NCBI RefSeq assembly: GCF_014635185.1
Contig: NZ_BMCM01000001.1
Coordinates: forward strand, 682,001-746,000
Reading direction: 5' to 3'
Origin: Microbacterium murale
GTDB lineage: Bacteria; Actinomycetota; Actinomycetes; Actinomycetales; Microbacteriaceae
DNA length: 64,000 nt
Part shown: one piece after another, positions 1 through 64,000 of the stretch
How positions within the stretch are numbered: the first letter of the stretch is position 1
Layout of the letters: the number at the start of each line of letters is the position of its first letter
Translations under genes and position numbers: made by a program
The notes under the pieces: generated by a model
Told to the model about the DNA's origin: nothing
The model's input: only the letters and a program-made list of their open reading frames with translations
Databases searched by the model: none

Positions 1-1258
1 CGAAGGCTCCGTACGGGTTGCCGGTGAGCACCGAGACCGACAGTCCGTACTCGGACGAGTTGATGATGTCGATGGCCTCGTCGACGGTGTCGTACGTCGT
101 GATCGGGGCGACCGGTCCGAAGATCTCCTGCGAGAACGCCGGAGCGTCGTGCGGCACGTTCGACAGCACGGTCGGCCGGTAGAACAGGTTTTCGTAGGTG
201 CCCCCGGCGCTCAGCGTCGCGCCGGCGGCGACCGAGTCCCGCACGATGCCGTCGATCTTCGACAGCTGACCGGCGTCGATGATCGGTCCGAGAGCGTTGG
301 TCGGATCGGTCGGGTCGCCGACGGTGATGCGGTTCGCGATCTCGCTGAGCTTGGCGGTGTACTCCTCGGCCATGGAACGGTGCACGAGGTGACGCCCCGT
401 GGTCATGCAGATCTGCCCCTGGTGCAGGAACGATCCCCACGCGCCGGCGGATGCCGCGGCATCCACGTCGGCGTCGGGCATGACGAGCAGGGCGTTGTTG
501 CCGCCGAGCTCAAGGTGCAGCTTCTTCAGCAGCGGAGCCGCGGCCTCGCCGATCTTGCGACCGGCGGCCGTGGAACCCGTGAACGAGATGCACGGCACGT
601 CCGGGTGCGCGACCAGCGCGGCACCGACGTCTGCCCCTCCTGGCAGCACGTGCAGCAGCCCATCGGGCAGACCGGCTTCGGCGAGGATCTCGGCGAGGGT
701 GAGTCCGCCGGCGACGGGCGTGCGCGGGTCCGGCTTCAGGATCACGGCGTTGCCGAGCGCGAGCGCCGGGACGATCGAGCGGGCCGACAGGATCGACGGG
801 AAGTTGAACGGACTGATCACGCCCACCACGCCGACGGGCACGTACCGACCGATCGAGGTACGCGGCTTCATGCTGCGCAGCAGCTGTCCGTAGGGCTGAG
901 CGGCCAGGCCCGCACCCTCGGCGAACTCGGAGACGACCAGGCCCGCCTCGAATGCGGCCTTGCCCGCTCCGGACCCGGACTCGGGGATCAGCCAGTCGGT
1001 GAGCCGCTCGGGCGCGGCCTTCAGGATCGCCGACGCCTTCGCCATGACGGCGGCACGTTCGGTGTACGGCAGTGCCGCCCACGCGACCTGCGCCTTGGTG
1101 GCCTCGGCGACTGCGGTGTCGAGGTCAGCGGTGGTGGCCTGGCCGACCGTCGCGATCACCTCACCCGTTGCCGGGGCCAGTACGTCGAGGGTTCCACCCT
1201 CACCCGCCACGAAGCCGCCGCTCGTGTAGATCTTCTCTTCCCAGATTGTGGTGCTCAT
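1..1258 (-). CDS. Aldehyde dehydrogenase, benzaldehyde/vanillin dehydrogenase type (3' end outside window)
   Basis: NAD(P)-dependent oxidation of an aldehyde, probably an aromatic one, to the acid. The first 419 codons are present; the C-terminus lies beyond base 1. Visible family marks are ISPFNFP (148-154), SFTGST (225-230), the general-base Glu250 in LELGGNN and the catalytic Cys284 in GQICMTTGR. Start ATG at 1258 follows AAAAAAGGATGAACG. It is the third gene of a leftward operon behind a VAO-type oxidase and a carotenoid-oxygenase-family dioxygenase, 31 bases after the latter. The HQGQIC setting of the catalytic Cys resembles benzaldehyde/vanillin dehydrogenases. Substrate is inferred from context, the family is certain. 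Confidence 0.93.
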   Translation of the reverse strand, partial: MSTTIWEEKIYTSGGFVAGEGGTLDVLAPATGEVIATVGQATTADLDTAVAEATKAQVAWAALPYTERAAVMAKASAILKAAPERLTDWLIPESGSGAGKAAFEAGLVVSEFAEGAGLAAQPYGQLLRSMKPRTSIGRYVPVGVVGVISPFNFPSILSARSIVPALALGNAVILKPDPRTPVAGGLTLAEILAEAGLPDGLLHVLPGGADVGAALVAHPDVPCISFTGSTAAGRKIGEAAAPLLKKLHLELGGNNALLVMPDADVDAAASAGAWGSFLHQGQICMTTGRHLVHRSMAEEYTAKLSEIANRITVGDPTDPTNALGPIIDAGQLSKIDGIVRDSVAAGATLSAGGTYENLFYRPTVLSNVPHDAPAFSQEIFGPVAPITTYDTVDEAIDIINSSEYGLSVSVLTGNPYGAF

Positions 1259-1289
1259 CGTTCATCCTTTTTTCGTGGTGTGAGGTGAG

Positions 1290-2825
1290 TCAGGCGGCGT
1301 TCTCACGCTGCGCGGCGATGGCAGCATCCAACTGCTCCGCCTCGGCCCACGAACCGTGGAACGCGAACGGCACGCGCACGGGCAGCTTCACCCGGGCCAG
1401 CGGTGCGGCGGTGAAGGACACCGTCTCATGCACGAGCAGCTCGGACAATCCCGTTTCGCGGTTCCACCACAGCGACAGCAGGTAGCCATCGTTCTCGGCG
1501 TTCGCGCCACGGCGCTGCACGAACACGGGCTCGCTCGGGTTGGTCAGCGCATCCTCGCCCTCGATGACGATCGTCTGCCCGGTCTCGAAGTCGAAACGGG
1601 CGAGGCCGTCGGTCATCGTCTCCGGGGTGAGGTCGCGCGTGGTCGCGAAATAACCGAACTGCTGCTTCTGGCCGAGGAGCGCGTCGTTGATCATCGGGAA
1701 CTCACCAGCCACACCGCTGAGCATCCGATTGGACGCCTTCTTGGTCACCGGGTCCAGCTCGAACCTCCACGCCATCGCCGGCGGGAACCAGCTGTGCGAA
1801 GCCACCGGGTCGTCCGGGTGCTCGGCCGGGTTGCCCAGGCGCGAGATGACATGCAGGTCGACGACGATGCGGTCCTCGGTCTCGTAGGCGTTGAAGAAGT
1901 GGGTCGGGGCGAGCATGAGTCCGGTGTCGTACCAGGTCACCTTCTTCGTCCGGCGGTCGAGCACCGCGAACCGGCTGCCGTCCGGCACGGCATCCTCGTC
2001 CCAGAGCACGCCGGGGCGGCCCTGCATGATCCGGTCCATCCGGAACTGCGTGGGCGAGATGAGGAAGATCGCGTGGTGCTCGCTGACGATGTAGTCGTGC
2101 ACCATCGCGGGGCAGCCCATGTCGAACGTGAAGCTGTCGATGATGTTCGCGTTGCGGGCATCCGCCTCGTACCAGGTGAGATTCTGACCGACCGCGGCGA
2201 AGAAGAGCATGTTGCCGCTGTGCGGGTCGATCTTGTAGTGGGCGGTGCACAGCACGTCGAGGCCGCCGTTGAAGTCGTAGTTCCCGAACGTGTCGAGGGT
2301 TCCGGCATCCAGCGACTGCGGCAGGCCGCCCTCGAAGTACACCAGCAGGTGGTCGGCGAACAGGCCGACGTTGGTGTTGGCGACGTTCTTCGCCGGCGGA
2401 GCACCGGCGGGCATCTGGGCCGGCGGCGCGGCCAGGCCATTCACGAAACCGCTGTAGACGGCCTCGCCGGCCTCGACCTCGATCTTCATCGAGTCGGTCA
2501 TGACCCACTTCATGCGAAAGGAGGCCTTGCCGTCGCGGATGTAAGTCGCCGCTACGCCGCCATCGCCCTCCCACCAGTGGTAGCGATCGAGGTCGCGCGG
2601 GGCGAAGCGGGGGTTGTTGGCGATGCGGAACAGTGCGCCCGCGAGGTCCTCGGGCAGCTTGCCGATGACCGGCAGGTCGTACGCCTCGGACTCCTCGGCC
2701 CATGGTGCGAACGGGCCGTTCAGGAACTTGTTGGCCGTGTCCCACTGCACATCCGCCGGGTGGCGCTCAGCGGGCTGAGGGCGCGGCACGATCGTGGTCG
2801 GGTTCACCAGTGGCACATCACGCAT
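1290..2825 (-). CDS. Carotenoid-cleavage-oxygenase family dioxygenase (lignostilbene/isoeugenol-cleaving type)
   Basis: A 511-aa non-heme iron enzyme that splits an activated C=C bond with O2. The four iron-binding histidines are all visible: His196 (CTAHYK), His243 (MVHDY), His309 (THFFNAYE) and His490 (FHGSW). Lys147 just before NVANTNV may be the phenol-binding lysine known in lignostilbene dioxygenases (tentative alignment). Start chosen at ATG 2825, preceded by GAAGGAG; an upstream in-frame ATG at 2921 would run into the neighbour. Lying between a VAO-type phenol oxidase and an aldehyde dehydrogenase, it most plausibly cleaves a 4-hydroxyphenyl alkene such as isoeugenol, coniferyl alcohol or a hydroxystilbene to an aromatic aldehyde rather than a carotenoid. 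Family sure, substrate inferred. Confidence 0.9.
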   Translation of the reverse strand: MRDVPLVNPTTIVPRPQPAERHPADVQWDTANKFLNGPFAPWAEESEAYDLPVIGKLPEDLAGALFRIANNPRFAPRDLDRYHWWEGDGGVAATYIRDGKASFRMKWVMTDSMKIEVEAGEAVYSGFVNGLAAPPAQMPAGAPPAKNVANTNVGLFADHLLVYFEGGLPQSLDAGTLDTFGNYDFNGGLDVLCTAHYKIDPHSGNMLFFAAVGQNLTWYEADARNANIIDSFTFDMGCPAMVHDYIVSEHHAIFLISPTQFRMDRIMQGRPGVLWDEDAVPDGSRFAVLDRRTKKVTWYDTGLMLAPTHFFNAYETEDRIVVDLHVISRLGNPAEHPDDPVASHSWFPPAMAWRFELDPVTKKASNRMLSGVAGEFPMINDALLGQKQQFGYFATTRDLTPETMTDGLARFDFETGQTIVIEGEDALTNPSEPVFVQRRGANAENDGYLLSLWWNRETGLSELLVHETVSFTAAPLARVKLPVRVPFAFHGSWAEAEQLDAAIAAQRENAA

Positions 2826-2850
2826 GGGGGCTCCTTCGAATCGGATCAGG

Positions 2851-4401
2851 TCAGTGGGTGCGTTCGGACGGCCAGATGCCGTGGCTGCCGGGCGCGAGGA
2901 TGCCTGCCGGATCGACGGCATCCTTCAGGCGGGAGTAGAAGCGGTGCAGCGCTCCGTCACCGGCGCTGTACAGGGATGCGATACGGTCCTGGATGGTGAC
3001 GTGGCCGCGGTACTCGCTCCAGCCCCATTCGGCGGCGCGGTCGATCATCTCGTCGGCTGCCGCCCTGGCACGCGCGGCCTCTTCGGGGTCGCTGCTGTCG
3101 AAGATGATCATGCAGGCGCCGATGAGCGTGCGCGATTGCGCGATCCAGCCGAAACCGGCGACGAGGTCGTGCTTGTCGAGGATCTCCATGACCATCGCCT
3201 CGTGCTGCGCCGCAGCCTCACCCGTGAACGGGATGATCGGCGAGAAGTCGAAGTGCCCGACGGTCGGCCCGAAGTGCTTGCGCAGCATGTCGAGCAGGAA
3301 CTGGTTCGGGATGCCGGCGGGCACGAGGTCCAGCGGGTGGACCTCGTGCGGGTCCACATCGCCCGGGTAAGTGCGCAGGTCGACGATCGCGCCCGGGATG
3401 TGTGCGACGGCTTCGCGGACGATCGCCTCGCGCGCGCTGATGAGCGACGGACGCCCGTAGAAGCCGACCCGCGCGTTCACGCGGCCGGGAGGGAAGACGG
3501 CCGACATCTTCTGCTTCTTCGATCCGCCACTGGTGTCGTCCCACGGGGCCATACGGCCGCCCTCCGGTTCGGGCGAGCTGACGATGAGCGGATGCCCCTG
3601 GATGGTGCCGTCCTGCACGAGCGGGCCGAGCGCGTCGATGAGGGCCGGGATGCGGGCAGCGTCGTCGAGGATCACAGAACCGACCGTGAAGGCCTCGGGC
3701 TGGGGCGCGAGCCAGATGCCGAGCTTGGTGATGATGCCGAAGTTCGACTGCAGGAACAGCGAGTCGATCGACGGGCCGAAGCCGCGCTTCGCGCGGGCGC
3801 CGAGGGCGTTGTTCGGCAGCGCCCACAGTCCCGTGCGCAGCACGGTGCCGTCGGGAAGGACGACCTCCATGCCGGCGACGGCGGAGGCGTGGTCGCCGAA
3901 CTCGGTGTAGCCGACGCCGTGTTCGGCGGTGTTGCCGACGACGCTGCCCCAGCCGAGGTCGGGGGTCGAGATCCACAGCTTCGCGCCGCGCTTGCTGATC
4001 TCCGCGTGCAACTCGGTGAACGAGACGCCGGGTTCAACGATGGCGTAGCCGCCCTGCTCGTCGAGCTCGAGCACCTGGTTCATGCGGCGGAGGTTCAGGC
4101 TGATCGACCCTCCCACGACGGGCGCCGCTCCGCCATAGCCGTAGTTGCGGCCCTGCGAGCTCGGCCACACCGGGACTCCGGCTTCGGCTGCGATGCGGAC
4201 GATCGCCTGCACCTCTTCGACGGACGCGGGCTGCACCACGACGGCGGGCTCGGGCGTGGGCGTCAGGCTCGTGGCCCACGGATCCAGGAACTCGGCCGCG
4301 TCATCGCCGATGAGCACGTGATCAGCTCCGACGATGTCGGCGAGCCGGGCGCGTAGCTGCTCCGACGCGACCTGGACTTCTGCGCCTTGGGCGATCGACA
4401 T
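2851..4401 (-). CDS. VAO-family FAD oxidase/dehydrogenase for 4-substituted phenols (eugenol oxidase / 4-cresol dehydrogenase type)
   Basis: A 516-aa flavoprotein with an N-terminal FAD-binding domain (PP-loop region 54-110) and a C-terminal cap. It matches vanillyl-alcohol oxidase along its length: GNTAEHGVGYTEFGDH (156-171, with the catalytic-type Asp170), Tyr464-Arg465 in the phenolate-binding YRGH, and the C-terminal GILAPGSHGIWP. Family members abstract hydride from the carbon para to a phenol OH, giving vinyl/allyl phenols, alcohols or aldehydes. The histidine that normally carries covalent FAD (MHHIV in VAO) seems replaced by Gly428 in RTLIGACMIIF, so FAD may be non-covalent. First gene of the operon with the dioxygenase (25 bases away) and aldehyde dehydrogenase. 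Confidence 0.9.
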   Translation of the reverse strand: MSIAQGAEVQVASEQLRARLADIVGADHVLIGDDAAEFLDPWATSLTPTPEPAVVVQPASVEEVQAIVRIAAEAGVPVWPSSQGRNYGYGGAAPVVGGSISLNLRRMNQVLELDEQGGYAIVEPGVSFTELHAEISKRGAKLWISTPDLGWGSVVGNTAEHGVGYTEFGDHASAVAGMEVVLPDGTVLRTGLWALPNNALGARAKRGFGPSIDSLFLQSNFGIITKLGIWLAPQPEAFTVGSVILDDAARIPALIDALGPLVQDGTIQGHPLIVSSPEPEGGRMAPWDDTSGGSKKQKMSAVFPPGRVNARVGFYGRPSLISAREAIVREAVAHIPGAIVDLRTYPGDVDPHEVHPLDLVPAGIPNQFLLDMLRKHFGPTVGHFDFSPIIPFTGEAAAQHEAMVMEILDKHDLVAGFGWIAQSRTLIGACMIIFDSSDPEEAARARAAADEMIDRAAEWGWSEYRGHVTIQDRIASLYSAGDGALHRFYSRLKDAVDPAGILAPGSHGIWPSERTH

Positions 4402-4579
4402 TCAAACTCCCGTGTTCTTCAGCCGCGCCACTCCTCATAGTGGCGTTACACGATAGTCTTCATCGTCGAGCTGCCCTATTTCTCGATCTGCGGTGATGAA
4501 GCAGGATTGGAAAATTATCGCGGCGCGACAGTTCACGATCGACGCGGCCGATCGCCTGGTGGAGGGCACGACTCCGGAG
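4402..4579 (-). promoter_or_regulatory. Promoter region of the VAO-dioxygenase-aldehyde dehydrogenase operon
   Basis: This 178-base gap separates the MarR gene stop from the oxidase start on the same strand, so it should hold the operon promoter. It contains a perfect 5-bp inverted repeat ACGAT-N7-ATCGT (4450-4466). Read leftward it gives CTATCGT, the same heptamer found at one edge of the palindrome in front of the MobA-like gene (7240-7246), so both may bind the MarR protein. No clear -10/-35 pair was assigned. Confidence 0.4.
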
Positions 4580-5044
4580 TTATGCGGAGGCGTCGGCGGC
4601 GTCGCCGCGCTCGAGCATCTGCCACAGCACGCGGAACAGGGCCGCGGACTCGGCCGAGTCCATGTGCGCGGTGAGCTCGCGTTGCACCTCGACCACCAGC
4701 GGCGCGAGGCGCTCTCGCTCGGCAGCACCATGAGCGGTGAGCGCCACGACGTTGCGGCGCGCATCGCCCGCCGCACGCTGACGGGTGATAAGGCCCGACT
4801 TCTCCATCCGCCGCACCAGATCCGCGACCGTCGATCTGTCGAGATCGACCTCGTCGCCGAGCTCGCGCTGGCTCGCCGCGCCAAGCCGTTCGAGCACGGC
4901 GAGGATGCTGTACTGCGTACTCGAGATGTCGGGCGAGGCCACCCGAGCCCAGGTCGACAGGTGCAGCTGCTGCGCGCGGCGGATGAGGTTGCCGACGTGC
5001 CGCTGCGGCTCGGGGAGATCTGCCATCGTCATCACGGCATCCAT
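4580..5044 (-). CDS. MarR-family transcriptional regulator
   Basis: A 154-aa winged-helix regulator. The fold is readable: dimer helix, then STQYSILAVLERLG, recognition helix region SQRELGDEVDLDRSTVADLVRRMEKSGLI split over 55-85, wing with RQRAAGDARRNVVALT, and C-terminal dimerisation helix. Start ATG 5044 has AAGAAGGAAGG directly upstream; an internal ATG at 5032 is possible. It is co-directional with the MobA-like monooxygenase and lies between that gene and the VAO operon, so it is the obvious candidate repressor of one or both, released by a phenolic ligand as is usual for MarR regulators of aromatic catabolism. Ligand unknown. Confidence 0.9.
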   Translation of the reverse strand: MDAVMTMADLPEPQRHVGNLIRRAQQLHLSTWARVASPDISSTQYSILAVLERLGAASQRELGDEVDLDRSTVADLVRRMEKSGLITRQRAAGDARRNVVALTAHGAAERERLAPLVVEVQRELTAHMDSAESAALFRVLWQMLERGDAADASA

Positions 5045-5054
5045 CCTTCCTTCT

Positions 5055-5264
5055 TCAGATGAACAGGTGTCCGATCGCCACAACCATGACACCGTCCGGA
5101 CGCACATAGCTGGTATCGCCTGCCGTGAGAACGACCTTGGCCCTCAGTTCCGACGCCCGTTGCAGGGTCACCTTGGCCTCCAGTGCGAGAAGACTGCGCG
5201 CCGCGGCATCCACCGCCTTGGATCCGCCGAGCTTGACCTCGAACGCCGACGTTTTGACTATCAC
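5055..5264 (-). CDS. Small hypothetical protein (69 aa) coupled to the monooxygenase
   Basis: Not recognised. GTG start overlaps the monooxygenase stop in GTGA, and the stop lies 10 bases before the MarR start, so it is translationally placed inside a three-gene unit. The protein is mixed alpha/beta with many Ala/Val/Lys and no Cys, signal peptide or membrane segment; it ends in hydrophobic VMVVAIGHLFI. The C-terminal part could form a small beta structure. Its position suggests an accessory role in hydroxybenzoate metabolism, but that is inference only. It could also be a chance ORF; the overlap and codon periodicity favour a real gene. Confidence 0.55.
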   Translation of the reverse strand: MIVKTSAFEVKLGGSKAVDAAARSLLALEAKVTLQRASELRAKVVLTAGDTSYVRPDGVMVVAIGHLFI

Positions 5265-7177
5265 TTCTGCGATGAGCCGACGACCACTTCAGCGCCGACC
5301 GGCAACAGGAAGTCGGCGAAGAAGTCCCGCAGCTCGTCGCGCGCCGACAGCGGCAGGACGTGCGCGATGTACTGGTCCGGCCGGACCACGACGATCGCAC
5401 CTTCCTCTGCGATCCCGCGCCGCGCGAAGATGTCGTCGGCGGGGTCAGCTGCCCATACCTTCTCCCAGTCCTGCAGCCCGAGCGGACCCGTCTTCGGCAC
5501 GAGCAGCGCGGGCAGCGACGTCACGTCGACGTCGTGGTGCGAGCCGCGGAAGATCCCGTGCACGTCGATCACGCTGTCGATGTCGGCGTCCGCTGCCGTG
5601 AACGTGCGCACGGGCGAGTCCGCATCATCTGCCAACCACGTCGCGAGATCGCGCAGTGCTGCACCCGAAGCGTCGCCGAAGGCGTAGATGCGCCAGCGTC
5701 CGTCGGCGCTGTGGGAGTGCCCGAGCTGCATACGGCGGGCATCGGCCACGCGGCGGACCGGCGCGGAGTGGAACCGCGTGCCGATCTCGAAGCCGGTCGC
5801 GAGCTGCTGGTGCTCAGGCGATCCCGTGAGCGTCGACGGCGTGTACGTCGTCGCGAGCCCGGCGGTGTACCGGCCCTGGCGGGCGAACTCGGCCTGCATG
5901 TCGGCGGGCGAGACGCCGCCGCGCTCCGGATGCTCCGGGTCGAGCGCCGGCTGCGCGATGAACGCCGACCAGTGCTTGTCGAACGCGATGAGATCAACCG
6001 CTATTGCCTGACGCTCCTCCGAGTATGTGCGCAGCAGCGCAGCATCCGAGCGTCCCTGCAGAACGGCGGCGAGCTTCCAGCCGAGATTGAACGCGTCCTG
6101 CATCGACACGTTCATGCCCTGCCCGGCCTTGGCACTGTGCGTGTGGCAGGCGTCGCCCGCGAGGAACAGGTGCGGTGTGGCATCCGCCGCGGATTCCGGG
6201 GACAGATCATCGAAGCGATCCGCGACCCGCTGACCGACCTCGTAGACGCTCGACCAGGCGACCTGCTGCACATCGATCGAGTAGGGGTGCAGAATCGCGT
6301 TCGCGACGTCCGCGAGCTGGGTGGCCGTGGTCTTACGGATCTCCGCATCGCCTGCCTCAACCACGCCGAGGTCTACGTAGCAGCGCACCATGTTGCCGCC
6401 CTCACGCGGGATCATCAGCAGGCTGCCCTTGCCGGCGGACTGCACGACGTTCTTGGTGCGCCAGTCGGGGAAGTCGGTCGTGGCGAGCACGTCCATGACG
6501 CCCCACGCGTGATTGGCCGCATCACCCTCCAGGCGGATGCCGAGAGCGCGACGCACGTTGCTGCGCGCGCCGTCGCAGCCGATCACGTACTTGGCGCGGA
6601 CGGTGAACTCCTCGCCCTCGGTCCGCCGCAGGGTCGCGATGACCGGATGCTCCGACGAGGTGTCCATCTCGTAGCCGATGAACTCCACGCCGTAATCTGC
6701 TTCGAGCCTGCTCGCGGACTTCGCCGCGTGATCGAGCAGGAACTGCTGCATGCGCGCCTGGTTCACGATCACGTGCGGGAACTCGCTGAGTCCTGCAGGA
6801 GTGTCATCGACCCAACCGCTGCGCGCGATCTTGGATCGGTCGTCGTCGGAAGGGCCCCAGAACCGCACCTCGTTGACCCAGTACGCCTCACGGACGAGCG
6901 CGTCGGCGAGACCGAACGCCTGGAACATCTCGACCGTACGGCACGCGACACCATCGGCCTGTCCGACCTCGAGCGGGCCCGACCGACGCTCGATGACGCG
7001 CGTCGTGATGTCGGGGAACGCCGCGAGCTGCGCGGCGAGCACGGTGCCGGCGGGCCCGGTGCCGACGATGAGCACGTCGACTTCGTTCGGGAGCTCGGCA
7101 GCGCGGTCCCTCGTCTGCGGCGCCGCGGGCACGACGTCCGGGTCACCGGGGCGATATCCGTCGCGGTAGAACTGCAT
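5261..7177 (-). CDS. FAD-dependent aromatic monooxygenase, 3-hydroxybenzoate 4-monooxygenase / phenol 2-monooxygenase type
   Basis: A 638-aa class A flavoprotein hydroxylase that would add an OH ortho to an existing phenolic OH using NAD(P)H and O2. Seen: GTGPAG dinucleotide motif (39-44), CDGARS (201-206), GDACHTHSAKAGQGMN (341-356) and a C-terminal thioredoxin-like domain from about residue 450, the layout of MobA and phenol hydroxylases. The length equals MobA of Comamonas (about 640). Start ATG 7177 follows GAAGGAG; the longer in-frame extension overlaps the next gene in another frame and is not real. It probably yields protocatechuate, the same product as PobA at 8936. Followed by the 69-aa protein and MarR gene. 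Confidence 0.88.
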   Translation of the reverse strand: MQFYRDGYRPGDPDVVPAAPQTRDRAAELPNEVDVLIVGTGPAGTVLAAQLAAFPDITTRVIERRSGPLEVGQADGVACRTVEMFQAFGLADALVREAYWVNEVRFWGPSDDDRSKIARSGWVDDTPAGLSEFPHVIVNQARMQQFLLDHAAKSASRLEADYGVEFIGYEMDTSSEHPVIATLRRTEGEEFTVRAKYVIGCDGARSNVRRALGIRLEGDAANHAWGVMDVLATTDFPDWRTKNVVQSAGKGSLLMIPREGGNMVRCYVDLGVVEAGDAEIRKTTATQLADVANAILHPYSIDVQQVAWSSVYEVGQRVADRFDDLSPESAADATPHLFLAGDACHTHSAKAGQGMNVSMQDAFNLGWKLAAVLQGRSDAALLRTYSEERQAIAVDLIAFDKHWSAFIAQPALDPEHPERGGVSPADMQAEFARQGRYTAGLATTYTPSTLTGSPEHQQLATGFEIGTRFHSAPVRRVADARRMQLGHSHSADGRWRIYAFGDASGAALRDLATWLADDADSPVRTFTAADADIDSVIDVHGIFRGSHHDVDVTSLPALLVPKTGPLGLQDWEKVWAADPADDIFARRGIAEEGAIVVVRPDQYIAHVLPLSARDELRDFFADFLLPVGAEVVVGSSQK

Positions 7178-7225
7178 GGGATCTCCTTCGATCACTCCGG
7201 CTGTGGCGACACTGCCGATCCAAAT

Positions 7226-7243
7226 TCGTTGGGGTACCAACGA
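7226..7243. promoter_or_regulatory. Palindromic operator, probably for the MarR regulator
   Basis: TCGTTGG-GGTA-CCAACGA is a perfect 7-4-7 inverted repeat 49 bases ahead of the MobA-like start. The size and ATCGTTG/CAACGAT half-sites are typical of MarR-family operators, and the MarR gene is the third gene of the unit that starts here, which would give autoregulation. Confidence 0.7.
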
Positions 7244-7277
7244 TAGCACGTGGACGAGACCCTTGCTCAGTCCGGCG

Positions 7278-7928
7278 TCAGTTCTTCTTGCGGTTCCAGC
7301 TGGCCTTCGCCGGGGCGAAGGGGCTGCGCACGTGGATCGCCCACGTCGAGTGCGGGTGGATGCGCAGCAGCGCGGTCTCGTAGAACGACACCGCGTCCGC
7401 CGTGAGCGACGGGAGAACGGCGTCCTTGTCCGTGGTGTCCTCCGCGCGAGGACGCAGCGCCTTCCAGACCAGCTGCACCTCGGGAGCGCCGGTGGGGATG
7501 CCCTCGATATCGAGCACCGCGCGGTCCCACGGCAGAGTGAGCCGCGGGTCGCGCTTGTAGACCCAGGCCCGCGGGGCGCCGTCTTCGGCGTTGACCTGTA
7601 GCACCCAGCAGTCCGTGGCATCGTCGCGGATGAGCACCGGCTGCAGATCGGCATCCTGCGGAGCATCCGCGAACGGCACGATCTCATCCTCGTCCGGCAC
7701 CCACGCGGTGAACCCCTCCGGAAGACTCGCGACCAGTTCTGCGAGATCTGCGGCGACGACGCTCACGTCGATGTTCTCGCGCGCACGGATCGGATGCCCG
7801 AGCCAGCGATCGAGCGCGGCCCCACCCGACAACCACCAGCGCACGGATGCCGCGGCGAGGAGCCGGGCGACCGCCTGGGGCTCGAGCGGCGCCCACGGCG
7901 TCGCTGAGGTGGGGGTGGAGGAGGGCAT
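7278..7928 (-). CDS. Nucleotidyltransferase-fold protein (aminoglycoside-2''-adenylyltransferase-like, PF10706 type)
   Basis: A 216-aa protein with the weak nucleotidyltransferase signature SGGAALDRWLG (34-44) followed by the acidic pair in ENIDVSVV (51-58). These match the GG and DxD-type positions of the minimal nucleotidyltransferase fold found in the aminoglycoside adenylyltransferase-related family. Actinobacteria carry many paralogues without proven resistance function, so no drug claim is made. The gene is leftward; its 5' end faces the divergent iclR gene with 72 bases between. The product has no signal peptide or membrane segment and ends in a basic tail KASWNRKKN. Family moderately sure, role unknown. 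Confidence 0.7.
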   Translation of the reverse strand: MPSSTPTSATPWAPLEPQAVARLLAAASVRWWLSGGAALDRWLGHPIRARENIDVSVVAADLAELVASLPEGFTAWVPDEDEIVPFADAPQDADLQPVLIRDDATDCWVLQVNAEDGAPRAWVYKRDPRLTLPWDRAVLDIEGIPTGAPEVQLVWKALRPRAEDTTDKDAVLPSLTADAVSFYETALLRIHPHSTWAIHVRSPFAPAKASWNRKKN

Positions 7929-8000
7929 GGGACGAGGTTACCCGGGTCTGACCATTCGGCATCCGCTCACAAGGCGACTGACAGGTGGCAGGCTAGCCGC

Positions 8001-8750
8001 ATGGCGAACTCCCGCTCCGGCGACTCGATGACGGATCGGATCGTGCGCGTGCTCGACACCTTCACGACCGAGCGCACGATGCAGACCGCCACGGAGATCG
8101 CCGAGCGCACCGGCCTGCCGGCATCCACTGCGCACCGCATCGTCGGCGACCTCGTCACCGCCGGGCTGCTGGAGCGCGATGAGGACCATCGCATCCGCCT
8201 CGGCATGCACCTGTGGGAGCTCGCCCTGCGGGGCTCGAGCGCGCTGCGGCTGCGCCAGGCCGCGCTGCCGCACATGGAGCACGTGCAATCACTGATCCGC
8301 GAGCACACCCAGCTCGCCGTGCTCGAGCAAGAGGAGGCGCTCTTCCTCGAACGGCTCTCGCATCCGGATGCCGGCGCCAACATCACCCGCATCGCCGGCC
8401 GTCTGCCAGTGCACGCGTCGTCGTCCGGCCTGGTGCTGCTCGCCCACGCCGATCCTTCGATCCGCGCGCGGGTGCTGGACGGCCCGTTGCGTGCGGTGGC
8501 GAGGGAGACGGTGACGGATGCCACGACGCTGCGCGCGATGCTCGCATCGATCCGGCGGCGCGGATACGTCATCGCGCCAGGGTCCATCGAAGCGGTCTCC
8601 ACCGGCGTCGCCGTGCCGGTGCGCGATCGGGGTGAGGTCGTCGCCGCACTGTCGGTCGTGCTGCCGCGGGATGCCGCGACCGAGCCCGCCGTCACGGCTC
8701 TGATGGATGCGGCCAAGGGCATCGAAGCGGACCTGCGGGCGATGCGTTGA
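8001..8750 (+). CDS. IclR-family transcriptional regulator (PobR-like)
   Basis: A 249-aa regulator with an N-terminal helix-turn-helix (TATEIAERTGLPASTAHRIV region, about 28-50) and a C-terminal ligand-binding IclR domain (about 80-245, with RLPVHASSSGLVLLA and the closing SVVLPRD). Start ATG 8001; an ATG ten codons on (MTDRIVRVLD) is an alternative. It stands immediately upstream of pobA in the same direction, 185 bases away, with an inverted-repeat operator in between, the arrangement of pobR-pobA in many bacteria. Expected role: 4-hydroxybenzoate-responsive control of pobA. The regulator family is certain, its effector inferred. Confidence 0.9.
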   Translation: MANSRSGDSMTDRIVRVLDTFTTERTMQTATEIAERTGLPASTAHRIVGDLVTAGLLERDEDHRIRLGMHLWELALRGSSALRLRQAALPHMEHVQSLIREHTQLAVLEQEEALFLERLSHPDAGANITRIAGRLPVHASSSGLVLLAHADPSIRARVLDGPLRAVARETVTDATTLRAMLASIRRRGYVIAPGSIEAVSTGVAVPVRDRGEVVAALSVVLPRDAATEPAVTALMDAAKGIEADLRAMR

Positions 8751-8761
8751 GGTGAGGCGGC

Positions 8762-8832
8762 GGCTTCGACTCGCCTGCGGCTCGCTCAACCCGTTTCGTC
8801 TGCGCGGCCTGCGGCCGCTCCGCTCAACGACC
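8762..8832 (-). repeat. Dispersed GGTCGTTGAGCG repeat element, copy 1
   Basis: Read on the minus strand this gives GGTCGTTGAGCG, a GC-rich spacer with a GCGGCC-N3-GGCCGC hairpin, GACGAAACGGGTTGAGCGA, a second spacer and GAGTCGAAGCC. The same layout occurs twice more at 28329-28397 and 28442-28502. Here it is intergenic, between iclR and the pobA operator. Confidence 0.75.
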
Positions 8833-8851
8833 CACGACCCACGGCCTGCCT

Positions 8852-8872
8852 GGTTCTCATTCAATGGGAATC
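8852..8872. promoter_or_regulatory. Inverted-repeat operator upstream of pobA (IclR type)
   Basis: Ten-base arms around C8862 read GGTTCTCATT and AATGGGAATC; they pair throughout apart from two G-T type mismatches. The site lies 64 bases before the pobA start, where an IclR activator/repressor would act. No other regulator gene is adjacent. Confidence 0.55.
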
Positions 8873-8935
8873 AAGCGCATATGCGGGTGACGACGCCGCA
8901 GACTGGTGCGCAGCATCCCTGTCGAAGGAGACACC

Positions 8936-10114
8936 ATGATCACCAGCATCCGCACCCGCGTCGCGATCGTCGGGGCGGGCCCAGCGGGGCTGATCCTGTC
9001 GCACCTGCTCGCCGACGCCGGCATCGAGTCGATCGTGATCGACCAGCGATCCCGCGACGAGATCGAGCACACGATCCGCGCCGGCATCCTCGAGCAGGGC
9101 ACCGTCGACCTGCTCACCGCGATCGACCCGAACACCCGCGTGCACACGATCGGCGACCGGCACGACGGCATCGAGCTGCGCTTCCAGGGCGAGGGACACC
9201 GCATCGACTTCCCCGGGCTCGTCGGTCGCAGCGTCTGGCTCTATCCGCAGCACGAGGTCCTCAAAGACATGCTGCGGCTGCGCCTCGGCGCCGGCCAGGA
9301 TCTGCGCTTCGGCGTGACAGCATCCCGTGTCGAAGACGTCGAGAGCGAACGCCCTCGCGTGTTCGCGACCACCGCCGACGGCGAGGAGCTCACGATCGAG
9401 GCCGACTTCGTGGTCGGCGCCGACGGCTCGCGCTCTGTCGTCCGCCCCGCGATCACCGGCGACTCGCGCAGCGGGTACTTCCGCGAGTACCCGTTCGCCT
9501 GGTTCGGCATCCTGACCGAAGCGCCGCCCTCGGCAGAGGAACTCATCTACAGCAACTCTCGCAACGGCTTCGCCCTCATCAGCCAACGCAGTCCCGAGGT
9601 GCAGCGCATGTACTTCCAGTGCGCACCCGACGCCGACCCGAATGCGCTGACCGAGGAGCAGATCTGGGAGACGCTGCAGTCACGCGTTCCGGGCACGACG
9701 CTCAAGGAAGGCCCGATCTTCCAGCGCGACGTGCTGCGCTTCCGCAGCTTCGTGGCGCACGAACTGCGCCATGGTCGCGCAGCGCTCGTCGGCGATGCCG
9801 CCCACACGGTGCCGCCGACCGGGGCGAAGGGCATGAACCTCGCGATCGCCGACGTCGTGCTGCTCGCTCGCGCCCTGCGAGCGCTGCTCAACGAGAGCGA
9901 CGAACGCCCGATCGACGGCTACGCCGAACAGGCGTCGCGTCGCATCTGGAAGGCGCAGCACTTCTCGTGGTGGATGACGAGCATGCTGCACACCGCACCC
10001 GACGCGAGCGACTTCGACCACCTCCGCCAGGCCGGAGAGCTGCGGTCGGTCGTCGAATCCGAGGCCGGTCGCACCTTCCTCGCCGAGGCGTACACGGGCT
10101 GGCCCATCGGCTGA
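8936..10114 (+). CDS. pobA: 4-hydroxybenzoate 3-monooxygenase
   Basis: Converts 4-hydroxybenzoate to protocatechuate with FAD, NAD(P)H and O2, feeding ring cleavage. The 392-aa product has the length of classical PobA. Seen: GAGPAG (12-17), the NADPH/FAD DG motif in GADGSRSVV, and GDAAHTVPPTGAKGMNLAIAD near residue 290. The substrate-contact region RAGILEQGTVDLL is also that of PobA. Start ATG 8936 is set by GAAGGAGACACC; an in-frame ATG at 8906 lacks a ribosome site. Partner regulator is the IclR gene just upstream. Protocatechuate dioxygenase genes are not in this window. Confidence 0.95.
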   Translation: MITSIRTRVAIVGAGPAGLILSHLLADAGIESIVIDQRSRDEIEHTIRAGILEQGTVDLLTAIDPNTRVHTIGDRHDGIELRFQGEGHRIDFPGLVGRSVWLYPQHEVLKDMLRLRLGAGQDLRFGVTASRVEDVESERPRVFATTADGEELTIEADFVVGADGSRSVVRPAITGDSRSGYFREYPFAWFGILTEAPPSAEELIYSNSRNGFALISQRSPEVQRMYFQCAPDADPNALTEEQIWETLQSRVPGTTLKEGPIFQRDVLRFRSFVAHELRHGRAALVGDAAHTVPPTGAKGMNLAIADVVLLARALRALLNESDERPIDGYAEQASRRIWKAQHFSWWMTSMLHTAPDASDFDHLRQAGELRSVVESEAGRTFLAEAYTGWPIG

Positions 10115-10118
10115 GGGC

Positions 10119-10948
10119 TCAACCGGACGTCCGTTGCGCGAGCGCACGCGCATCGTGCGGTGCATGGCCCCGGGCGTCGTTGTCGAAATAGATGTAGACG
10201 TCCCGAGGGGGCTCGTCGCCCTCGCCGTGGGCCCAGCGCCTGATGAGTCCTGCCCACTCATCCAGCTCGGCATCCGTATATCCGCTGTGGTAGAGCTCCT
10301 GGGCACCGTGCAGCCGCACGTACACGTGATCGGAGGTCAGCGCGTCGAAGCGCGGAAACCGACCTGCGGTGTCGGCGACGACCATCGCCACGCCGTGCTC
10401 ACGCAGCAGATCGTCCGCATCCCGGAAGCTCTCGGCTCTCGGCTCCAGTGCGTGACGGATGGGCCGTTCCTCGTCGATCTCCAGCCACGTCTGCCCCGCG
10501 AGGCGCGCATCGTGACGTTTCGCCAGGGCGAGCGCCTCGCCGGTCGAACGCGGAAGCAGTGTGAAGAACGCTCGAGCAGCTCGGGCTGGAACTCCTGCCG
10601 CTCCGGAAGCTGCCACAGCACCGGTCCGAGCGCCGGTCCCAGTGCGAGAACACCTGAGGCGAAGAAGTTCGCGAGAGCGGTCTCGACGTGACGCAGGCGC
10701 AGCATGTGGGTGACATACCGAGAGCCCTTGCCGGCGAAGACGAATCCCTCGGGAACCGAATCGCGCCAACGGTGATAGCTCGCCGGCCTCTGCAGCGAAT
10801 AGAACGATCCGTTGAGCTCGAGCGTCGAGAAGTGCTCCCCGATGTACTCGAGCTCGCGGCGCTGAGGGAGCCCGACCGGATAGAAGTCGCTGCGCCATGA
10901 GGCATAGCGCCACCCGGATGTGCCCACCCGTACGACGCCGGATGCCAC
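10119..10948 (-). pseudogene. DUF72 family gene split by a single-base frameshift
   Basis: The N-terminal half (from a GTG at 10948: VGTSGWRYASWRSDFYP, ELNGSFYS) and C-terminal half (FFTLLPRSTGEALALAKRHD to DVYIYFDNDARGHAPHDA, stop 10119) together make one DUF72/YecE-like protein of about 275 aa, but they lie in different frames. The break is near 10570, where CTCGAGCGTTCTTCACACTG should read one base longer so that LLER continues into FFTLLPRS. Either an inactivated gene or a sequencing error; no slippery run typical of programmed shifts is present. DUF72 proteins have a TIM-barrel fold and unknown function. It ends 4 bases after pobA's stop, converging with it. Confidence 0.85.
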
Positions 10949-10960
10949 GGCGCGCGCCGA

Positions 10961-11533
10961 TCAGCCCCGCGCGGCGGGCTTCCGGTTCTCGGCGCTGACC
11001 ATCCATGCGAGCTGTTCGAGCCTCTCGATGATCGCGTGCAGGATGTCGGCGCTCGTCGGATCCGCCTCGTCGACGTCGTCGTGCACGTCGCGCATCGTGT
11101 GCACGACCGCCTCGAGCCGGACCGTGATCAGGTCGACCGTCTCACTCGTGTCGATCTCACCCTGCGGATACTCGGGCAGGGTGGTGGTCGCCGCGACGAC
11201 GTCGCTGCGACCGTCCGGCACCGCATGCAGCGCCCGCATCCGTTCGGCGACGGTGTCGCTGAACTCGCGCGTCGCCTCGATGATCTCGTCCAGCTGGAGG
11301 TGCGTGTCGCGGAAGTTGTGGCCGACGACATTCCAGTGCGCCTGCTTGCCCTGCATGGCGAGTTCGATGAGATCGACGAGCACCGCCTGAAGGTTCTCGC
11401 CGAGCTGCTTCGATGCGACGAAGCCCTTCTCGGCGTTCTGTCGACGCGTGCTCTTCTCGCCCGTTCCTCCGCGTGCCGCGCGGCGCGTGCTGGCGGGGTC
11501 CTGCTTACCGGATGCTTTCGTCGTTGCCATCAT
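10961..11533 (-). CDS. dps: Dps-family ferritin-like DNA protection protein
   Basis: A 190-aa four-helix ferritin-like protein that oxidises and stores iron with H2O2 and binds DNA as a dodecamer. The ferroxidase motif is visible: His66-Trp67 in QAHWNVVG, His78, Asp82 and Glu86 in THLQLDEIIEATREF. A 40-residue N-terminal extension rich in Lys, Arg, Ala and Thr resembles the DNA-binding tails of mycobacterial and other actinobacterial Dps proteins. Two adjacent ATG codons (11533 and 11530) could start it; no strong ribosome site is seen. It stands alone, between the broken DUF72 gene and the beta-mannosidase. Confidence 0.93.
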   Translation of the reverse strand: MMATTKASGKQDPASTRRAARGGTGEKSTRRQNAEKGFVASKQLGENLQAVLVDLIELAMQGKQAHWNVVGHNFRDTHLQLDEIIEATREFSDTVAERMRALHAVPDGRSDVVAATTTLPEYPQGEIDTSETVDLITVRLEAVVHTMRDVHDDVDEADPTSADILHAIIERLEQLAWMVSAENRKPAARG

Positions 11534-11590
11534 GGACCCGACGGTAGCGGCGACCTGTCGGCGACACCCAGGGCCTTGACAAGAGGTGCG

Positions 11591-14104
11591 TCACCTCACC
11601 AACTGATTGCCGGAGCGAGCGACCGAAGGGCTGATCACAGCATCCGCATCCGGTACCCACGCAGCAGCTCCGCCGATGCGGAACCGCGCCCGCTCACCAG
11701 GCAGCAGCGTCACGAGTCCTCGATCGACCGTGGCCGAAGGATCGAGCTTGTCGACCAGGAGTGTGAGGTCGCGCACCAGGCCCTCGGCCGTGATCGTCAC
11801 GTCGTACCCGCCGTGGTCATCCACAGCCTCCACCTCGGATGACAGTCGCGCCGCAGTCAGCGCGCTGTCGCGCGGCTCGGCGAACCACCACAGCCCACGC
11901 GTGCCCAGCGCCTCGATCGTCACCAGCTCTCGTGCGGCATCGCCCGCGACGGCGAGCGATGCGGGCACGTCGATGCGCAACGTCTCGCGCGCTGCGACCT
12001 CGACGTGCACGGCATCCGACGCGAGAACAGCGCCGTCGAAACCGATGCGACGGACGACGACCTCGCCCCGCCAGGCATCAGCCGTGTCGTTCGACAGCAC
12101 TCCGACCAACCCGACGGACCCCTCTGCGGGATCCGCAGGCTGCACCGACACCGTCCGAGGCGCGAACGCGTTCTTCAGTGCGAAGTACAGCGGCTTCTCC
12201 CGCCCGTCGCCGTCGATCGCCGCCCACGACGTCACCGGCCAGCAGTCGTTGAGCTGCCACACGATCGCGCCCACATTGTGAGGGGCGAGCGAGCGGAACC
12301 ACTCGAGTGCGCACGTCACGGCGTTCGACTGATTGAGCTGCATGGCCCAGTGCCACGTCTCGATGTCCTCCGGCACGCGGTAGTGCGAGACGAGACCGCC
12401 GGTGAGCTTCGCGTTGCCGTCGGCCGCCTTCTGATGCACGATCATGCCCGGCGACTCCGGGGTGAGCGGATCGTCGCTGATCGCCCGGGTCAGCGTGGTC
12501 CATGTCGGCGGCCCCTGCCATCCGAACTCCGCGACGAAGCGCGGTCTGTGCTCGCGATACGTGGGCCAATCACGGCGGTTCCACTGCTCCCACAGGTGCA
12601 TCGAGCCGTGCTCCTCGTCGTTCGGATGCGGTCCGGTCTGCGCGGTCCCGTCCCATCCGCCGCCGGGACTGAACGGGCTGCCCGGCGCATAGGGCACGTG
12701 CGGTGCGAGCTCGGCGATCAGTGCGGGCAGCAGCTCGTAGTAGTAGTGCGCACCCCAGGTCCTGCCATCCAAGACGTTCTTCCAGCCCCAGTCCTCGTAG
12801 CCCCAGGTGTTCTCGTTGTTCCCGGTGAGCAGCACGAGCGATGCCCAATGCGCGAGACGGCTGATGTTCTCGCGTGCCTCCGCCTCGACCTCGGACCGCA
12901 GCGGATCCTCCTCGGCATACGCGGCGCACGCGAACAGGAAATCCTGCCACACCAGAAGCCCCAGCTCGTCGGCGAGGTCGTAGAAGTCCTCCGACTCGTA
13001 GATCCCGCCGCCCCAGACCCGGATGAGGTTCAGATTGGCATCCTTCGCCTGCTGCAGCCGTCCGCGGTAGCGGCCACGGTCGACGCGGCTCGGGAACGCG
13101 TCGTCCGGAATCCAGTTCACGCCCTTCACATAGATCGGCTGGTCGTTCACGATCAGCGTGAACGGCGTGCCCGCGGCATCCGGCGTCGTATCCCAGCGCA
13201 CGTCGCGGAAGCCGACCCGGCGCGACGCCTCATCGAGCACTGTGCCTTCCGAGGACAGCGAGACCTCGACGTCGTACAGCACCGGTTCGCCGTATCCGGT
13301 CGGCCACCAGCGCTCGACGGCGTCCAATCGCACGCCGGCCTGCACATGCTCGGCATCCGCTGCGACCTCGATGACCTCCGTCACGTCGCCGATGCGTACC
13401 GTCAGCGACAGGGCAGCGGATGCTGCGCGCTCCAGCGCCGCGTGCACCCAGAGCACGCCACCGGAGCCCTCGGGCTGCGCGTGCAGGCTCACCTGCGCGA
13501 GCCGCGCATCCGACCACGATTCCAGGCGCGCCTCGCGCCAGATGCCGCTCGTGTACGTGGCGATGCCCCAGTCCCATCCGAAGCTGCACGCCGACTTGCG
13601 GATCGCGTCGTACGGCAGCGGGTACGGGCGCGGGCGCACGCCGAGGGCGACGCTCTGCTCGTTCGCGTATCTCACCGGACTGCGGAACGCGACCGTGAGC
13701 TCGTTGTCTCCCACGGTCAGGATGCGGGTGACGTCGAAACGGTAGGAACGGTGCTGGTTCGCGACCTCGGCGATCACCTGGCCGTTGAGCGTGACCGTCG
13801 CGACCGTGTCGAGACCGTCGAAGACGAGATCGTGCCGTGCAGATGCCCGCAGCACCTCATCCGACAGTGAGATCGTGGTGCGGTAGGTCCAGTCGACCAG
13901 GCCGATCCAGGCGAGCGCGGACTCGTTGTCGTCGAGATAGGGGTCGGGGATGAGACCTTCGCGCAGCAGATCGAGGTGCACGACCCCAGGCACCGTTGCG
14001 GGAATCGGATCAGCGCCGACCTCGGCAGGACCGGATGCCGCATGCACCTGCCATGCGGCGGCGAGCGGAGTGCGGACGAGGCGAGAATGCACGGAGGTGG
14101 TCAC
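11591..14104 (-). CDS. Beta-mannosidase, glycoside hydrolase family 2
   Basis: An 837-aa exo-glycosidase that removes terminal beta-mannose, from mannan or glycan fragments, presumably inside the cell since no signal peptide is present. Domain order: sugar-binding domain (1-190), immunoglobulin-like domain (190-290), TIM barrel (290-590) and C-terminal beta domains. The acid/base Glu lies in LTGNNENTWG and the nucleophile Glu in FVAEFGWQGPP; VWGGGIYE is also conserved. GTG start at 14104 overlaps the stop of the upstream TspO-like gene (GTGA). No sugar transporter or regulator is adjacent, so induction cannot be read from context. Confidence 0.92.
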   Translation of the reverse strand: MTTSVHSRLVRTPLAAAWQVHAASGPAEVGADPIPATVPGVVHLDLLREGLIPDPYLDDNESALAWIGLVDWTYRTTISLSDEVLRASARHDLVFDGLDTVATVTLNGQVIAEVANQHRSYRFDVTRILTVGDNELTVAFRSPVRYANEQSVALGVRPRPYPLPYDAIRKSACSFGWDWGIATYTSGIWREARLESWSDARLAQVSLHAQPEGSGGVLWVHAALERAASAALSLTVRIGDVTEVIEVAADAEHVQAGVRLDAVERWWPTGYGEPVLYDVEVSLSSEGTVLDEASRRVGFRDVRWDTTPDAAGTPFTLIVNDQPIYVKGVNWIPDDAFPSRVDRGRYRGRLQQAKDANLNLIRVWGGGIYESEDFYDLADELGLLVWQDFLFACAAYAEEDPLRSEVEAEARENISRLAHWASLVLLTGNNENTWGYEDWGWKNVLDGRTWGAHYYYELLPALIAELAPHVPYAPGSPFSPGGGWDGTAQTGPHPNDEEHGSMHLWEQWNRRDWPTYREHRPRFVAEFGWQGPPTWTTLTRAISDDPLTPESPGMIVHQKAADGNAKLTGGLVSHYRVPEDIETWHWAMQLNQSNAVTCALEWFRSLAPHNVGAIVWQLNDCWPVTSWAAIDGDGREKPLYFALKNAFAPRTVSVQPADPAEGSVGLVGVLSNDTADAWRGEVVVRRIGFDGAVLASDAVHVEVAARETLRIDVPASLAVAGDAARELVTIEALGTRGLWWFAEPRDSALTAARLSSEVEAVDDHGGYDVTITAEGLVRDLTLLVDKLDPSATVDRGLVTLLPGERARFRIGGAAAWVPDADAVISPSVARSGNQLVR

Positions 14105-14955
14105 TGACCAACTGTGCCGCGCTCAGCCCCCTGAAGTCCATCCCCGTCGCGGCCGACCTTCTCGGCGGCGCGCGTCACGCGTGCGCGGAAACGCCACGCC
14201 GTCACCACCAGCACCGCGGCCGCCAGCACGACAGCGGTGGCAGCGACGCCCGGCGCCGCCGGATCTTCGGACCATCGTCCGACCGCGATCCACACGAGAC
14301 CCCATGCCGTGGCGACAGCCGGCGCCCACCGCCCGCCGCGCCAGGCCGTGAATACGGCGATGAGACCGGCGAAGATCAGAGTGAGGACTCCGGGCACTCC
14401 GGGGGCCTGCGCCCACGCGTCCATCCCGACGGCGGCGAGCCAGGCGGCCAGGTTCGCGGCGGCCGCGACCGTCACCCACCCCAGGTAAAGACCGATCGTC
14501 CCGTCGACGAGCACGATCTCCGCGATCGTGCCGCGCCTGGGCCTGCGGCAGACCCGGACGAAGGTGACCAGCAGCACGCCGAGCAGGATCACGATGATCA
14601 CGAACGACTCCGCGATGCGCCACGCCTGCACGCACATGAGCCACACGGCGTTCAGAAGGGCGGATGCTGCGACGCCGTAGCCGACCGCTCGATGAAGCGG
14701 CTTCGCCGCCTGGGATGGGACCAGCTGCCAGAGCGCGTACGCCACCAGGCCGAGGTAGATCACCGACCAGATCGCGAACGCGACCCCGGCTGGTGCGAGC
14801 ACGGTGGCGTCTGCGGCGAACGCACCGCCCGCGGCATCCGGCATGGGCGTTCCGCCCAGCAGACCTGAGCCGAAGACTGCGGCGACGACCGCTCCCGCGA
14901 CCGTCAGTGCGACGACGATGCGGCGGACGCGGTCAGACTTCTCCGTCTGGGGCAT
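14101..14955 (-). CDS. TspO/MBR-related integral membrane protein
   Basis: A 284-aa polytopic membrane protein. Reading hydrophobic stretches gives about seven to eight transmembrane segments, more than the five of classical TspO, but the motif FAIWSVIYLGLVAYALWQL (about 57-75) is that of the tryptophan-rich sensory/TspO family, and AVWLMCVQAW follows in the next helices. Such longer forms are usual in actinobacteria. Classical TspO binds porphyrins; the function of this form is unknown. It precedes the beta-mannosidase with a 4-base overlap, which looks like transcriptional convenience rather than a shared pathway. Confidence 0.7.
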   Translation of the reverse strand: MPQTEKSDRVRRIVVALTVAGAVVAAVFGSGLLGGTPMPDAAGGAFAADATVLAPAGVAFAIWSVIYLGLVAYALWQLVPSQAAKPLHRAVGYGVAASALLNAVWLMCVQAWRIAESFVIIVILLGVLLVTFVRVCRRPRRGTIAEIVLVDGTIGLYLGWVTVAAAANLAAWLAAVGMDAWAQAPGVPGVLTLIFAGLIAVFTAWRGGRWAPAVATAWGLVWIAVGRWSEDPAAPGVAATAVVLAAAVLVVTAWRFRARVTRAAEKVGRDGDGLQGAERGTVGQ

Positions 14956-14985
14956 GCCCCCACATTAGACGCGACACCGCGACGA

Positions 14986-16269
14986 CTACTCGGCGGGCGG
15001 CGGCGTGGCGCAGATGGCGAGGTCGGTGATCGCCTGGTGATACTGCTCGGCGGTGAACGGCAGCCCGAATTCGGGAGCCGTCTGACCATCCGCTGCCGGC
15101 GCCTTGGACGCGATGGCCGCGAGCTCCCAGGCGAGATAGGCGGCGGGTGAGCTTCCGGCCGTGGAGTTGTTCAGCACGACGGCGACGGTGAATCCGGTCT
15201 CAGGGTCGGAGTATGCCGCGGTCGCGTACCCGGGAGTGTGCCCGTGCTGCCCGATCAGGGGCCCGACGAGGTACGCGCCACCCGTGGCCTGGTACCACGA
15301 CGGGGCGCCTTCGCTGGTGGGAAGCGGAGTCGAGTAGCGATCGGGCTTCGCGCCCTCCTCGCGCAGGCCCTGGCGCGCCGTCGCCTGCACATACCGGCCG
15401 AGGTCATCGATGGTCGAGACCACACCGGAGTCGGTGAATCCGGTGCTGGCGGAGAGCACCGTGATGTCGACGGGTGCGGTGCAGTCGTATCCGCCTTCGA
15501 TGGCCGAAAGGTGATTGCCGCTGAGCGCGTTGCCGCCCGGTGCCGCGGCCTTGGAGCCGGGGAGCGACGTGTTCGCGAGTTCCAGCGGCTCTGTGACGTA
15601 CTCGGCGATGAGCCGGGACGCGCTCTTGCCCGACGCGCGCTCCAGAGCGAGACCGAGCAGCAGGTAGCCGGCATCCGAATCGCGGTATGTCGTGTGCGGC
15701 TCGAGCTGATCCTGGCCGAGGCCGAAGGACGCCAGCTCCAGCGGCGGCCACTCCCGCGCCGGGGTGTTGAGCAGCATGCCCGTCACCGCGGCCTCGGACG
15801 AGCCCACACCGCTGGTGCCGTTGCAGAGGTCGAGCAGCGTGACGTCTTCGAGCTGCGCGACGCCGGAGACGTACTCGGGAACGGACGCATCCAATGCGAC
15901 GACGTCATCATCGGCGAGCCCGTACAGCACATCGCAGGTCATCATGCGCGTGACATCGGCGACACGGAAGGTCATGTCCGTCGCGACGGCGGTCTGATCC
16001 TCGACCGACTGCGTGCCGAGGCCAGTGACCCAGGTGCCGCTCCACGGCACCCACACTCCGACGACCGCTCCGGTCGCGCCCGTCTCGACCATCGCGTTCT
16101 CCACGGCGGCCTGAAGCTGGGCTGCGGTGTCATCCGGCAGCGCGGCATCGACCTGTTCGGGCGGCGTGTAGGAGAAGGAATCCTCTGACGAGCAGCCGGT
16201 CAGGACGAGCGCGAGCGCAACGGCGCCTGCGGCGGCGGCACGCCAGCGGCGCGACGAGAGAAGGTGCAT
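14986..16269 (-). CDS. Lipoprotein of the serine beta-lactamase/penicillin-binding fold lacking the catalytic Ser-Lys
   Basis: A 427-aa exported lipoprotein (lipobox LVLTGC, Cys26) with a class-C beta-lactamase-like domain (about 50-385). The expected SxxK motif is replaced: FRVADVTRMMTC (101-112) aligns with the family's FRIGSVTKTFTA, giving Asp for Ser and Arg for Lys. The YxN motif is DSD in RDSDAGYLLLG (196-206), while the third motif survives as GHTPGY (343-348). The fold is therefore kept but hydrolase activity is unlikely; a binding or scaffolding role is possible. Start ATG 16269 was chosen because the lipoprotein signal begins there; longer upstream reading frames overlap the divergent gene. 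Confidence 0.8.
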   Translation of the reverse strand: MHLLSSRRWRAAAAGAVALALVLTGCSSEDSFSYTPPEQVDAALPDDTAAQLQAAVENAMVETGATGAVVGVWVPWSGTWVTGLGTQSVEDQTAVATDMTFRVADVTRMMTCDVLYGLADDDVVALDASVPEYVSGVAQLEDVTLLDLCNGTSGVGSSEAAVTGMLLNTPAREWPPLELASFGLGQDQLEPHTTYRDSDAGYLLLGLALERASGKSASRLIAEYVTEPLELANTSLPGSKAAAPGGNALSGNHLSAIEGGYDCTAPVDITVLSASTGFTDSGVVSTIDDLGRYVQATARQGLREEGAKPDRYSTPLPTSEGAPSWYQATGGAYLVGPLIGQHGHTPGYATAAYSDPETGFTVAVVLNNSTAGSSPAAYLAWELAAIASKAPAADGQTAPEFGLPFTAEQYHQAITDLAICATPPPAE

Positions 16270-16368
16270 GAAGGTGGCTCCCGGAAGATTTATGTTCCCG
16301 AGTCTAAAGCGCACATCCTGAAACACATCATCCGCCGCCGCCGCTCCGAGGAGACGTACAGTGATGAC

Positions 16369-16683
16369 GTGCCTCACATCTTCGAATCCGACGTCGTCGC
16401 CGCCATCCTCCACCACATGAACGTCGACCACGCCGACGACAACATGCTCATCGCGCGTGCCTTCGCCTCGGCATCCGATGTCGAGATCACCAAGGCCGTG
16501 ATGACCGACCTCGACGGGTACGGCGGCGTCTGGCAGATCACGCGCGCCGGCATCCCGGAAGAGCTCCGTGTTCCGTGGCCGAGCGGTGAGATCTCCGAGC
16601 GGCCGGCCGTGCGTCGCGAGGTCGTGGCCCTGTACGACGCCGCGTGCGAGAAGCTCGGCATCGAGCCACGTCCGCACTCCTGA
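16369..16683 (+). CDS. DUF2470 domain protein, probably linked to heme iron
   Basis: A 104-aa protein starting at GTG 16369 (VPHIFESDVVAAILHHMNVDH). The family mark is HHMNVDHADDNMLIAR, the DUF2470 motif that forms the C-terminal domain of HugZ/HutZ-type heme-degrading proteins and of some flavin-reductase-like proteins. A reading from ATG 16264 would overlap the divergent lipoprotein start and adds a non-conserved basic leader, so the shorter form is preferred although its GAGGAG lies 15 bases upstream. It directly precedes the heme oxygenase (45 bases), suggesting a joint role in heme iron release. Confidence 0.8.
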   Translation: MPHIFESDVVAAILHHMNVDHADDNMLIARAFASASDVEITKAVMTDLDGYGGVWQITRAGIPEELRVPWPSGEISERPAVRREVVALYDAACEKLGIEPRPHS

Positions 16684-16699
16684 GGATCTGCGCTTTTAC

Positions 16700-16718
16700 A
16701 AAGGTTAGGTTGCCCTTA
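16700..16718. promoter_or_regulatory. DtxR/IdeR-type iron box in front of heme oxygenase
   Basis: AAAGGTTAGGTTGCCCTTA agrees at 13 of 19 positions with the DtxR/IdeR consensus TTAGGTTAGGCTAACCTAA, including the core AGGTTAGG. It ends 10 bases before the heme oxygenase ATG, so a repressor bound here would cover the start of transcription. No ribosome site separates box and start, which fits a leaderless mRNA. Confidence 0.75.
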
Positions 16719-16728
16719 CACTGGCGGT

Positions 16729-17376
16729 ATGGCCGATATCGTCTCCTTCTCCGCCGCTCTGCGTGAGCGTTCCTCGGGTTCGCACTCGCGCAGCGAGCAC
16801 GCCGGGTTCATGTCCGACCTGCTCAAGGGCGAAGGCTCACGCGAGGACTACGTCGCCCTCGTCGCGCAGCACTACTTCATCTACGAGGCACTGGAGGCCG
16901 TCGGCGAGCGCATGCGCAAGGACCCGGTCGCCGCCGTGTTCATCAGCGACAAGCTGACTCGCCTTCCCGCCCTCGGAGCGGATCTCGAGTTCCTCATCGG
17001 CCCGGACTGGCGTGAGAGCATCACCCCACTGCCGACGACGCAGCGCTACGTCGACCGCATCGATGAGGTCGGTGCGACCTGGGTCGGCGGGTTCGTCGCA
17101 CATCACTACACGCGCTACCTCGGCGACCTCTCCGGCGGCATCTTCATCGGACGCGTCATGCAGCGCCGGTTCGGCTTCGAGACGAACGGCGTCGGCTTCT
17201 ACCTGTTCGACGACATCGCCGATCCCAACGCCTTCAAGGACGTCTACCGCGAACAGTTGGATGCCGCGCCCTGGGACGACGCGGAGCGCGAGCGCGTGAT
17301 CGATGAGGTGCTGCTGGCGTACAAGTTCAACACCGAGCTGTTCCACGACCTCGACAAGGCTCGCGCGGCAGCTTAG
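16729..17376 (+). CDS. hmuO: Heme oxygenase (biliverdin-producing)
   Basis: Opens heme to biliverdin, CO and Fe2+ for iron acquisition in the cytosol. The 215-aa helical protein has the expected proximal ligand His19 in SGSHSRSEHAGFM and the distal-helix glycine motif GDLSGG (132-137), as in HmuO of Corynebacterium diphtheriae. A DtxR-type iron box lies 10 bases before the ATG and no Shine-Dalgarno is present, so iron-repressed, leaderless expression is likely. Its stop overlaps the stop of the convergent helicase gene by 4 bases (shared TTAG). A DUF2470 gene sits upstream. Confidence 0.95.
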   Translation: MADIVSFSAALRERSSGSHSRSEHAGFMSDLLKGEGSREDYVALVAQHYFIYEALEAVGERMRKDPVAAVFISDKLTRLPALGADLEFLIGPDWRESITPLPTTQRYVDRIDEVGATWVGGFVAHHYTRYLGDLSGGIFIGRVMQRRFGFETNGVGFYLFDDIADPNAFKDVYREQLDAAPWDDAERERVIDEVLLAYKFNTELFHDLDKARAAA

Positions 17377-18764
17377 GCGTTGACCTCGGGTGTCGACGCC
17401 CGCTCCCACGCTTCCCGCATGAAGCGGCGCACATCCTCATCGACCCTGATGTCGCTCGGACGCAGCGGCCTGGAGAGGTACAGGCCGTCGAGTGAGGTCA
17501 GGCGCGAGAGTGCCACGTAGGTCTGCCCTGGCGCGAACGCTCCTCCGCCGAGATCGATGATCGCGCGGTCGTACGTCTTGCCCTGGGACTTGTGGATCGT
17601 GACCGCCCACGCCAGGCGCAGCGGGAACTGCAGGAACTCCGCGATCACGTCGCGGCTGAGCGTCTTGGAGTTCTGATCGTAGGAGTAGCGGAACCTCTCC
17701 CACACGGCCGGCTCGACGTCGACGTCCTCGCCGTCGATCTCCACGCGCACCGATCCACCGAGGATGCGTTTCACGGTGCCGATCGTGCCGTTCACCCAGC
17801 GCGGCGGCTCGCCGCTCATGGAGACGTCATTGCGCAGGAACATGACCTGCGCCCCGATCTTGAGCTTGAGTTCGGCATCCGCAGGATAAGAGGAATCTCC
17901 GCGCCCGAAGTCGCCGTTGATCTCGGCCCGCGCTGTCTGCTCCTTGCCGGCGAGCGCCGCGAGATGGCGACGGTTGATGTTGTTGACGATGTCGTTGCGG
18001 GTCGCGAGCGTGATCATCGGCACCTCGCCGGGTTCGGGCTCGGGAGGTGTGCGCGCACCCTGCTCGTTCAGGACACCGGCGATCTCCGCCGTCACCCGCC
18101 CGTAGCGCACGGCGTTCAGCATCGCCTTGAAACCGTCATCCGACTGCCGGTGGATCTGCACCAGCTCGCGCACGTGCAGCTCGGCACCGTGCCTGCCGAG
18201 GTCGATGAGTCCGTCGGATTCGCCCATCGTCGCACCGGCCCACACCTTCGCGTCGAAGAACCAGAACGAACGGTAGTGATCCTGCACGTAGCGCAGCTCA
18301 TCGCCGCGCGGCGGCACGGGTGCCAGCTGGTACGGGTCGCCGAACATGACCACCTGCACGCCTCCGAACGGCTCCGCCCGCCGGCCCCTGGCCTGCCGCA
18401 GCGCGCGGTCCATGCCGTCCATGAGGTCGGCGTTGACCATCGAGATCTCGTCGATCACCAGTGTGTCGATGGCGTTGAGGATGCGGCGGGTGGCGTCGTT
18501 CTGCTCGATCTCGCTCTCGGCGATGAGACCGATCGGAAGACGGAACAGCGAATGGATCGTCTGCCCCTCGACATTCAGCGCCGCAACCCCGGTCGGCGCG
18601 CAGATCGCGATCTGCTTCTCGGTGTTCCAGGCGAAGTACTGCAGCAGCGTCGACTTGCCGGTTCCGGCGCGGCCGGTGATGAAGACGTGCTCCCTGGTGT
18701 CCTCGATGAGCCGATACAGCTCCTGCTGCTCGGATGAGAGGGCGGGAAGAGACACGACTCTCAT
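17373..18764 (-). CDS. PIF1-like AAA ATPase / DNA helicase
   Basis: A 463-aa superfamily 1B helicase. Walker A is GRAGTGKST (31-39), Walker B LVIDEISMV, motif III region GDPYQLAPV, and the C-terminal UvrD-like part contains TIHKSQGKTYDRAIIDLG and YVALSRLTSLDGLYL. These are the motifs of PIF1/RecD2-type helicases, which act 5'-3' on DNA, often at structured regions. Start ATG 18764 is chosen because the protein homology starts with LSSEQQELYRLIEDT; about 150 upstream in-frame codons overlap the divergent gene. It converges on hmuO with overlapping stop codons. Exact cellular role unknown. Confidence 0.9.
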   Translation of the reverse strand: MRVVSLPALSSEQQELYRLIEDTREHVFITGRAGTGKSTLLQYFAWNTEKQIAICAPTGVAALNVEGQTIHSLFRLPIGLIAESEIEQNDATRRILNAIDTLVIDEISMVNADLMDGMDRALRQARGRRAEPFGGVQVVMFGDPYQLAPVPPRGDELRYVQDHYRSFWFFDAKVWAGATMGESDGLIDLGRHGAELHVRELVQIHRQSDDGFKAMLNAVRYGRVTAEIAGVLNEQGARTPPEPEPGEVPMITLATRNDIVNNINRRHLAALAGKEQTARAEINGDFGRGDSSYPADAELKLKIGAQVMFLRNDVSMSGEPPRWVNGTIGTVKRILGGSVRVEIDGEDVDVEPAVWERFRYSYDQNSKTLSRDVIAEFLQFPLRLAWAVTIHKSQGKTYDRAIIDLGGGAFAPGQTYVALSRLTSLDGLYLSRPLRPSDIRVDEDVRRFMREAWERASTPEVNA

Positions 18765-18836
18765 GGTACGTGCCTGCTCGGCGTCACAGCTCACGGCGCT
18801 CGGCACTGTCTCAGGCCGCCCTCCTAGACTGGCGCC

Positions 18837-19895
18837 ATGGATCAGCCCCAGCCGACGACGCCTCGGCGCCGCCGACTCTGGGTCGACCTCACGACGCTCG
18901 CCGTCGTCGGCGTGCTTCTCGTCGGGGCGATCGCCGCCGGCGGAGCGGCACTGTACAAGGAGTACTACGGTCCTGGCGCCTTCGTCACGCGTTACCTCGA
19001 GCTGCTGGCGTCCGGTCGCGCGGCCGATGCGCTGCAGGTACCGGGGGTCGCCATCGATCGCGCCACCCTCGAGGATGCCGGTATCGAGGAGACGGCATCC
19101 GAGGCGCTCCTGCGCCAGGCTGCTCTCGCCCCCCTCACCGATGTCGACGTCGTGAATGAGGCCACCGTCGACGGCGTCACCTCTGTGACCGTCTCGTATG
19201 TGGCAGGTTCCCACCCCGGCAAGAGCACCTTCGATGTGGAGCAGGACGGCTGGGAGGGCGTGACCCCGAACTGGCGATTCGCCCGCACGCCTCTTGCGGC
19301 GGTCTCGCTCACCGTGCTCGGCTCTGACCGGTTCGCTGTCAACGGATTCGAGATCGATCGCCGTCAGGTGTCATCCGCCGGGATGGAGGCCGCGCCGCTG
19401 GACGCACTGCCGATGCTGGTGTTCACACCCGGCCTGTACTCGATCACGGTCGACACGGCAATCTCCAGTTCGCCGGGAGTCAGCATCCTGGCCGATTCCC
19501 CACTCACGCAGACGCCGGTCGACATCCAGACGCAGCCGACCGAGGAGTTCCTCTCGGTCGTGCAGACACGGGTCGAGGAGTTCCTCACCGAGTGCACCAC
19601 CCAGCAGGTGCTGCAGCCGACGGCCTGCCCGTTCGGACTCGAGGTCCAGAACCGCATCGAAGACCTGCCGACCTGGACGATCAGCCAGCAGCCGACGGTC
19701 ACGGTCGAACCGAACGGTGCAGCGTGGGAGATCCCCGCGGCCGAGGCCGTCGCGCACATCGAGGTCGACATCCGCTCCCTCTTCGACGGCTCTATCGAGC
19801 ACGTCTCGGAGGATGTGCCGTTCCGCGTGAACGGGACGATCGACATCCTCGCCGACGGATCGGCGTCGATCAGGGTGGGTTCCGCCGGGGAGTGA
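18837..19895 (+). CDS. Hypothetical single-pass membrane protein
   Basis: A 352-aa protein with a short basic cytoplasmic N-terminus (PTTPRRRRLW), one transmembrane segment (about 18-42) and a large external domain of mostly beta-strand character. No catalytic motif or known domain was recognised; two Cys (in EFLTECTTQQ and TACPFG) near residue 250 could form a disulfide. The gene starts at ATG 18837, 72 bases from the divergent helicase start, and ends 4 bases before the convergent CopD-CtaG gene. Similar proteins of unknown role are common in Microbacteriaceae (recollection, not tested). Confidence 0.75.
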   Translation: MDQPQPTTPRRRRLWVDLTTLAVVGVLLVGAIAAGGAALYKEYYGPGAFVTRYLELLASGRAADALQVPGVAIDRATLEDAGIEETASEALLRQAALAPLTDVDVVNEATVDGVTSVTVSYVAGSHPGKSTFDVEQDGWEGVTPNWRFARTPLAAVSLTVLGSDRFAVNGFEIDRRQVSSAGMEAAPLDALPMLVFTPGLYSITVDTAISSSPGVSILADSPLTQTPVDIQTQPTEEFLSVVQTRVEEFLTECTTQQVLQPTACPFGLEVQNRIEDLPTWTISQQPTVTVEPNGAAWEIPAAEAVAHIEVDIRSLFDGSIEHVSEDVPFRVNGTIDILADGSASIRVGSAGE

Positions 19896-19899
19896 GCGG

Positions 19900-21906
19900 T
19901 CAGCCCTCTCGGGCCTTCTGACGCGCATCTCGATCTGCCAGAGCGGCGAGCTGCGCGTTGTACTCCTCGAGCTCGGCGTCACCGGTGCGGTCGGCGTGGC
20001 GGTCGTTGCGGCGCTGCACCTTGGTGTCGTCGCGACTCCACTGGATCGCCACCGTGATCGCGACGATCAGAGTGGGTATCTCGCCGATGGACCAGGCGAT
20101 GCCGCCGCCGATGTACTGATCCTCCATCGGCGTCGGGCCCCACGTGCGCGCCATGGAGCCGAACCACTCGGCGACCATGAGCCCTTCCTGCATCATGATC
20201 GCGATGCCGAAGAACGCGTGCATCGCCATGACCGCGATCAGGGTGATCAGCCGTCCGGGAAACGGCAGACGGTACGGGACAGGGTCGATGCCCACCAGGC
20301 TCATGACGAAGAGGTAGCCGGTGATCAGGAAGTGGATGACCATCCACTCGTGGCCGAGATGCTCATACATCGACCACCGCACGAGATCGGTGAAGTAGAA
20401 CGCCCACAGCGATCCGATGAACAGGCCGGCCGCGACGAAGGGATGGGTGATGACCCTCGAGAACGGGGAGTGCACCGCCCACATGATCCATTCGCGACCA
20501 CCGCGGGTGCCGTCGTCGCGCTTGTGGATCGCCCGAAGTGCGAGCGTGATCGGCGCCCCGGCGACCAGCAGCAGCGGGATCGCCATCGTGAGCATCATGT
20601 GCCCGAGCATGTGCACGCTGAAGAGGTAGTCCTGGTACAGGTTGATCGGCCCGCAGGTGACCCACACGAGCATGATCAGCCCGAGGACCCAGAAGATCGT
20701 GCGGTGGATCGGCCAGCGGTCGCCGCGGCTGCGCATGCGCCAGACGCCGGCGAGATAGAAGAACAGTCCGAGCGCGGCGGCCATCGCCCACAGGATGTCG
20801 ATGTCCCAGCCGGTGAACCACATGTCGATCGTGAACTCGGGCGGCAGTGGGGAGTCGGTGAGCAGCTCGGCCGGTGTCTTCAGGATCGCAGCGGTCTCAC
20901 CGGTCGGCGGAGGCGTACGCGCGAGCGCCGCCGCAGCTCCCGAAGCCAGCCCCATCAGGGCGACTTCGCAGAGCACCAGCATCCAGAACCAGCGCGAAGC
21001 GCTCTCGCCACCGAGGCGAGGGATGAGGCGTGCGCGATACCAGGCTCCGAGCAGACCCATCCCGCCGAGCAGCACGGCCTTGGCGATGATGATGAGGCCG
21101 TACGGCGTCCAGAGTCCGTCCCAGCCGCCGAGGCCGACCGTTGAGCGCATGATGCCTGATACAGCTACCACGAAGAACGCGGCGATCGCGAGCGACGAGT
21201 AGCGGCGCACCAGGGCGGTGTGGTCGATGCCCTTCGCGCGATGCAGCACGATCAGCAGGAACAGTCCGCCCAGCCAGACGGCGGCGCCGACCGTGTGCAG
21301 CAGGATCGAGTTGACGGCTATGACGTGACCGGCGAGCTCCCCGGAATGGCCCTGGGTGGCCAACGGGAGCAGAGATGCGACGGCGATTCCCGCCGTGAAG
21401 AGAGTGGATGTCCAGCCGCGCCACGCGAAGGCGAGGATCGTGACGAGCGCGCCCATGATGGTCGTGATCAGCCAGGCCTGGCCGAGGGGAAGGGTGAGCA
21501 GGAAGCGTCCGAGCTGCTCACCGAACTGCTGTTCGAGGCTGAGCTGCACGTTGAAGGCGCCGAGGAAGGTGAGGAACGCGGTCACCGCGGACGAGACCGT
21601 GAAGACGGCTGCGCCGATGGATGCCGCATCCAGCGCCGTCTCGAAGGGCTTCTCCCCCGCACGCAGCGCGAACAGGGCGAGCACCATCGAGCCGATCATG
21701 ACGGCTGCGCTGATGTTGTTCACCATCCGCGCGGCCGGGAGACCCCAGCGCACGAAGGGTCCTGGATCGCTGAGCAGCAGCGGCGCTGCTCCCCCGCCGA
21801 GCTGCAGCGCGACCAGGAGCGCGACGACGGCTGCGACGGCGAGGATCACGAGACCGGCCGCACGATACGCCGACGCGCGTGTGGTGCGCAGGCCGGGAGA
21901 AGTCAC
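19900..21906 (-). CDS. CopD-CtaG fusion: copper-resistance/uptake domain plus cytochrome oxidase assembly domain
   Basis: A 668-aa multi-pass membrane protein. Residues about 10-330 form a CopD-like domain with eight helices (GHVIAVNSILLHTVGAAVWLGG is characteristic), and about 355-620 a caa3-type CtaG domain with histidine-rich helices (SVHMLGHMMLTM, HLGHEWMVIHF, MAMHAFFGIAIMM). Fusions of this order are typical of actinobacteria and are linked to copper delivery to cytochrome c oxidase. The C-terminal 50 residues are charged and cytoplasmic. GTG start at 21906. A stand-alone gene here; oxidase genes are outside the window. Confidence 0.9.
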   Translation of the reverse strand: MTSPGLRTTRASAYRAAGLVILAVAAVVALLVALQLGGGAAPLLLSDPGPFVRWGLPAARMVNNISAAVMIGSMVLALFALRAGEKPFETALDAASIGAAVFTVSSAVTAFLTFLGAFNVQLSLEQQFGEQLGRFLLTLPLGQAWLITTIMGALVTILAFAWRGWTSTLFTAGIAVASLLPLATQGHSGELAGHVIAVNSILLHTVGAAVWLGGLFLLIVLHRAKGIDHTALVRRYSSLAIAAFFVVAVSGIMRSTVGLGGWDGLWTPYGLIIIAKAVLLGGMGLLGAWYRARLIPRLGGESASRWFWMLVLCEVALMGLASGAAAALARTPPPTGETAAILKTPAELLTDSPLPPEFTIDMWFTGWDIDILWAMAAALGLFFYLAGVWRMRSRGDRWPIHRTIFWVLGLIMLVWVTCGPINLYQDYLFSVHMLGHMMLTMAIPLLLVAGAPITLALRAIHKRDDGTRGGREWIMWAVHSPFSRVITHPFVAAGLFIGSLWAFYFTDLVRWSMYEHLGHEWMVIHFLITGYLFVMSLVGIDPVPYRLPFPGRLITLIAVMAMHAFFGIAIMMQEGLMVAEWFGSMARTWGPTPMEDQYIGGGIAWSIGEIPTLIVAITVAIQWSRDDTKVQRRNDRHADRTGDAELEEYNAQLAALADRDARQKAREG

Positions 21907-21957
21907 CCTTCCAGCCTAAGCGCGTACGGCTTGCGGCGCGGACGACCGCGAACAGCA

Positions 21958-21992
21958 CGAAGGCCGCCCCCATCGAGCAGGGGCGGCCTTCG
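21958..21992 (-). terminator. Hairpin terminator after hup
   Basis: A perfect 13-bp stem (CGAAGGCCGCCCC pairing with GGGGCGGCCTTCG) around a 9-base loop, 13 bases after the hup stop. No U-tract follows, as is usual in high-GC actinobacteria. It may also protect against read-through from the other side. Confidence 0.85.
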
Positions 21993-22004
21993 AAAGGAGC
22001 TGTC

Positions 22005-22292
22005 TTACTTGACGGCTGCCTTGAGCTTGGAACCGGCGGTCACCTTGACGCGCTTGCCGGCCGGGATCTTGATCTCGGCGCCGGTCTGGGGGTTGCGGCC
22101 CGTGCGAGCTGCGGTGTCGACCTGCTCGAACGAGATCCAGCCCGGGATCGAGACCTTGCTGCCCTTGGCGACAGCGTCGGAGACGGTGCCGAAGAGTGCG
22201 TCGAGGACACCCGAGACGGTGGCCTGGCTCTGGCCGGTGGCGCTTGCGATGCTCGCGACGAGCTCGGTCTTGGTGATGGACTTGTCAGCCAT
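22005..22292 (-). CDS. hup: HU-family nucleoid protein
   Basis: A 95-aa DNA-bending protein. The whole HU fold is visible: two N-terminal helices (MADKSITKTELVASIASATG, QATVSGVLDALFGTV), the beta-saddle (KGSKVSIPGWISFEQV) and DNA-binding arm with TAARTGRNPQTGAEIKIPAGK, ending in LKAAVK. Unlike mycobacterial HupB there is no long basic C-terminal tail. It is monocistronic, with a strong hairpin terminator just downstream and a 184-base upstream gap that must contain its promoter. Confidence 0.97.
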   Translation of the reverse strand: MADKSITKTELVASIASATGQSQATVSGVLDALFGTVSDAVAKGSKVSIPGWISFEQVDTAARTGRNPQTGAEIKIPAGKRVKVTAGSKLKAAVK

Positions 22293-22476
22293 GTCAGCCT
22301 CCAGCGACGAAGTGTCGCATCGTTGTGGTTCGGGAGGCGGATGCCGCCCGCTGGTCGAGTGACCGCCTCGAATGTATCAACCACTGCCCACATTTCCGCG
22401 TCATTTCGCGGGTTTTGGGGTTTTCATAGGCGTGTCGCGGTGCAGATGTGACGATTGTGACTCGAGTGACGTGGTT

Positions 22477-23058
22477 TCAGCCGCGATGAGATGCGACCAC
22501 GCCACGAGCTGTGCGTTCGAAAGCGGGCCCCACATCGCCATCCAGATAGCCCCCGACCAGTGCCGCATCACGCAGCAGAACCAGGGATGCGGCGACCTCC
22601 GCCGGCGCCCTCAGCCCGGCCGCCGCGGCGAGTGCTTCGAGGCTCGAACGGAACCATTCGCGATGCTCGGCGATGAGCAGACGAACCGGGCCGTCGGCAT
22701 CCGGATATTCGGCTGCCGCGTTGATGAACGGACATCCTCGTGTGTGCCGACGGGTGACATCGGACGCGATGCCGTCGATCGTGAGGTCGATGAGGGCGTC
22801 CGGCTCGTCCGTCACGGCCAGTGCAGCGTCCAACAGACCACGGAGATAGGCGTCCTCGCCGCGCAGGTAGGCAAGCACCAGATTCTCCTTGCCCGCGAAC
22901 TGCTTGTACATCGTCGCTCGGGTGACACCGGCTTCCGCGATGACGCGGTCGATGCCGACCGCGTGGATGCCCTCCTCGTAGAAAAGGCGGCTCGCGGCTT
23001 CGAGGAGGCGCTCACGCGCGGCGCTCGGCCTCTGAGTGGTGTCGTCAGGAGTGCTCAT
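22477..23058 (-). CDS. TetR-family repressor of the divergent hydrolase gene
   Basis: A 193-aa regulator: N-terminal helix-turn-helix (RERLLEAASRLFYEEG, then VGIDRVIAEAGVTRATMYKQF, about 14-55) and a C-terminal ligand domain containing HTRGCPFINAAAEYPD, a motif of the YcdC/AcrR-like subgroup with a conserved Cys. It is divergent from the alpha/beta hydrolase at 23211 and a near-perfect 24-bp palindrome lies between, 79 bases from its own start, so it most likely represses both genes. Confidence 0.92.
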   Translation of the reverse strand: MSTPDDTTQRPSAARERLLEAASRLFYEEGIHAVGIDRVIAEAGVTRATMYKQFAGKENLVLAYLRGEDAYLRGLLDAALAVTDEPDALIDLTIDGIASDVTRRHTRGCPFINAAAEYPDADGPVRLLIAEHREWFRSSLEALAAAAGLRAPAEVAASLVLLRDAALVGGYLDGDVGPAFERTARGVVASHRG

Positions 23059-23136
23059 GCGTTGGTCCTTCCCCTCTCATCGTGGCATCCGGATCCTCGG
23101 CTCCCGAATTCTCTTCGAGTTCTGGGAATAGACTGC

Positions 23137-23160
23137 AGTAGACCGAACGTTCTGTCTACT
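23137..23160. promoter_or_regulatory. 24-bp palindromic TetR operator
   Basis: The arms AGTAGAC and GTCTACT surround a central GAACGTTC; only one base pair (C23144/T23153) breaks the symmetry. It lies between the divergent tetR and hydrolase genes, 51 bases before the hydrolase start, overlapping its probable promoter (TATCACGATAT follows at about 23159-23170). Confidence 0.85.
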
Positions 23161-23210
23161 ATCACGATATCGCAGTCCGGAAGACGCCGGGCCGAAAAGG
23201 AGAAGAAACA

Positions 23211-24038
23211 ATGAGCATCACCGAGAAGGCACCGATCGTCCTGATCCACGGACTGTGGATGACGCCGAAGAGCTGGGGCACCTGGGCGGAGAGGTTCCGT
23301 GCACAAGGTCATGAAGTGATCGTGCCCGGCTGGCCTGGGATCGACGACCGCAGCGTGGCCGACATCCGTCGCGATCCGAACGCGCTCAAGGGCATCGGTC
23401 TCAAGCAGATCGCCGACAACTACGAGCGCATCATCCGCGCACTCCCCCAGAAGCCGATCATCATGGGCCACTCGTTCGGCGGCGTGCTCACGCAGATGCT
23501 GGCCGACCGCGGTCTCGGAGTCGCCTATGTCGGCGTCGCCCCCGGGCAGACGGCCGGTGTGACGACGCTCCCCCTGTCGACGCTGTGGACCGGGACACCG
23601 ATCCTCTCGAATCCGTTCGGGAAGAACGGGGCGAAGCCGCTGTCGAAGCGCCACTTCCACTTCACATTCGGCAATGACCTCTCGCGATCGGCATCCGATT
23701 CCCTGTGGGAGGAATACGCGGTCAACTCCTACAACCGGGTCTTCTTCGAGGGAGTGGCGTCCGCATTCGACGAGAAGAACGGCGTCACCCACGTCGACTA
23801 CGCGCGCAAGGATCGCGCACCGCTGCTGATCATCACGGCCGGGATCGACCACGTCGTGCCTCCGGCGATCGGACGCGCAGTGTTGAAGAAGTACACGGAC
23901 TCCGGCAGCCCGGCGATCGTGGACTACAAGGAGTTCCCCGGCCGCACCCACCGACTGGTCAGCCAGGACGGCTGGGAGGAGATCGCCGACTACGCGCTGG
24001 ACTGGGCGGTGTCCCGCTCAGCGGCGTCAGTCGCCTGA
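23211..24038 (+). CDS. Alpha/beta hydrolase
   Basis: A 275-aa cytosolic hydrolase. Seen: oxyanion-hole motif LIHGLWM (11-17), nucleophile elbow GHSFGG (87-92), the acid in ITAGIDHVVPP and the catalytic His in PGRTHRL near residue 247. This is the esterase/lipase-like group often found next to TetR repressors; the substrate cannot be read. Start ATG 23211 is preceded by AAAAGGAGAAGAAACA. Controlled most likely by the divergent TetR gene through the palindrome at 23137. Confidence 0.9.
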   Translation: MSITEKAPIVLIHGLWMTPKSWGTWAERFRAQGHEVIVPGWPGIDDRSVADIRRDPNALKGIGLKQIADNYERIIRALPQKPIIMGHSFGGVLTQMLADRGLGVAYVGVAPGQTAGVTTLPLSTLWTGTPILSNPFGKNGAKPLSKRHFHFTFGNDLSRSASDSLWEEYAVNSYNRVFFEGVASAFDEKNGVTHVDYARKDRAPLLIITAGIDHVVPPAIGRAVLKKYTDSGSPAIVDYKEFPGRTHRLVSQDGWEEIADYALDWAVSRSAASVA

Positions 24039-24144
24039 GTGCGGGGTGGGTGCCTCGGTTCGGGATGGGCGCGCCCTGGGGTGCAGGGCGTGGGCGCCTG
24101 GGTACGGGGTGGGTGCCTGGCCGGGGCACCCCGACTGGCACCCT

Positions 24145-24219
24145 GTCGGGAGGAGAACTCCGCGATGGGAGGAGGATGCCACGGCATCCGTCCTCCCGAG
24201 GGCGTGAAGTCCTCCCGAG
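24145..24219 (+). repeat. Hairpin-rich GGGAGGAG repeat, copy A (left of the DUF559 gene)
   Basis: Begins with TCGGGAGGAGAACTCCGCG (24146-24164), which recurs exactly as its reverse complement at 25267-25285. It continues into a nested palindrome, GGGAGGA...GGATGCC-AC-GGCATCC...TCCTCCC (24167-24197), and ends with CCTCCCGAG. Upstream, 24039-24140 is low-complexity G-rich sequence with two copies of GGGGTGGGTGCCT; downstream, 24220-24285 holds degenerate GAGCAGGTGCCGA-like units. No gene lies in 24039-24292. Confidence 0.8.
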
Positions 24220-24292
24220 CAGGTGCGAGCAGATGCCGAGCGGGTGCGGGCAGGTGCCGATCGGGTGCCGAGCAGGTGAGGCGAGCAGTGCA

Positions 24293-25117
24293 TCACGCCG
24301 AGAGGTGCAGGCGCTGACCGATCGCGGCCAGAATCGTGGCCTGCACCACGGCCCACTGGTTCATGAGTTGCTCGTAACTGATACGGATCACGTGGTATCC
24401 ATTCAGCTTCAGGAGCGCATCGTGCGCGATGTCGCTCGTGCGCTGCGCCCCGACATGATGACCTCCGTCGATCTGGACGACGAGACGCTCGCCGATCAAG
24501 AAGTCGACCCTATGTCCGAGAATCCACACCTGCGGCGTGATCGGAGTATTCAGCCAACTCAGACGCGTGCGGAAGATGCTCTCCGTGCCGGCATCCGCGA
24601 ACGGACGCGCGTCGGCAAGCAACCGACGTGCCGCCGGCGGCAACGGAGCGCGCTCGAGCATTCCCGGATCGACGAGATTCTTTCGAAGTGCCGATTCCCA
24701 TGTCGCCAGAGCGCTCTCATATGACTGGCATCGCGCCACGAGGATCAGAGCGTTCTCCAGTGTGTCCTCGCAGGAATCCGGGACGCGCGGAAACTTCGGT
24801 ACATCCCAATGAATCACCCCACGAGAGACAGCGGCGTGCCCGGAATGGGGTGGCGCCGCCACATGAGGTTCGGTGCTGTCGAGCACCCACAAGCCCTTTC
24901 TCGCCGCGAGCGTCACACAAGTGAGCACCACACCTCGCCGAGCAGCGGTGACGAGCATGGCATCCGCGTTGCACAACGCTACCCATCCCCGTCGCACCGA
25001 GACGACTTGGCCGCTGCGCACCGCGAGCCGGAGCGCATGCTCCGTCACGCCCGCGCGTCTCAGAGTCGCCACTCGAGCGACACCAGCGCGCTCTGACAGC
25101 GCCTCGATCGGGTTCAT
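24293..25117 (-). CDS. DUF559 (Vsr-like nuclease fold) protein with AbiEi-type N-terminal helix-turn-helix
   Basis: A 274-aa protein. The N-terminal 80 residues (GVARVATLRRAGVTEHALRLAVRSG, VRRGWVAL) resemble the winged-helix antitoxin domain of AbiEi-type proteins; the C-terminal 100 residues form a DUF559/PD-(D/E)XK-like core, with FRTRLSW, the acidic GHRVDFLIGERLVVQIDGGHH and a closing GYHVIRIS. This is the common actinobacterial family often called a hypothetical or DUF559 protein; its substrate is unknown. It has no partner toxin gene. The gene is bracketed by two inverted copies of a hairpin-rich repeat, which is unusual and may mark mobility. Confidence 0.8.
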   Translation of the reverse strand: MNPIEALSERAGVARVATLRRAGVTEHALRLAVRSGQVVSVRRGWVALCNADAMLVTAARRGVVLTCVTLAARKGLWVLDSTEPHVAAPPHSGHAAVSRGVIHWDVPKFPRVPDSCEDTLENALILVARCQSYESALATWESALRKNLVDPGMLERAPLPPAARRLLADARPFADAGTESIFRTRLSWLNTPITPQVWILGHRVDFLIGERLVVQIDGGHHVGAQRTSDIAHDALLKLNGYHVIRISYEQLMNQWAVVQATILAAIGQRLHLSA

Positions 25118-25210
25118 GTGTCGATGATGACGGGATGCGGCATCCGGTCTTCACCCAGAAGTCGCGTTCCGTGGATGGCTCGCCCGCCACGCCAGTTGTG
25201 GAGGAAAAGT

Positions 25211-25286
25211 CGTCGGGAGGAGTTCCCCCTCTCCGGAGGAGAATCCCAAGGCAGGAGTCCTCCCGACGCGGAGTTCTCCTCCCGAG
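25211..25286 (-). repeat. Hairpin-rich GGGAGGAG repeat, copy B (inverted, right of the DUF559 gene)
   Basis: Reverse-complemented, it starts TCGGGAGGAGAACTCCGCG exactly as copy A and keeps the same order of arms: GGGAGGA, centre, TCCTCC, CTCCTCCCGA. The centre differs from copy A. Copies A and B thus face each other across the DUF559 gene at a distance of about 1.1 kb. Confidence 0.8.
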
Positions 25287-25306
25287 AGGGAGCGCAGAAG
25301 CCCCGA

Positions 25307-25363
25307 CACGCAGAAGCTCAGGCACGCAGAGGCTCAGGCACGCAGAGGGTCAGGCACGCACAG
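25307..25363. repeat. 16-bp tandem repeat, 3.5 copies
   Basis: Units CACGCAGAAGCTCAGG, CACGCAGAGGCTCAGG and CACGCAGAGGGTCAGG follow without spacers and end in CACGCACAG. The lack of unique spacers rules out a CRISPR array. Function unknown; probably a minisatellite. Confidence 0.8.
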
Positions 25364-25392
25364 CCCCTGCAACACACACCCCGGGCACGCAG

Positions 25393-25424
25393 AAGGGGCG
25401 AGGATCCGAAGATCCTCGCCCCTT
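25393..25424 (-). terminator. Hairpin terminator of the rpmB-rpmG-rpsN operon
   Basis: A perfect 14-bp stem AAGGGGCGAGGATC/GATCCTCGCCCCTT with a CGAA tetraloop, 12 bases after the rpsN stop. The stem is flanked on both sides by AA/TT so it could work for both strands. Confidence 0.9.
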
Positions 25425-25435
25425 GAAAGCGTTGC

Positions 25436-25741
25436 TTACCAGCTCGACTTGGTGATGCCGGGCAGCTCGCCACGGTGTGCCATGTCGCGGAAGCGCACAC
25501 GCGAGATGCCGAACTTCGTCAGCATGCCACGGGGGCGGCCGTCGATGGCGTCGCGCGAACGGACGCGCACCGGCGATGCGTTGCGCGGCAGCTTCTGCAG
25601 GCCGACACGAGCAGCCTCGCGGGCTTCGTCGGTTGCGGCAGGGTCGACCAGGGTCTTCTTCAGCTCGGCACGACGGGCGGCGTAGCGCTCGACGATGACC
25701 TTGCGCTGCTCGTTACGAGCAATCTTGCTCTTCTTAGCCAT
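25436..25741 (-). CDS. rpsN: 30S ribosomal protein S14, zinc-free type
   Basis: A 101-aa S14 ([21 protein letters not shown] ... [33 protein letters not shown]). The long form without the CxxC zinc ribbon is the C-minus paralogue. ATG 25741 is 2 bases after the rpmG stop; upstream in-frame codons overlap rpmG and are not real. Last gene of rpmB-rpmG-rpsN. Confidence 0.97.
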
Positions 25742-25743
25742 GT

Positions 25744-25914
25744 TTAGCGCTCCTCTCGGAATTCGACGTGCTTGCGGACGACCGGGTCGTACTTCTTCAG
25801 CACAAGACGGTCGGGGGTGTTGCGACGGTTCTTCTTGGTCACGTACGTGAACCCGGTGCCTGCCGTCGAACGCAGCTTGATGATCGGACGGATGTCCTGA
25901 GACTTCTTGGCCAT
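25744..25914 (-). CDS. rpmG: 50S ribosomal protein L33, zinc-free type
   Basis: A 56-aa protein beginning [20 protein letters not shown] and ending [11 protein letters not shown]. It contains no cysteine, so this is the C-minus L33. Start codon overlaps the rpmB stop by one base (TAATG), giving tight translational coupling; stop is 2 bases before rpsN. Confidence 0.96.
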
Positions 25915-26150
25915 TAGAGCTTGACACCCTTCGACTGGAGGTCCTTGACGACGTTCTCGATGCCGCGGACGTCGATCACCTTGATGCCCTTGGCGGACAC
26001 GTTCAGCGTGATCTTACGGCCGAGCGACGGCACGAAATAGGTCTTCTTCTGCACGTTCGGGTCGAAGCGGCGCTTCGTCCGGCGGTGCGAGTGCGAGATG
26101 GTGTGACCGAAGCCGGGAACAGCTCCTGTCACCTGGCACACTGCAGCCAT
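25914..26150 (-). CDS. rpmB: 50S ribosomal protein L28, zinc-free type
   Basis: A 78-aa L28 ([20 protein letters not shown], then [14 protein letters not shown], ending SKGVKL). The single Cys5 and the absence of CxxC pairs mark the C-minus form. Start ATG 26150 follows GAAGGAG. First gene of the operon, behind a 130-base leader with strong inverted repeats. In mycobacteria and streptomycetes such zinc-free sets are Zur-controlled; here no Zur box is seen, though the zinc-uptake locus is close. Confidence 0.97.
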
Positions 26151-26282
26151 GTGATTACTCCTTCATTACCGTGAGGCCGGACGGCCTCACCCAAGATCCC
26201 TTGTCTGCGCGCCGCACCTCTCGGACGAACCAGGAGGGAGACAGCACACGAACTACGCACAGGAGTGTGCGCAGACAAGGAG
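26151..26282 (-). promoter_or_regulatory. Promoter and structured leader of the rpmB operon
   Basis: A 12-bp inverted repeat (CCTTGTCTGCGC at 26199-26210, complement at 26269-26280) closes an 82-base interval, and an 8-bp hairpin GTGAGGCC-GGAC-GGCCTCAC (26171-26190) stands 20 bases before rpmB. Read leftward, TTGTCT - 17 bases - TAGTTC at about 26278-26250 could be the promoter, in which case the right arm covers the -35 box. Either a structured mRNA leader (possible ribosomal-protein feedback site) or an operator; the sequence alone does not decide. Confidence 0.5.
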
Positions 26283-26945
26283 TCAGTTTAGCATGGCCTG
26301 CGCGTCGGCTGCGCCCCGCCCCCAGCGGAACGGCGAGACGGATGGGTCTCCCTCGATCCAGAACCTCCAGGGGAACGCGTGCGTGCCGGCGTGCCCGGCG
26401 ACCCCGACGCGTGGCCCCGTCGCGATGCGGACGGCGCCCTCGGCAAGCCACAGCCCGGCACTGGCTCCGTGCATCTCGGCCCCGGTGATCGCGTCGATCC
26501 CGTCGTGGAGCGGATGCCGGAGGCCCGACACCTGCCCGAATCGACCAGGACCGCGGGCGAGGTCTCTGCCTGATCTGCCTGATCGCTCAGTCGCAGCATC
26601 CGCGCCCTCGACGACGGAACCTGCACGCAGCAGCACACCTCCGGCGATCCCGTCGGGCGCGCACACGACGTTGACGCACGAGTGGATGCCGTGACTGAGG
26701 TACACGTAGAGGTGTCCAGGCTCGCCCCACATCGTGGCGTTCCGCGCGGTTCTGCCCATCCGCGCGTGGGAACCGGGGTCTGCGAGCGCGCCGGTGCCGC
26801 GGCCGTGATAGGCCTCGACCTCCGTGATCCTCAGTCGCACCTCGGCTCCGCCAACCACTGTGCGCAGCTCGCCTCCGAGCAACCTCGGTGCCACCTCCAG
26901 CGGCAGGGCTGCGAGGTCGTCTCGGTTCGCGCGGCGAAGCGTCAT
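26283..26945 (-). CDS. DNA-3-methyladenine glycosylase (AAG/MPG family)
   Basis: A 220-aa base-excision repair enzyme that removes alkylated purines. Family marks: LAALPLEVAPRLLGGEL (start of the fold), ITEVEAYHGRGTGALADPGSHA (catalytic Glu in TEVEAY), TMWGEPGHLYVYLSHGIHSCVNVV and RGPGRFGQVSGL. Start ATG 26945 gives the family's usual N-terminus; it lies 4 bases after the stop of the upstream membrane beta-propeller gene, so it is probably the last gene of the zinc-locus train. Upstream in-frame codons to 27011 are inside the neighbour and not used. Confidence 0.93.
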   Translation of the reverse strand: MTLRRANRDDLAALPLEVAPRLLGGELRTVVGGAEVRLRITEVEAYHGRGTGALADPGSHARMGRTARNATMWGEPGHLYVYLSHGIHSCVNVVCAPDGIAGGVLLRAGSVVEGADAATERSGRSGRDLARGPGRFGQVSGLRHPLHDGIDAITGAEMHGASAGLWLAEGAVRIATGPRVGVAGHAGTHAFPWRFWIEGDPSVSPFRWGRGAADAQAMLN

Positions 26946-26949
26946 GAGC

Positions 26950-28611
26950 TCAGAACTGCGGCGCCATCTGGCACCACGACGCATCGAAACCGGTGAGCAC
27001 GACCATCTCATCGCCGGAGCGCAGGTCGATCAGGTGCGTCTGCAAGGTTTTCGGAAGCGGCACGAGCAGGTCGTCGTAGGGGTTCTCGACCAGCTTCGGA
27101 GCGACGGTCACTGCGACGTACTGCCCGCTCGGCGACGGGCACGCCTGCAGGATCGCGTTTCCGGAGGCGACGTCGAACAGCGAGGTCGCCGCACCGTCAT
27201 CGTCGACTCTGATGATGGCCTGCCCGGTGGGAAGACCGACCTCATCACGCGCCACGACGTGTCGCAGCGTGCCGCCAGGAAAGGGGGTGATCGTCGTCGC
27301 CACTCCGAAGTCGGGCTCGGATGCCGCGAGCGGGGTCTCAGAGCCGTCGGCGAGGTTCAACTCCACGGTGCTGCCGTCGGCCCTCCGCACGATCGCGGTG
27401 TACGTGCCGCGCGAGATGCCGAGCAGGCTCATGGCCATGCCCATGTTCTGCGCCCCTGCGTCACCGGATCGATCATCGAGCGAGAGGGTGCCGGCGAAGT
27501 CGATGAACAGCACCGCGGCCGAGTCGGGCACGAACTGCCATTCAGCGATGCTCGCCTCGGCGTCGCCGACCTCGATGATGTGCGGCTCGTCATCACCGTC
27601 GAGCGATTGGGTGACGAGCACACTCGCACGCCCGGTGTCCTCGCTGAGTTCCCGGTCGGAATAGGTGTAGCCGACGAGACCGCCGCGCTCGGAGACCTGC
27701 ACCGAACTGACATAGCCGTCACCGGGCAGGGTCAGCTCGCGGACGTTGTCACCGTCGTGGTCCATCACCAGGATGCGTGACCCGTCGTCATCCTCGACAG
27801 CGACGACGAGCCGCGTCGACGTCGAGCGATAGTCGTTGATGCGCGGATGCGTGAAGACGGGCACGGCATTCTCGCCGCCGAGGTCGGTGCGGAATATCGA
27901 GTCGTCGTCATCGGACCGGTTGAGCAGGAAGATCTTGGCCGCGGGTGTGGTGAACGTGGTCGACAGATCGGATGCCGGTCCGCCGCCGGTACCGGTGGCG
28001 CCGTCGACCCGTACGGTGTACTCGGTCGCGTCGTCGAGAGGGACCGTGAAGCGGATGCCGATGCTGCGGCCTGCGGCGTCAACAGTGAACGGCACTGCCG
28101 GCTCGACCGTGACCTGTGACGCGTCGATCGGCTGCAGCGACTGGTTGGCCGTGAGGATCACACGACTGCCCGAGACGTCGATGGCCTCGGCCGCATCGAC
28201 CTGGACGTCGCTGACCCGCGGACCCTGGAAGAGGCTGACCGCTCCGAGTCCGCCGACCACGACGACGAGCACGGCGACGACCGCGAGGATCGTATAGAGG
28301 AAGCGGCGGTCGGGGGTTCGTTGCTGCGGGTCGTTGAGCGGAGGCGACGGAGGCGCCGGAGACGAAACGGGCTGAGCGACCGGAGGGAGTCGAAGCCATT
28401 CCCCCTCTGGCGCGCGAGGGACCTCAGGCGGGTTCGGCGCTTCGTTTCGACTCGCTGACGCTCGCTCAACGCGTTTCGTCTCGCTGTGCTCGCTCAACGA
28501 CCCGCGTGGGGAGTCATCCTCGGCGCCTGCGGCGTCTCGCTCTGCGGCCTCGCGGGCGGCGCGCGCTTCGGCGCGGGTGCGCGGCGCGTCCGGGTGATCC
28601 TCAGTACTCAT
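26950..28611 (-). CDS. Membrane-anchored beta-propeller-like protein of unknown function, N-tail built partly from repeat DNA
   Basis: A 553-aa protein. Residues 1-102 form a charged, Ala/Glu/Pro-rich cytoplasmic tail; 103-130 is a transmembrane helix (RRFLYTILAVVAVLVVVVGG); 135-235 looks like a Big-type beta-sandwich; 240-553 shows repeated beta motifs reminiscent of a TolB/WD-type propeller (VFTHPRINDYRS, ILVMDHDGDNVRELTL, ACPSPSGQYVAVTV). No catalytic residues recognised. Two facing copies of a dispersed repeat encode residues about 37-57 and 72-94. ATG 28611 overlaps the end of the DUF1980 gene by 11 bases, so it belongs to the zur-permease operon. Confidence 0.75.
   Translation of the reverse strand: MSTEDHPDAPRTRAEARAAREAAERDAAGAEDDSPRGSLSEHSETKRVERASASRNEAPNPPEVPRAPEGEWLRLPPVAQPVSSPAPPSPPLNDPQQRTPDRRFLYTILAVVAVLVVVVGGLGAVSLFQGPRVSDVQVDAAEAIDVSGSRVILTANQSLQPIDASQVTVEPAVPFTVDAAGRSIGIRFTVPLDDATEYTVRVDGATGTGGGPASDLSTTFTTPAAKIFLLNRSDDDDSIFRTDLGGENAVPVFTHPRINDYRSTSTRLVVAVEDDDGSRILVMDHDGDNVRELTLPGDGYVSSVQVSERGGLVGYTYSDRELSEDTGRASVLVTQSLDGDDEPHIIEVGDAEASIAEWQFVPDSAAVLFIDFAGTLSLDDRSGDAGAQNMGMAMSLLGISRGTYTAIVRRADGSTVELNLADGSETPLAASEPDFGVATTITPFPGGTLRHVVARDEVGLPTGQAIIRVDDDGAATSLFDVASGNAILQACPSPSGQYVAVTVAPKLVENPYDDLLVPLPKTLQTHLIDLRSGDEMVVLTGFDASWCQMAPQF
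28329..28397 (+). repeat. Dispersed GGTCGTTGAGCG repeat, copy 2, inside a coding region
   Basis: GGTCGTTGAGCG, GC-rich spacer, GAGACGAAACGGGCTGAGCGA, spacer, GAGTCGAAGCC. Same parts in the same order as copies 1 and 3, on the plus strand. It lies in the cytoplasmic-tail part of the 26950-28611 gene and is translated there in the antisense direction. Confidence 0.75.
28442..28502 (-). repeat. Dispersed GGTCGTTGAGCG repeat, copy 3, inside the same coding region
   Basis: On the minus strand: GGTCGTTGAGCGAGC, GCGAGACGAAACGCGTTGAG, GCGAGTCGAAACG. It faces copy 2 across 44 bases, making a BIME-like inverted pair. It encodes SETKRVERASASRNEA-like residues of the host protein. Confidence 0.75.
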
Positions 28612-29398
28612 AGGGATCCCCTGGCTCATCGATCTCGACCACAGAGGTCGGAACGACGCGGAGCGATCCATCGCTGTCGGCGGTCACCTTGCCGGTGACT
28701 TCGATCCACTGCCCTGTGCTGAACTGCCCCTTGCCGCTCTCGCCGGCATCGACGCTCACCGGCACTGCGGCGGGCTGGGCATCGATCACGCAGTGCGTGA
28801 TGATCATGCGGGTGAGGTTCACGGCATCCGCATCGGCGCCGGGCGTGACGAACCCGGTCAGCGTGACGGTCGAACCGTCGTACGCCTCTGGGCGGGTCGC
28901 AGTGGCGAAGACGCTCGACCACTCCCCGACGCCGAAGGTCGTGGTGTCCGCGACGCCGAGTGTCGGGGTGTCTGCACCGGCGAAGAGGGTGCCGGTCGCG
29001 TCAGCGCGCGACATCGCGAGTTCGACGGACAGCGATGCGGGCGGCAGCACGAGCGCGGCCACGACGACGCCGCTCGCGACGACTCCGGCCGACACGACGC
29101 CGGCGAGTTTGAGTGCGCGCCGGGGAGATGCCGCGGCATCCGACTCGTCATCCGCATGTCCGTGATCATGGCCGTGATCCGTCTCCGCGCCCAACGGGAG
29201 CGTGCACGACCAGATCGCGCCGGCGAGCACGACGACGGCTCCGGCGCATGCGAACCAGATCGACTCGGGGCTGATGTAGAGCGTGAGCCGCCCCGTGATC
29301 CCCAGTCCGAGCGTCACGACCGAGATGCCGACTGCCAGGCCGAGGCCGAGCCAACGCGTCGCGATGGCTCGCCAGCGGGTGCGGGACTGCTCAGCCAA
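28601..29398 (-). CDS. TIGR03943/DUF1980 membrane protein (YcgQ-like), partner of the adjacent permease
   Basis: A 265-aa protein with two N-terminal transmembrane helices (about 12-36 and 44-64), a His/Asp-rich loop (TDHGHDHGHADDESDA, 73-88) that could bind metal, a third helix (98-120) and an external beta domain (about 150-265, with VNLTRMIITHCVIDA). The family is always paired with a DUF318 permease; in Bacillus subtilis the pair YcgR-YcgQ is Zur-regulated. TTG start at 29398 overlaps the permease stop by 8 bases. Role in zinc uptake is likely by family and position. Confidence 0.85.
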   Translation of the reverse strand: MAEQSRTRWRAIATRWLGLGLAVGISVVTLGLGITGRLTLYISPESIWFACAGAVVVLAGAIWSCTLPLGAETDHGHDHGHADDESDAAASPRRALKLAGVVSAGVVASGVVVAALVLPPASLSVELAMSRADATGTLFAGADTPTLGVADTTTFGVGEWSSVFATATRPEAYDGSTVTLTGFVTPGADADAVNLTRMIITHCVIDAQPAAVPVSVDAGESGKGQFSTGQWIEVTGKVTADSDGSLRVVPTSVVEIDEPGDPYEY

Positions 29399-30434
29399 AG
29401 ACGTTCACCCCGATCCCGATCGCGAACGCGCTCATCACCACGACCGCGACGACGCCCACGAGAGTGCGCGTCGTGAAGGTCGTGCGCAGCAGCGCGAGCA
29501 TCTTGATGTCGACCAGCGGCCCCACCAGTAGGAACGCGATCAGCGCACCAGACGAGAACGTCGATGCGAATGACAGCGCGAAGAAGGCGTCGACGTTCGA
29601 GCAGATCGCCACCGTCATCGCGAGCGCCATCATCGCGACGATCGAGAGCACCGGGTTCGAGCCGATCGCGAGCAGCATGTCGCGCGGCACGAGCACCTGC
29701 ACCGCACCGGCCAGCGCGGAGCCGATGACGAGGGCAGGCATGACCGCGCGAAGCTCGATCAAGAACTGCGTCAGGCTGCGACGCGTCGGAGTGCCGTGCT
29801 CGTGCTGCACCCGCTCGCAGGTGGCGGTGAACTGCTGGGTGAGCAGGGCGTCGGGCGAGGGATGGCGGCTGTAGATCCAGCCGATGAGGTTCGCGATCAG
29901 ATAGCCGCCGACGAGCCGGGCGACCAGGATGCCGCCGTCCCACCCGAAAGCCGCATGAGTGGTGATGATCACGATCGGGTTCACGATGGGCGCCGCGATC
30001 AGAAAGGTCATCGCCTCCGCAGGTGCCAGACCGCGCATCATCAGGCCACGGGCGAAGGGCACGTTGCCGCACTCGCACACCGGGATCAGCATCCCGAGCA
30101 GCGACAGCACCGCACGACGGGCCCATCCTCTCGTAGGCAGCCAGCGCTGGATGAGATCCGGCGGCAGCCACACCTGCACCACGATCGACAGCACGACGCC
30201 GAGTACGACGAACGGCAGTGCCTCGATGAGAACGCTCAGCGCGAGCGTGAGACCGTCCTGCGCGCGGCTGGGAAGCGAGTCCTGGAACAGCGCCGGCGCG
30301 AATCGGTCGATCAGGAACAGCGCCGCGATGATGACGACGCCGATACCGACGCCGATCCACGGCGAGCGAGGGGCACGCTGGTTGCGACCGAACCCTGCGG
30401 CAGTCGACGCGCGCGGTGGGCTGACGGTGCTCAC
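29391..30434 (-). CDS. DUF318/UPF0718 permease (YcgR/YraQ-like)
   Basis: A 347-aa integral membrane protein with about eight to nine helices. The family signatures are GMLIPVCECGNVPFARGLM (about 115-133), in which Cys-Glu-Cys may handle metal, and the pseudo-repeat VAICSNVDAFFALSF in the second half. GTG start at 30434 overlaps the zur stop (GTGA) and its stop overlaps the TIGR03943 gene. The position directly after znuABC-zur supports a zinc function; other members move other ions, so the substrate is inferred. Confidence 0.88.
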   Translation of the reverse strand: MSTVSPPRASTAAGFGRNQRAPRSPWIGVGIGVVIIAALFLIDRFAPALFQDSLPSRAQDGLTLALSVLIEALPFVVLGVVLSIVVQVWLPPDLIQRWLPTRGWARRAVLSLLGMLIPVCECGNVPFARGLMMRGLAPAEAMTFLIAAPIVNPIVIITTHAAFGWDGGILVARLVGGYLIANLIGWIYSRHPSPDALLTQQFTATCERVQHEHGTPTRRSLTQFLIELRAVMPALVIGSALAGAVQVLVPRDMLLAIGSNPVLSIVAMMALAMTVAICSNVDAFFALSFASTFSSGALIAFLLVGPLVDIKMLALLRTTFTTRTLVGVVAVVVMSAFAIGIGVNVFG

Positions 30435-30850
30435 GCGGACGCGGATCCCTCAGCCGCTGCGCGCCTGTTCGCGCACGGGGTGCACAGTCCGAAGATGTCG
30501 ACGACGTGCTCAGCCTCGCTGAAGCCGTGCAGCGATGCGGTGCGCTGCGCCCAGGCCTCGACGTCCTTCGCCTCGATCTCGACGGTGAGCCCGCACGAGC
30601 GGCAGATCAGGTGGTGGTGATGCCCTTCGGTCGAGCAGGCGCGGTACAGTGCCTCGCCCTCGGGGCTCTGCAGCGAGTCGGCATCACCGGCGGTCGCCAA
30701 GCCCGACAGCGCACGGTAGACCGTGGCGAGACCGATGCCGGTCTTCTCCTCACGGAGCGTGGCGTGCAGGGTCTGCGCGCTCACGAAACCGCGCGCATCC
30801 GCGAGCGCTTCGCGCACTCGCTCGCGCTGCCAGGTATTGCGCTGAGCCAT
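30431..30850 (-). CDS. zur: Fur-family zinc-uptake regulator
   Basis: A 139-aa Fur-family repressor. Winged helix in the first 80 residues (TWQRERVREALADARGFVSAQTLH, GLATVYRALSGLATAG), then metal sites: HHHHLICRSCG (77-87) with the first CxxC and FGLCTPCANRR with the second, the structural zinc site; the four-His stretch fits a regulatory zinc site. It sits 9 bases after znuB in the same operon, and a Zur box precedes znuA, so it should shut off its own operon when zinc is plentiful. Zur is preferred over Fur on context. Confidence 0.92.
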   Translation of the reverse strand: MAQRNTWQRERVREALADARGFVSAQTLHATLREEKTGIGLATVYRALSGLATAGDADSLQSPEGEALYRACSTEGHHHHLICRSCGLTVEIEAKDVEAWAQRTASLHGFSEAEHVVDIFGLCTPCANRRAAAEGSASA

Positions 30851-30859
30851 ACCGAGAGT

Positions 30860-31744
30860 CTAGGCCGCGGCGCTTGTCACGGGCTGAGAGCGACGCTTCA
30901 CCCGCGCGCGCGAGCGCTGCACCACCCAGCATCCCGCGTAGATGAGGAACGAGATCGTCGTGATGTACGGGCTCACCGGCAGCGTTCCGGCGAGCGCGAG
31001 CAGGATGCCGCCGACCGCGGAGACGAAACCGAACAGCGCCGCGAGCAGGGGCACCGTGAGCGGGCCGGCAGCCACGCGCATGGCCGCGGCGGCGGGCGTC
31101 ACGAGAAGCGCCATGACCAGCAGCGCACCGATGATGTGCACGCTGACCGCGACGATGAGGCCGAGCAGAACCATGAACGCCAGGCTGAGCGCTCTGGTCG
31201 GGATGCCGCGGGCGGACGCAGCCACATCGTCGAGCGAGTCGAACCGCAGCGGATTCCACATCACCAGCAGTCCGATCAGCACGAAGGCGCTGATGCCGAT
31301 GAGCCAACCGAGGTCGGGACTGGACACCGAGACGATCTGCCCGGTGAGCAGGCTGAAGCGGTTCGCGCTGCGTCCGTCGTAGAGCGACAGGAACAGGATG
31401 CCGAGACCGAGGCCGAACGGCATCAGCACGCCGACGATCGAATTGCGATCGCGCGCCTTCGAGCCGAGGATGCCGATCAGGATGGCGGCGACCAGCGCGC
31501 CACCCAGGGACCCGGCCACGACGCTGCCGCCGAACAGCAGGGCCGCTGCGGCACCGGCGAACGACAGCTCGCTCACGCCGTGCACGGCGAAGGCGAGGTC
31601 GCGCTGCATCACGAAGACACCGATCAGGCCGCCGACGATGCCGAGTACCGCGCCCGCGATGATCGAGTTCGCGAGCAGGGCCACGAGCGCGCCGTAGTCC
31701 TGGAAGGAGAAGACGTCTCCCCAGTCGATGCTGTGCACGATCAT
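30860..31744 (-). CDS. znuB: Zinc ABC transporter permease
   Basis: A 294-aa ABC-3 family inner-membrane subunit with eight to nine helices; family pieces include MQRDLAFAVHGVSELSFAGAA (the cytoplasmic coupling region) and MALLVTPAAAAMRVA. Start ATG 31744 follows GGAGGTGCCCGC; a start 7 codons upstream has no ribosome site. It takes Zn2+ from ZnuA across the membrane, powered by ZnuC. Separated from znuC by 148 bases, an unusually long gap for this operon. Confidence 0.94.
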   Translation of the reverse strand: MIVHSIDWGDVFSFQDYGALVALLANSIIAGAVLGIVGGLIGVFVMQRDLAFAVHGVSELSFAGAAAALLFGGSVVAGSLGGALVAAILIGILGSKARDRNSIVGVLMPFGLGLGILFLSLYDGRSANRFSLLTGQIVSVSSPDLGWLIGISAFVLIGLLVMWNPLRFDSLDDVAASARGIPTRALSLAFMVLLGLIVAVSVHIIGALLVMALLVTPAAAAMRVAAGPLTVPLLAALFGFVSAVGGILLALAGTLPVSPYITTISFLIYAGCWVVQRSRARVKRRSQPVTSAAA

Positions 31745-31892
31745 GCGGGCACCTCCGCGCAGCATCCGAGCACGAATGCCGACGCCGGGCCGAGCACCGA
31801 CGTCGGAGAAGTGCAGCTATCTCGGGGCGATTCGTGTGATTCCTCCGAAGAACGTGCAGTTCTCCGAAGTTGCTGCACACCCGTCGGCGCGA
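31745..31892. other. Repeat-containing gap between znuC and znuB
   Basis: This 148-base spacer holds a small inverted repeat TCGGAGAA (31804-31811) / TTCTCCGA, two direct copies of CTCCGAAG and three GTGCAG/CTGCAC-like words, plus AGAAC-GTGCA-GTTCT (31852-31866). It looks like a dispersed palindromic element rather than coding sequence. A processing or attenuation site between the two transporter genes is conceivable. Confidence 0.45.
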
Positions 31893-32723
31893 TCATGCGA
31901 CTTCTCCCGCGTCGTGGTCATGGTGCGGCTCGGCATCGGGCACCCCGACGACGACCAGGCGGTCGCCGGCGCGGAGCACGAAGACCGGAGTGCCGTACAG
32001 ATCCGTGAGCACGCGGCTCTGCAGCACCTCGTCCGGGGTGCCGAGCACGAAGCGGCCGCCCGCGATGTACAGGATGCGGTCGACTCTGCCGAGGATCGGG
32101 TTGATGTCGTGGGTCACGAACAGCACGGCGGCGTCGCGCTCGCGGCGCTGGCGGTCGATGATGTCGGTGATCCCGAGCTGGTTGGCCAGGTCGAGGTTCG
32201 ACAGCGGCTCGTCGCAGAGTAGCAGCGTCGGCGCATCGGCGAGGGCCTGACCGACCCGCAACCGCTGCTGCTCTCCGCCGGAGAGCAGTCCGACGCGACG
32301 ATCAGCGAAGTGCGATGCTCCGACGCCCTCGAGCAACGCGTCGACTCGCGCGCGATCGCCGCGGCGCGGGATGGGCAAGCCGAACCGGGTGCCGTTGACG
32401 CCGAGCGCGACGACATCGCGCGCGCGCATGCTCGTGTCGGGCGGAAGGGGACGCTGCTGAGGGATGTAGCCGATGCGCGGATTGCCGCGGCGCACGGGGT
32501 GTCCAGCGACGCGGATGCTGCCCGAACTCAGCGGCTGGAGGCCGAGGATCGCCCGCATGAGCGTGGTCTTGCCGGAGCCTGACGGCCCGAGCACGGCGAT
32601 GAACTCACCGGGTTCGACGGTCAGATCGAGTCCGGACCACAACTCCCGGTGCCCGCGGTGAAGCGCCGCGCCCGTGATCTCGAGCACCGGCGCCGCGGCC
32701 GGCCCCTGAGCGCCCCCACTCAC
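31893..32723 (-). CDS. znuC: Zinc ABC transporter ATP-binding protein
   Basis: A 276-aa ATPase. Walker A GPSGSGKTT (46-54), Q-loop in IPQQRPL, signature LSGGEQQRLRVGQAL, Walker B LLLCDEPLSNLDL, H-loop VTHDIN. The C-terminal 25 residues are rich in His and Asp (PDAEPHHDHDAGEVA), possibly a metal-sensing or metal-scavenging tail. Its start overlaps znuA's stop by 4 bases. Confidence 0.95.
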   Translation of the reverse strand: MSGGAQGPAAAPVLEITGAALHRGHRELWSGLDLTVEPGEFIAVLGPSGSGKTTLMRAILGLQPLSSGSIRVAGHPVRRGNPRIGYIPQQRPLPPDTSMRARDVVALGVNGTRFGLPIPRRGDRARVDALLEGVGASHFADRRVGLLSGGEQQRLRVGQALADAPTLLLCDEPLSNLDLANQLGITDIIDRQRRERDAAVLFVTHDINPILGRVDRILYIAGGRFVLGTPDEVLQSRVLTDLYGTPVFVLRAGDRLVVVGVPDAEPHHDHDAGEVA

Positions 32724-33700
32724 TTCTGGAGTGCGGCGGCGAGGTCCTGGATCGCATCACGCATCCACTCAGAGTACGACGATCCGTCCTCGAGCAGCTC
32801 CGTGAAGGCGACGACGGGGATGCCGGCGGCCTCTGCCACCTCCTCGACACGCTGGGTCTCGGCTCCACCGGTCTGCGCATTGGTGAGCAACGCCTTCACC
32901 TCACCGCTGTCGATCACGTCGAGAGCGGCGAGCAGAGTCGCTGGTGCGACATCGGTGCCCTCTTCCACTGCTTCGGCGAATCCTTCAGGTGTCACATCGG
33001 TGAGGCCTGCAGCTGCGGCGATGTAGCCGGGCAGCGGCTCGGTGATGAACACGGATGCGCTGCCGGCCTCGGTGCCGATCGACTCGAGCTCGGCTTCGAA
33101 GCCCTCGAGGTCGCTGACGATCTCGGCGGCGGCGGCCGTGAAGTCGGCTTCGCCGTCGGGGTCGAGCTCGCTGAACTCGGCCGCGATGCCCTCGACGACG
33201 TGGATCATCGTGTGCGGGTCGAACCAGACGTGCTCATTGAAGCCCTCGATGTGGTCGTGGCCCTCGTGGCCCTCCTCTTCCGCATGATCCTCTTCTGCGT
33301 GCTCATCGCCCTCGGCATCCTCGTGGCCCTCGTTGCCGGGATAGTCGTGCGAGAACGAAGCCGCCGTGAAGATGTTCACGTCGGAGTCTCCGATCAGGGT
33401 GTCAATGAACGCGTCGTATCCTCCGCCGTTCTCGATGACCAGCTCTGCGTCCTGCACGGTCAGGCGATCGCGCGCGGATGCCTCGTAGGAGTGCGGGTCC
33501 TGCGAAGCCGAGGTGATGATCGAGGTCACATCGACGCGGTCACCACCGATCTGCTCGGCGAGTGATCCGTAGACGTTGGTGCTGGCGACGACCTGGATCA
33601 CGTCGTCGCCCCCGCCTGCATCGGCCGCGGGCGTGGCAGAGCATCCGGCGAGGACGAGAGCGGAGACGGATGCGAGCGTGAATGCGACGACGGACTTCAT
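32720..33700 (-). CDS. znuA: Zinc ABC transporter substrate-binding lipoprotein
   Basis: A 326-aa cluster 9 (TroA-type) binding protein, anchored by the lipobox LVLAGC (Cys20). Metal ligands are expected at His71 in DPHSYEAS, His in NEHVWFDPHTM and the C-terminal acidic residue. Between helices lies the His/Glu/Asp-rich loop GHEDAEGDEHAEEDHAEEEG (from about 125), typical of zinc- rather than manganese-specific members. First gene of the zinc operon; a Zur box overlaps its promoter. Confidence 0.95.
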   Translation of the reverse strand: MKSVVAFTLASVSALVLAGCSATPAADAGGGDDVIQVVASTNVYGSLAEQIGGDRVDVTSIITSASQDPHSYEASARDRLTVQDAELVIENGGGYDAFIDTLIGDSDVNIFTAASFSHDYPGNEGHEDAEGDEHAEEDHAEEEGHEGHDHIEGFNEHVWFDPHTMIHVVEGIAAEFSELDPDGEADFTAAAAEIVSDLEGFEAELESIGTEAGSASVFITEPLPGYIAAAAGLTDVTPEGFAEAVEEGTDVAPATLLAALDVIDSGEVKALLTNAQTGGAETQRVEEVAEAAGIPVVAFTELLEDGSSYSEWMRDAIQDLAAALQK

Positions 33701-33718
33701 GCCTTCGACTCTACACGC

Positions 33719-33737
33719 TAATGATAACCATTCTCAC
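33719..33737 (-). promoter_or_regulatory. Zur box upstream of znuA
   Basis: On the coding strand TGAGAATGGTTATCATTAG, close to the actinobacterial Zur consensus TGANAATGATNNTCATTNTCA in its core AATG-N5-CATT. It lies 18 bases before the znuA ATG, where bound Zur would block transcription. Confidence 0.8.
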
Positions 33738-33765
33738 CACGGCGAGCCTGAGACGAACCGAAGCC

Positions 33766-35457
33766 TCAGCTCGGCGCGATCCAGGCCGTGGCCTCGCCCG
33801 GCAGCAGCTGCCCGTCGAGTGCGAGGCTCGAGAGCACGACGCTCGCAGCATCCGGGCCGAGATCAAACGATTCCTCGCCGAAGTTCGTCACGATCTCCCA
33901 GCCGTTCGGCCTCGCGAAGCGCAGCACGTCCGCACGGCCGGTCTCGATCCACTCCAAGCTCTCGCCTGTCTGCAGCAGATGACGCCGGCGCAGCGCCTCA
34001 CGGTAGAGCGAGAGCGTCGAAGACGGATCGGCCGCCTCGACATCGACGGCGTGCTGGGCGAACCAGGCCGGCTGCGGCAGATGCGCACCGTCGGAACCGA
34101 ATCCGAACGAGGATCCGGATGCCGTCCACGGCAGCGGTACGCGGCATCCGTCTCTCCCGAAACCGTCGAATGACGCGCCACGGAAGAACGAAGGGTCCTG
34201 TCGCTGCTCGGCCGTGATCGCCGCGACCTCGTGCAGCCCGAGCTCCTCGCCCTGGTAGAGGTAGGTGCTGCCTGGGAGGCCCAGCAGCAGCAGCGTCGCC
34301 GCGTTCGCCCGGCGCGCGCCGCGTTCACGATCCAGTTCGTCCTCCGGACCTCCTGCCTCGACCCACTCGACGCCCTGCTTGCCCGGACGCCCGCCGAGGG
34401 GAGGCAGCCCGTAACGGGTGGCGTGCCGCGTGACGTCATGGTTGGAGAGCACCCAGGTCGTCGAAGACCCGGTCGCCCGCGCCTGCTCGAGGTTGTCGGC
34501 GATGATGCGGCGGAACTGGTCGGCAGCGAAGTCTGCGACGAGAAGGTCGAAGTTGAACGCCTGACCGAGGCCCTCGGCTGAGGCGTACTTCGCGCGTCGC
34601 TCCGGCGTCTCGACCCAGGCCTCGGCGACCGCGGTGCGCGGCGGGTCGTACTCATTGAAGACCTTCCGCCACTCGGCGTAGATCTCGTGCACCTCGTCCC
34701 GGTCAGCCAGCGGGTGGCGGCCAGAGGAGCGGTCGAGCTTCTCCAGCTCTGCGCGGGATGGCAGCGGCTCCGTGAGATCCTTCGTGAGCATGTGCGCGAC
34801 ATCGATGCGGAAGCCGTCGACACCGCGGTCGGACCAGAAGCGGAGCGTCCTCAGGAAATCCTCGCGGACTTCGGGGTGATCCCAGTTCAGATCCGGCTGC
34901 TCGGTGGCGAAGCTGTGCAGGTACCACTGACCGTCCTCGACGCGCTCCCACGCGGGTCCGCCGAACGCCGCGCCCCAGTCCGTCGGCGGCTCGGATCCGT
35001 CTGCCCCGCCGCCCTCCCTGAAGATGTATCGCTCCCGCTCGGCCGAGCCGCGCCCTGCGGCGAGCGCCTCCTGGAACCACTCGTGCAGGTTCGATGTGTG
35101 GTTCGGGACGATGTCGACGACGACTCGGATGCCGCGTTCATGCAGTGCCGCGACCATCACGTCGAAGTCGTCCAGGGTGCCGAGCCGAGGATCGACGTTG
35201 CGGTAGTCGGCGACGTCATAGCCGCCGTCGGCGAGCGCGGAGGGGTAGAACGGGCTGAGCCACACCGCATCGATCCCGAGCTGTGCGAGGTAGTCGGCGC
35301 GGGAGACGATCCCGGGGATGTCGCCGAGTCCGTCTCCGTTCGCATCCGCGAAGCTGCGCGGGTAGATCTGGTAGACGGCGGCCTGACGCCACCACTCTGC
35401 TGTCTTCTCGTCTGCCGTCTTGTCGTCGCGGGTCTCGGTGAGAGGCGCATCGGTCAT
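33766..35457 (-). CDS. Alpha-glucosidase / oligo-1,6-glucosidase, GH13
   Basis: A 563-aa cytosolic GH13 enzyme that hydrolyses alpha-glucosidic bonds in imported oligosaccharides. Seen: N-terminal VYQIYPRSFADANGDGLGDI, VVDIVPNHTSN, the nucleophile Asp in GFRIDVAHM, acid/base Glu in VAEAWVE and transition-state Asp in VLSNHDVTRH. A Val after the nucleophile motif (IDVAH) is that of the oligo-1,6-glucosidase/alpha-glucosidase subfamilies. Start ATG 35457; longer in-frame codons lie inside the permease gene. It follows the sugar ABC genes and is presumably co-transcribed with them under the ROK regulator. Confidence 0.92.
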   Translation of the reverse strand: MTDAPLTETRDDKTADEKTAEWWRQAAVYQIYPRSFADANGDGLGDIPGIVSRADYLAQLGIDAVWLSPFYPSALADGGYDVADYRNVDPRLGTLDDFDVMVAALHERGIRVVVDIVPNHTSNLHEWFQEALAAGRGSAERERYIFREGGGADGSEPPTDWGAAFGGPAWERVEDGQWYLHSFATEQPDLNWDHPEVREDFLRTLRFWSDRGVDGFRIDVAHMLTKDLTEPLPSRAELEKLDRSSGRHPLADRDEVHEIYAEWRKVFNEYDPPRTAVAEAWVETPERRAKYASAEGLGQAFNFDLLVADFAADQFRRIIADNLEQARATGSSTTWVLSNHDVTRHATRYGLPPLGGRPGKQGVEWVEAGGPEDELDRERGARRANAATLLLLGLPGSTYLYQGEELGLHEVAAITAEQRQDPSFFRGASFDGFGRDGCRVPLPWTASGSSFGFGSDGAHLPQPAWFAQHAVDVEAADPSSTLSLYREALRRRHLLQTGESLEWIETGRADVLRFARPNGWEIVTNFGEESFDLGPDAASVVLSSLALDGQLLPGEATAWIAPS

Positions 35458-35507
35458 GAGTGGTGCTGCTCCTTCGGTGTTTCGGTGGTCTTCGAGAGGA
35501 TCGGGTG

Positions 35508-36383
35508 TCAGCCCTTGACGGCGCCCTGCGTGACGCCTTCCATGACGAAGCGCTGCGTGAACAGGTAGGCCAGGATCGCGGGCGCCATCGCCATCAGATA
35601 CGAGGCGAACGACACGTTGTAGTTGTTGCTGAATTGGGTCTGGAACAGGTTCTGCCGCACCGGCAACGTCTGCAGCGCCGGGTCGGAGATGATCAATGAC
35701 GGCATCATGAAGTCGTTCCAGGCGTAGAGGAACGCGAAGATGCCGACCGTGGCGCTCATGGGTGCGAGCAGCGGGAAGATCAGCTGCCAGAAGGTCTGCC
35801 ACGTGGTGGCGCCGTCAATTCGGGCGCTCTCCTCCAGCTCGATCGGGATGGATCGCAGGAAGGCCGTGAACAAAAGCACGCTGAAGCTGAGCTGGAACAT
35901 CGTCGCGAGGATGATCACGCCCAGCGGGTTGTCGAGTCCCACTCGTCCCGTCAGCTGGATCTGCGGCAGCGCCACTACCGGGAACGGGATGAACATCGCC
36001 GCGAGCAGGTAGAAGAACGAGTAGCGGAACAGCCGCCGATCCCAGTTGCGCACGATCGCGTACGACGCGAACGCGGCCAGCAGGATCGTCGCGATCACGG
36101 TGCCTGCCGTCACCAGCAGCGAGATCGCGGCGCCGACCGGGAACTTGGTGAGATTCCACGCCTGGACGAACCCGTCGATGCTGAACGGTGCGGGCAGCGA
36201 GAAGGCGTTGCCGTCGACCGCCTGCCCCGTGGTCTTGAACGCCATCGAGATCGTGACGTAGAGCGGCAGCAGCACGGTGACGGCGCACAGGATCAGGATG
36301 ATCGTGCCCGACCAGTTGACGCGCTCCATGCGGATGCGCGGCTTCTTGCCCGCGGTCTGAGTGGTGATCGTCTGCGTCGACAT
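35508..36383 (-). CDS. Carbohydrate ABC transporter permease (MalG type)
   Basis: A 291-aa six-helix permease with the EAA loop EESARIDGATTWQTFWQLIFPLL split over about 195-217. It forms the inner-membrane channel with the MalF-type partner, whose stop codon overlaps its start by one base. Start ATG 36383; the longer frame overlaps the partner gene. Confidence 0.93.
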   Translation of the reverse strand: MSTQTITTQTAGKKPRIRMERVNWSGTIILILCAVTVLLPLYVTISMAFKTTGQAVDGNAFSLPAPFSIDGFVQAWNLTKFPVGAAISLLVTAGTVIATILLAAFASYAIVRNWDRRLFRYSFFYLLAAMFIPFPVVALPQIQLTGRVGLDNPLGVIILATMFQLSFSVLLFTAFLRSIPIELEESARIDGATTWQTFWQLIFPLLAPMSATVGIFAFLYAWNDFMMPSLIISDPALQTLPVRQNLFQTQFSNNYNVSFASYLMAMAPAILAYLFTQRFVMEGVTQGAVKG

Positions 36384-37339
36384 CAGAGCGCATTCCTTCC
36401 GCGAGTCAGCGAGAGCTGGAGGAGCGAGATGAGCACGGCGACGATGAAGAAGATCGTCGCGTTGGCCATCTGATAGGCGTAGTCGCCGCTGTTGAAGCCC
36501 GCGATGATGGTCATGGCGACGCTGCGGGTCGCGGTCCCCGGACCGCCGTTGGTGAGGCCGACGATGATGTCGTAGGCGTTCAGGAAGCCCTTGAATCCGA
36601 GGATCACGTTGATCACGACGTACCCGGCGACGAGCGGGATCGTGATGCGCGTGAGCTGCTGGGTCTTGCTCGCACCGTCGATGCTCGCCGCCTCGTACAC
36701 GTCGTTCGGCACCGAGAGCAGGCCGGCGATGTAGATCAGGAGGGCACCGGGAACGGCCTGCCATGCGGTCACGATGACGATCGCCACCCAGGCGAGATCC
36801 GGGTTGGCGAGCAGGCTCGTGGAGAGCCAGGGGATGCCGGCGGCCGCTCCAGCGGCAGGAATCGAGTTCGAGAAGAGGAAGTTGAAGACGTAGGCGATGA
36901 TGATGCCCGAGATCACCATCGGGATCACGAAGATCGTGCGCAGTCCGGTCTTGAATCGGATGCGGGAGGTCAGTCCCACCGCCAGGAGGAAGGCGATCAC
37001 GTTGACCACGATCACGGTGGCGATCGAGAAGCCGAACGTGAACAGGTAGCTCTGCAGGATCGCCGGGTCGCCGAACATCGCGATGTAGTTGGTCACCCCG
37101 TTGAAGCTCCACTCGCCGATGCCGATCGAGTCGGTGAAGCTGAAGAAGATGCCCATGACGGCCGGGAGGGTGATCGCGAGCGTGAAGAGCACGAGCGTCG
37201 GAAGCAGGAACAGGTAGTAGATCGGCTCGACTCGGCGCGTATGCCGACGGAGCCCCCGTCCCTGTCCGGTGACGATGGACGTCGTGTCCGTCGTCGGGCT
37301 GTTCGGCCGCGTGGTGTTCGCTGATGCGGTGGTGCTCAC
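36383..37339 (-). CDS. Carbohydrate ABC transporter permease (MalF type)
   Basis: A 318-aa permease with six helices and EAA loop EAASIDGASKTQQLTRITIP. A 40-residue Thr/Asn/Ser-rich N-terminal tail precedes the first helix. Overlaps the binding-protein gene by 4 bases. With the MalG-type subunit it imports an oligosaccharide, likely an alpha-glucoside given the downstream GH13 gene. No ATPase gene is in the cluster, so a shared MsiK-type ATPase encoded elsewhere is expected. Confidence 0.93.
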   Translation of the reverse strand: MSTTASANTTRPNSPTTDTTSIVTGQGRGLRRHTRRVEPIYYLFLLPTLVLFTLAITLPAVMGIFFSFTDSIGIGEWSFNGVTNYIAMFGDPAILQSYLFTFGFSIATVIVVNVIAFLLAVGLTSRIRFKTGLRTIFVIPMVISGIIIAYVFNFLFSNSIPAAGAAAGIPWLSTSLLANPDLAWVAIVIVTAWQAVPGALLIYIAGLLSVPNDVYEAASIDGASKTQQLTRITIPLVAGYVVINVILGFKGFLNAYDIIVGLTNGGPGTATRSVAMTIIAGFNSGDYAYQMANATIFFIVAVLISLLQLSLTRGRNAL

Positions 37340-38664
37340 GGTGCGGACTCCTCTGTCTCGCCGGCTGCCGCATCGCCTGTGGTGGGGATCGGGGCACGGA
37401 AGGCGATGCGAGCCCAGTCCGCGTCCATGGTGCGCAGCGTCGAGGTTGTCGAGGCGCCGAGCACCATCGCCTGCGCGTAGTTCATCACCGGGATCGTCTT
37501 GGGCACGAGGACCGATGGCCCCTGATAGATCTGCCCGTTCTCGTAGTACTCGATCATCCCCTCGATCCGCGGATCGTCCGGGGCCGGAGCGTCCTTGGTC
37601 GGTGTGAAGCCGAGCTGAGACGCGTTGTACTCCTCGATGTTCTCGGGGAGGTACAGATACTCGAGGAAGTTGCGTGCCGCCTCCTGGTGCTTCGACCCTT
37701 CCGGGATCATCGCACCGAGGTCCATGTTCACGCGCACGCCGAGGTCGGCCGGATCATCGGTGGTGGGCAGTGGGAAGGTGCCGAGCTCGAGGTCGGGTGC
37801 GGTCTTCGCGATCTCGCCGAATGCCCACGGCCCCTGCATGTACATCGCCGCCTCGCCCTTGCTGAAGGCGAGGTTGCCATCGCCGTAGCCTCGGCTCGCG
37901 GCATCCGCATTCGTGTATTCGTCCGCGAGCTGCATCATCTGCTCCATGGGCTCGGCGAACTCCTTCTCGAACGAGACCTCGGAGTCGGGTCCGACCGCGG
38001 CGCCTTCGACCGCCATGGCGTCGAAGAAGTCGATCGTGTCGACCGAGCCGCCGATCGCGTAGTCGTACCAGCCCTGCCCGACGGTCCAGTCGTCCTTGAA
38101 GGTGCCGTAGAACGGGTCGATACCAGCCTCTTTCAGCTGGTCGCAGAGCGCGATCAGCTCGTCCCAGGTCTGCGGGATCTCGAGCCCCTGCTCCTCGAAG
38201 ATCTCCTTGTTGTAGATCACGGAGGCCGCCATGACCGAGTAGGGCAGGGCGCTCGTGCGGCCCTCGCACGATCCGTACTGCTCCATGAGCGGCTGCAGAT
38301 CGTCTCGGATGCTGGCCGCGGCATCCGTATCGGAGAGGTCGATGAGGGCGCAGCGCTGCACGAAGCGCGCGATCTCGTAGTTGTAGTTGCCGAGGATGAG
38401 GTCGGGCGGGTTGCCACGCACGAAGCTGGCCGAGATGACGTCCGGTCCTGACGTGTCGATCTCCACGTGCACGTCGTCCTGAGACGAGTTGTACTCGGCG
38501 ACGAGATCCGTCATGAAGGGGATCGCCTCGCGTTTGTTGAACGTGAAGCGGATCGTCTCCGCACCTGAGCCGGCCGCACAGCTCGTGAGGGCGGCCCCGA
38601 CCATCGCGAGGCCGAGAGCCCCGGCGGTCATCCGCAACGCCCGTGTTCGTTTCTCAGACACCAT
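37336..38664 (-). CDS. Carbohydrate ABC transporter substrate-binding lipoprotein
   Basis: A 442-aa cluster 1 binding protein with lipobox ALTSC (Cys29). Features include ETIRFTFNKREAIPFMTDLVAEYN-like start of the mature domain, LPYSVMAASVIYNKEIFEE, and the ligand region KGEAAMYMQGPWAFGEI. It captures the sugar for the two downstream permeases. Divergent from the ROK gene with 97 bases between, which holds TAGAT/ATCTA repeats. Confidence 0.93.
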   Translation of the reverse strand: MVSEKRTRALRMTAGALGLAMVGAALTSCAAGSGAETIRFTFNKREAIPFMTDLVAEYNSSQDDVHVEIDTSGPDVISASFVRGNPPDLILGNYNYEIARFVQRCALIDLSDTDAAASIRDDLQPLMEQYGSCEGRTSALPYSVMAASVIYNKEIFEEQGLEIPQTWDELIALCDQLKEAGIDPFYGTFKDDWTVGQGWYDYAIGGSVDTIDFFDAMAVEGAAVGPDSEVSFEKEFAEPMEQMMQLADEYTNADAASRGYGDGNLAFSKGEAAMYMQGPWAFGEIAKTAPDLELGTFPLPTTDDPADLGVRVNMDLGAMIPEGSKHQEAARNFLEYLYLPENIEEYNASQLGFTPTKDAPAPDDPRIEGMIEYYENGQIYQGPSVLVPKTIPVMNYAQAMVLGASTTSTLRTMDADWARIAFRAPIPTTGDAAAGETEESAP

Positions 38665-38680
38665 CGTCCTTCCGATCCTG

Positions 38681-38714
38681 TAGATCCGCCCACTAAATCT
38701 AGCGAGCGAATCTA
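38681..38714. promoter_or_regulatory. TAGAT/ATCTA repeat cluster, candidate ROK operator
   Basis: TAGAT at 38681 faces ATCTA at 38697 and again at 38710 (13-base step), with GCGAGCGA between the last two. It lies between the divergent binding-protein and ROK genes, where a shared operator is expected. The symmetry is modest. Confidence 0.45.
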
Positions 38715-38761
38715 CTCTGCCGAGAGGTACTCTCTCATTGGAACGTCAGGAAGGTCAAGGG

Positions 38762-39982
38762 GTGACAGAAGTCTCGAGAGGTCTCGGAACCGGACGCGCG
38801 AGCGTCGGCGCCGTGCTCGACTTCGCCTGGGACGCCGGCGAGTTCACCGCCAGCGACGTCATGGCCCGCACCTCGCTCACCCGTTCCACCGCGATCGATG
38901 CGATCGACACCCTGGTCGGCGCCGACATGCTGCACGAACTCCCCAATGCCCGCGTCGCCGGGAGCTACCGCTCCGGTCGCCCCGCGCGGCGCTTCGCCCT
39001 CTCCCCTGACCTCGGAGTGGTCGTCGGGATCGACGCCGGCGACACGCACCTCGCCGTGACCGTGGCGGATCCGCTCGACCGCACGCTCGTGCATCACCGG
39101 GTGGAGATCTCCTCGGACCAGTCGGCCGACGAGCGCAGGGGCACGATCCTCGAGCGGCTGCGTGCGGCGCTCGAGGAGGCGGGCATCCCCCGAGACCGTG
39201 TGCTCGCGCTCTGCGCCGGCGTCGCCGCCCCTGTGAACCGCGAGGGCATCTCGCCGCCGCATCCCGACGGTTTCTGGGAGCGGACGAACCCCGGCCTCGC
39301 AGACGCGCTGCGCGACTGGGCTCCCGTCGTGGAGATCAAGAACGACGCGCAGCTCGCCGCGATCGCCGAAGGCGCGGTCGGCGCTGCGATCGGATACCGC
39401 GACTACGTCGCCCTGCTCGCCAGCGAGCGCTTCGGCGGTGGAGTGGTCGTCGACGGGCACGTGCTGCACGGTGCGCACGGCGGCGTCGGCGAGAGCATCG
39501 TGTTCGATCACATCGTCGGCGTCGGCTCGGCCTTCGGGCTCCGATACGCCGTGCAGGACCAGGTCCGCGCCGCGGTCGAGAAGGGCGAGATCGCGGTGAA
39601 CAGCGCCCTCGGACACCTGGCCGGCAGGCGGCACATCGACCCACGCCTCGTTCTGACGCTCGCCGCCTCGGGAGACGCGGATGCCGTGCGCATCACCGAC
39701 CGCGTCGGCGCGACCCTCGCGCGCGTCGTCGGAGTGCTCGGCAGCATGTACGACCCGTCGCGCGTGATCGTGTGCGGTGCGGTCGCCGAGAGCATCGAAC
39801 CAGTGCTCGCCGCGGCCCGGCGCATCCTCCCCGATGAGCTTCATCTGCCGGCGCCGGAGATCCTCGCATCAGCGCTGGGGGCCGAGGTCGTCTCCGTCGG
39901 AGCCGTCGCGACCGCCCGTCGTGCGGCCCGCGAGCGGACGGTGCCCCAGCTCGCGGAGCGGCGGCTCAGCGAGCTCGCCTAG
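38762..39982 (+). CDS. ROK-family transcriptional regulator
   Basis: A 406-aa protein with an N-terminal winged helix (FTASDVMARTSLTRSTAIDAID, about 30-50) followed by a sugar-kinase-like ROK domain (VVGIDAGDTHLAVTVAD; AGVAAPVN; GGVGESIVFDHIV). The usual zinc-binding CxCG motif of ROK repressors is not visible and the DNA-binding domain shows it is a regulator rather than a glucokinase. GTG at 38762, 8 bases after GGAAGG, is preferred over TTG 38738. It most likely senses a sugar derived from the divergent ABC/GH13 locus and represses it. Confidence 0.88.
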   Translation: MTEVSRGLGTGRASVGAVLDFAWDAGEFTASDVMARTSLTRSTAIDAIDTLVGADMLHELPNARVAGSYRSGRPARRFALSPDLGVVVGIDAGDTHLAVTVADPLDRTLVHHRVEISSDQSADERRGTILERLRAALEEAGIPRDRVLALCAGVAAPVNREGISPPHPDGFWERTNPGLADALRDWAPVVEIKNDAQLAAIAEGAVGAAIGYRDYVALLASERFGGGVVVDGHVLHGAHGGVGESIVFDHIVGVGSAFGLRYAVQDQVRAAVEKGEIAVNSALGHLAGRRHIDPRLVLTLAASGDADAVRITDRVGATLARVVGVLGSMYDPSRVIVCGAVAESIEPVLAAARRILPDELHLPAPEILASALGAEVVSVGAVATARRAARERTVPQLAERRLSELA

Positions 39983-39995
39983 CGGCGATTTCTCG

Positions 39996-40187
39996 TCACT
40001 CCGTGGCATCTCGCAAGTCGAAACGGTAGGCGATCCCGTCGCTCTCGCGTTGCTGCCCCGCGACGAACCACTCCTGCCCCTCGGGAGCGGGATGCTCCTC
40101 CGCGTAGGCGGCCAGTATCTGCTCTTCCACAGAGGACCGGGCCTGTCGCCCAACCCACGCGTTGAGGTCATCAGTAAATTCTGACAT
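39996..40187 (-). CDS. Small hypothetical protein (63 aa)
   Basis: Not recognised. A soluble, acidic 63-aa protein with one predicted N-terminal helix (FTDDLNAWVGRQARSSVEEQILAAYAEEHPAPEG) and a short beta end (EWFVAGQQRESDGIAYRFDLRD). It lies 41 bases after the bkdC stop in the same direction and may be the last gene of the 2-oxoacid dehydrogenase operon. Start ATG 40187. Confidence 0.6.
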   Translation of the reverse strand: MSEFTDDLNAWVGRQARSSVEEQILAAYAEEHPAPEGQEWFVAGQQRESDGIAYRFDLRDATE

Positions 40188-40228
40188 CAGTGGACGCCTC
40201 TCCCTTGGTCTTTCAACGAGGTCTCAGA

Positions 40229-41560
40229 TCAGTCGACGAGCAGCGCCGGCTCTTCCAGGATGCTGGCGACGTCGGCGATGAAGCGGCTCATGCCGTCGCC
40301 GTCGATGACGCGGTGATCGAAGGACCCTGCCACCGTGGTGACGAACCGCGGACGCACCTCGCCGTCGACGACCCACGGCTTCTGGCTGATGGTTCCCATC
40401 GCCACGATGCCCGCCTCCCCCGGGTTGATGATCGGGGTTCCGGCATCCATCCCGAACACTCCGATGTTGGTGATCGTGATCGTTCCGCCCTGCTGATCCA
40501 CCGGCGGGGTCTTGCCCTCGCGCGCGGTGAGAGTGAGGCGGTTGAGCGCCCGCGCGAGCTCGCGCATGTTGAGGTCCTGCGCGTCCTTGATGTTCGGCAC
40601 GAGCAGTCCGCGCGGGGTCGCCGCGGCGATGCCGAGGTTGACGTAGTGGCGCACCGAGATCTCGGCACCGCCCTCGGTCTCGACCCAGGCCGCGTTGACC
40701 ATCGGGTTGCGGCGTACGGCCCAGATCACGGCGCGCGCCACGATGAGCAGCGGCGACACCTTGATGTCGGCGTAGTCCGGTGAGGTCTTCAGGCGCTTGA
40801 CGAGTTCCATCGTGCGCGTCGCGTCGACCTCCTTCCACACCGTGACGTGCGGCGCGGTGTACGCGCTCTGCACCATCGCCGATGCGCTGACCTTGCGCAC
40901 GCCCTTGACGGGGATCGACTCGGTGCGCGAATCCGAATCGTGAGAGGCGGATGCGGCGACACCGCGGGCGAGGCCGACCGGTGCGCTCTTCGGCGCCACC
41001 GTCTCCTCGCGTACCTTGCCCCACTCGGGAGTCTCGATGTTGCGGAACACACTCGCCTGCGAGGCCTGCTTCACCACGTCGTCGCGGGTGACTTCGCCGT
41101 CAGCGCCTGTCGGGCTGACCGAGGAGAGGTCGACACCGAGGTCGCGGGCGAGCTTGCGGATCGGGGGCTTCGCGATCACGCCGACCGACGAACGCACGGG
41201 GCGCACGGCAGGGCGGGTACGCCGAGAGGTCGCGCCGGCGCCGGTGCCGTACCCGACGAGGACCGAGCCGCCGGGCTCCTCCGCGGGGGCGGCGGGCTGC
41301 GGCGCGGCAGCGGGTGCAGCATCCGACGCGAAACTGATGATCGGGGTCCCGACCTCGACCGTCGTGCCCTCGCCGACCAGCAGATCGCCGACGACACCCG
41401 CGTACGGCGACGGCAGCTCGACGAGCGACTTGGCCGTCTCGATCTCGCAGATCACGTCGTTGATCGCGACGTCGTCACCGGGGGCGACCTTCCACGTGAC
41501 GATCTCGGCTTCGGTCAGGCCCTCGCCGACGTCGGGGAGGTTGAAGTTCTGCGTGCTCAT
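40229..41560 (-). CDS. bkdC: Branched-chain 2-oxoacid dehydrogenase E2 (lipoamide acyltransferase)
   Basis: A 443-aa E2. Domains: lipoyl domain (1-78, lipoylated Lys44 in [12 protein letters not shown]), Ala/Pro linker, E1/E3-binding domain (about 125-165, [17 protein letters not shown]) and catalytic domain (210-443) with [13 protein letters not shown]. Transfers the branched acyl group to CoA, giving primers for iso/anteiso fatty acids and branched-chain amino acid breakdown. Third gene of the operon after E1alpha and E1beta; E3 (lipoamide dehydrogenase) is not here. Confidence 0.93.
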
Positions 41561-41582
41561 TGCGAGTCCTTTCGGAACAGAG

Positions 41583-42563
41583 TCAGTAGGCCAGTGACCG
41601 GTCTACGGCCTCGAGGATGCGGTCGGCATCCGGGAGGAAGGTGCCCTCGAGCTTCGCGGGCGGGAACGGTGCGTCATAGCCTGACACTCGCAGCACCGGA
41701 GCCTCGAGAGCGTAGAACGCGCGCTCCATCACGGTCGCCGCGATCTCGCTGCCGACACTCGTGAAGCCAGGGGCCTCCTGCGCGTAGACCACGCGACCGG
41801 TCTTGCGAGCCGAGTCGAGGATGGGTCCGTAGTCGACCGGCGACAGTGACCGCACGTCGACGACCTCGCAGCTCGTGCCCTCGCTCTCGGCGAGCGCGGC
41901 GGCCTGCAGCAGTGTCGTGACCATCGCGCCGTGACCGACCAGAGTCACATCCGTGCCGGTGCGCACCACGCGCGACGCGTGCAGAGCCGCGGCGGACTGC
42001 TCGAGGTCGACCTCGCCCTTCTGCCAGTACTTGCTCTTCGGCTCCAGGAAGATGACCGGATCGTTCGACGCGATGGCCTCCTGGATCATCCAGTACGCGT
42101 CGTTCGGCGTCGACGGCGCGACGACCCGCAGACCAGGGGTGTGGGCGAAGTACGCCTCAGGGCTCTCCTGATGATGCTCGATCGCGCCGATGTGCCCGCC
42201 GTAGGGGATGCGGATCACGATCGGCATCGAGAGCGCACCCTCGTGCCGGTTGGTGATCTTCGCCAGCTGCGAGGTGATCTGGTCGAACGCCGGGAACACG
42301 AAGCCGTCGAACTGGATCTCGCAGACCGGGCGGAAACCCGCCATCGCGAGGCCGATCGCCGTTCCCACGATCCCCGACTCCGCGAGCGGCGTGTCCAGCA
42401 CTCGCTTCTCGCCGAAGTCGCGCTGCAGGTTCTCGGTGATGCGGAAAACCCCGCCGAGCTTTCCGATGTCCTCGCCCATCAGCAGCACACTCGGATCGTC
42501 TTCCATGGCCTTGCGCATGCCGGCGTTGAGGGCCTTGCTCAGCGGCATCGTCTCGAGCGTCAT
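41583..42563 (-). CDS. bkdB: 2-oxoacid dehydrogenase E1 component, beta subunit
   Basis: A 326-aa E1beta (transketolase pyrimidine-binding domain 1-190, C-terminal domain 200-326). Seen: [42 protein letters not shown] and [20 protein letters not shown]. Start ATG 42563 overlaps the E1alpha stop by 4 bases. Pairs with BkdA in thiamine-diphosphate-dependent decarboxylation. Confidence 0.94.
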
Positions 42564-43693
42564 GCGTGGGCTCCCGGCTGCTCGAAGGATGCTTCGTACT
42601 GCTCGCGCCACGCGCGCTGCTCATCCATCAGCGGATGCCGCTCGCTGTAGACGTGATCGAAGATCTTGTTCGCCGGTGGCGACTCGATCGCGAGCGTGCG
42701 GACGCGGAGGTCTTCGGCAGCATCCGCCGCCTCGGAATCCACGTCGTCGAAGAGCGCTCCGGCGGCGCCGCGCCCCTCGAGGAAGGCGCGCATGCGCGGA
42801 ATCGGGTCCCGCACCTCCCACGATTTCTCCTCGTCGCTGGTGCGGTACTTCGTCGGGTCGTCGCTCGTCGTGTGCGCGCCGAGGCGGTACGTCTCCGCCT
42901 CGATCGCGCGGGGGCCCTTGCCCGCACGCGCCTCGTCGAGCGCGACGCGCGAGACGGCGTAACTCGCGAGCACGTCGTTGCCGTCGACGCGGATGCTGTC
43001 GATGCCGTAACCGGCGCTGCGCTGCGCGAAAGGCACGCGGGTCTGCGTCGCGACCGGAACGGAGATCGCCCACTGGTTGTTCTGCAGGAAGAAGACGGTC
43101 GGGGTCTGGTAGCTGGCGGCGAAGACCATCGCCTCGTGCACGTCGCCCTGACTGGAGGCGCCGTCGCCGTAGTAGACGATCACAGCTTCATCGCGCTCCG
43201 GGTCGCCGGTGCCGGAGCGGTCGCCGAAGTTCAGGCCCATGGCGTAGCCGGTGGCGTGCAGCACTTGAGAACCGAGCACCAGGGTGTACAGCCGCGTGTT
43301 GCCGTTGGCAGGATCCGTCGGATCCCAGCCGCCGTGCGAGATCCCGCGCATCAGCTTGATGATGCCGATCGGGTCGACGCCGCGGATCCGTGCGACGGCG
43401 TGCTCGCGATACGAGGGGAACAGCGTGTCCTGCGTGCGCGCGGCGCGGGCTGATCCCACCTGCGCCGCCTCCTGGCCGCGACTCGGCGGCCAGAGCGCCA
43501 GCTGCCCCTGGCGCTGCAGGTTCGTGGCTTGATTGTCGATGGCGCGGATGACGACCATGTCGCGATAGAACTGCTCGAGCTCTGCATCACTGATCGCTTC
43601 GATCAGGGGCAGGTACTGCTCGGCGGCAGGGCTGGGCGCGAAACGGCCATCCGCCTCGAGGACGCGGACGAGATCAGTCTCTGACGAGGTCAC
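42560..43693 (-). CDS. bkdA: 2-oxoacid dehydrogenase E1 component, alpha subunit
   Basis: A 377-aa E1alpha. The thiamine diphosphate motif runs from YYGDGASSQGDVHEAM (about 175-190) to FLQNNQWAIS; the phosphorylation-loop-like region YRLGAHTTSDDPTKYR supports a branched-chain rather than pyruvate enzyme. First gene of bkdABC; the 85 bases before it hold the promoter. ATG 43693. Confidence 0.93.
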   Translation of the reverse strand: MTSSETDLVRVLEADGRFAPSPAAEQYLPLIEAISDAELEQFYRDMVVIRAIDNQATNLQRQGQLALWPPSRGQEAAQVGSARAARTQDTLFPSYREHAVARIRGVDPIGIIKLMRGISHGGWDPTDPANGNTRLYTLVLGSQVLHATGYAMGLNFGDRSGTGDPERDEAVIVYYGDGASSQGDVHEAMVFAASYQTPTVFFLQNNQWAISVPVATQTRVPFAQRSAGYGIDSIRVDGNDVLASYAVSRVALDEARAGKGPRAIEAETYRLGAHTTSDDPTKYRTSDEEKSWEVRDPIPRMRAFLEGRGAAGALFDDVDSEAADAAEDLRVRTLAIESPPANKIFDHVYSERHPLMDEQRAWREQYEASFEQPGAHA

Positions 43694-43778
43694 CGTCTTA
43701 CGCTATCCGAGCCGGCATGCCCCGTCACGCATACCTAGGACGCCCTCGTATCTGCCCGGAGCCCGAAGAAACCGCTGG

Positions 43779-44846
43779 TCAGCGGACAGTGGAGGCGACG
43801 TGGAGCACCCGGTCGATGGAGGGCTCCTCGCCGACGGAGATGCGGATGCCGTCACCGGAGAACGGCCTGACGACGATGTCGGCGGCCAGGAATGCGGCGG
43901 CGATCTCGTCGGTACGGTCGCCCGTGGGCAGCCACACGAAGTTGGCCTGGCTGTCCGGAACCTCCCAGCCCTGCGCGCGCAGCGCGGTCACCAGGGCGGT
44001 GCGGCGCTCGACGATCACCGCGACCCGGTCGAGGAGTTCACCCTCGGCGTCGAGGCTCGCGATCGCGGCGGTCTCGGCAGCGGCTGTGACGGACAGCGGG
44101 ATGCCGGTGGCCCTGGCGGCGTCGAGCACCTTGGCGTGGCCGATCGCATACCCGACCCGGAGACCTGCGAGGCCGTACGCCTTGGAGAACGTGCGCAGCA
44201 CCACGACGTTCGGATGGTCCTCGAACACGCGGGCCCCGAGGCCGTCCACCGCGTCCTCTGCCGTGACGAACTCGGCATACGCCTCATCGAGGATGATCAG
44301 CACATCGGCCGGGACCCTGGCGACGAACGCCGTGAACTCGTCGGCGGTGATGATCGGGCCGGTGGGGTTGTTCGGCGTGCACAGCAGAACGGCGCGGGTG
44401 CGATCGGTGACGGCATCCGCCATCGCGTCGAGGTCGTGGCGCGCGTCGGCGCTCAGCGGAATCGGCACGCCGGTCGCACCGGCGACGAGTGGCAGCCCGG
44501 GGTAGGCCTCGAAGGAGCGCCAGGCGTAGACGACCTCATCACCGACGGATGCCGCGGCCTGCACCAGCTGGTACAGGATGGCGACGCTTCCGCTGGCAAC
44601 GTGGACCTGGTCGAGGTCGACGCCGTAGCGCGCTGCGAGGCGCTCACGCAGACGGGTGGCTGTGGCGTCCGGATAGCGGTTGATCGGCGTGGTGTGCGCG
44701 AGGGCCTCGAGCACCGACGGCAGGGGCTCGAACGGATTCTCATTGCTGGAGAGTTTGAAGGCATCCGGACCCGCCTGCTTGCCCTGCCGGTACGGCGCGA
44801 GGGCGGCGATCTCTGGGCGGATGCGGGGAAGGATCGGCTCGGTCAC
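43779..44846 (-). CDS. Histidinol-phosphate / aromatic aminotransferase
   Basis: A 355-aa class I/II PLP enzyme. Seen: [31 protein letters not shown], the PLP-contact [11 protein letters not shown], the Asp in ILDEAYAEF and Schiff-base Lys in [16 protein letters not shown]. This is the HisC-like group; the actinobacterial members without a surrounding his operon are often the aromatic aminotransferase Pat. No his genes lie nearby, so either role is open. It precedes bkdA in the same direction but 85 bases apart. Confidence 0.9.
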
Positions 44847-44895
44847 GAGGTCAGTCTACGAGCGCGATGCGCTGTCGCACTCCTGGCAGCGCTGG

Positions 44896-44908
44896 TACCA
44901 TTTTGGTA
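44896..44908. promoter_or_regulatory. Candidate autoregulatory operator of the toxin-antitoxin operon
   Basis: TACCA-TTT-TGGTA overlaps the A of the antitoxin ATG; TGGTACCA (44894-44901) is an overlapping palindrome. Ribbon-helix-helix antitoxins normally bind such short palindromes at their own promoter. No ribosome site precedes the ATG, so transcription may start at or near it. Confidence 0.6.
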
Positions 44909-45114
44909 TGGCTATGACTGTGAGACTTCCGGAAGAGACCGATGCGCAGCTCAGCGAGCTGGCCGCGCGTCGACACACGTCCAAGCATGCGCTGCTCATC
45001 GAAGCGGCCAACCGGTTCCTTCGCGAAGAGGTGACAACCGATCAGGCCGTCACCATCGCACTCGGTGTAGCCGACCGTTACTCCGAGTTGCTGAAGAAGC
45101 TCGAAGACGCGTGA
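44908..45114 (+). CDS. Ribbon-helix-helix antitoxin
   Basis: A 68-aa protein: beta-strand TVRLPEE (4-10), then two helices (TDAQLSELAARRH, KHALLIEAANRFLREE), the CopG/Arc fold, and a C-terminal helix that should cover the toxin. Its TGA overlaps the toxin's GTG in GTGA, giving coupled translation. It would neutralise the Doc-like toxin and repress the operon. ATG 44908 is chosen over upstream in-frame codons that cross the divergent aminotransferase start. Confidence 0.88.
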   Translation: MAMTVRLPEETDAQLSELAARRHTSKHALLIEAANRFLREEVTTDQAVTIALGVADRYSELLKKLEDA

Positions 45115-45473
45115 CCCGATACGTCGAGCTGCCCCACGCCGTCGGCGTGCTCAACGCCCTCGGACTTCACGTTCGTGACATCGGGCTGCTCTCGTCCGCG
45201 CTCGCGCGCCCGTCGAGCTCCATGTTCGGTGTCGAGGCCTACCCGGAAATCGAGGTCAAGGCCGCGTCGCTGTTGTCATCGCTGAGCCAGAATCATCCGC
45301 TCTTCGACGGCAACAAGCGCTTCTCCTGGATCCTCACCCTGACATTTCTGGAGATGAACGGCATCATCATCGACATGGATGTCGAGACAGCATTCGATCT
45401 CGTACTCCGCACCGCACAGAACAAGGCATCACTCGAGGAGATCGCCGAGGACTTCCGCACCCACATCCGGTGA
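45111..45473 (+). CDS. doc: Doc-like death-on-curing toxin (Fic fold)
   Basis: A 120-aa toxin of the Fic/Doc family. The active motif HPLFDGNKR (62-70) keeps the essential His and the NKR anion-binding end; phage P1 Doc phosphorylates EF-Tu with the equivalent HxFxx(A/G)NKR motif. It lacks the inhibitory-helix motif, which fits control by a separate antitoxin. GTG start at 45111 overlaps the antitoxin stop. P1 Doc is paired with Phd; here the partner is of the ribbon-helix-helix type. Confidence 0.9.
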   Translation: MTRYVELPHAVGVLNALGLHVRDIGLLSSALARPSSSMFGVEAYPEIEVKAASLLSSLSQNHPLFDGNKRFSWILTLTFLEMNGIIIDMDVETAFDLVLRTAQNKASLEEIAEDFRTHIR

Positions 45474-45507
45474 CAACCGCCACCCATCATGCAAGACTGA
45501 ATCCACA

Positions 45508-45909
45508 ATGCGCTTCATCATCAGAGTCGTCATCAACGCGTTCGCCCTGTGGGTGGTCACGCTGATCCCTGCACTGCAGGTCAACATCACCGCGTTCCCT
45601 CCGGGCGAGACCCTGCAGCTGGTGCTCACGCTGCTCGCGGTCAGCGCGATCTTCGCGCTGGTCAACACGATCATCGGCACGGTCGTGAAGATCCTGGCGT
45701 TCCCGCTCTACATCCTCACGCTCGGACTCATCGGCCTCATCATCAACGGCTTCCTGCTGTGGTTGACCGCGTGGATCACCTCCGGCTTCGGCTGGGGCCT
45801 GACCGTCGGCAGCTTCTGGTGGGGCGTGCTCGCGGCGATCATCATCTCGATCATCAACGCGGTGTTCGGCGGCATCCTCCGCCCGCAGAAGAAGCAGCGC
45901 CGCGACTGA
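45508..45909 (+). CDS. Phage holin family-4 superfamily / YvlD-like membrane protein
   Basis: A 133-aa protein of four hydrophobic helices (about 3-25, 35-55, 58-85, 95-122) ending in a basic tail RPQKKQRRD. The pattern FALVNTIIGTVVKILAFPLYILTLG matches PF04020 (YvlD-like), which is widespread in bacterial chromosomes and unrelated to phage despite the name. Start ATG 45508, just after the doc gene (34 bases). Function unknown. Confidence 0.8.
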   Translation: MRFIIRVVINAFALWVVTLIPALQVNITAFPPGETLQLVLTLLAVSAIFALVNTIIGTVVKILAFPLYILTLGLIGLIINGFLLWLTAWITSGFGWGLTVGSFWWGVLAAIIISIINAVFGGILRPQKKQRRD

Positions 45910-45954
45910 TCGCTGTGCGCGATAGTTCCCGCGCACGCCAGTTCCCGCCGCGAG

Positions 45955-47241
45955 TCACTCCCGCTGCGCGACGTACTCGGTCGATTCGATCGCCACCGCC
46001 TCATTGAGCTCGCGGGCCTTGTCGAGCCATGCGTCCAGCCGGACGTCTCCGGAGGCGTCGACCATCTCGGCGGTCTCGGTATAGCTGTCCATCAGGTGCG
46101 CCGGGAAGAGCACATCGAAGGGATCGCCGTCCCTGGTCACGACCAGGCTGTCCGGGGAGCCTGTGCCACCGGGCGACCCGCCACCGGCGAGACTGCTGAC
46201 CGCATCGTCGGTGTGCCGGAACTCGATCAGCAACTGGTCTTCTCCGACCGTCGGATGAACAGGGCTGCCGGCGGTCACCTGCACCGTCACGTCGAACTCG
46301 CTCTGCGATGACAGGTAGGCGGCGTTCATGGCCGACTGCGAGTGCGCATACACGTGCAGCTCGTCGCCGGGTCGCGCGCCGGCCGCCTCCAACGCCTCGA
46401 CCGTCGCGGCATACGATGCCGATTCCTGGCCGGTGTACAGGTCGAGGTTCGATTTCAGATCGAAGGGCTCCTTCGGATCCAGGCTCGGCTGCGTCCCCTT
46501 CGCGTAGAGCACGAACCGGTTCGTGCCGTCGGCCATCGTGTACTTCTCGACCTTGAGTTGCGCGCCACTCGCTCCCGGAAATCGCCGGAACGCCTCAGCC
46601 AGGCTCGTCGGAGGGGCGATCGCCGTGGACGTCCTGACAGGCGTCACCGAGACCGGCCCGCCGCGTCCGGACAGTGTCGCGTTCGGCGCAAGCCGGCCGG
46701 TGCCGGTCGCTGCGACCGACGCCGCCATGAGCAGCACCCCTCCCAGATTCAGGTCGGATCCTCCCGACAAGGCGGAGGGGCCCAGGTAGAGCTGCTCGCC
46801 CAGCCCAGCGAACCGCTTCTCCTTCCAGCCGGCGAGCAGCCACTGCTCCATCTCCGTCACCCGAGGATCGGATGCCTCAAGCTGCGCGATGCGCGCATCA
46901 AGTGCGAAGGCCTGCGCCGTGTCCTGAATCGCGAGCGCGGCCAGTTGCGCCCTGAGCTCGACGAGTTCGTAGACGTCGGCCATCAGCAGGGTGTTGGAGG
47001 ACGCGGTTCGGCATTCGTCGTACAGCACCTCCGCCCGCTCCGCGCTCGCCCAGAGCGACACGGTGTCGACCTGACCGCTGAGGTTCGGCGTGCCGACGAT
47101 GAAGCCGTAGGCGCTGCGGATCGCGGCGGCCGCATCCGCGAAACCCGGCGCGATTCTGCCCATGGCCTCGGCCACCGCTCGAAGCGCCTCGGGGTCGACG
47201 GCGATCGCACCGCCATGTGTGATGTCGACGCCGTCACTCAT
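45955..47241 (-). CDS. Large protein with helical WXG/ESX-like N-domain and alpha/beta-hydrolase-like C-domain
   Basis: A 428-aa protein without signal peptide. Residues 1-130 are helical (VDPEALRAVAEAMGRIAPGFADAAAAIRSAYGF, LSGQVDTVSLWASAERAEVLYDE, VELRAQLAALAIQ), resembling LXG/WXG100-type secretion domains; a Gly/Thr/Pro-rich middle (165-225) follows, then a lipase-like domain with nucleophile elbow YAHSQSA near residue 318. The upstream 87-aa helical gene overlaps by 4 bases. Together they look like a small-partner plus effector pair of a type VII-like system, but the family was not recognised and this is inference. Confidence 0.6.
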   Translation of the reverse strand: MSDGVDITHGGAIAVDPEALRAVAEAMGRIAPGFADAAAAIRSAYGFIVGTPNLSGQVDTVSLWASAERAEVLYDECRTASSNTLLMADVYELVELRAQLAALAIQDTAQAFALDARIAQLEASDPRVTEMEQWLLAGWKEKRFAGLGEQLYLGPSALSGGSDLNLGGVLLMAASVAATGTGRLAPNATLSGRGGPVSVTPVRTSTAIAPPTSLAEAFRRFPGASGAQLKVEKYTMADGTNRFVLYAKGTQPSLDPKEPFDLKSNLDLYTGQESASYAATVEALEAAGARPGDELHVYAHSQSAMNAAYLSSQSEFDVTVQVTAGSPVHPTVGEDQLLIEFRHTDDAVSSLAGGGSPGGTGSPDSLVVTRDGDPFDVLFPAHLMDSYTETAEMVDASGDVRLDAWLDKARELNEAVAIESTEYVAQRE

Positions 47242-47501
47242 GACCGACCCGCTGCCTCGAGCTCCCACAACCGGCTGTTCAGCACGCCCACCTCGGCCAT
47301 GGTGCGGTCCTTCAGGTCGATGATGAGCGCATGCAGGGCACGCACGCCGTCGGCCTGCCATTCGCTCGCCTCAACGAGGGGAAGCAGCCCGGATCCGGCA
47401 TCCTCGAAGGCGGTGATCGCCTCACTGATGGCGCGTTGCGCCGAGAACCACCTCCAGAGGTCGTCCGAGGCCGGGGACGAGGTCGCGATGATGTTCAGCA
47501 T
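47238..47501 (-). CDS. Small helical WXG100-like protein (87 aa)
   Basis: A two-helix, Ala/Glu-rich protein (SDDLWRWFSAQRAISEAITAFEDAG, then SEWQADGVRALHALIIDLKDRTMAEVGVL). The central turn LVEASEWQADGVRAL carries a Trp followed by Gly two to four residues later, close to the WXG loop. Its stop overlaps the start of the hydrolase-like gene (ATGA). Start ATG 47501. Size and layout match a WXG100 partner of the downstream protein; assignment tentative. Confidence 0.6.
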   Translation of the reverse strand: MLNIIATSSPASDDLWRWFSAQRAISEAITAFEDAGSGLLPLVEASEWQADGVRALHALIIDLKDRTMAEVGVLNSRLWELEAAGRS

Positions 47502-47630
47502 GCGCCAAGGATGCCGCGTGCCTTCCTCCGGCGGTGCGGGCTGAGGCGCGAATCGTGCAGAGTCGGCCCACCGGCGCGATGGTGCAGAAAGAGAGAGTGC
47601 GACTGTGCAGGAGGGATGCCGACAGGCAGA

Positions 47631-48167
47631 ATGGGACGCGTGACATCGCCCGAGCCCTTCCGCGTCATCTTCGTGTGCACGGGCAACATCTGCCGCTCTC
47701 CCATGGCGGAGGTGGTGTTCCGCGACCTCGCCGAGCGCCAGGGGCTCGGAGCACGCATCACCTCGAGCAGCGCCAGCACGGGCGAGTGGCACGTCGGCGA
47801 GCGCGCCGACAACCGCACCATCGAGGCTCTGGAACGCCGCGGGTACGACGGGTCCCGCCATCGCGCGAAGCCGTTCACCGCGGCATCCTTCGCTGACAAT
47901 GATCTCGTCGTCGCGCTGGATCGCACGCATGAGCGCATCCTGCGCGAATGGGCGCGCGATGAGGACCAGGAGGGCAAGATCACCCTGCTGTTGTCGTTCG
48001 ATCGCGAGGCCGAGAACCTCGACGTGCCCGACCCGTATTATGCGGAGGCCCAGATGTTCGACGCCGTGCTGGCTATGATTGAGACCGCGACCCGAGGCCT
48101 GTTCCGTCAGCTCGAACCCGCCCTGCGTTCCCGCCGTACAACGCCCCGCACGTTGCCCCAGAACTGA
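47631..48167 (+). CDS. Low-molecular-weight protein-tyrosine phosphatase
   Basis: A 178-aa phosphatase. P-loop CTGNICRSPMAE (Cys16 nucleophile, C-X5-R) stands near the N-terminus and the general acid Asp in VPDPYYAEAQMFDAVL near the C-terminus. Such enzymes dephosphorylate bacterial tyrosine kinases or host proteins. Possible starts are ATG 47616 (ribosome site too close), ATG 47631 and GTG 47640; 47631 has GGAGGG 15 bases upstream and is chosen with reservation. Followed 26 bases later by purB. Confidence 0.9.
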   Translation: MGRVTSPEPFRVIFVCTGNICRSPMAEVVFRDLAERQGLGARITSSSASTGEWHVGERADNRTIEALERRGYDGSRHRAKPFTAASFADNDLVVALDRTHERILREWARDEDQEGKITLLLSFDREAENLDVPDPYYAEAQMFDAVLAMIETATRGLFRQLEPALRSRRTTPRTLPQN

Positions 48168-48193
48168 GTTGGGGCCCGATCAGGAGGACTCCC

Positions 48194-49576
48194 CTGACTT
48201 CCCCGAACTCCTTCCCCGTCCAGCCGCTGAGCCCCCTCGACGGGCGCTACCGTCCGGCTGTCGCACCGCTCGGCGACTACCTCTCCGAGGCCGGTCTGAA
48301 CCGCGCTCGCGTCGAGGCCGAGGTCGAGTGGCTCATCGCCCTCACCGACCGGTCGCTGTTCGAGACGTCGCCGCTGGCGGATGCCGACAAGGAGCGCCTG
48401 CGCGGCCTCTACCGCGACTTCGGGCAGAACGAGATCGACTGGCTCGCTGAGAAGGAGGCCGTCACGCGTCACGACGTGAAGGCCGTCGAGTACCTCGTGC
48501 GCGACCGCCTTCAGGCGCTGGGTCTCGACTCGATCGCCGAGTTGACGCACTTCGCGTGCACCAGTGAGGACATCAACTCGGTCTCATACGCGCTCACTGT
48601 GAAGCGCGCCGTCGAGGATGTGTGGCTTCCGGCGTTCGACGGCCTGATCGCCAAGCTGCGGGAGCTGTCGGTCGAGCATGCGGATGCTGCGATGCTGTCC
48701 CGCACGCACGGTCAGCCGGCTACCCCGTCGACCATGGGCAAGGAGCTCGCGGTCTTCGCGTGGCGCCTCGAGCGCGTGCGCGCCCAGATCGCGGCATCCG
48801 AGTTCCTCGCGAAGTTCTCGGGCGCGACGGGCACCTGGTCGGCCCACCTCGCCGCGGATCCGGATGCCGACTGGCCGACGATCGCCCGCGAGTACGTCGA
48901 AGGTCTCGGCCTCGGCTTCAACGTCCTCACCACCCAGATCGAGTCGCACGACTGGCAGGTCGAGCTCTATGACCGCATGCGTCATGCCGGCGGCATCCTG
49001 CACAACCTCGCCACCGACATCTGGACCTACATCTCGATCGGCTATTTCACGCAGATCCCGGTCGCCGGCGCCACCGGATCGTCGACCATGCCGCACAAGA
49101 TCAACCCGATCCGGTTCGAGAACGCCGAGGCGAACCTCGAGCTGTCGGCGGCTCTGCTGGGATCACTCTCGCAGACGCTGGTGACATCGCGGATGCAGCG
49201 CGACCTCACCGACTCGACCACGCAGCGCAACATCGGCGTCGCGTTCGGGCACTCGCTGCTCGCCCTCGACAACCTGCGTCGCGGCCTGAACGAGATATCG
49301 CTGGCCCGCGACGTGCTGCTCGCCGACCTCGACGTGAACTGGGAAGTCCTCGCGGAGGCCATCCAGACCGTCATCCGCGCCGAGGTCGTCGCCGGACGTT
49401 CGACGATCAGCGACCCGTACGCACTGCTGAAGGAGCTGACCCGCGGTCACCGCGTCGGGGCCGCGGAGCTGGCATCCTTCGTCGATGGCCTCGAGATCGG
49501 GGATGCTGCGAAGCGGCGTCTGCTCGCTCTCACGCCGGCGACGTACATCGGCATCGCCGAGCGCCTCGCGAAGTAG
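48194..49576 (+). CDS. purB: Adenylosuccinate lyase, apparently with CTG start
   Basis: A 460-aa enzyme of purine synthesis (SAICAR and adenylosuccinate cleavage). Seen: N-terminal FPVQPLSPLDGRYRPAVAPLGD, TSEDINSVSYAL, SRTHGQPATPSTMGKELA, and the flexible signature GSSTMPHKINPIRFENAE. The conserved N-terminus begins in front of any ATG, GTG or TTG in this frame; the only start-like codon is CTG 48194, placed 6 bases after a perfect AGGAGG. The next standard start (GTG 48476) would delete about 94 conserved residues. Confidence 0.95.
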   Translation: MTSPNSFPVQPLSPLDGRYRPAVAPLGDYLSEAGLNRARVEAEVEWLIALTDRSLFETSPLADADKERLRGLYRDFGQNEIDWLAEKEAVTRHDVKAVEYLVRDRLQALGLDSIAELTHFACTSEDINSVSYALTVKRAVEDVWLPAFDGLIAKLRELSVEHADAAMLSRTHGQPATPSTMGKELAVFAWRLERVRAQIAASEFLAKFSGATGTWSAHLAADPDADWPTIAREYVEGLGLGFNVLTTQIESHDWQVELYDRMRHAGGILHNLATDIWTYISIGYFTQIPVAGATGSSTMPHKINPIRFENAEANLELSAALLGSLSQTLVTSRMQRDLTDSTTQRNIGVAFGHSLLALDNLRRGLNEISLARDVLLADLDVNWEVLAEAIQTVIRAEVVAGRSTISDPYALLKELTRGHRVGAAELASFVDGLEIGDAAKRRLLALTPATYIGIAERLAK

Positions 49577-49583
49577 GGCGCAG

Positions 49584-49600
49584 GGCGGCATTTCGCCGCC
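49584..49600. terminator. Small hairpin between convergent purB and membrane gene
   Basis: GGCGGC-ATTTC-GCCGCC, 7 bases after the purB stop and 7 before the end of the convergent gene; it could serve both transcripts. Confidence 0.5.
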
Positions 49601-49607
49601 GAAGGCG

Positions 49608-49970
49608 TCAGCGCTCAGAGCTGGAGGAACCGGGTTCTCCGCTGCCGTCAGCGTCGTCCCCGGGCTCTTCGTCGTAGAGCACCGGCCGGTCGATCGTCTT
49701 GTCCTGGTAGTCGCGCGGGTCGACCGCGAGGATCAGCATCGACATGATGAGCAGCGTGACGATGAAGGCGCCACCGCCGATGACGAGGCCGAGGGCGATC
49801 GGAGTGAGGCCCTGGTAGGAGCCGTTCGCGATCGACGCGTTGACTCGTGAGGTGAACGCACCGGTCGACACCAGTGTGACCACGGCCGCGAAGATGCCGC
49901 AGACGAGCGCGATCCCGAGCAGGTGCAGCGGGCGCAGCAGCTCTCGACGATTGGCCTTCTTCTCGCTCAC
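49608..49970 (-). CDS. Hypothetical two-helix membrane protein
   Basis: A 120-aa protein with two transmembrane helices (about 14-38 and 56-82), LHLLGIALVCGIFAAVVTL and LGLVIGGGAFIVTLLIMSML, followed by an acidic cytoplasmic tail with DPRDYQDKTIDRPVLYDEE and a Ser/Gly/Asp-rich end. No known function. ATG 49970 overlaps the stop of the next upstream gene by 4 bases, so the two are co-expressed. Confidence 0.8.
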   Translation of the reverse strand: MSEKKANRRELLRPLHLLGIALVCGIFAAVVTLVSTGAFTSRVNASIANGSYQGLTPIALGLVIGGGAFIVTLLIMSMLILAVDPRDYQDKTIDRPVLYDEEPGDDADGSGEPGSSSSER

Positions 49971-50626
49971 GCGGCTCCTCCACTCTCGACCGAGGCGCTC
50001 GCGGCGTCATCGGTGTCGGCATCCTTCGTCTCGTCTTCCGTCGCGTCGGTGCGATTCGGCGAGAAGCCGGCGATCGCGAGGAAGACGGCGACGATGGCGG
50101 TGTAGCCGCCGAACATGCCGACGGCCAGGATGATGCCGGTGAGCGTCAGTGCTTCCGCCCCGTCGACCGAGTACTGCAGCGAATAGCCTGCCGGGATGAC
50201 GAGCAGGACGACCGCGAGGAGGAGTCCGAGCGCGCCGATGGTGATGGCATCCTTCGCCGTCGGATCGGTGCGCCGGGCGCGGAGTCCGGCGATGAGTTCG
50301 ACGAGACCGGTCGCTGCGGCCCAGATGATCACCACGACGAAGAACACTCCGTCGGTGCGCCAGGTGGGGATGCCGCTGGCGACTGCCGTGAGCAGGTCGA
50401 TGACGCCGAGCAGGATGAGAGGCCAACGCGAACCGGAGGGCACGGCGAGCCAGGCGCCGAGCACGAAGATGAACCCGCTCGCGGCGACGAACCCGCCGAA
50501 CACGGCGAATCCGACGGCAGCCGAGTGATCGGGCGAGAACGTGATCATGAGCGCCGACACCGCCGCGAAGAGCGCGCGCAGCAGTTGGATGTTGCGCACG
50601 GTGAAGGTGCGGGCTGGGGCAGACAT
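49967..50626 (-). CDS. Hypothetical multi-pass membrane protein (DUF308/HdeD-like layout)
   Basis: A 219-aa protein with six hydrophobic helices between residues 10 and 190 and a cytoplasmic acidic tail (TEDETKDADTDDAAS). The spacing of helices and the Gly-rich GFAVFGGFVAASGFIFVLGAW recall HdeD-like DUF308 proteins but the match is weak. Operonic with the downstream 120-aa membrane protein. Confidence 0.65.
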   Translation of the reverse strand: MSAPARTFTVRNIQLLRALFAAVSALMITFSPDHSAAVGFAVFGGFVAASGFIFVLGAWLAVPSGSRWPLILLGVIDLLTAVASGIPTWRTDGVFFVVVIIWAAATGLVELIAGLRARRTDPTAKDAITIGALGLLLAVVLLVIPAGYSLQYSVDGAEALTLTGIILAVGMFGGYTAIVAVFLAIAGFSPNRTDATEDETKDADTDDAASASVESGGAA

Positions 50627-50921
50627 GACGATTCCTCGGTCTTCCGGGGTGGTATGTCCAGTCTACGCGTGGGCGAGGAGCCGGCGTGCCCGACGCCTGC
50701 GGTGCCACTGTCGGGTTCGGTGGCGTCCCCAGAACGCTCACCGAACCCCACAGTTCACGCAGGGGGCCCTGCGTCGAGTCCGACCATCGTCGCAGAAGCG
50801 GGCGCCGCCTGCGAAGATCTGACCCGTGACCCGCGCATGACGCCCCGGGCCCGAGGTGCCTGCGACTGGTCCTAAGCTCAAGGTACCGAGTGCTTCTTCA
50901 CATACCTGGGGGAGGTCTGTG
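50627..50921. other. Divergent intergenic stretch with a long hairpin
   Basis: These 295 bases separate two divergent genes and contain no credible ORF. They hold a long imperfect hairpin (50707-50754) and, near the right end, the ribosome site GGGGGAGG of the next gene. Promoters for both directions must lie here; none could be assigned with confidence. Confidence 0.6.
50707..50754. repeat. Long inverted repeat (15-bp stem)
   Basis: ACTGT-C-GGGTTCGGTG pairs with CACCGAACCC-C-ACAGT across a 16-base loop, with one C/C mismatch. It lies between divergent promoters, so it is an odd place for a terminator; an operator, small RNA hairpin or dispersed palindrome are alternatives. Confidence 0.7.
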
Positions 50922-51824
50922 ATGTACGAAGAAGATTCAACAGGCACGACTGATTTCGCGACGGCTCTGCGAGCCGCGATCACCGCACGAGGCATCACGC
51001 TCGCGCGGTTGCGGGAGCGGTTGACGGCCAGCGGCAATCCCGTCTCCGCAGCCACTCTGAGTTATTGGCGCTCCGGAGCCAGGCGTCCGGAGGGCCCGCA
51101 GTCGCTCGCGGCCGTCGATGAGATCGAATCGCTGCTGCACATGGATGTCGGATCGCTGCGCCGGCTCGTCGGTCCGAGCCAGCGCGTCGGCCCCATCGGC
51201 ACGCCGCAGTATCCGCTTGCGGCCGCGCTGCTCGAGAGCGCGACCGCCGACACGTTCATCGCACTGGGCGCTCCGGTCATGGACCCAGGACGCGATGTCT
51301 CCACCACAGCCGTGACAGAAGTGGGCGCCGACGGATTCGTGGCCTCGCGCACCACGCGCACGCTGCTGCAGAGCACCGCCGGCACGATCACGAACGTGCC
51401 CTACCTCGACCTCACGCCAGGCGTGCGCACGCCGGCTCCGATCTTCAGCGTGGTCTCCGGTGGTCACATCTCGCGAGTGCACTCGCACCCGAGCGGCGAG
51501 GTGCACGGAGCGATGTTCGAACTCGAACGCCCGTTGGGGCCGGCGCAGACGACGATGCTGGAATGGAAGCTGGAGTTCCCTCCCGGGTATCCGCCGAACA
51601 CCGAGACGGGCCACGGCGTCGCCCGTCGCGCCCGTGAACTGGTGCTGTGGACCAGGTTCCACCCCGACGCGCTGCCGGATTGGATCGAAGAGGTCGAGGA
51701 GACGCCGACGGAGACAATCGTGACCCCGCTCTTCCTCGACGGCGCCACGACCATCCACCAGGTACGACAATCCTGGGGACCGGGGATGCTGGTGCTGCGC
51801 TGGGGGTTCGGCGAGCGCGAGTGA
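50922..51824 (+). CDS. XRE-like helix-turn-helix protein of unknown function
   Basis: A 300-aa protein. The first 85 residues look like a helix-turn-helix domain (DFATALRAAITARGITLARLRERL, NPVSAATLSYWRSGARRPEGPQSL); the rest (95-300) is a beta-rich domain with SGGHISRVHSHPSGEVHG and VLWTRFHPDALPDW, perhaps a ligand-sensing barrel. Not recognised beyond the HTH. ATG 50922 follows GGGGGAGGTCTGTG; a GTG directly before it is possible. The domain SYWRSGxRxPEGP is seen in many actinobacterial regulators (recollection). Confidence 0.65.
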   Translation: MYEEDSTGTTDFATALRAAITARGITLARLRERLTASGNPVSAATLSYWRSGARRPEGPQSLAAVDEIESLLHMDVGSLRRLVGPSQRVGPIGTPQYPLAAALLESATADTFIALGAPVMDPGRDVSTTAVTEVGADGFVASRTTRTLLQSTAGTITNVPYLDLTPGVRTPAPIFSVVSGGHISRVHSHPSGEVHGAMFELERPLGPAQTTMLEWKLEFPPGYPPNTETGHGVARRARELVLWTRFHPDALPDWIEEVEETPTETIVTPLFLDGATTIHQVRQSWGPGMLVLRWGFGERE

Positions 51825-51849
51825 CGTGGCTGCGCGCGGCCACACACCG

Positions 51850-51863
51850 ATAATGCGGATTTA
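51850..51863. promoter_or_regulatory. LacI-type operator, imperfect copy
   Basis: ATAATGCGGATTTA matches the palindrome ATAATGCGCATTAT at 11 to 12 of 14 positions. It lies 55 bases from a second copy upstream of the lacI start. Confidence 0.6.
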
Positions 51864-51904
51864 GCGGCGCCCGCGCTGACGCCTCGGGCAGGCGTCAGCC
51901 GCTA

Positions 51905-51918
51905 ATAATACGCATTAT
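51905..51918. promoter_or_regulatory. LacI-type operator, near-perfect copy
   Basis: ATAATACGCATTAT differs at one base from the perfect palindrome found at 61632-61645. With the site at 51850 it forms a pair suited to looping or cooperative binding in front of the LacI-ABC operon. Confidence 0.75.
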
Positions 51919-52005
51919 CAGATTGACCGTGCGCGCCGTACAGCGCAGACTTCTGTCTCGTCACCATGCCGCCATCGGGGCGGAACATCAGATCGAGGAG
52001 GATCG

Positions 52006-53121
52006 ATGCCGCGTCACCGCTTCACGCAGGCCGACGTCGCCGCGATGGCCGGCGTCAGCCAGTCGACGGTCAGCTTCGTCCTTAACGGGAACGCCCCGGC
52101 CGGCGTCCGCATCTCCGAGGAGACCCGCAAGCGCGTACTCGACGCCATCCGCATCACGGGCTACTCGGCCAACCCGGTCGCGCAGCGCCTGGCAGGCGGG
52201 CGCAACCAGATCCTCGGCGTCTTCACGTACGAGGCGACCTTCCCCCGCGGCGGCCGTGACTTCTACGGCGCGTTCCTCGTCGGCATCGAGCACGCGGCCG
52301 AGCAGCTCGGCGTCGACATGCTGCTCTTCACCTCGGCACGCGTCGTCGACGGCCGACGCCAGCTCGCCCGCGACGGCTGGCAGCGCCTCGGCATCGCCGA
52401 CGGCTGTCTCCTGCTCGGCCAGCACGAGGATCGCGGCGAACTGCAGCACCTTCTCGACACCAAGTATCCGTTCGTGTTCATCGGCAAGCGTGTCAGCGAA
52501 GGGCGGCTCCTCCCCTACGTCGGCGCCGACTACCTCACCGCGACGTCTCGCCAGGTGGAGCGGCTCATCGAGAAGGGCCACACCAGGATCGGGTACGCCG
52601 GGCCGCAGGCCAGTGATCAGCCGACACTCGATCGCGTCGAGGGATATCGGCAGGCCATGCGCGCCCACGAGCTTCCGCTGCGCTTCGTCGACGTCCACGA
52701 CGTCGCTGGTGCCGCGGAGGAGATCGCAGAGCGACGTCTCACATCGATCCTGGTCGCACCGGAGAACTACCCGGAAGAGCTCGCGGACGAACTCGAGTCC
52801 CGCGGGCTGCGCGTGCCGGACGATGTGTCGATGCTGCTGCTCGGTCAGCCGCTTCACCCGCGCCACGGCGGTCGCAGCTGGTCCGGCTTCGCGGTCCCGC
52901 GCGAGGAGATGGGTGCACGTGCTCTCGTGCTGCTCTCTCGGATCGTCGACCAGGAATCCCCCGCGCCGCGTTCCCCGGAGGGGCGGATGCCGAATGCCCC
53001 CGCCCTGGACGAGTCCGACTACCACCAGATGCTCGATTGCCCCGACATCGACGGCGCCTCGCTCGCCGCAGCCCCGACCACCGCCCGCAACACCGAAGGA
53101 ACCATCCGTGACCACGCGTGA
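52006..53121 (+). CDS. LacI-family transcriptional repressor
   Basis: A 371-aa regulator. N-terminal helix-turn-helix FTQADVAAMAGVSQSTVSFVL (6-26) and hinge, then periplasmic-binding-like domain. It starts at ATG 52006 after GAGGAGGA. The last 50 residues beyond the usual LacI end are Pro/Ala-rich. It is the first gene of a five-gene operon and two copies of a 14-bp palindrome lie upstream; the same palindrome precedes the secreted glycosidase-like gene at 61528, so it probably controls both. Its stop is inside the next gene (14-base overlap). Confidence 0.92.
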   Translation: MPRHRFTQADVAAMAGVSQSTVSFVLNGNAPAGVRISEETRKRVLDAIRITGYSANPVAQRLAGGRNQILGVFTYEATFPRGGRDFYGAFLVGIEHAAEQLGVDMLLFTSARVVDGRRQLARDGWQRLGIADGCLLLGQHEDRGELQHLLDTKYPFVFIGKRVSEGRLLPYVGADYLTATSRQVERLIEKGHTRIGYAGPQASDQPTLDRVEGYRQAMRAHELPLRFVDVHDVAGAAEEIAERRLTSILVAPENYPEELADELESRGLRVPDDVSMLLLGQPLHPRHGGRSWSGFAVPREEMGARALVLLSRIVDQESPAPRSPEGRMPNAPALDESDYHQMLDCPDIDGASLAAAPTTARNTEGTIRDHA

Positions 53122-54733
53122 ACTGACCGCCGACATCCTCATCGTCGGAGCCGGCCTCGGCGGCATCGCGGCCGCACTCGCTGCCGCCGACCGAGGAACG
53201 AACGTCGTCCTCACCGAGGAGTATCCCTGGATCGGTGGGCAGCTGACCTCTCAGGCCGTGCCGCCGGACGAGCACCCATGGGTCGAGGAATTCGGCATCA
53301 CCGCCCGTTACCGCGCACTGCGCGACGGCATCCGCGACGTCTATCGCCGGCGTTACCCGCTCATCGACGGAGCCCGCGATCGCGCCGACCTCAACCCCGG
53401 TGCCGGCTGGGTGTCGAAGCTGTGCCACGAGCCGCGCATCGCCGTCGGCGTGCTCGAGGAGATGCTCGCCCCGCACCGCTCGACCGGCCGCATCCGCCTG
53501 CTCGAGCGCACCCGCCCGATCGCGGCGACGGTCGACGGCGACCGCGTGACGGGCGTGACCCTCGAGTCGGTCGTCGGCGAGGGCACCATCATCGTCACCG
53601 CGCCGTACGTGATCGACGCAACCGAGACCGGCGAGCTGCTGCCGTTGACCGGCACCGAGTTCGTCACGGGGTTCGAGTCCCGCGCCGAGACCGGAGAACC
53701 GAGCGCCCCTGACGCCGCTCAGCCGGACAACATCCAGGCGCTGAGCGTCTGCTTCGCGGTCGAGCACGTCGACGGCGATCACAGGATCGAACGCCCGGAG
53801 AACTACGACTTCTGGCGCGAGTACGCACCGGCCGCCTGGCAGGGCGAGCGGATGCTGTCATGGCAGGCTCCGAACCCGCGCACGCTGCAGATCGGCACTC
53901 GCGCGTTCGAACCGAACCCGGGTGACGACGTGCTCGAGGTCGATGCCGACCAGTCCCGCAACGCGGGCGACCAGAACCTCTGGAACTTCCGGCGCATCGC
54001 GGCGCGCGACCTCTTCGAGCACGGCTTCTACGCGAGCGACATCTGCCTCGTCAACTGGCCGAGCATCGACTACTTCGTCGCCCCGGTGATCGGCGCGACG
54101 AGGGACGAAGAGCTCGCCCACTACGAGGCCGCGCGGCAGCTGAGCCTGTCGATGTTCTACTGGATGCAGACCGAGGCGCCGCGCGCCGACGGTGGATTCG
54201 GCTTTCCCGGCCTGCGTCTCCGCCCCGACGTGATGGGCTCGGCCGATGGCCTGGCGCAGGCGCCGTACCACCGCGAGTCCCGCCGCATCCGCGCACTCAC
54301 GACGATCACCGAGAACGACGTCTCGTACGCGATCCGCGGCGACGAGGGTGCGACCCGCTACGAGGAGTCGGTTGGGGTCGGGATGTACCGAATCGATCTG
54401 CACCCGTCGACCGGCGGCGACACCTACATCGACGTGGCATCCACGCCGTTCGAGATCCCGCTCGGCGCCCTCATCCCGCAGCGCGTGACCAACCTTCTCG
54501 CGGCGAACAAGAACATCGGCACGACGCACATCACCAACGGCTGCTACCGGCTGCACCCGGTGGAGTGGAACATCGGCGAAGCCGCCGGGCACCTTGCCGC
54601 GTTCTGCGTCGCGAACGGCACGACGCCGCACGCCGTGCACGCCGACACCACGCAGCGCGCCACCTACCAGGGCGAACTCGACGCCACCGGAGTCGAGCGG
54701 CACTGGCCGGAGGGCCGCGTCCACGCGTACTGA
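53108..54733 (+). CDS. FAD-dependent oxidoreductase linked to sugar transport (FAD_oxidored PF12831 type)
   Basis: A 541-aa flavoprotein: dinucleotide motif VGAGLGGIAAALAAADRG (13-30), TEEYPWIGGQLTSQAVP, YVIDATETGELLPLTG and the C-terminal FAD contact NLLAANKNIGTTHITNGCYRLHPVEWNIGEAA. No signal peptide, so cytosolic. The family is often found in carbohydrate loci with unproven reactions; oxidation of a sugar or sugar acid brought in by the adjacent ABC transporter is plausible. GTG 53108 has GAAGGA upstream and overlaps lacI by 14 bases; the longer frame upstream is not coding. Confidence 0.85.
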   Translation: MTTRELTADILIVGAGLGGIAAALAAADRGTNVVLTEEYPWIGGQLTSQAVPPDEHPWVEEFGITARYRALRDGIRDVYRRRYPLIDGARDRADLNPGAGWVSKLCHEPRIAVGVLEEMLAPHRSTGRIRLLERTRPIAATVDGDRVTGVTLESVVGEGTIIVTAPYVIDATETGELLPLTGTEFVTGFESRAETGEPSAPDAAQPDNIQALSVCFAVEHVDGDHRIERPENYDFWREYAPAAWQGERMLSWQAPNPRTLQIGTRAFEPNPGDDVLEVDADQSRNAGDQNLWNFRRIAARDLFEHGFYASDICLVNWPSIDYFVAPVIGATRDEELAHYEAARQLSLSMFYWMQTEAPRADGGFGFPGLRLRPDVMGSADGLAQAPYHRESRRIRALTTITENDVSYAIRGDEGATRYEESVGVGMYRIDLHPSTGGDTYIDVASTPFEIPLGALIPQRVTNLLAANKNIGTTHITNGCYRLHPVEWNIGEAAGHLAAFCVANGTTPHAVHADTTQRATYQGELDATGVERHWPEGRVHAY

Positions 54734-54780
54734 GACCTGCACCACACCCGAACACCACGATTCACAGAATGGAGAGACCC

Positions 54781-56088
54781 ATGAGCTACCCGCAATCACG
54801 TAGACGTGCACCCCTCGCGGTAGGCGCCGGCATCGCAGCCGTCGCCCTCACCCTTGCCGGATGCGGCAGCAGTGGCCCGACGGAAGCCGAGACGCCAGAC
54901 GAACCGGTCGAGCTGCGGATGACCGTATGGACAGCTGACGAGACGCAACTCGCGCTGTTCCAGGAGATCGCCGACGCATACGTCGCCGAGAACCCCGAGC
55001 TGGTCTCGGGCGTGACGTTCGAGCCGATCCCGTTCGACGCGTACACGACGACTCTGACCACTCAGCTCGCCGGCGGCAACGCACCCGATCTCGGCTGGAT
55101 CCTGGAGAGCTACGCACCCGAGTTCGTGCAGAGCGGCGCGCTGGTCGACATCGCACCGACGCTGCAGGAGGCCGAAGGATACGAGTACGACGACCTGCTG
55201 GACTCGTCGCTCGCGCTCTGGCAGCAGGATGACGGACTCTTCGCCTATCCGTTCTCGAACAGCCCGTTCGCGATGTTCGTCAACACCGACCAGCTCGCCG
55301 CGGCGGGTCAGCCGAACCCGGCCGACCTCGTCGCCTCCGGAGACTGGACCTTCGACTCCGCGCGCGACATGTCGGCCGCTGCGGCCGCCGCGTCGGGGAA
55401 GCAGGGGCTCGTCGTCCGCGACTTCGACTACAAGGCCTGGGAGGTGCTCGCCTCGGTCTGGAACGGCTGGGGTGCGGCGCCGTGGAGCGAGGACGGCACG
55501 CAGTGCACGTTCACCGATCCGGAGATGGTCGACGCGATGACGTGGATCCACGACGCGGTCTTCAAGGATGCGGCGATGCCTGGACCCGGAGTCACCGCCG
55601 ACTTCTTCGCCGGTGACTCGGCGATGACGATCACGCAGATCAGCCGCGCATCCGCTCTCGACGACTCGTTCGCCTGGGACATCGTTCCGCTCCCCGCGGG
55701 ACCGGAGGGCCAGCAGAACGTCATCGGCCAGGCCGGCATCGGCGTCTTCGCGAATGCGAAGCACCCCACGATCGCTGCCGACTTCCTCGCGTACTTCACC
55801 GACCCGGAGAACGCCGAGAAGCTCGCGACGTACTTCCCGCCGCCCCGTGAGTCGCTGCTGAACGCCGAGACCCTGGGCGCCGCCAACCCGAAGCTCAGCG
55901 AGGAGCAGCTGCAGGCGGTCGTCGTCGACGGCATCCAGGACGCCGTCACCAAGCCGACGCACGCCAACTTCGCGAAGCTGCAGGACACCGTGCGGGCTGA
56001 GCTCGACGCGCTGTGGACGGCGGATGCCGATGTCGAGGCCGTGCTCGAAGACACCTGCGGCGCCATCTCACCGCTGCTGGAGGGCTGA
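54781..56088 (+). CDS. Carbohydrate ABC transporter substrate-binding lipoprotein
   Basis: A 435-aa cluster 1 binding protein with lipobox TLAGC (Cys28) and mature start of ELRMTVWTADETQLALFQEI. The sugar-site region includes APDLGWILESYAPEFVQSG and SNSPFAMFVNTDQLA. ATG 54781 follows GGAGAGACCC. It serves the two permeases downstream; ligand unknown, presumably a product of the secreted glycosidase at 59690. Confidence 0.93.
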   Translation: MSYPQSRRRAPLAVGAGIAAVALTLAGCGSSGPTEAETPDEPVELRMTVWTADETQLALFQEIADAYVAENPELVSGVTFEPIPFDAYTTTLTTQLAGGNAPDLGWILESYAPEFVQSGALVDIAPTLQEAEGYEYDDLLDSSLALWQQDDGLFAYPFSNSPFAMFVNTDQLAAAGQPNPADLVASGDWTFDSARDMSAAAAAASGKQGLVVRDFDYKAWEVLASVWNGWGAAPWSEDGTQCTFTDPEMVDAMTWIHDAVFKDAAMPGPGVTADFFAGDSAMTITQISRASALDDSFAWDIVPLPAGPEGQQNVIGQAGIGVFANAKHPTIAADFLAYFTDPENAEKLATYFPPPRESLLNAETLGAANPKLSEEQLQAVVVDGIQDAVTKPTHANFAKLQDTVRAELDALWTADADVEAVLEDTCGAISPLLEG

Positions 56089-56094
56089 TACCGC

Positions 56095-57069
56095 ATGACC
56101 ACCACCGCCGCCAGCGGCGCGGCTGAGACCACGGAGCGGAGGGGACGCGCAGAGCGTCCTCCCCGCCCCGCGGGTGTGCGCCGGCGTCGCTCGGCTGCCA
56201 CTCGCGGCGACTGGATCGTCGGTTACACGATGGTCGCACCGGCCGTGCTCGGTGCGCTCGCCTTCGTGATCGCACCGCTCATCGCCGTATTCTGGTTCTC
56301 GCTGCACGACTGGAACGTCCTGGCGAACACGTTCGTGTTCTCCGGAACGGAGAACTACGAGCGGATGCTGAGCGATCAGGGTCTGCATGATTCGCTGCTC
56401 GCGAGCCTGTGGTTCTCGATCGGCCTGGTCGTGCTGAACATCACGCTCGCGCTGTTCCTCGCCGTGCTGCTCAATCAGAAGCTGCCGGGGACGACCACGT
56501 TCCGCACCTTCTTCTTCTCACCGGTGGTCGTGTCGCTGGTGGCGTGGACCATCGTCTGGAGCTTCCTGCTGCAGGCGGACGGTGGCATCAACGGATTCCT
56601 CTCGCTCATCGGCGTCGACGGACCGAACTGGCTGCGAAACGACTTCACGGCGATGGTGTCCGTGATCATCGTGCAGGTCTTCAAGAACGTCGGCATGAAC
56701 ATGATCCTGTTCCTCGCCGCGCTCCAGGGCGTGCCGGAGGAGATCATGGAAGCGGCCCGCATCGACGGTGCTGGCGCGTGGCGTCGGTTCCGCTCGATCA
56801 CCCTGCCGATGATCAGCCCGACGATCCTGCTGGTCTCGATCCTGACGATCGTCGGATCGCTCGAGGTCTTCGCCCAGATCGCCGTGCTCACCGGCGGCGG
56901 GCCGGGAAACTCCACGACCGTGCTCGTGTACTACCTGTACCAGCAGGCGTTCCGCTTCAACGACTTCGGCTATGCGAGTGGCATCTCCGTGCTGCTGTTC
57001 ATGATCGTTCTGGTGCTCACCCTCATCCAGTGGCAGACACGAAAGAGGTGGGTCTTCAATGAGACCTGA
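56095..57069 (+). CDS. Carbohydrate ABC transporter permease (MalF/UgpA type)
   Basis: A 324-aa six-helix permease with a 40-residue basic N-tail and EAA loop EEIMEAARIDGAGAWRRFRSITLPMI (about 216-241). Starts 6 bases after the binding-protein stop and overlaps the next permease by 11 bases. No ATPase gene accompanies it. Confidence 0.93.
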   Translation: MTTTAASGAAETTERRGRAERPPRPAGVRRRRSAATRGDWIVGYTMVAPAVLGALAFVIAPLIAVFWFSLHDWNVLANTFVFSGTENYERMLSDQGLHDSLLASLWFSIGLVVLNITLALFLAVLLNQKLPGTTTFRTFFFSPVVVSLVAWTIVWSFLLQADGGINGFLSLIGVDGPNWLRNDFTAMVSVIIVQVFKNVGMNMILFLAALQGVPEEIMEAARIDGAGAWRRFRSITLPMISPTILLVSILTIVGSLEVFAQIAVLTGGGPGNSTTVLVYYLYQQAFRFNDFGYASGISVLLFMIVLVLTLIQWQTRKRWVFNET

Positions 57070-57997
57070 CGCTCCCCTGGCAGACGTCGACCCGATCGAC
57101 ACGACGACCGTCGTGACCGGATCGACCATCCCTCCGCGCCGCGTGCGTGCCGGCAGTTCGCGCGCCAAGCGTCGGTGGGTCTCGATCGGACTCGTCGTAC
57201 TGCTCGCGATCATCAGCATCCCGTTCATCTTCCCGACCTGGTGGATGGCGACATCGAGTCTGAAGCCGATGAGCGAGATCCTGCGCAAGGTCCCGACGCT
57301 GTGGCCGGAGAATCCGAGCTTCGACGCGTACGGCGAGGTGTTCCGCCTGCAGCCGTTCGCGCAGCAGTACTGGAACAGTCTCTACATCGCGGTGATCGTG
57401 ACCGTCGGAACGCTGCTGGTCGCGGCGATGGCAGGCTACGCGTTCGCGCGGATCCGCTTCCCCGGTGCCAACGCGCTGTTCCTGATCGTGCTGGTCGGCC
57501 TGCTCGTGCCGAGCGAGGTGACGATCGTGCCGCTGTTCCGCCTGGTCAACGGCATGGGCCTGATCGACACCCACTGGCCGCTGATCGTGATCCCGATCTT
57601 CGGCGCACCCGCCGTGCTGTCGATCTTCATCATGCGCCAGTTCTTCCTCGGGCTGCCCACCGAGCTGGAGGAGGCCGGGCGCATGGACGGCCTCAGCCGT
57701 TGGGGGATCTTCTGGCGGATCGCCTTCCCGCTGTCACGTCCGGCACTGGCGGCGGTCGCGATCTTCACGTTCCTGAAGTCGTGGAACCTCTACCTCGAGC
57801 CGATCGTGTACCTCTCGAGCAAGGACATGTTCACCCTGCCGCAGGCGCTGACCCAGTACGTTGATGCCTACGGCGGGCCGATGTGGAACGTGCAGCTCGC
57901 CGCGACGACGTTGACCGTCGTGCCCGTGCTGCTGGTGTTCCTGTTCGCGCAGAAGCAGTTCGTGCAGGGGCTCGCGCACAGCGGGCTGAAGGGGTGA
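57059..57997 (+). CDS. Carbohydrate ABC transporter permease (MalG/UgpE type)
   Basis: A 312-aa six-helix permease with EAA loop ELEEAGRMDGLSRWGIFWRIAFPL (about 201-224). It ends the LacI operon; a strong inverted repeat follows 18 bases after the stop. The ATPase is expected from a shared MsiK-like gene elsewhere. Confidence 0.93.
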   Translation: MRPDAPLADVDPIDTTTVVTGSTIPPRRVRAGSSRAKRRWVSIGLVVLLAIISIPFIFPTWWMATSSLKPMSEILRKVPTLWPENPSFDAYGEVFRLQPFAQQYWNSLYIAVIVTVGTLLVAAMAGYAFARIRFPGANALFLIVLVGLLVPSEVTIVPLFRLVNGMGLIDTHWPLIVIPIFGAPAVLSIFIMRQFFLGLPTELEEAGRMDGLSRWGIFWRIAFPLSRPALAAVAIFTFLKSWNLYLEPIVYLSSKDMFTLPQALTQYVDAYGGPMWNVQLAATTLTVVPVLLVFLFAQKQFVQGLAHSGLKG

Positions 57998-58014
57998 CGC
58001 CCGGGCCGGCACTT

Positions 58015-58076
58015 CGACGGAAGAAGAGTTTCGGGGCTTCTCACCGCTCGGAACCCATGAAACTCTTCTTCCGTCG
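58015..58076. terminator. 18-bp perfect inverted repeat after the ABC operon
   Basis: CGACGGAAGAAGAGTTTC pairs fully with GAAACTCTTCTTCCGTCG across a 26-base loop. It fits a terminator for the rightward ABC operon and the leftward gene at 58093 that converges on it. The exceptional arm length and the AAGAAGAG run are unlike the GC-rich terminators elsewhere in the window, so a mobile palindrome is an alternative. Confidence 0.65.
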
Positions 58077-58092
58077 CGCCTAACTGGCGACT

Positions 58093-58722
58093 TCACCGGA
58101 TTCTTGGCCAGACCTTCCAGGTATCAATGCCCGAGAGCGTCCGCACCGCGGCATCCAGGCGTGCTCGCGGAATGTCCTGGCTCCGTCCAGACCCGCCACG
58201 CGTGCCGCTTTCGTCGGCAAGACGGAACCCGACGCCGCTCCGTCCGGCCCGTTCCTCATACCCGCCGGCGACGACCGTCTGCACATCCCATTCCATCCTG
58301 TCGGCGATGCGCTCCCAGTCCTCATCACACGCATCACAGGTGCAGACCGGATAGAGGAAGTCGTGCAGGAGGCCGGCGTGGATCATCGCTGAAGGATGCG
58401 AGGTGAACACGAACGTCAGCGACGCCGCGAACGGGTCCGCCGGCGTCACGCGCACGGCTCGCTCAACGTCGCCGCGGGGATGCATCAGATCGGAAGCCAG
58501 CGATACATCGTCTTCGACGGTCACTTCGTACACCGCGACCAGCGCATCGATCAGGGCCGCAGCAACCCGGTGCAGCGGACGGAAGCGCTCGACGTTGGAG
58601 AGCACTGAGTACGAGTCCTCCGGTGGCGATTCCCCTCCCCAGCGGTTTCCATAGTCGATCACGACCCCGTCCGCGTCGCGGAACTCGACAGGCTCGATTC
58701 TCGGCCGGCGGTAGGAATCCAT
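58093..58722 (-). CDS. DUF6226-like protein of unknown function
   Basis: A 209-aa soluble protein. The start ATG 58722 gives MDSYRRPRIEPVEFRDADG. A CTCDACDEDWERIADRM segment (about 136-152) with three acidic residues and two Cys-x-x-Cys-like cysteines may bind metal; the region before it is helical. I recall this as an actinobacterial family of unknown role (DUF6226) but cannot test it. It ends just left of the long inverted repeat and starts 4 bases after the sseA stop, so the two genes are probably one operon. Confidence 0.65.
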   Translation of the reverse strand: MDSYRRPRIEPVEFRDADGVVIDYGNRWGGESPPEDSYSVLSNVERFRPLHRVAAALIDALVAVYEVTVEDDVSLASDLMHPRGDVERAVRVTPADPFAASLTFVFTSHPSAMIHAGLLHDFLYPVCTCDACDEDWERIADRMEWDVQTVVAGGYEERAGRSGVGFRLADESGTRGGSGRSQDIPRARLDAAVRTLSGIDTWKVWPRIR

Positions 58723-58726
58723 GCGG

Positions 58727-59569
58727 CTAATCCCCCGTGGCCACCGGGCGACCTGGAGTGTTCGACCACTGGCTCCAGGATCCGTGGAAGATCTTCGCGT
58801 CGATGCCCGCCTCGGCGAGCACCAGGGCGGTGTGCGCGGCCGTGATGCCCGAGCCGCAGTAGGCGGCCACCGGGGTGCCATCGGCGATGCCGGCATCCGC
58901 GAAGTTCTTCTTCAGGGTCTCGAGGTCGAGGAGCGTGCCGTCGCCGGCGACATGCTTCCCGGTAGGAAGGTTCACGGCTCCGGGAATGTGGCCGGCGATC
59001 GGATCGAGCGGCTCGGTCTCGCCGCGGAAGCGCTCCGGCGCGCGCACGTCGAGCAGCACACCGGATGCGGGGAACTCAGCCGCTTCGTCGATCGTGAGAC
59101 TGCCGCCCGAGAGATCCGTGAGGGTCGCCGTGCCTGGTTCGGGGGTCACGTCGCCCGTCTCCGTGTCGCCGGCGGCATTCTTCCAGGCCTGCCAACCTCC
59201 ATCGAGCACCCGCACATCGACACCGCCGTGACGCAACAGCCACCACGCTCGTGCCGCAGGTAACCCGCCGGCATCGTCATAAGCGACGACCACGTCGCCG
59301 TCGTTCAACCCCCACCGGCGCGCAGCATCCTGCACCTGCGAGGTCGACGGCAGCGGATGCCTCCCCTCGTCAGGCCGGCCGTGCCGGGTCAGCTCGCTCT
59401 CGAGATCGACGAACACCGCTCCGGGGATGTGGCCCTGAAGGTACTCCTCCCGGCCATCCGGCTGCGTGCGTCCGCCCGGAACGCTCAGACGCCAGCGCAC
59501 ATCGATCACGCGCACGGCGCCGTCGCGCACCAGCTCAGCCAACTCATTCACACTCACCAGGTGGGACAT
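58727..59569 (-). CDS. sseA: Thiosulfate / 3-mercaptopyruvate sulfurtransferase (tandem rhodanese)
   Basis: A 280-aa two-domain rhodanese. The first domain is inactive (conserved VIDVRWRL, GHIPGAVFVDL); the second carries the active loop CGSGITA (about 236-242) with the catalytic Cys. The CG(S/T)G loop is that of 3-mercaptopyruvate sulfurtransferases. It moves sulfane sulfur to cyanide or thiols in the cytosol. ATG 59569. Confidence 0.93.
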   Translation of the reverse strand: MSHLVSVNELAELVRDGAVRVIDVRWRLSVPGGRTQPDGREEYLQGHIPGAVFVDLESELTRHGRPDEGRHPLPSTSQVQDAARRWGLNDGDVVVAYDDAGGLPAARAWWLLRHGGVDVRVLDGGWQAWKNAAGDTETGDVTPEPGTATLTDLSGGSLTIDEAAEFPASGVLLDVRAPERFRGETEPLDPIAGHIPGAVNLPTGKHVAGDGTLLDLETLKKNFADAGIADGTPVAAYCGSGITAAHTALVLAEAGIDAKIFHGSWSQWSNTPGRPVATGD

Positions 59570-59689
59570 GGTTCCAGGCTACGGCGACTCGAGGTCGCCA
59601 CGGGCAGTGCCGCTCGTGTGCGGCGCCGGTGGACGCACATCCGCCTCACCAGCGCCGCACGACGGCGTCGTCATCGCACGCGGCTCGCG

Positions 59690-61528
59690 TCAGCTCGGGA
59701 GCAGCCCGTACCCGTTCCCGTGGCCATTCCCCGGACCATTGCCGTGGCCGTTCCCCGGACCATTGCCGTGTCCGTTCCCAGGACCGTGGCCGTTCCCAGG
59801 ACCGTGGCCGTTCCCAGGACCGTGGCCGTTCCCGGGACCGTGGCCGTTCCCGGGACCAGAGCCGTCCTCGCAAGCTGCCAATTCATCCTCGCTCGGCGTG
59901 AACCGCAGCCAGTCGAATCGCGCCTCGGTGTCGGGAGCGCTCGTGGCACCGCGGAACGCGGACACTCCGACGCCGGTGGCCGCGAGCACATCCGACTCGA
60001 TCGGCTGGCCGATGCGGATGAACTTCTCGCCGTCGGTGGACAGCGAAGCTGTCACCCATTCGCCGTCGCTGCTCATGCGCAACCACACGGTGCCACCCAT
60101 GTCAGCCGGTGGGAAGACGCTGTCCTCCCACGTCCAGGTGTCGAAGCGATCCTTGCCGTTGTTCTTCCAGGTGAAGTCGAATCGCTGACCCTGCAGGGCG
60201 TGCGACCACACGAGCTTGGCGTTGTTCGCATCGTCGCGGTACAGCACGAGTCCGGCCTGCTGATAGTTGGCCGTCGGCGCATATTCCAGCTCGGTCGTGA
60301 CCTCCCACGCCCCGTCCGGAACCGGCAGCTGCGGGATGGTCGCGCCGCCTATCGACGTGGTCGGAGACGACATCACCAGATCGCCGTCTTCGACGCGCTG
60401 CCGGTCCTCGCCATCGCGGACAACGCTCCACGCCTCGCCCAGAGCATCGCCGTCGAACTCATCCGAGCCCTCGCCCGCGCACAGTTCGTACATCGGATCT
60501 TCGGAATGGGTGTTGAGCGGATCGCGCGTACCCTCGGGGTCGAGCACAGCATGCGCGATCGTCGTGCCGCTGCGTCCGCCGATCTCGAAGATCATGTGAG
60601 TGACGCCGTCCTCTTCCACGATCTGCGGCGATGACGCGCGTCCTTCCTCCGGCGGGAACGGGCTCGGGATGTACAGGGGCATCGGGTCGCCGACGCTACG
60701 GAGGTTCTCATCCAGCCTCTTGGCGAAGATCGTCCCCGCGCTGGAGCCGTAGAGCACGTACTGCGCGCCGTTCCATTCCCAGATCTCCGGGCCTGCGACG
60801 TTCGTCCCTTCGACGACAGTCGGTTCGACGACCCACCCCGGCTGCGCCTCCCAGTTGATCAGGTCGTGCGAGTACGCGAGGCCGATGCGCCGCACGTTCG
60901 AGGTGTCGTTGACCATGAAGAACATGGCATGCTCCCACCCGTTCTCGGGGTACGGATTGTCGAAGATGCGGTTGTACGAGGTCTCGGTGGCGTTCTGGCC
61001 GAACTGCTCGGTCGTCATCACGACGCCGCCGTAGTCGAAGTGCACACCGTCCTCCGACGTGGCATAGCGATCGGTGGTGTTCTCGCCGTGGAAGTAGAGG
61101 AACACCTGCCCGGTGTCCTCATTCCACACGGCATCCGGTGCGGACACATGCGAGACGTCGTAGATGCCGTCCCAGACGTTCGACACGATCGGGTTGGCGT
61201 CGTAGTGGGTCCACGGCCCGTCGAGCGAATCGGCGTACATGAGGTTGATGCCGCCGGGGGCGTCATGCGGCGCGTAGTAGACGTACCACTCGCCGAGAGG
61301 GTTCTCGAGATACTCCCCCGCGTGGAACACGGACGGGAAGATGAACTCGTTCCCCGGATTCCAGGTCTCGTCCGTGAATCGATCGATGATCGGACCCTGC
61401 GTGGTGAAGACCGGCAGTTCGTCTTCCGGGGCAGCGGATGCCGCGGTCGACGCCGTTCCTGCGATGAACGCAGTGGCGACGAGCGTCAGCGAGACCGCTG
61501 CCGCGGCGATTCTCCTTCGAATGGCCAT
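59690..61528 (-). CDS. Secreted GH43-like beta-propeller glycosidase with lectin-type domain and GPGNGH repeat tail
   Basis: A 612-aa exported protein. Signal peptide 1-32 (AFIAGTASTAASA); five-bladed-propeller-like domain about 40-330 (WNPGNEFIFPSVFHAGEY, HVSAPDAVWNEDTGQVFLYF, YVLYGSSAGTIF, RASSPQIVEEDGVTHMIFEI) similar in style to GH43/GH117/GH130 enzymes; a concanavalin-like DUF1349 domain (about 365-550); then a 48-residue tail of GPGNGH repeats and GYGLLPS. No sortase motif. A perfect LacI-type operator 104 bases upstream links it to the LacI/ABC operon. Family and substrate are not certain; extracellular polysaccharide cleavage is the likely role. Confidence 0.7.
   Translation of the reverse strand: MAIRRRIAAAAVSLTLVATAFIAGTASTAASAAPEDELPVFTTQGPIIDRFTDETWNPGNEFIFPSVFHAGEYLENPLGEWYVYYAPHDAPGGINLMYADSLDGPWTHYDANPIVSNVWDGIYDVSHVSAPDAVWNEDTGQVFLYFHGENTTDRYATSEDGVHFDYGGVVMTTEQFGQNATETSYNRIFDNPYPENGWEHAMFFMVNDTSNVRRIGLAYSHDLINWEAQPGWVVEPTVVEGTNVAGPEIWEWNGAQYVLYGSSAGTIFAKRLDENLRSVGDPMPLYIPSPFPPEEGRASSPQIVEEDGVTHMIFEIGGRSGTTIAHAVLDPEGTRDPLNTHSEDPMYELCAGEGSDEFDGDALGEAWSVVRDGEDRQRVEDGDLVMSSPTTSIGGATIPQLPVPDGAWEVTTELEYAPTANYQQAGLVLYRDDANNAKLVWSHALQGQRFDFTWKNNGKDRFDTWTWEDSVFPPADMGGTVWLRMSSDGEWVTASLSTDGEKFIRIGQPIESDVLAATGVGVSAFRGATSAPDTEARFDWLRFTPSEDELAACEDGSGPGNGHGPGNGHGPGNGHGPGNGHGPGNGHGNGPGNGHGNGPGNGHGNGYGLLPS
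59710..59857. repeat. 18-bp minisatellite coding for the GPGNGH tail
   Basis: Units close to GTGGCCGTTCCCAGGACC repeat five times from 59768 to 59857, and variant units (GGCCATTCCCCGGACCATTG) extend it to 59710. All keep frame (18 or 24 bases), so length change adds or removes whole GPGNGH units. Confidence 0.9.
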
Positions 61529-61631
61529 GGACCTGCTCCTCTCGGCGCCTTCATCGGCGTCGCTCAGGCAAGGCGCCCGCCTTGCTCACAGCGCCTGATC
61601 GTACCCACGCCCTGGCGTCGCAGTCACGGCC

Positions 61632-61645
61632 ATAATGCGCATTAT
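61632..61645. promoter_or_regulatory. LacI-type operator, perfect palindrome
   Basis: ATAATGCGCATTAT is a perfect 14-bp palindrome, 104 bases before the secreted glycosidase-like gene. The two related sites at 51850 and 51905 stand before the LacI operon. No other regulator in the window has this operator. Confidence 0.8.
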
Positions 61646-61695
61646 TTGGCGGTGCGAGGGATTATTCGGATGCCGGCCCCGAAGTAGCAGGAACG

Positions 61696-61737
61696 CGAGA
61701 AGGGCGCCCAGCAGCCGTGCTGCGGGCGCCCTTCTCG
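61696..61737 (-). terminator. Strong hairpin terminator after the DivIVA-like gene
   Basis: CGAGAAGGGCGCCC, one bulged A, GCAGC, loop CGT, GCTGC, GGGCGCCCTTCTCG: a 19-bp stem 16 bases past the stop of the leftward gene at 61753. Confidence 0.9.
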
Positions 61738-61752
61738 ACAGTTGGATCGGCC

Positions 61753-63177
61753 TCAGGCCTTGGCGTCGTCCTCGTCGTCGTCGGACTCATCATCGTCGCC
61801 GTCTTCATCAGACTCGTCGCCCTCTTCGAGGTCGTCGTCTTCGCCCTCGGGCGCCAACTCGATGATCTCGTCGCCCTCTTCGAGCACGTCCACATCGTCT
61901 GCGTCATCCGTGCCGTCGTCGTCCGCAGCGTCCGATCCGAGCACGCCGTCGGGGCGGATGAGCTCGCGCACCTCGGCCATGAAGCTGTTGAGCTGCTGCT
62001 GCTGCCAGCGCAGCTGGCGGGTGCGGTCCTCGGCGTCGCGCAGCACCTCGGTCGTGTGCCCGGTGACCGTGCTGACGATCTTCTGCGCCTTCACTCGTGC
62101 ACGCTCCAGCGTCTCGCGCGCACGCACCTGGGCGTCGGCCTCGATGGCCTGAGCCTGCGAGCGCATCAGGCGCTCGTAGTCGTCGGCCTTCGCCGAGATG
62201 CGCTTGGAGTGCTCCAGGGATGACGCGACCTGCTCATTGGCGTCGGTCGTGATGCGCTCCGCGTGGGCGACGGCCTGATTGTGCAGCAGCAGGAACTCCT
62301 GCTGCGCGTCATCCTGCCGGCGGGTGAGGGTCTCTTCGAACTCCAGCACGCGTGCATTCATCTCGCGCACCTCGCGCTCGGCATCCGACCGCTGCTGGCT
62401 CGTCTCGCGGGTGACCATCGAGCGCAGCGCCGCCGAGCCCTTCTCGGCCTCGGTGCGGACGGTCGCCGCCTCCTGCTCGGCCTGGATGACCTTCTCGGAT
62501 GCGTGCGCCGCCTCGCGCTGGAGGGTCGCCTCGTGCGCGGTGTACTCGGTGTCGATCCGAAGGCGCACCTGATCGGCGTCGTGCTGCGCCTGCGCGGTGA
62601 TGCGGTCGACCTCTGCGGCGAGCTCGACCCGACGCGACTCGGCCTCCTCGCGGGCGGCTTCGAGAAGACGCTCGGCCTGCACGGCCGCGTTCTGGATCAG
62701 GACCGATGCCTGCTCCTCGGCGACACGGAGCACCGCCTCGAACTGCAGGCGCGACCCCTCGGTCTCGGCTCCTGTCTTCGGCGCATCGACGAGCTCGCTC
62801 GTGAGCGTCGCTACCTGCTGCTCGGCGTCGTCGGCCTGGGCGCGAGCGGCAGCGAGATCGGCTTCCAGCGCCGCGATGCGGTCATCGTTCTGCGCCTCGA
62901 GCTCGGCGATGCGGGCTTCGCGCTCGACGAGCGTGGCCTCGAGATCCGAGCGCGCTGACTCGACATCGCGGCTCACGCCTGCACGGGCGTCCGCGAGGTC
63001 CGCATCCGCCCGCTGCACCTGCATCCGCAGGCCGGCGAGCGCAGCATCCACCTCTCCGCGGTCGTATCCGCGGAATCCGATCGTGAAGTTGCCCTGTTCC
63101 CTGGTCTGGCCCTGCGCGAGCTGGTCGAAGAAGTCGGCACCGTGCTCGTCGACGTTGTTCTCGGCGGAGTTGCTCAC
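61753..63177 (-). CDS. DivIVA-like coiled-coil protein with long acidic tail
   Basis: A 474-aa cytosolic protein. The N-terminal 30-60 (REQGNFTIGFRGYDRGEVDAALAGL) carries the DivIVA-type FRGYDRxEVD motif used to bind membranes at cell poles and septa; 60-400 is almost continuous coiled coil with many Glu/Ala/Arg; the last 60 residues are nearly all Asp/Glu (EEGDESDEDGDDDESDDDEDD). Such proteins organise polar growth or cell-wall synthesis in actinobacteria. GTG 63177 is the preferred start; GTG 63204 and an upstream ATG are weaker. Monocistronic, with a strong terminator. Confidence 0.82.
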   Translation of the reverse strand: MSNSAENNVDEHGADFFDQLAQGQTREQGNFTIGFRGYDRGEVDAALAGLRMQVQRADADLADARAGVSRDVESARSDLEATLVEREARIAELEAQNDDRIAALEADLAAARAQADDAEQQVATLTSELVDAPKTGAETEGSRLQFEAVLRVAEEQASVLIQNAAVQAERLLEAAREEAESRRVELAAEVDRITAQAQHDADQVRLRIDTEYTAHEATLQREAAHASEKVIQAEQEAATVRTEAEKGSAALRSMVTRETSQQRSDAEREVREMNARVLEFEETLTRRQDDAQQEFLLLHNQAVAHAERITTDANEQVASSLEHSKRISAKADDYERLMRSQAQAIEADAQVRARETLERARVKAQKIVSTVTGHTTEVLRDAEDRTRQLRWQQQQLNSFMAEVRELIRPDGVLGSDAADDDGTDDADDVDVLEEGDEIIELAPEGEDDDLEEGDESDEDGDDDESDDDEDDAKA

Positions 63178-63423
63178 AGGAAGTGCCTTTCTGGAGGTGC
63201 TCACCGAGCGGCCCTCGCGACGCACAGCATCGGCGAGGGAAGGTGACGGTTTGCAGAAATTGGGGGGAGGATCGAGCTGCGGACTCGGTACTCAGCCTAA
63301 TGAGTTCGCCTCTCTTGCGGAACCGCGAGATGTCCCTGTCTGTGCCTGCGCGAGGTGCGCCGTTGCGACGACAGCGGATCGCACGGATAAACTGCCGCCG
63401 ACCCCCGAGAGAAGGATTCCGCA

Positions 63424-64000
63424 ATGCCGCGTTTCGATCTGCCACTGGAGGAGCTACGCTCCTATCGCCCCGACGTCGCGGAGCCCGCGGACTTCGACGA
63501 CTTCTGGGAGCAGACGCTTGAGGAATCACGTGCGGCAGCACAGCCCATCGAGCTGCGCCGCATCGACTCCCCGCTGCAGTCGGTCGAGGTCTACGACGTC
63601 ACATTCAGCGGATTCGGCGGCGACCCGGTGGGCGGATGGCTGCTGCTCCCCTCCGACACCGACGAGCCGCTCCCTGCGGTCGTGGAGTTCAACGGCTACG
63701 GCGGAGGCCGGGGCCTGCCGCACGAGCGCCTGGGATGGGCCTCGTCCGGCTACGCGCACTTCTTCATGGACACCCGTGGGCAGGGCAGCGCATGGGGCAC
63801 CGGCGGTGTCACGGCCGATCCGCACGGCTCAGGACCGGCGACGCCCGGCTTCATGACCCGGGGGATCGACGACCCCAGCACCTACTACTACCGCCGCGTC
63901 TACACCGACGCCGTGCTCGCGATCGACGCCATCCGCTCGCTCGACCGGGTCGATGCGGCACGAGTGGCCGTGTGCGGCGGAAGCCAGGGCGGCGGCATCG
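63424..64000 (+). CDS. Acetyl xylan esterase, CE7 type (3' end outside window)
   Basis: The first 192 codons of an alpha/beta hydrolase of the AXE1 family: MPRFDLPLEELRSYRP, ADFDDFWEQTLEESR, VEFNGYGGGRGLPHERLGWASSGYAHFFMDTRGQGS and the nucleophile elbow GGSQGG at the very end. CE7 enzymes deacetylate xylo-oligosaccharides and cephalosporin C in the cytosol. ATG 63424 after AGAGAAGGATTCCGCA. No operator like that of the LacI regulon was seen upstream. Confidence 0.92.
   Translation, partial: MPRFDLPLEELRSYRPDVAEPADFDDFWEQTLEESRAAAQPIELRRIDSPLQSVEVYDVTFSGFGGDPVGGWLLLPSDTDEPLPAVVEFNGYGGGRGLPHERLGWASSGYAHFFMDTRGQGSAWGTGGVTADPHGSGPATPGFMTRGIDDPSTYYYRRVYTDAVLAIDAIRSLDRVDAARVAVCGGSQGGGI

Follow-up and report, generated by a model that had tools for sequence, protein, structure and literature searches.

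A natural operon for a 4-phenol oxidase, a carotenoid-oxygenase-family dioxygenase and an aldehyde dehydrogenase in Microbacterium murale: a plausible catabolic cascade

Can a single bacterial operon encode a cascade that oxidises the side chain of a 4-substituted phenol, cleaves the resulting C=C bond and oxidises the aldehyde so formed? The question is raised by a stretch of 64,000 nucleotides from Microbacterium murale (hereafter the window), for which a first-pass annotation had proposed a natural cascade of this kind. Our analysis indicates that the proposal is plausible, and its support is somewhat raised by recurrence in other genomes. A 4-phenol oxidase, a dioxygenase of an alkene-cleaving family and an aromatic-type aldehyde dehydrogenase (ALDH) in one operon, an island with PobA and a recurring pairing all speak for it, but the groupings with eugenol oxidase and with lignostilbene dioxygenases that accompanied the proposal do not hold.

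Open reading frames and Pfam profiles place all three families on the minus strand (Table 1), and the genes likely form one operon because the gaps between them are only 25 and 31 bases. A sequence scan found no promoter-like site at the operon, and a single terminator-like site, on the other strand, versus 2.3 expected by chance. The dioxygenase frame as listed (1290-2921) overlaps the oxidase gene; the ATG at 2825, with GAAGGAG directly upstream, suggests the shorter gene that is used here. The set had been called complete-looking, which is correct once flanking DNA is added, since the ALDH gene continues beyond the window, but not for the window alone. The PobA assignment was also borne out: the frame exceeds the NF006091 cut-off, while scoring 385.6 bits against the equivalog TIGR02360, under its cut-off of 538.7.

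Table 1. Features of the locus (window positions unless contig C1 is named).
Feature	Position	Strand	Evidence or remark
Aldehyde dehydrogenase, 5' part only	1..1258	-	PF00171, E 8.1e-130
Aldehyde dehydrogenase, whole gene, 483 aa	C1 681807-683258 (= L002 16807-18258)		Runs left out of the window
Carotenoid-oxygenase (RPE65/CCD) family dioxygenase, 511 aa	1290..2825	-	PF03055, E 1.9e-104
Flavin 4-phenol oxidase (VAO/PCMH family), 516 aa	2851..4401	-	PF01565, E 2.1e-32; PF02913, E 1.5e-8
MarR regulator	4580..5044	-	MarR adjoins MobA in L085, L087, L089, L074
3-hydroxybenzoate 4-hydroxylase (MobA-type)	5261..7177	-	2dkh, E 4.1e-206; start inferred from first residue aligned to 2dkh
PobA-type 4-hydroxybenzoate 3-monooxygenase	8936..10114	+	ATG 8936; NF006091, 498 bits (cut-off 351)
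Insert, window part	1..4577	.	Remaining left 3.7 kb outside the window

By its signature residues, which are complete in the alignment, the first enzyme is an oxidase-branch 4-phenol oxidase. His383 occupies the place of eugenol oxidase (EUGO) His390, the site for 8alpha-N3-histidyl-FAD, so that a covalent bond is predicted. Asp148 and Leu149 lie at flavin N5, where an acidic residue followed by Leu marks oxidases rather than dehydrogenases (PMC7617285), and the phenolate triad is formed by Tyr89, Tyr464 and Arg465, according to the rule given in PMC11148156. These features are shared with EUGO (5fxd) and with vanillyl alcohol dehydrogenase (VAD; 8s7n, equated here with the VAD of PMC7617285 on the basis of variants at position 151), the Leu of 8s7n being that of an engineered variant. 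However, the identities are only 36.9% and 38.7%, respectively, and in a tree built without 4-ethylphenol oxidase, the query oxidase falls outside a 100/100 clade made up of EUGO, VAD and four other rows. The expected grouping with eugenol oxidase is thus not found.

The pocket also differs, EUGO Arg278, Glu378, Gln425 and Gly392 being replaced by Val, Leu, Gly and Asp. The first two changes might favour dehydrogenation, but they are common in unlinked oxidases of the family, Glu378 being kept in 1 of 25. AoEUGO likewise has Asp at position 392; among the eight oxidases compared in PMC11148156, it showed the highest activity on 4-hydroxybenzyl alcohol and left chavicol unconverted. The main rival reading builds in part on this residue. 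In it, two parallel feeds share the ALDH and PobA: the oxidase would turn a 4-hydroxybenzyl alcohol or ether into 4-hydroxybenzaldehyde, while the dioxygenase would obtain that aldehyde, or a similar one, from an independent alkene, for instance a stilbenoid, the product of the one never being the substrate of the other. The same Asp occurs in 10 of 25 unlinked family oxidases, which likewise fits parallel feeds.

The second enzyme carries the four iron ligands that the annotation had claimed for a carotenoid-oxygenase-family dioxygenase, H196, H243, H309 and H490 aligning with those of NOV1, and no other protein of the genome matches PF03055 at E 0.001. Its relationship to the lignostilbene-type enzymes LsdA, LSD4 and NOV1, on the other hand, is distant (26-27% identity in a structure alignment). 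In a midpoint-rooted tree with flagged long branches, built without isoeugenol monooxygenase, a 100/98 branch separates it from these three. Moreover, the ring-stacking Phe59 and the Tyr101/Lys134 pair, which binds the 4-hydroxyl in lignostilbene dioxygenases, are replaced by Trp85, Phe127 and Phe164. Indeed, the Tyr site is Phe in all 39 query-type copies and the Lys site is never Lys (31 Phe, 8 Tyr). The proposed lignostilbene-type grouping therefore fails on both the tree and the dyad.

In the related enzyme MapADO, the Tyr/Lys dyad is called essential, with Lys mattering most, whereas after the Tyr to Phe change by itself about two thirds of the 24-h product was still formed (PMC12308385). 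Cleavage of 4-hydroxyaryl alkenes by the query dioxygenase is consequently not assured, because the enzyme has no dyad and stands in a clade of its own. This clade is actinobacterial, from seven families; our literature search found no characterised member of it, nor a published assay for the clade of the query oxidase.

The annotation had named grouping with apocarotenoid enzymes as evidence against its proposal. The 100/98 branch does leave the query dioxygenase on the carotenoid-oxygenase side; there, however, it forms a separate, deep-branching clade rather than nesting among the carotenoid enzymes. In view of its neighbours, we consider it very improbable that the enzyme cleaves apocarotenoids or terpenoids and stands beside the oxidase by accident. 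Of the 39 copies, 33 adjoin an ALDH of a family whose representative in the window has hydroxybenzaldehyde dehydrogenases as its nearest matches, and certain other genes recur across the 44 clustered loci (MhpA-like flavin hydroxylase in 27, FAA hydrolase in 25, VOC-type protein in 26). Furthermore, a lignostilbene-type enzyme replaces it in an otherwise similar run, as described below.

Among ALDHs of solved structure, the third enzyme appears nearest to the hydroxybenzaldehyde dehydrogenase group. In a ranking by score only, the five best matches are all 4-hydroxybenzaldehyde dehydrogenase (9jw2, 2.3e-103), and vanillin dehydrogenase 9ihb is ninth (1e-86). The whole protein is under the cut-off of every NCBIfam model among the best 25 of 40. 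A search with the VanA_C profile, the one demethylase profile used, found it neither here nor in the CH12i genome. Guaiacyl substrates are thus less likely for this operon, and p-hydroxyphenyl compounds would fit better.

These results weigh on the exact version proposed earlier, in which a eugenol or propylguaiacol oxidase and an isoeugenol- or lignostilbene-type dioxygenase would lead to vanillin and vanillate. Its enzyme families are those present here, and cascades designed from such parts work: EUGO with an alkene-cleaving oxygenase (PMC12131681) and PROGO with NOV1 (PMC13047440) convert eugenol or 4-propylguaiacol to vanillin. Eugenol was accepted by every one of the eight oxidases in PMC11148156, among them AoEUGO, and VanA_C is present in G080, G241 and the Nocardia genome, in each of which an oxidase gene lies close to a CCD gene. 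Nevertheless, with both enzymes outside the reference clades, the phenol dyad missing and VanA_C unmatched, we regard this version as the least probable of those considered.

The genomic setting is that of an aromatic-acid island carrying a protocatechuate 4,5-cleavage set, mobA and pobA. The operon sits in an insert of ~8.3 kb (C1, about 678268-686577) between the lig genes and the mobA/pobA genes, with DUF3237, MFS and PucR genes beside the ALDH, CCD and VAO genes. Two relatives, G774 and G775, have a syntenic island without the insert, the left edge of which consists of 184 bases similar to a nucleotidyltransferase gene; the three-gene set was apparently acquired as a compact unit. The MarR gene more likely belongs to the older mobA unit than to the insert, because it adjoins MobA in four loci (Table 1). 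PobA adjoins IclR in L086, L087 and L089.

The search for the arrangement in other genomes showed that it recurs. Counting the window, 33 of 39 copies have the CCD and ALDH genes on one strand within 400 bp, and 4, from three families, have the VAO-CCD-ALDH triplet; with such counts, neither is due to chance. An adjacent oxidase is missing from the other 35 copies, as parallel feeds would have it. Yet every observed member of the query oxidase clade belongs to a gene run that includes a CCD (5 of 5 tree rows, two of them found via their CCD; 3 of 3 in the family search). In addition, G080 and G241 carry a CCD-ALDH-VAO run with an oxidase of the query's 100/100 clade and an ALDH of 54-55% identity. 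Their dioxygenases are lignostilbene-type, with Tyr and Lys kept and scores under the NCBIfam cut-off in both, that of G241 matching LsdA at 1e-129. Two separate CCD clades thus fill the same slot, which goes beyond the needs of a shared aldehyde drain, and we consider parallel feeds possible though rather unlikely.

Across 398 genomes of the family, 23 have a 4-phenol oxidase, 8 a CCD and 6 both (Fisher p 4.9e-7, relatedness ignored and the window's genome counted in), the two genes being close together in 4 of these 6. A point against the cascade is G234, whose CCD carries Tyr and Arg and is encoded on the other strand from its oxidase.

We therefore lean, by a little better than an even chance, towards a catabolic cassette plugged into the aromatic-acid funnel, with the oxidase, dioxygenase and ALDH acting in succession. 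In the order that we infer, the oxidase would dehydrogenate, and not only hydrate or oxidise alcohols, taking a benzylic hydride from a para-substituted, probably non-methoxylated, phenol to give a p-quinone methide, released as an alkene of 4-hydroxystyryl type. The dioxygenase, holding its substrate without the dyad, would split the C=C bond into 4-hydroxybenzaldehyde and a second carbonyl fragment. The ALDH would then form 4-hydroxybenzoate, to be consumed through PobA and the protocatechuate 4,5-cleavage set that share the island with the operon, with PucR as putative regulator and the MFS protein as putative transporter.

A more specific and distinctly speculative proposal is that the substrates are bibenzyls (dihydrostilbenes), such as lunularin- or dihydroresveratrol-like compounds. 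The oxidase would be a bibenzyl dehydrogenase that introduces a double bond into the saturated two-carbon bridge and so yields a stilbene; the dioxygenase would represent a new actinobacterial aryl-alkene clade whose Trp/Phe/Phe cage replaces the Tyr/Lys clamp. In many Actinobacteria, the CCD-ALDH core would then act on stilbenoids, the oxidase being added where saturated analogues occur, and PobA and MobA would finish both aldehydes.

The cascade had been described as one assembled so far from separate organisms. This applies to the designed EUGO and PROGO systems, but a natural sequence of oxidation to an alkene and C=C cleavage has been published for pinoresinol catabolism in Novosphingobium rhizosphaerae LY (PMC12607616, PMC12997858). 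There, PinVW of the cresol-dehydrogenase family yields a diaryl alkene via a proposed quinone methide, the lignostilbene-dioxygenase homologue PinU cleaves it, and hits in protocatechuate 4,5-cleavage genes likewise impaired growth. Unlike the operon here, PinVW is a flavocytochrome and loses formaldehyde, and PinU is coupled to pinZ; the accessible text of these reports describes no VAO-CCD-ALDH triplet.

The designed cascades share with our locus a VAO-family oxidase followed by carotenoid-oxygenase-family cleavage, whereas their parts come from separate organisms and act on guaiacyl substrates. Here, one natural operon includes the ALDH, the oxidase is 37% identical to EUGO and the dioxygenase lies outside the NOV1 clade. 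If the cassette reading is right, nature has its own single-operon version of what engineers built from parts, in which oxygen is the oxidant of both initial steps and a cytochrome partner is not needed. The reading would also draw attention to a C=C-cleaving dioxygenase clade across seven actinobacterial families. A 4-hydroxyaryl alkene requirement is a stated limit of the dioxygenase family (PMC12308385), and the missing dyad offers a way to learn how 4-His iron dioxygenases hold substrates beyond such alkenes.

Also on the side of the cascade, a VOC-type gene of another ring module is present in all 4 genomes that have a query-type CCD without a linked VAO, but in none of the 4 in which a VAO lies close to a CCD. 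Of these last four, only two (G000, G926) have a query-type CCD; the triplet holder Nocardia miyunensis stands outside this comparison. In that species, a VOC protein is present in a second CCD cluster (L046).

The three enzyme genes of the first-pass annotation are present, with two corrections: the dioxygenase start is shortened, and the dehydrogenase is incomplete within the window. The listed dioxygenase frame overlaps the oxidase gene, and a ribosome-binding-like GAAGGAG preceding an ATG at 2825 suggests a start there. Since the intergenic gaps are only 25 and 31 bases, the genes likely form one operon; promoter and terminator scans of the operon region added no support.

Features of the operon and the surrounding island
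Feature	Position	Remarks
Oxidase (VAO)	2851-4401	Pfam FAD_binding_4, FAD-oxidase_C
Dioxygenase (CCD)	1290-2825 suggested (ORF listed 1290-2921)	Pfam RPE65
Aldehyde dehydrogenase (ALDH)	cut by window edge	Pfam Aldedh; whole, 483 aa in flanking contig
PucR regulator	left of operon	opposite strand
MFS transporter	left of operon	
DUF3237 protein	L002 (DNA left of window) 13261-13725	also with cassette in CH12i; homologue in L012 locus
LysR regulator	left, beyond PucR/MFS/DUF3237	with protocatechuate 4,5-cleavage set
LigA-LigB fusion	left, 4,5-cleavage set	NF009912, above its cut-off
Two Amidohydro_2 proteins	left, 4,5-cleavage set	
GFO/IDH/MocA-type oxidoreductase	left, 4,5-cleavage set	
MarR	right of operon	
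MobA-type 3-hydroxybenzoate hydroxylase	right of operon	2dkh, 4.1e-206
Nucleotidyltransferase-like gene, whole	7286-7961 (also given as 7278-7928), between mobA and iclR	weak PF10706 match
IclR	right of operon	
PobA	right of operon	NF006091, above its cut-off

Going by position, one Amidohydro_2 protein may be LigJ-like and the oxidoreductase LigC-like; no NCBIfam equivalog backs either name. In two other genomes, G774 and G775, the island runs LigC, LigAB, LigJ, LysR, nucleotidyltransferase, MarR, MobA, IclR, PobA, with named proteins 81-95% identical to those here, and has none of the DUF3237, MFS, PucR, ALDH, CCD and VAO genes. These six occupy about 678268-686577 of the contig in the window's genome, with unremarkable G+C (0.674 vs 0.667 and 0.687). 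At the left insert edge lies a 184-base piece resembling a nucleotidyltransferase gene; in G774 and G775, the nucleotidyltransferase-like gene occupies the position that the insert takes here. Microbacterium sp. CH12i has the same six genes in a different genomic place, and a query-type dioxygenase (of the same actinobacterial clade) occurs in 3 of 367 genomes of the genus Microbacterium (E 1e-60). Judged from the insert-free island, the differently placed CH12i copy and this scarcity, the six genes are most likely an acquired cassette set within a hydroxybenzoate funnel. The LigAB gene was found in three of seven genomes tested, the three Microbacterium, and the drain therefore differs in the others.

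A scan of named genomes with two short patterns gave at least 35 loci, all in Actinobacteria; 35 scan loci, three from the family search and the window make 39 copies, some sharing one genome. ALDH lies within 400 bp of the dioxygenase on the same strand in 33 of the 39, and PucR within 2.5 kb in 14. VAO is present in four, so that the triplet, which had been proposed as a search target, was indeed recovered outside the window, in CH12i, a Propionibacteriaceae MAG and Nocardia miyunensis. Clustering covered 44 loci, made up of those holding the 39 copies, four with other CCDs, and the left flank; in these, an MhpA-like flavin hydroxylase is found in 27, FAA hydrolase and IclR in 25 each, and two VOC proteins in 17 and 9, respectively. 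The larger of these two VOC proteins, which may be an extradiol dioxygenase, occurs in 4/4 tested genomes with a query-type dioxygenase but no linked oxidase, versus 0/4 with an oxidase near a dioxygenase, two of which (G080, G241) carry the other dioxygenase type. With caution, this suggests that the cluster comes in two forms, one with ring cleavage and one with the oxidase, the latter using the ordinary 4-hydroxybenzoate route. Nocardia miyunensis, outside this genome test, has the VOC module in a second cluster (L046).

In CH12i (L020 10001-13030), a single 1010-aa frame spans CCD and ALDH; a fusion was rejected, as this continuity comes only from a frameshift close to the 3' end of the CCD gene, due to draft-sequence error or in a damaged copy. 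In Streptomyces sp. SID12488 (L032 4650-7900), genes resembling those for gentisate dioxygenase and 3-hydroxybenzoate 6-hydroxylase, together with an FAA hydrolase gene, all named from matches below NCBIfam cut-offs, lie just upstream of PucR-CCD-ALDH.

The query dioxygenase shares family and iron ligands with lignostilbene dioxygenases, but the grouping with them envisaged by the first-pass annotation was not recovered. In the tree (50 of 64 rows, midpoint root, several long branches meeting according to the program's warning), 28 query-type rows form one 99/99 clade outside the LsdA/LSD4/NOV1 group, joined at 100/100 by two 42%-identical Rhodococcus sisters. The predicted structure (mean pLDDT 76.5) is equally close to both classes. 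According to the accessible portion of PMC8191317, Tyr101 and Lys134 of LSD4, with Phe59, hold the substrate 4-hydroxyl; the query has instead Phe127, Phe164 and Trp85, respectively. In all 39 query-type copies, the Phe59 site is Trp and the Tyr101 site is Phe, while the Lys134 site holds Phe (31) or Tyr (8), never Lys; 15 lignostilbene-type rows, three references included, keep both Tyr and Lys, and the L018 locus has Tyr and Arg. For the related MapADO, the abstract of PMC12308385 calls Tyr and Lys essential, and a table there gives 24-h values of 13.2 (Y136F), 3.3 (K169A) and 0.6 (pair) against 19.8 in the presumed wild-type row; loss of Lys is therefore graver than loss of Tyr.

Loci L022 (9304-10866) and L023 (14346-15875) hold a second dioxygenase that shares 42% identity with the query and branches as sister of the entire query clade; its residues at the three pocket sites are Phe/Ile/Thr. 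In six Streptomyces and Amycolatopsis loci (L036, L037, L039, L040, L048, L049), a lignostilbene-type dioxygenase keeping Tyr/Lys and a query-type one lie within about 10 kb, with ALDH, flavin hydroxylase and, in most, VOC and FAA-hydrolase genes. On a Pseudomonas putida YC-AE1 plasmid typed conjugative (L058 1941-4820), a Tyr/Lys-dyad dioxygenase is directly followed by an aldehyde dehydrogenase.

The solved proteins nearest to the oxidase are the 8s7n series (372 bits, 38.7% identity), taken to be VAD of PMC7617285, then eugenol oxidase (EUGO; 313 bits, 36.9%), and all tested oxidase-branch features are present in its sequence. The supposed eugenol-oxidase grouping failed, since the query, CH12i, Nocardia, G241 and G080 oxidases form one 100/100 clade apart from EUGO and VAD. 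Each of the five has a dioxygenase in its gene run, query-type in three cases and lignostilbene-type in two (G241, G080; order CCD-ALDH-VAO); because two were found via their dioxygenase, the fair count is that of the family search, 3/3. A class search (394 genomes) gave no further close relative. Among 398 family genomes, 23 hold a 4-phenol oxidase, 8 a dioxygenase and 6 both (Fisher p 4.9e-7, thresholds 1e-70 and 1e-30, kinship ignored and the window's genome counted in), the two lying close together in four of the six. G234 holds a separate pairing on opposite strands, its dioxygenase having Tyr and Arg.

Relative to EUGO, Arg278 and Glu378 are missing from the oxidase pocket, and position 392 is Asp. 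Most unlinked oxidases of the family lack the two residues as well (Glu378 retained in 1/25, Arg278 in 3/25), so their absence argues only weakly for alkene formation. AoEUGO likewise has Asp at 392; in the accessible text of PMC11148156 it is, of eight oxidases, the most active on 4-hydroxybenzyl alcohol, and is active on eugenol but inactive on chavicol.

Among solved proteins, the five top-ranked matches to the dehydrogenase are all chains of 4-hydroxybenzaldehyde dehydrogenase, and the next five include benzaldehyde, vanillin and salicylaldehyde dehydrogenases. VanA_C, the one O-demethylase domain examined, was found in M. testaceum, G080, G241 and the Nocardia genome; in the window's genome and CH12i it was not found, which favours p-hydroxyphenyl over guaiacyl substrates for these two Microbacterium triplets only.

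Because neighbours are conserved and dioxygenase clades are exchanged beside a like oxidase and dehydrogenase, the simplest reading, towards which we lean slightly, is the order oxidise, cleave, oxidise. A less likely alternative is that the two enzymes each supply the dehydrogenase independently. As to the substrate, a bibenzyl route is a candidate that would suit both the replacement by a stilbene-type dioxygenase and the presence of PobA and MobA alongside; it is a proposal and not a finding, since MobA is widespread in the genus and is found in the insert-free island too. Lunularin and dihydroresveratrol are candidate bibenzyls. Among the publications listed by the literature searches, none describes this operon; the nearest precedents, as far as the accessible portions of these sources go, are designed EUGO- and PROGO-based cascades (PMC12131681, PMC13047440) and the natural PinVW/PinU (PMC12607616, PMC12997858).
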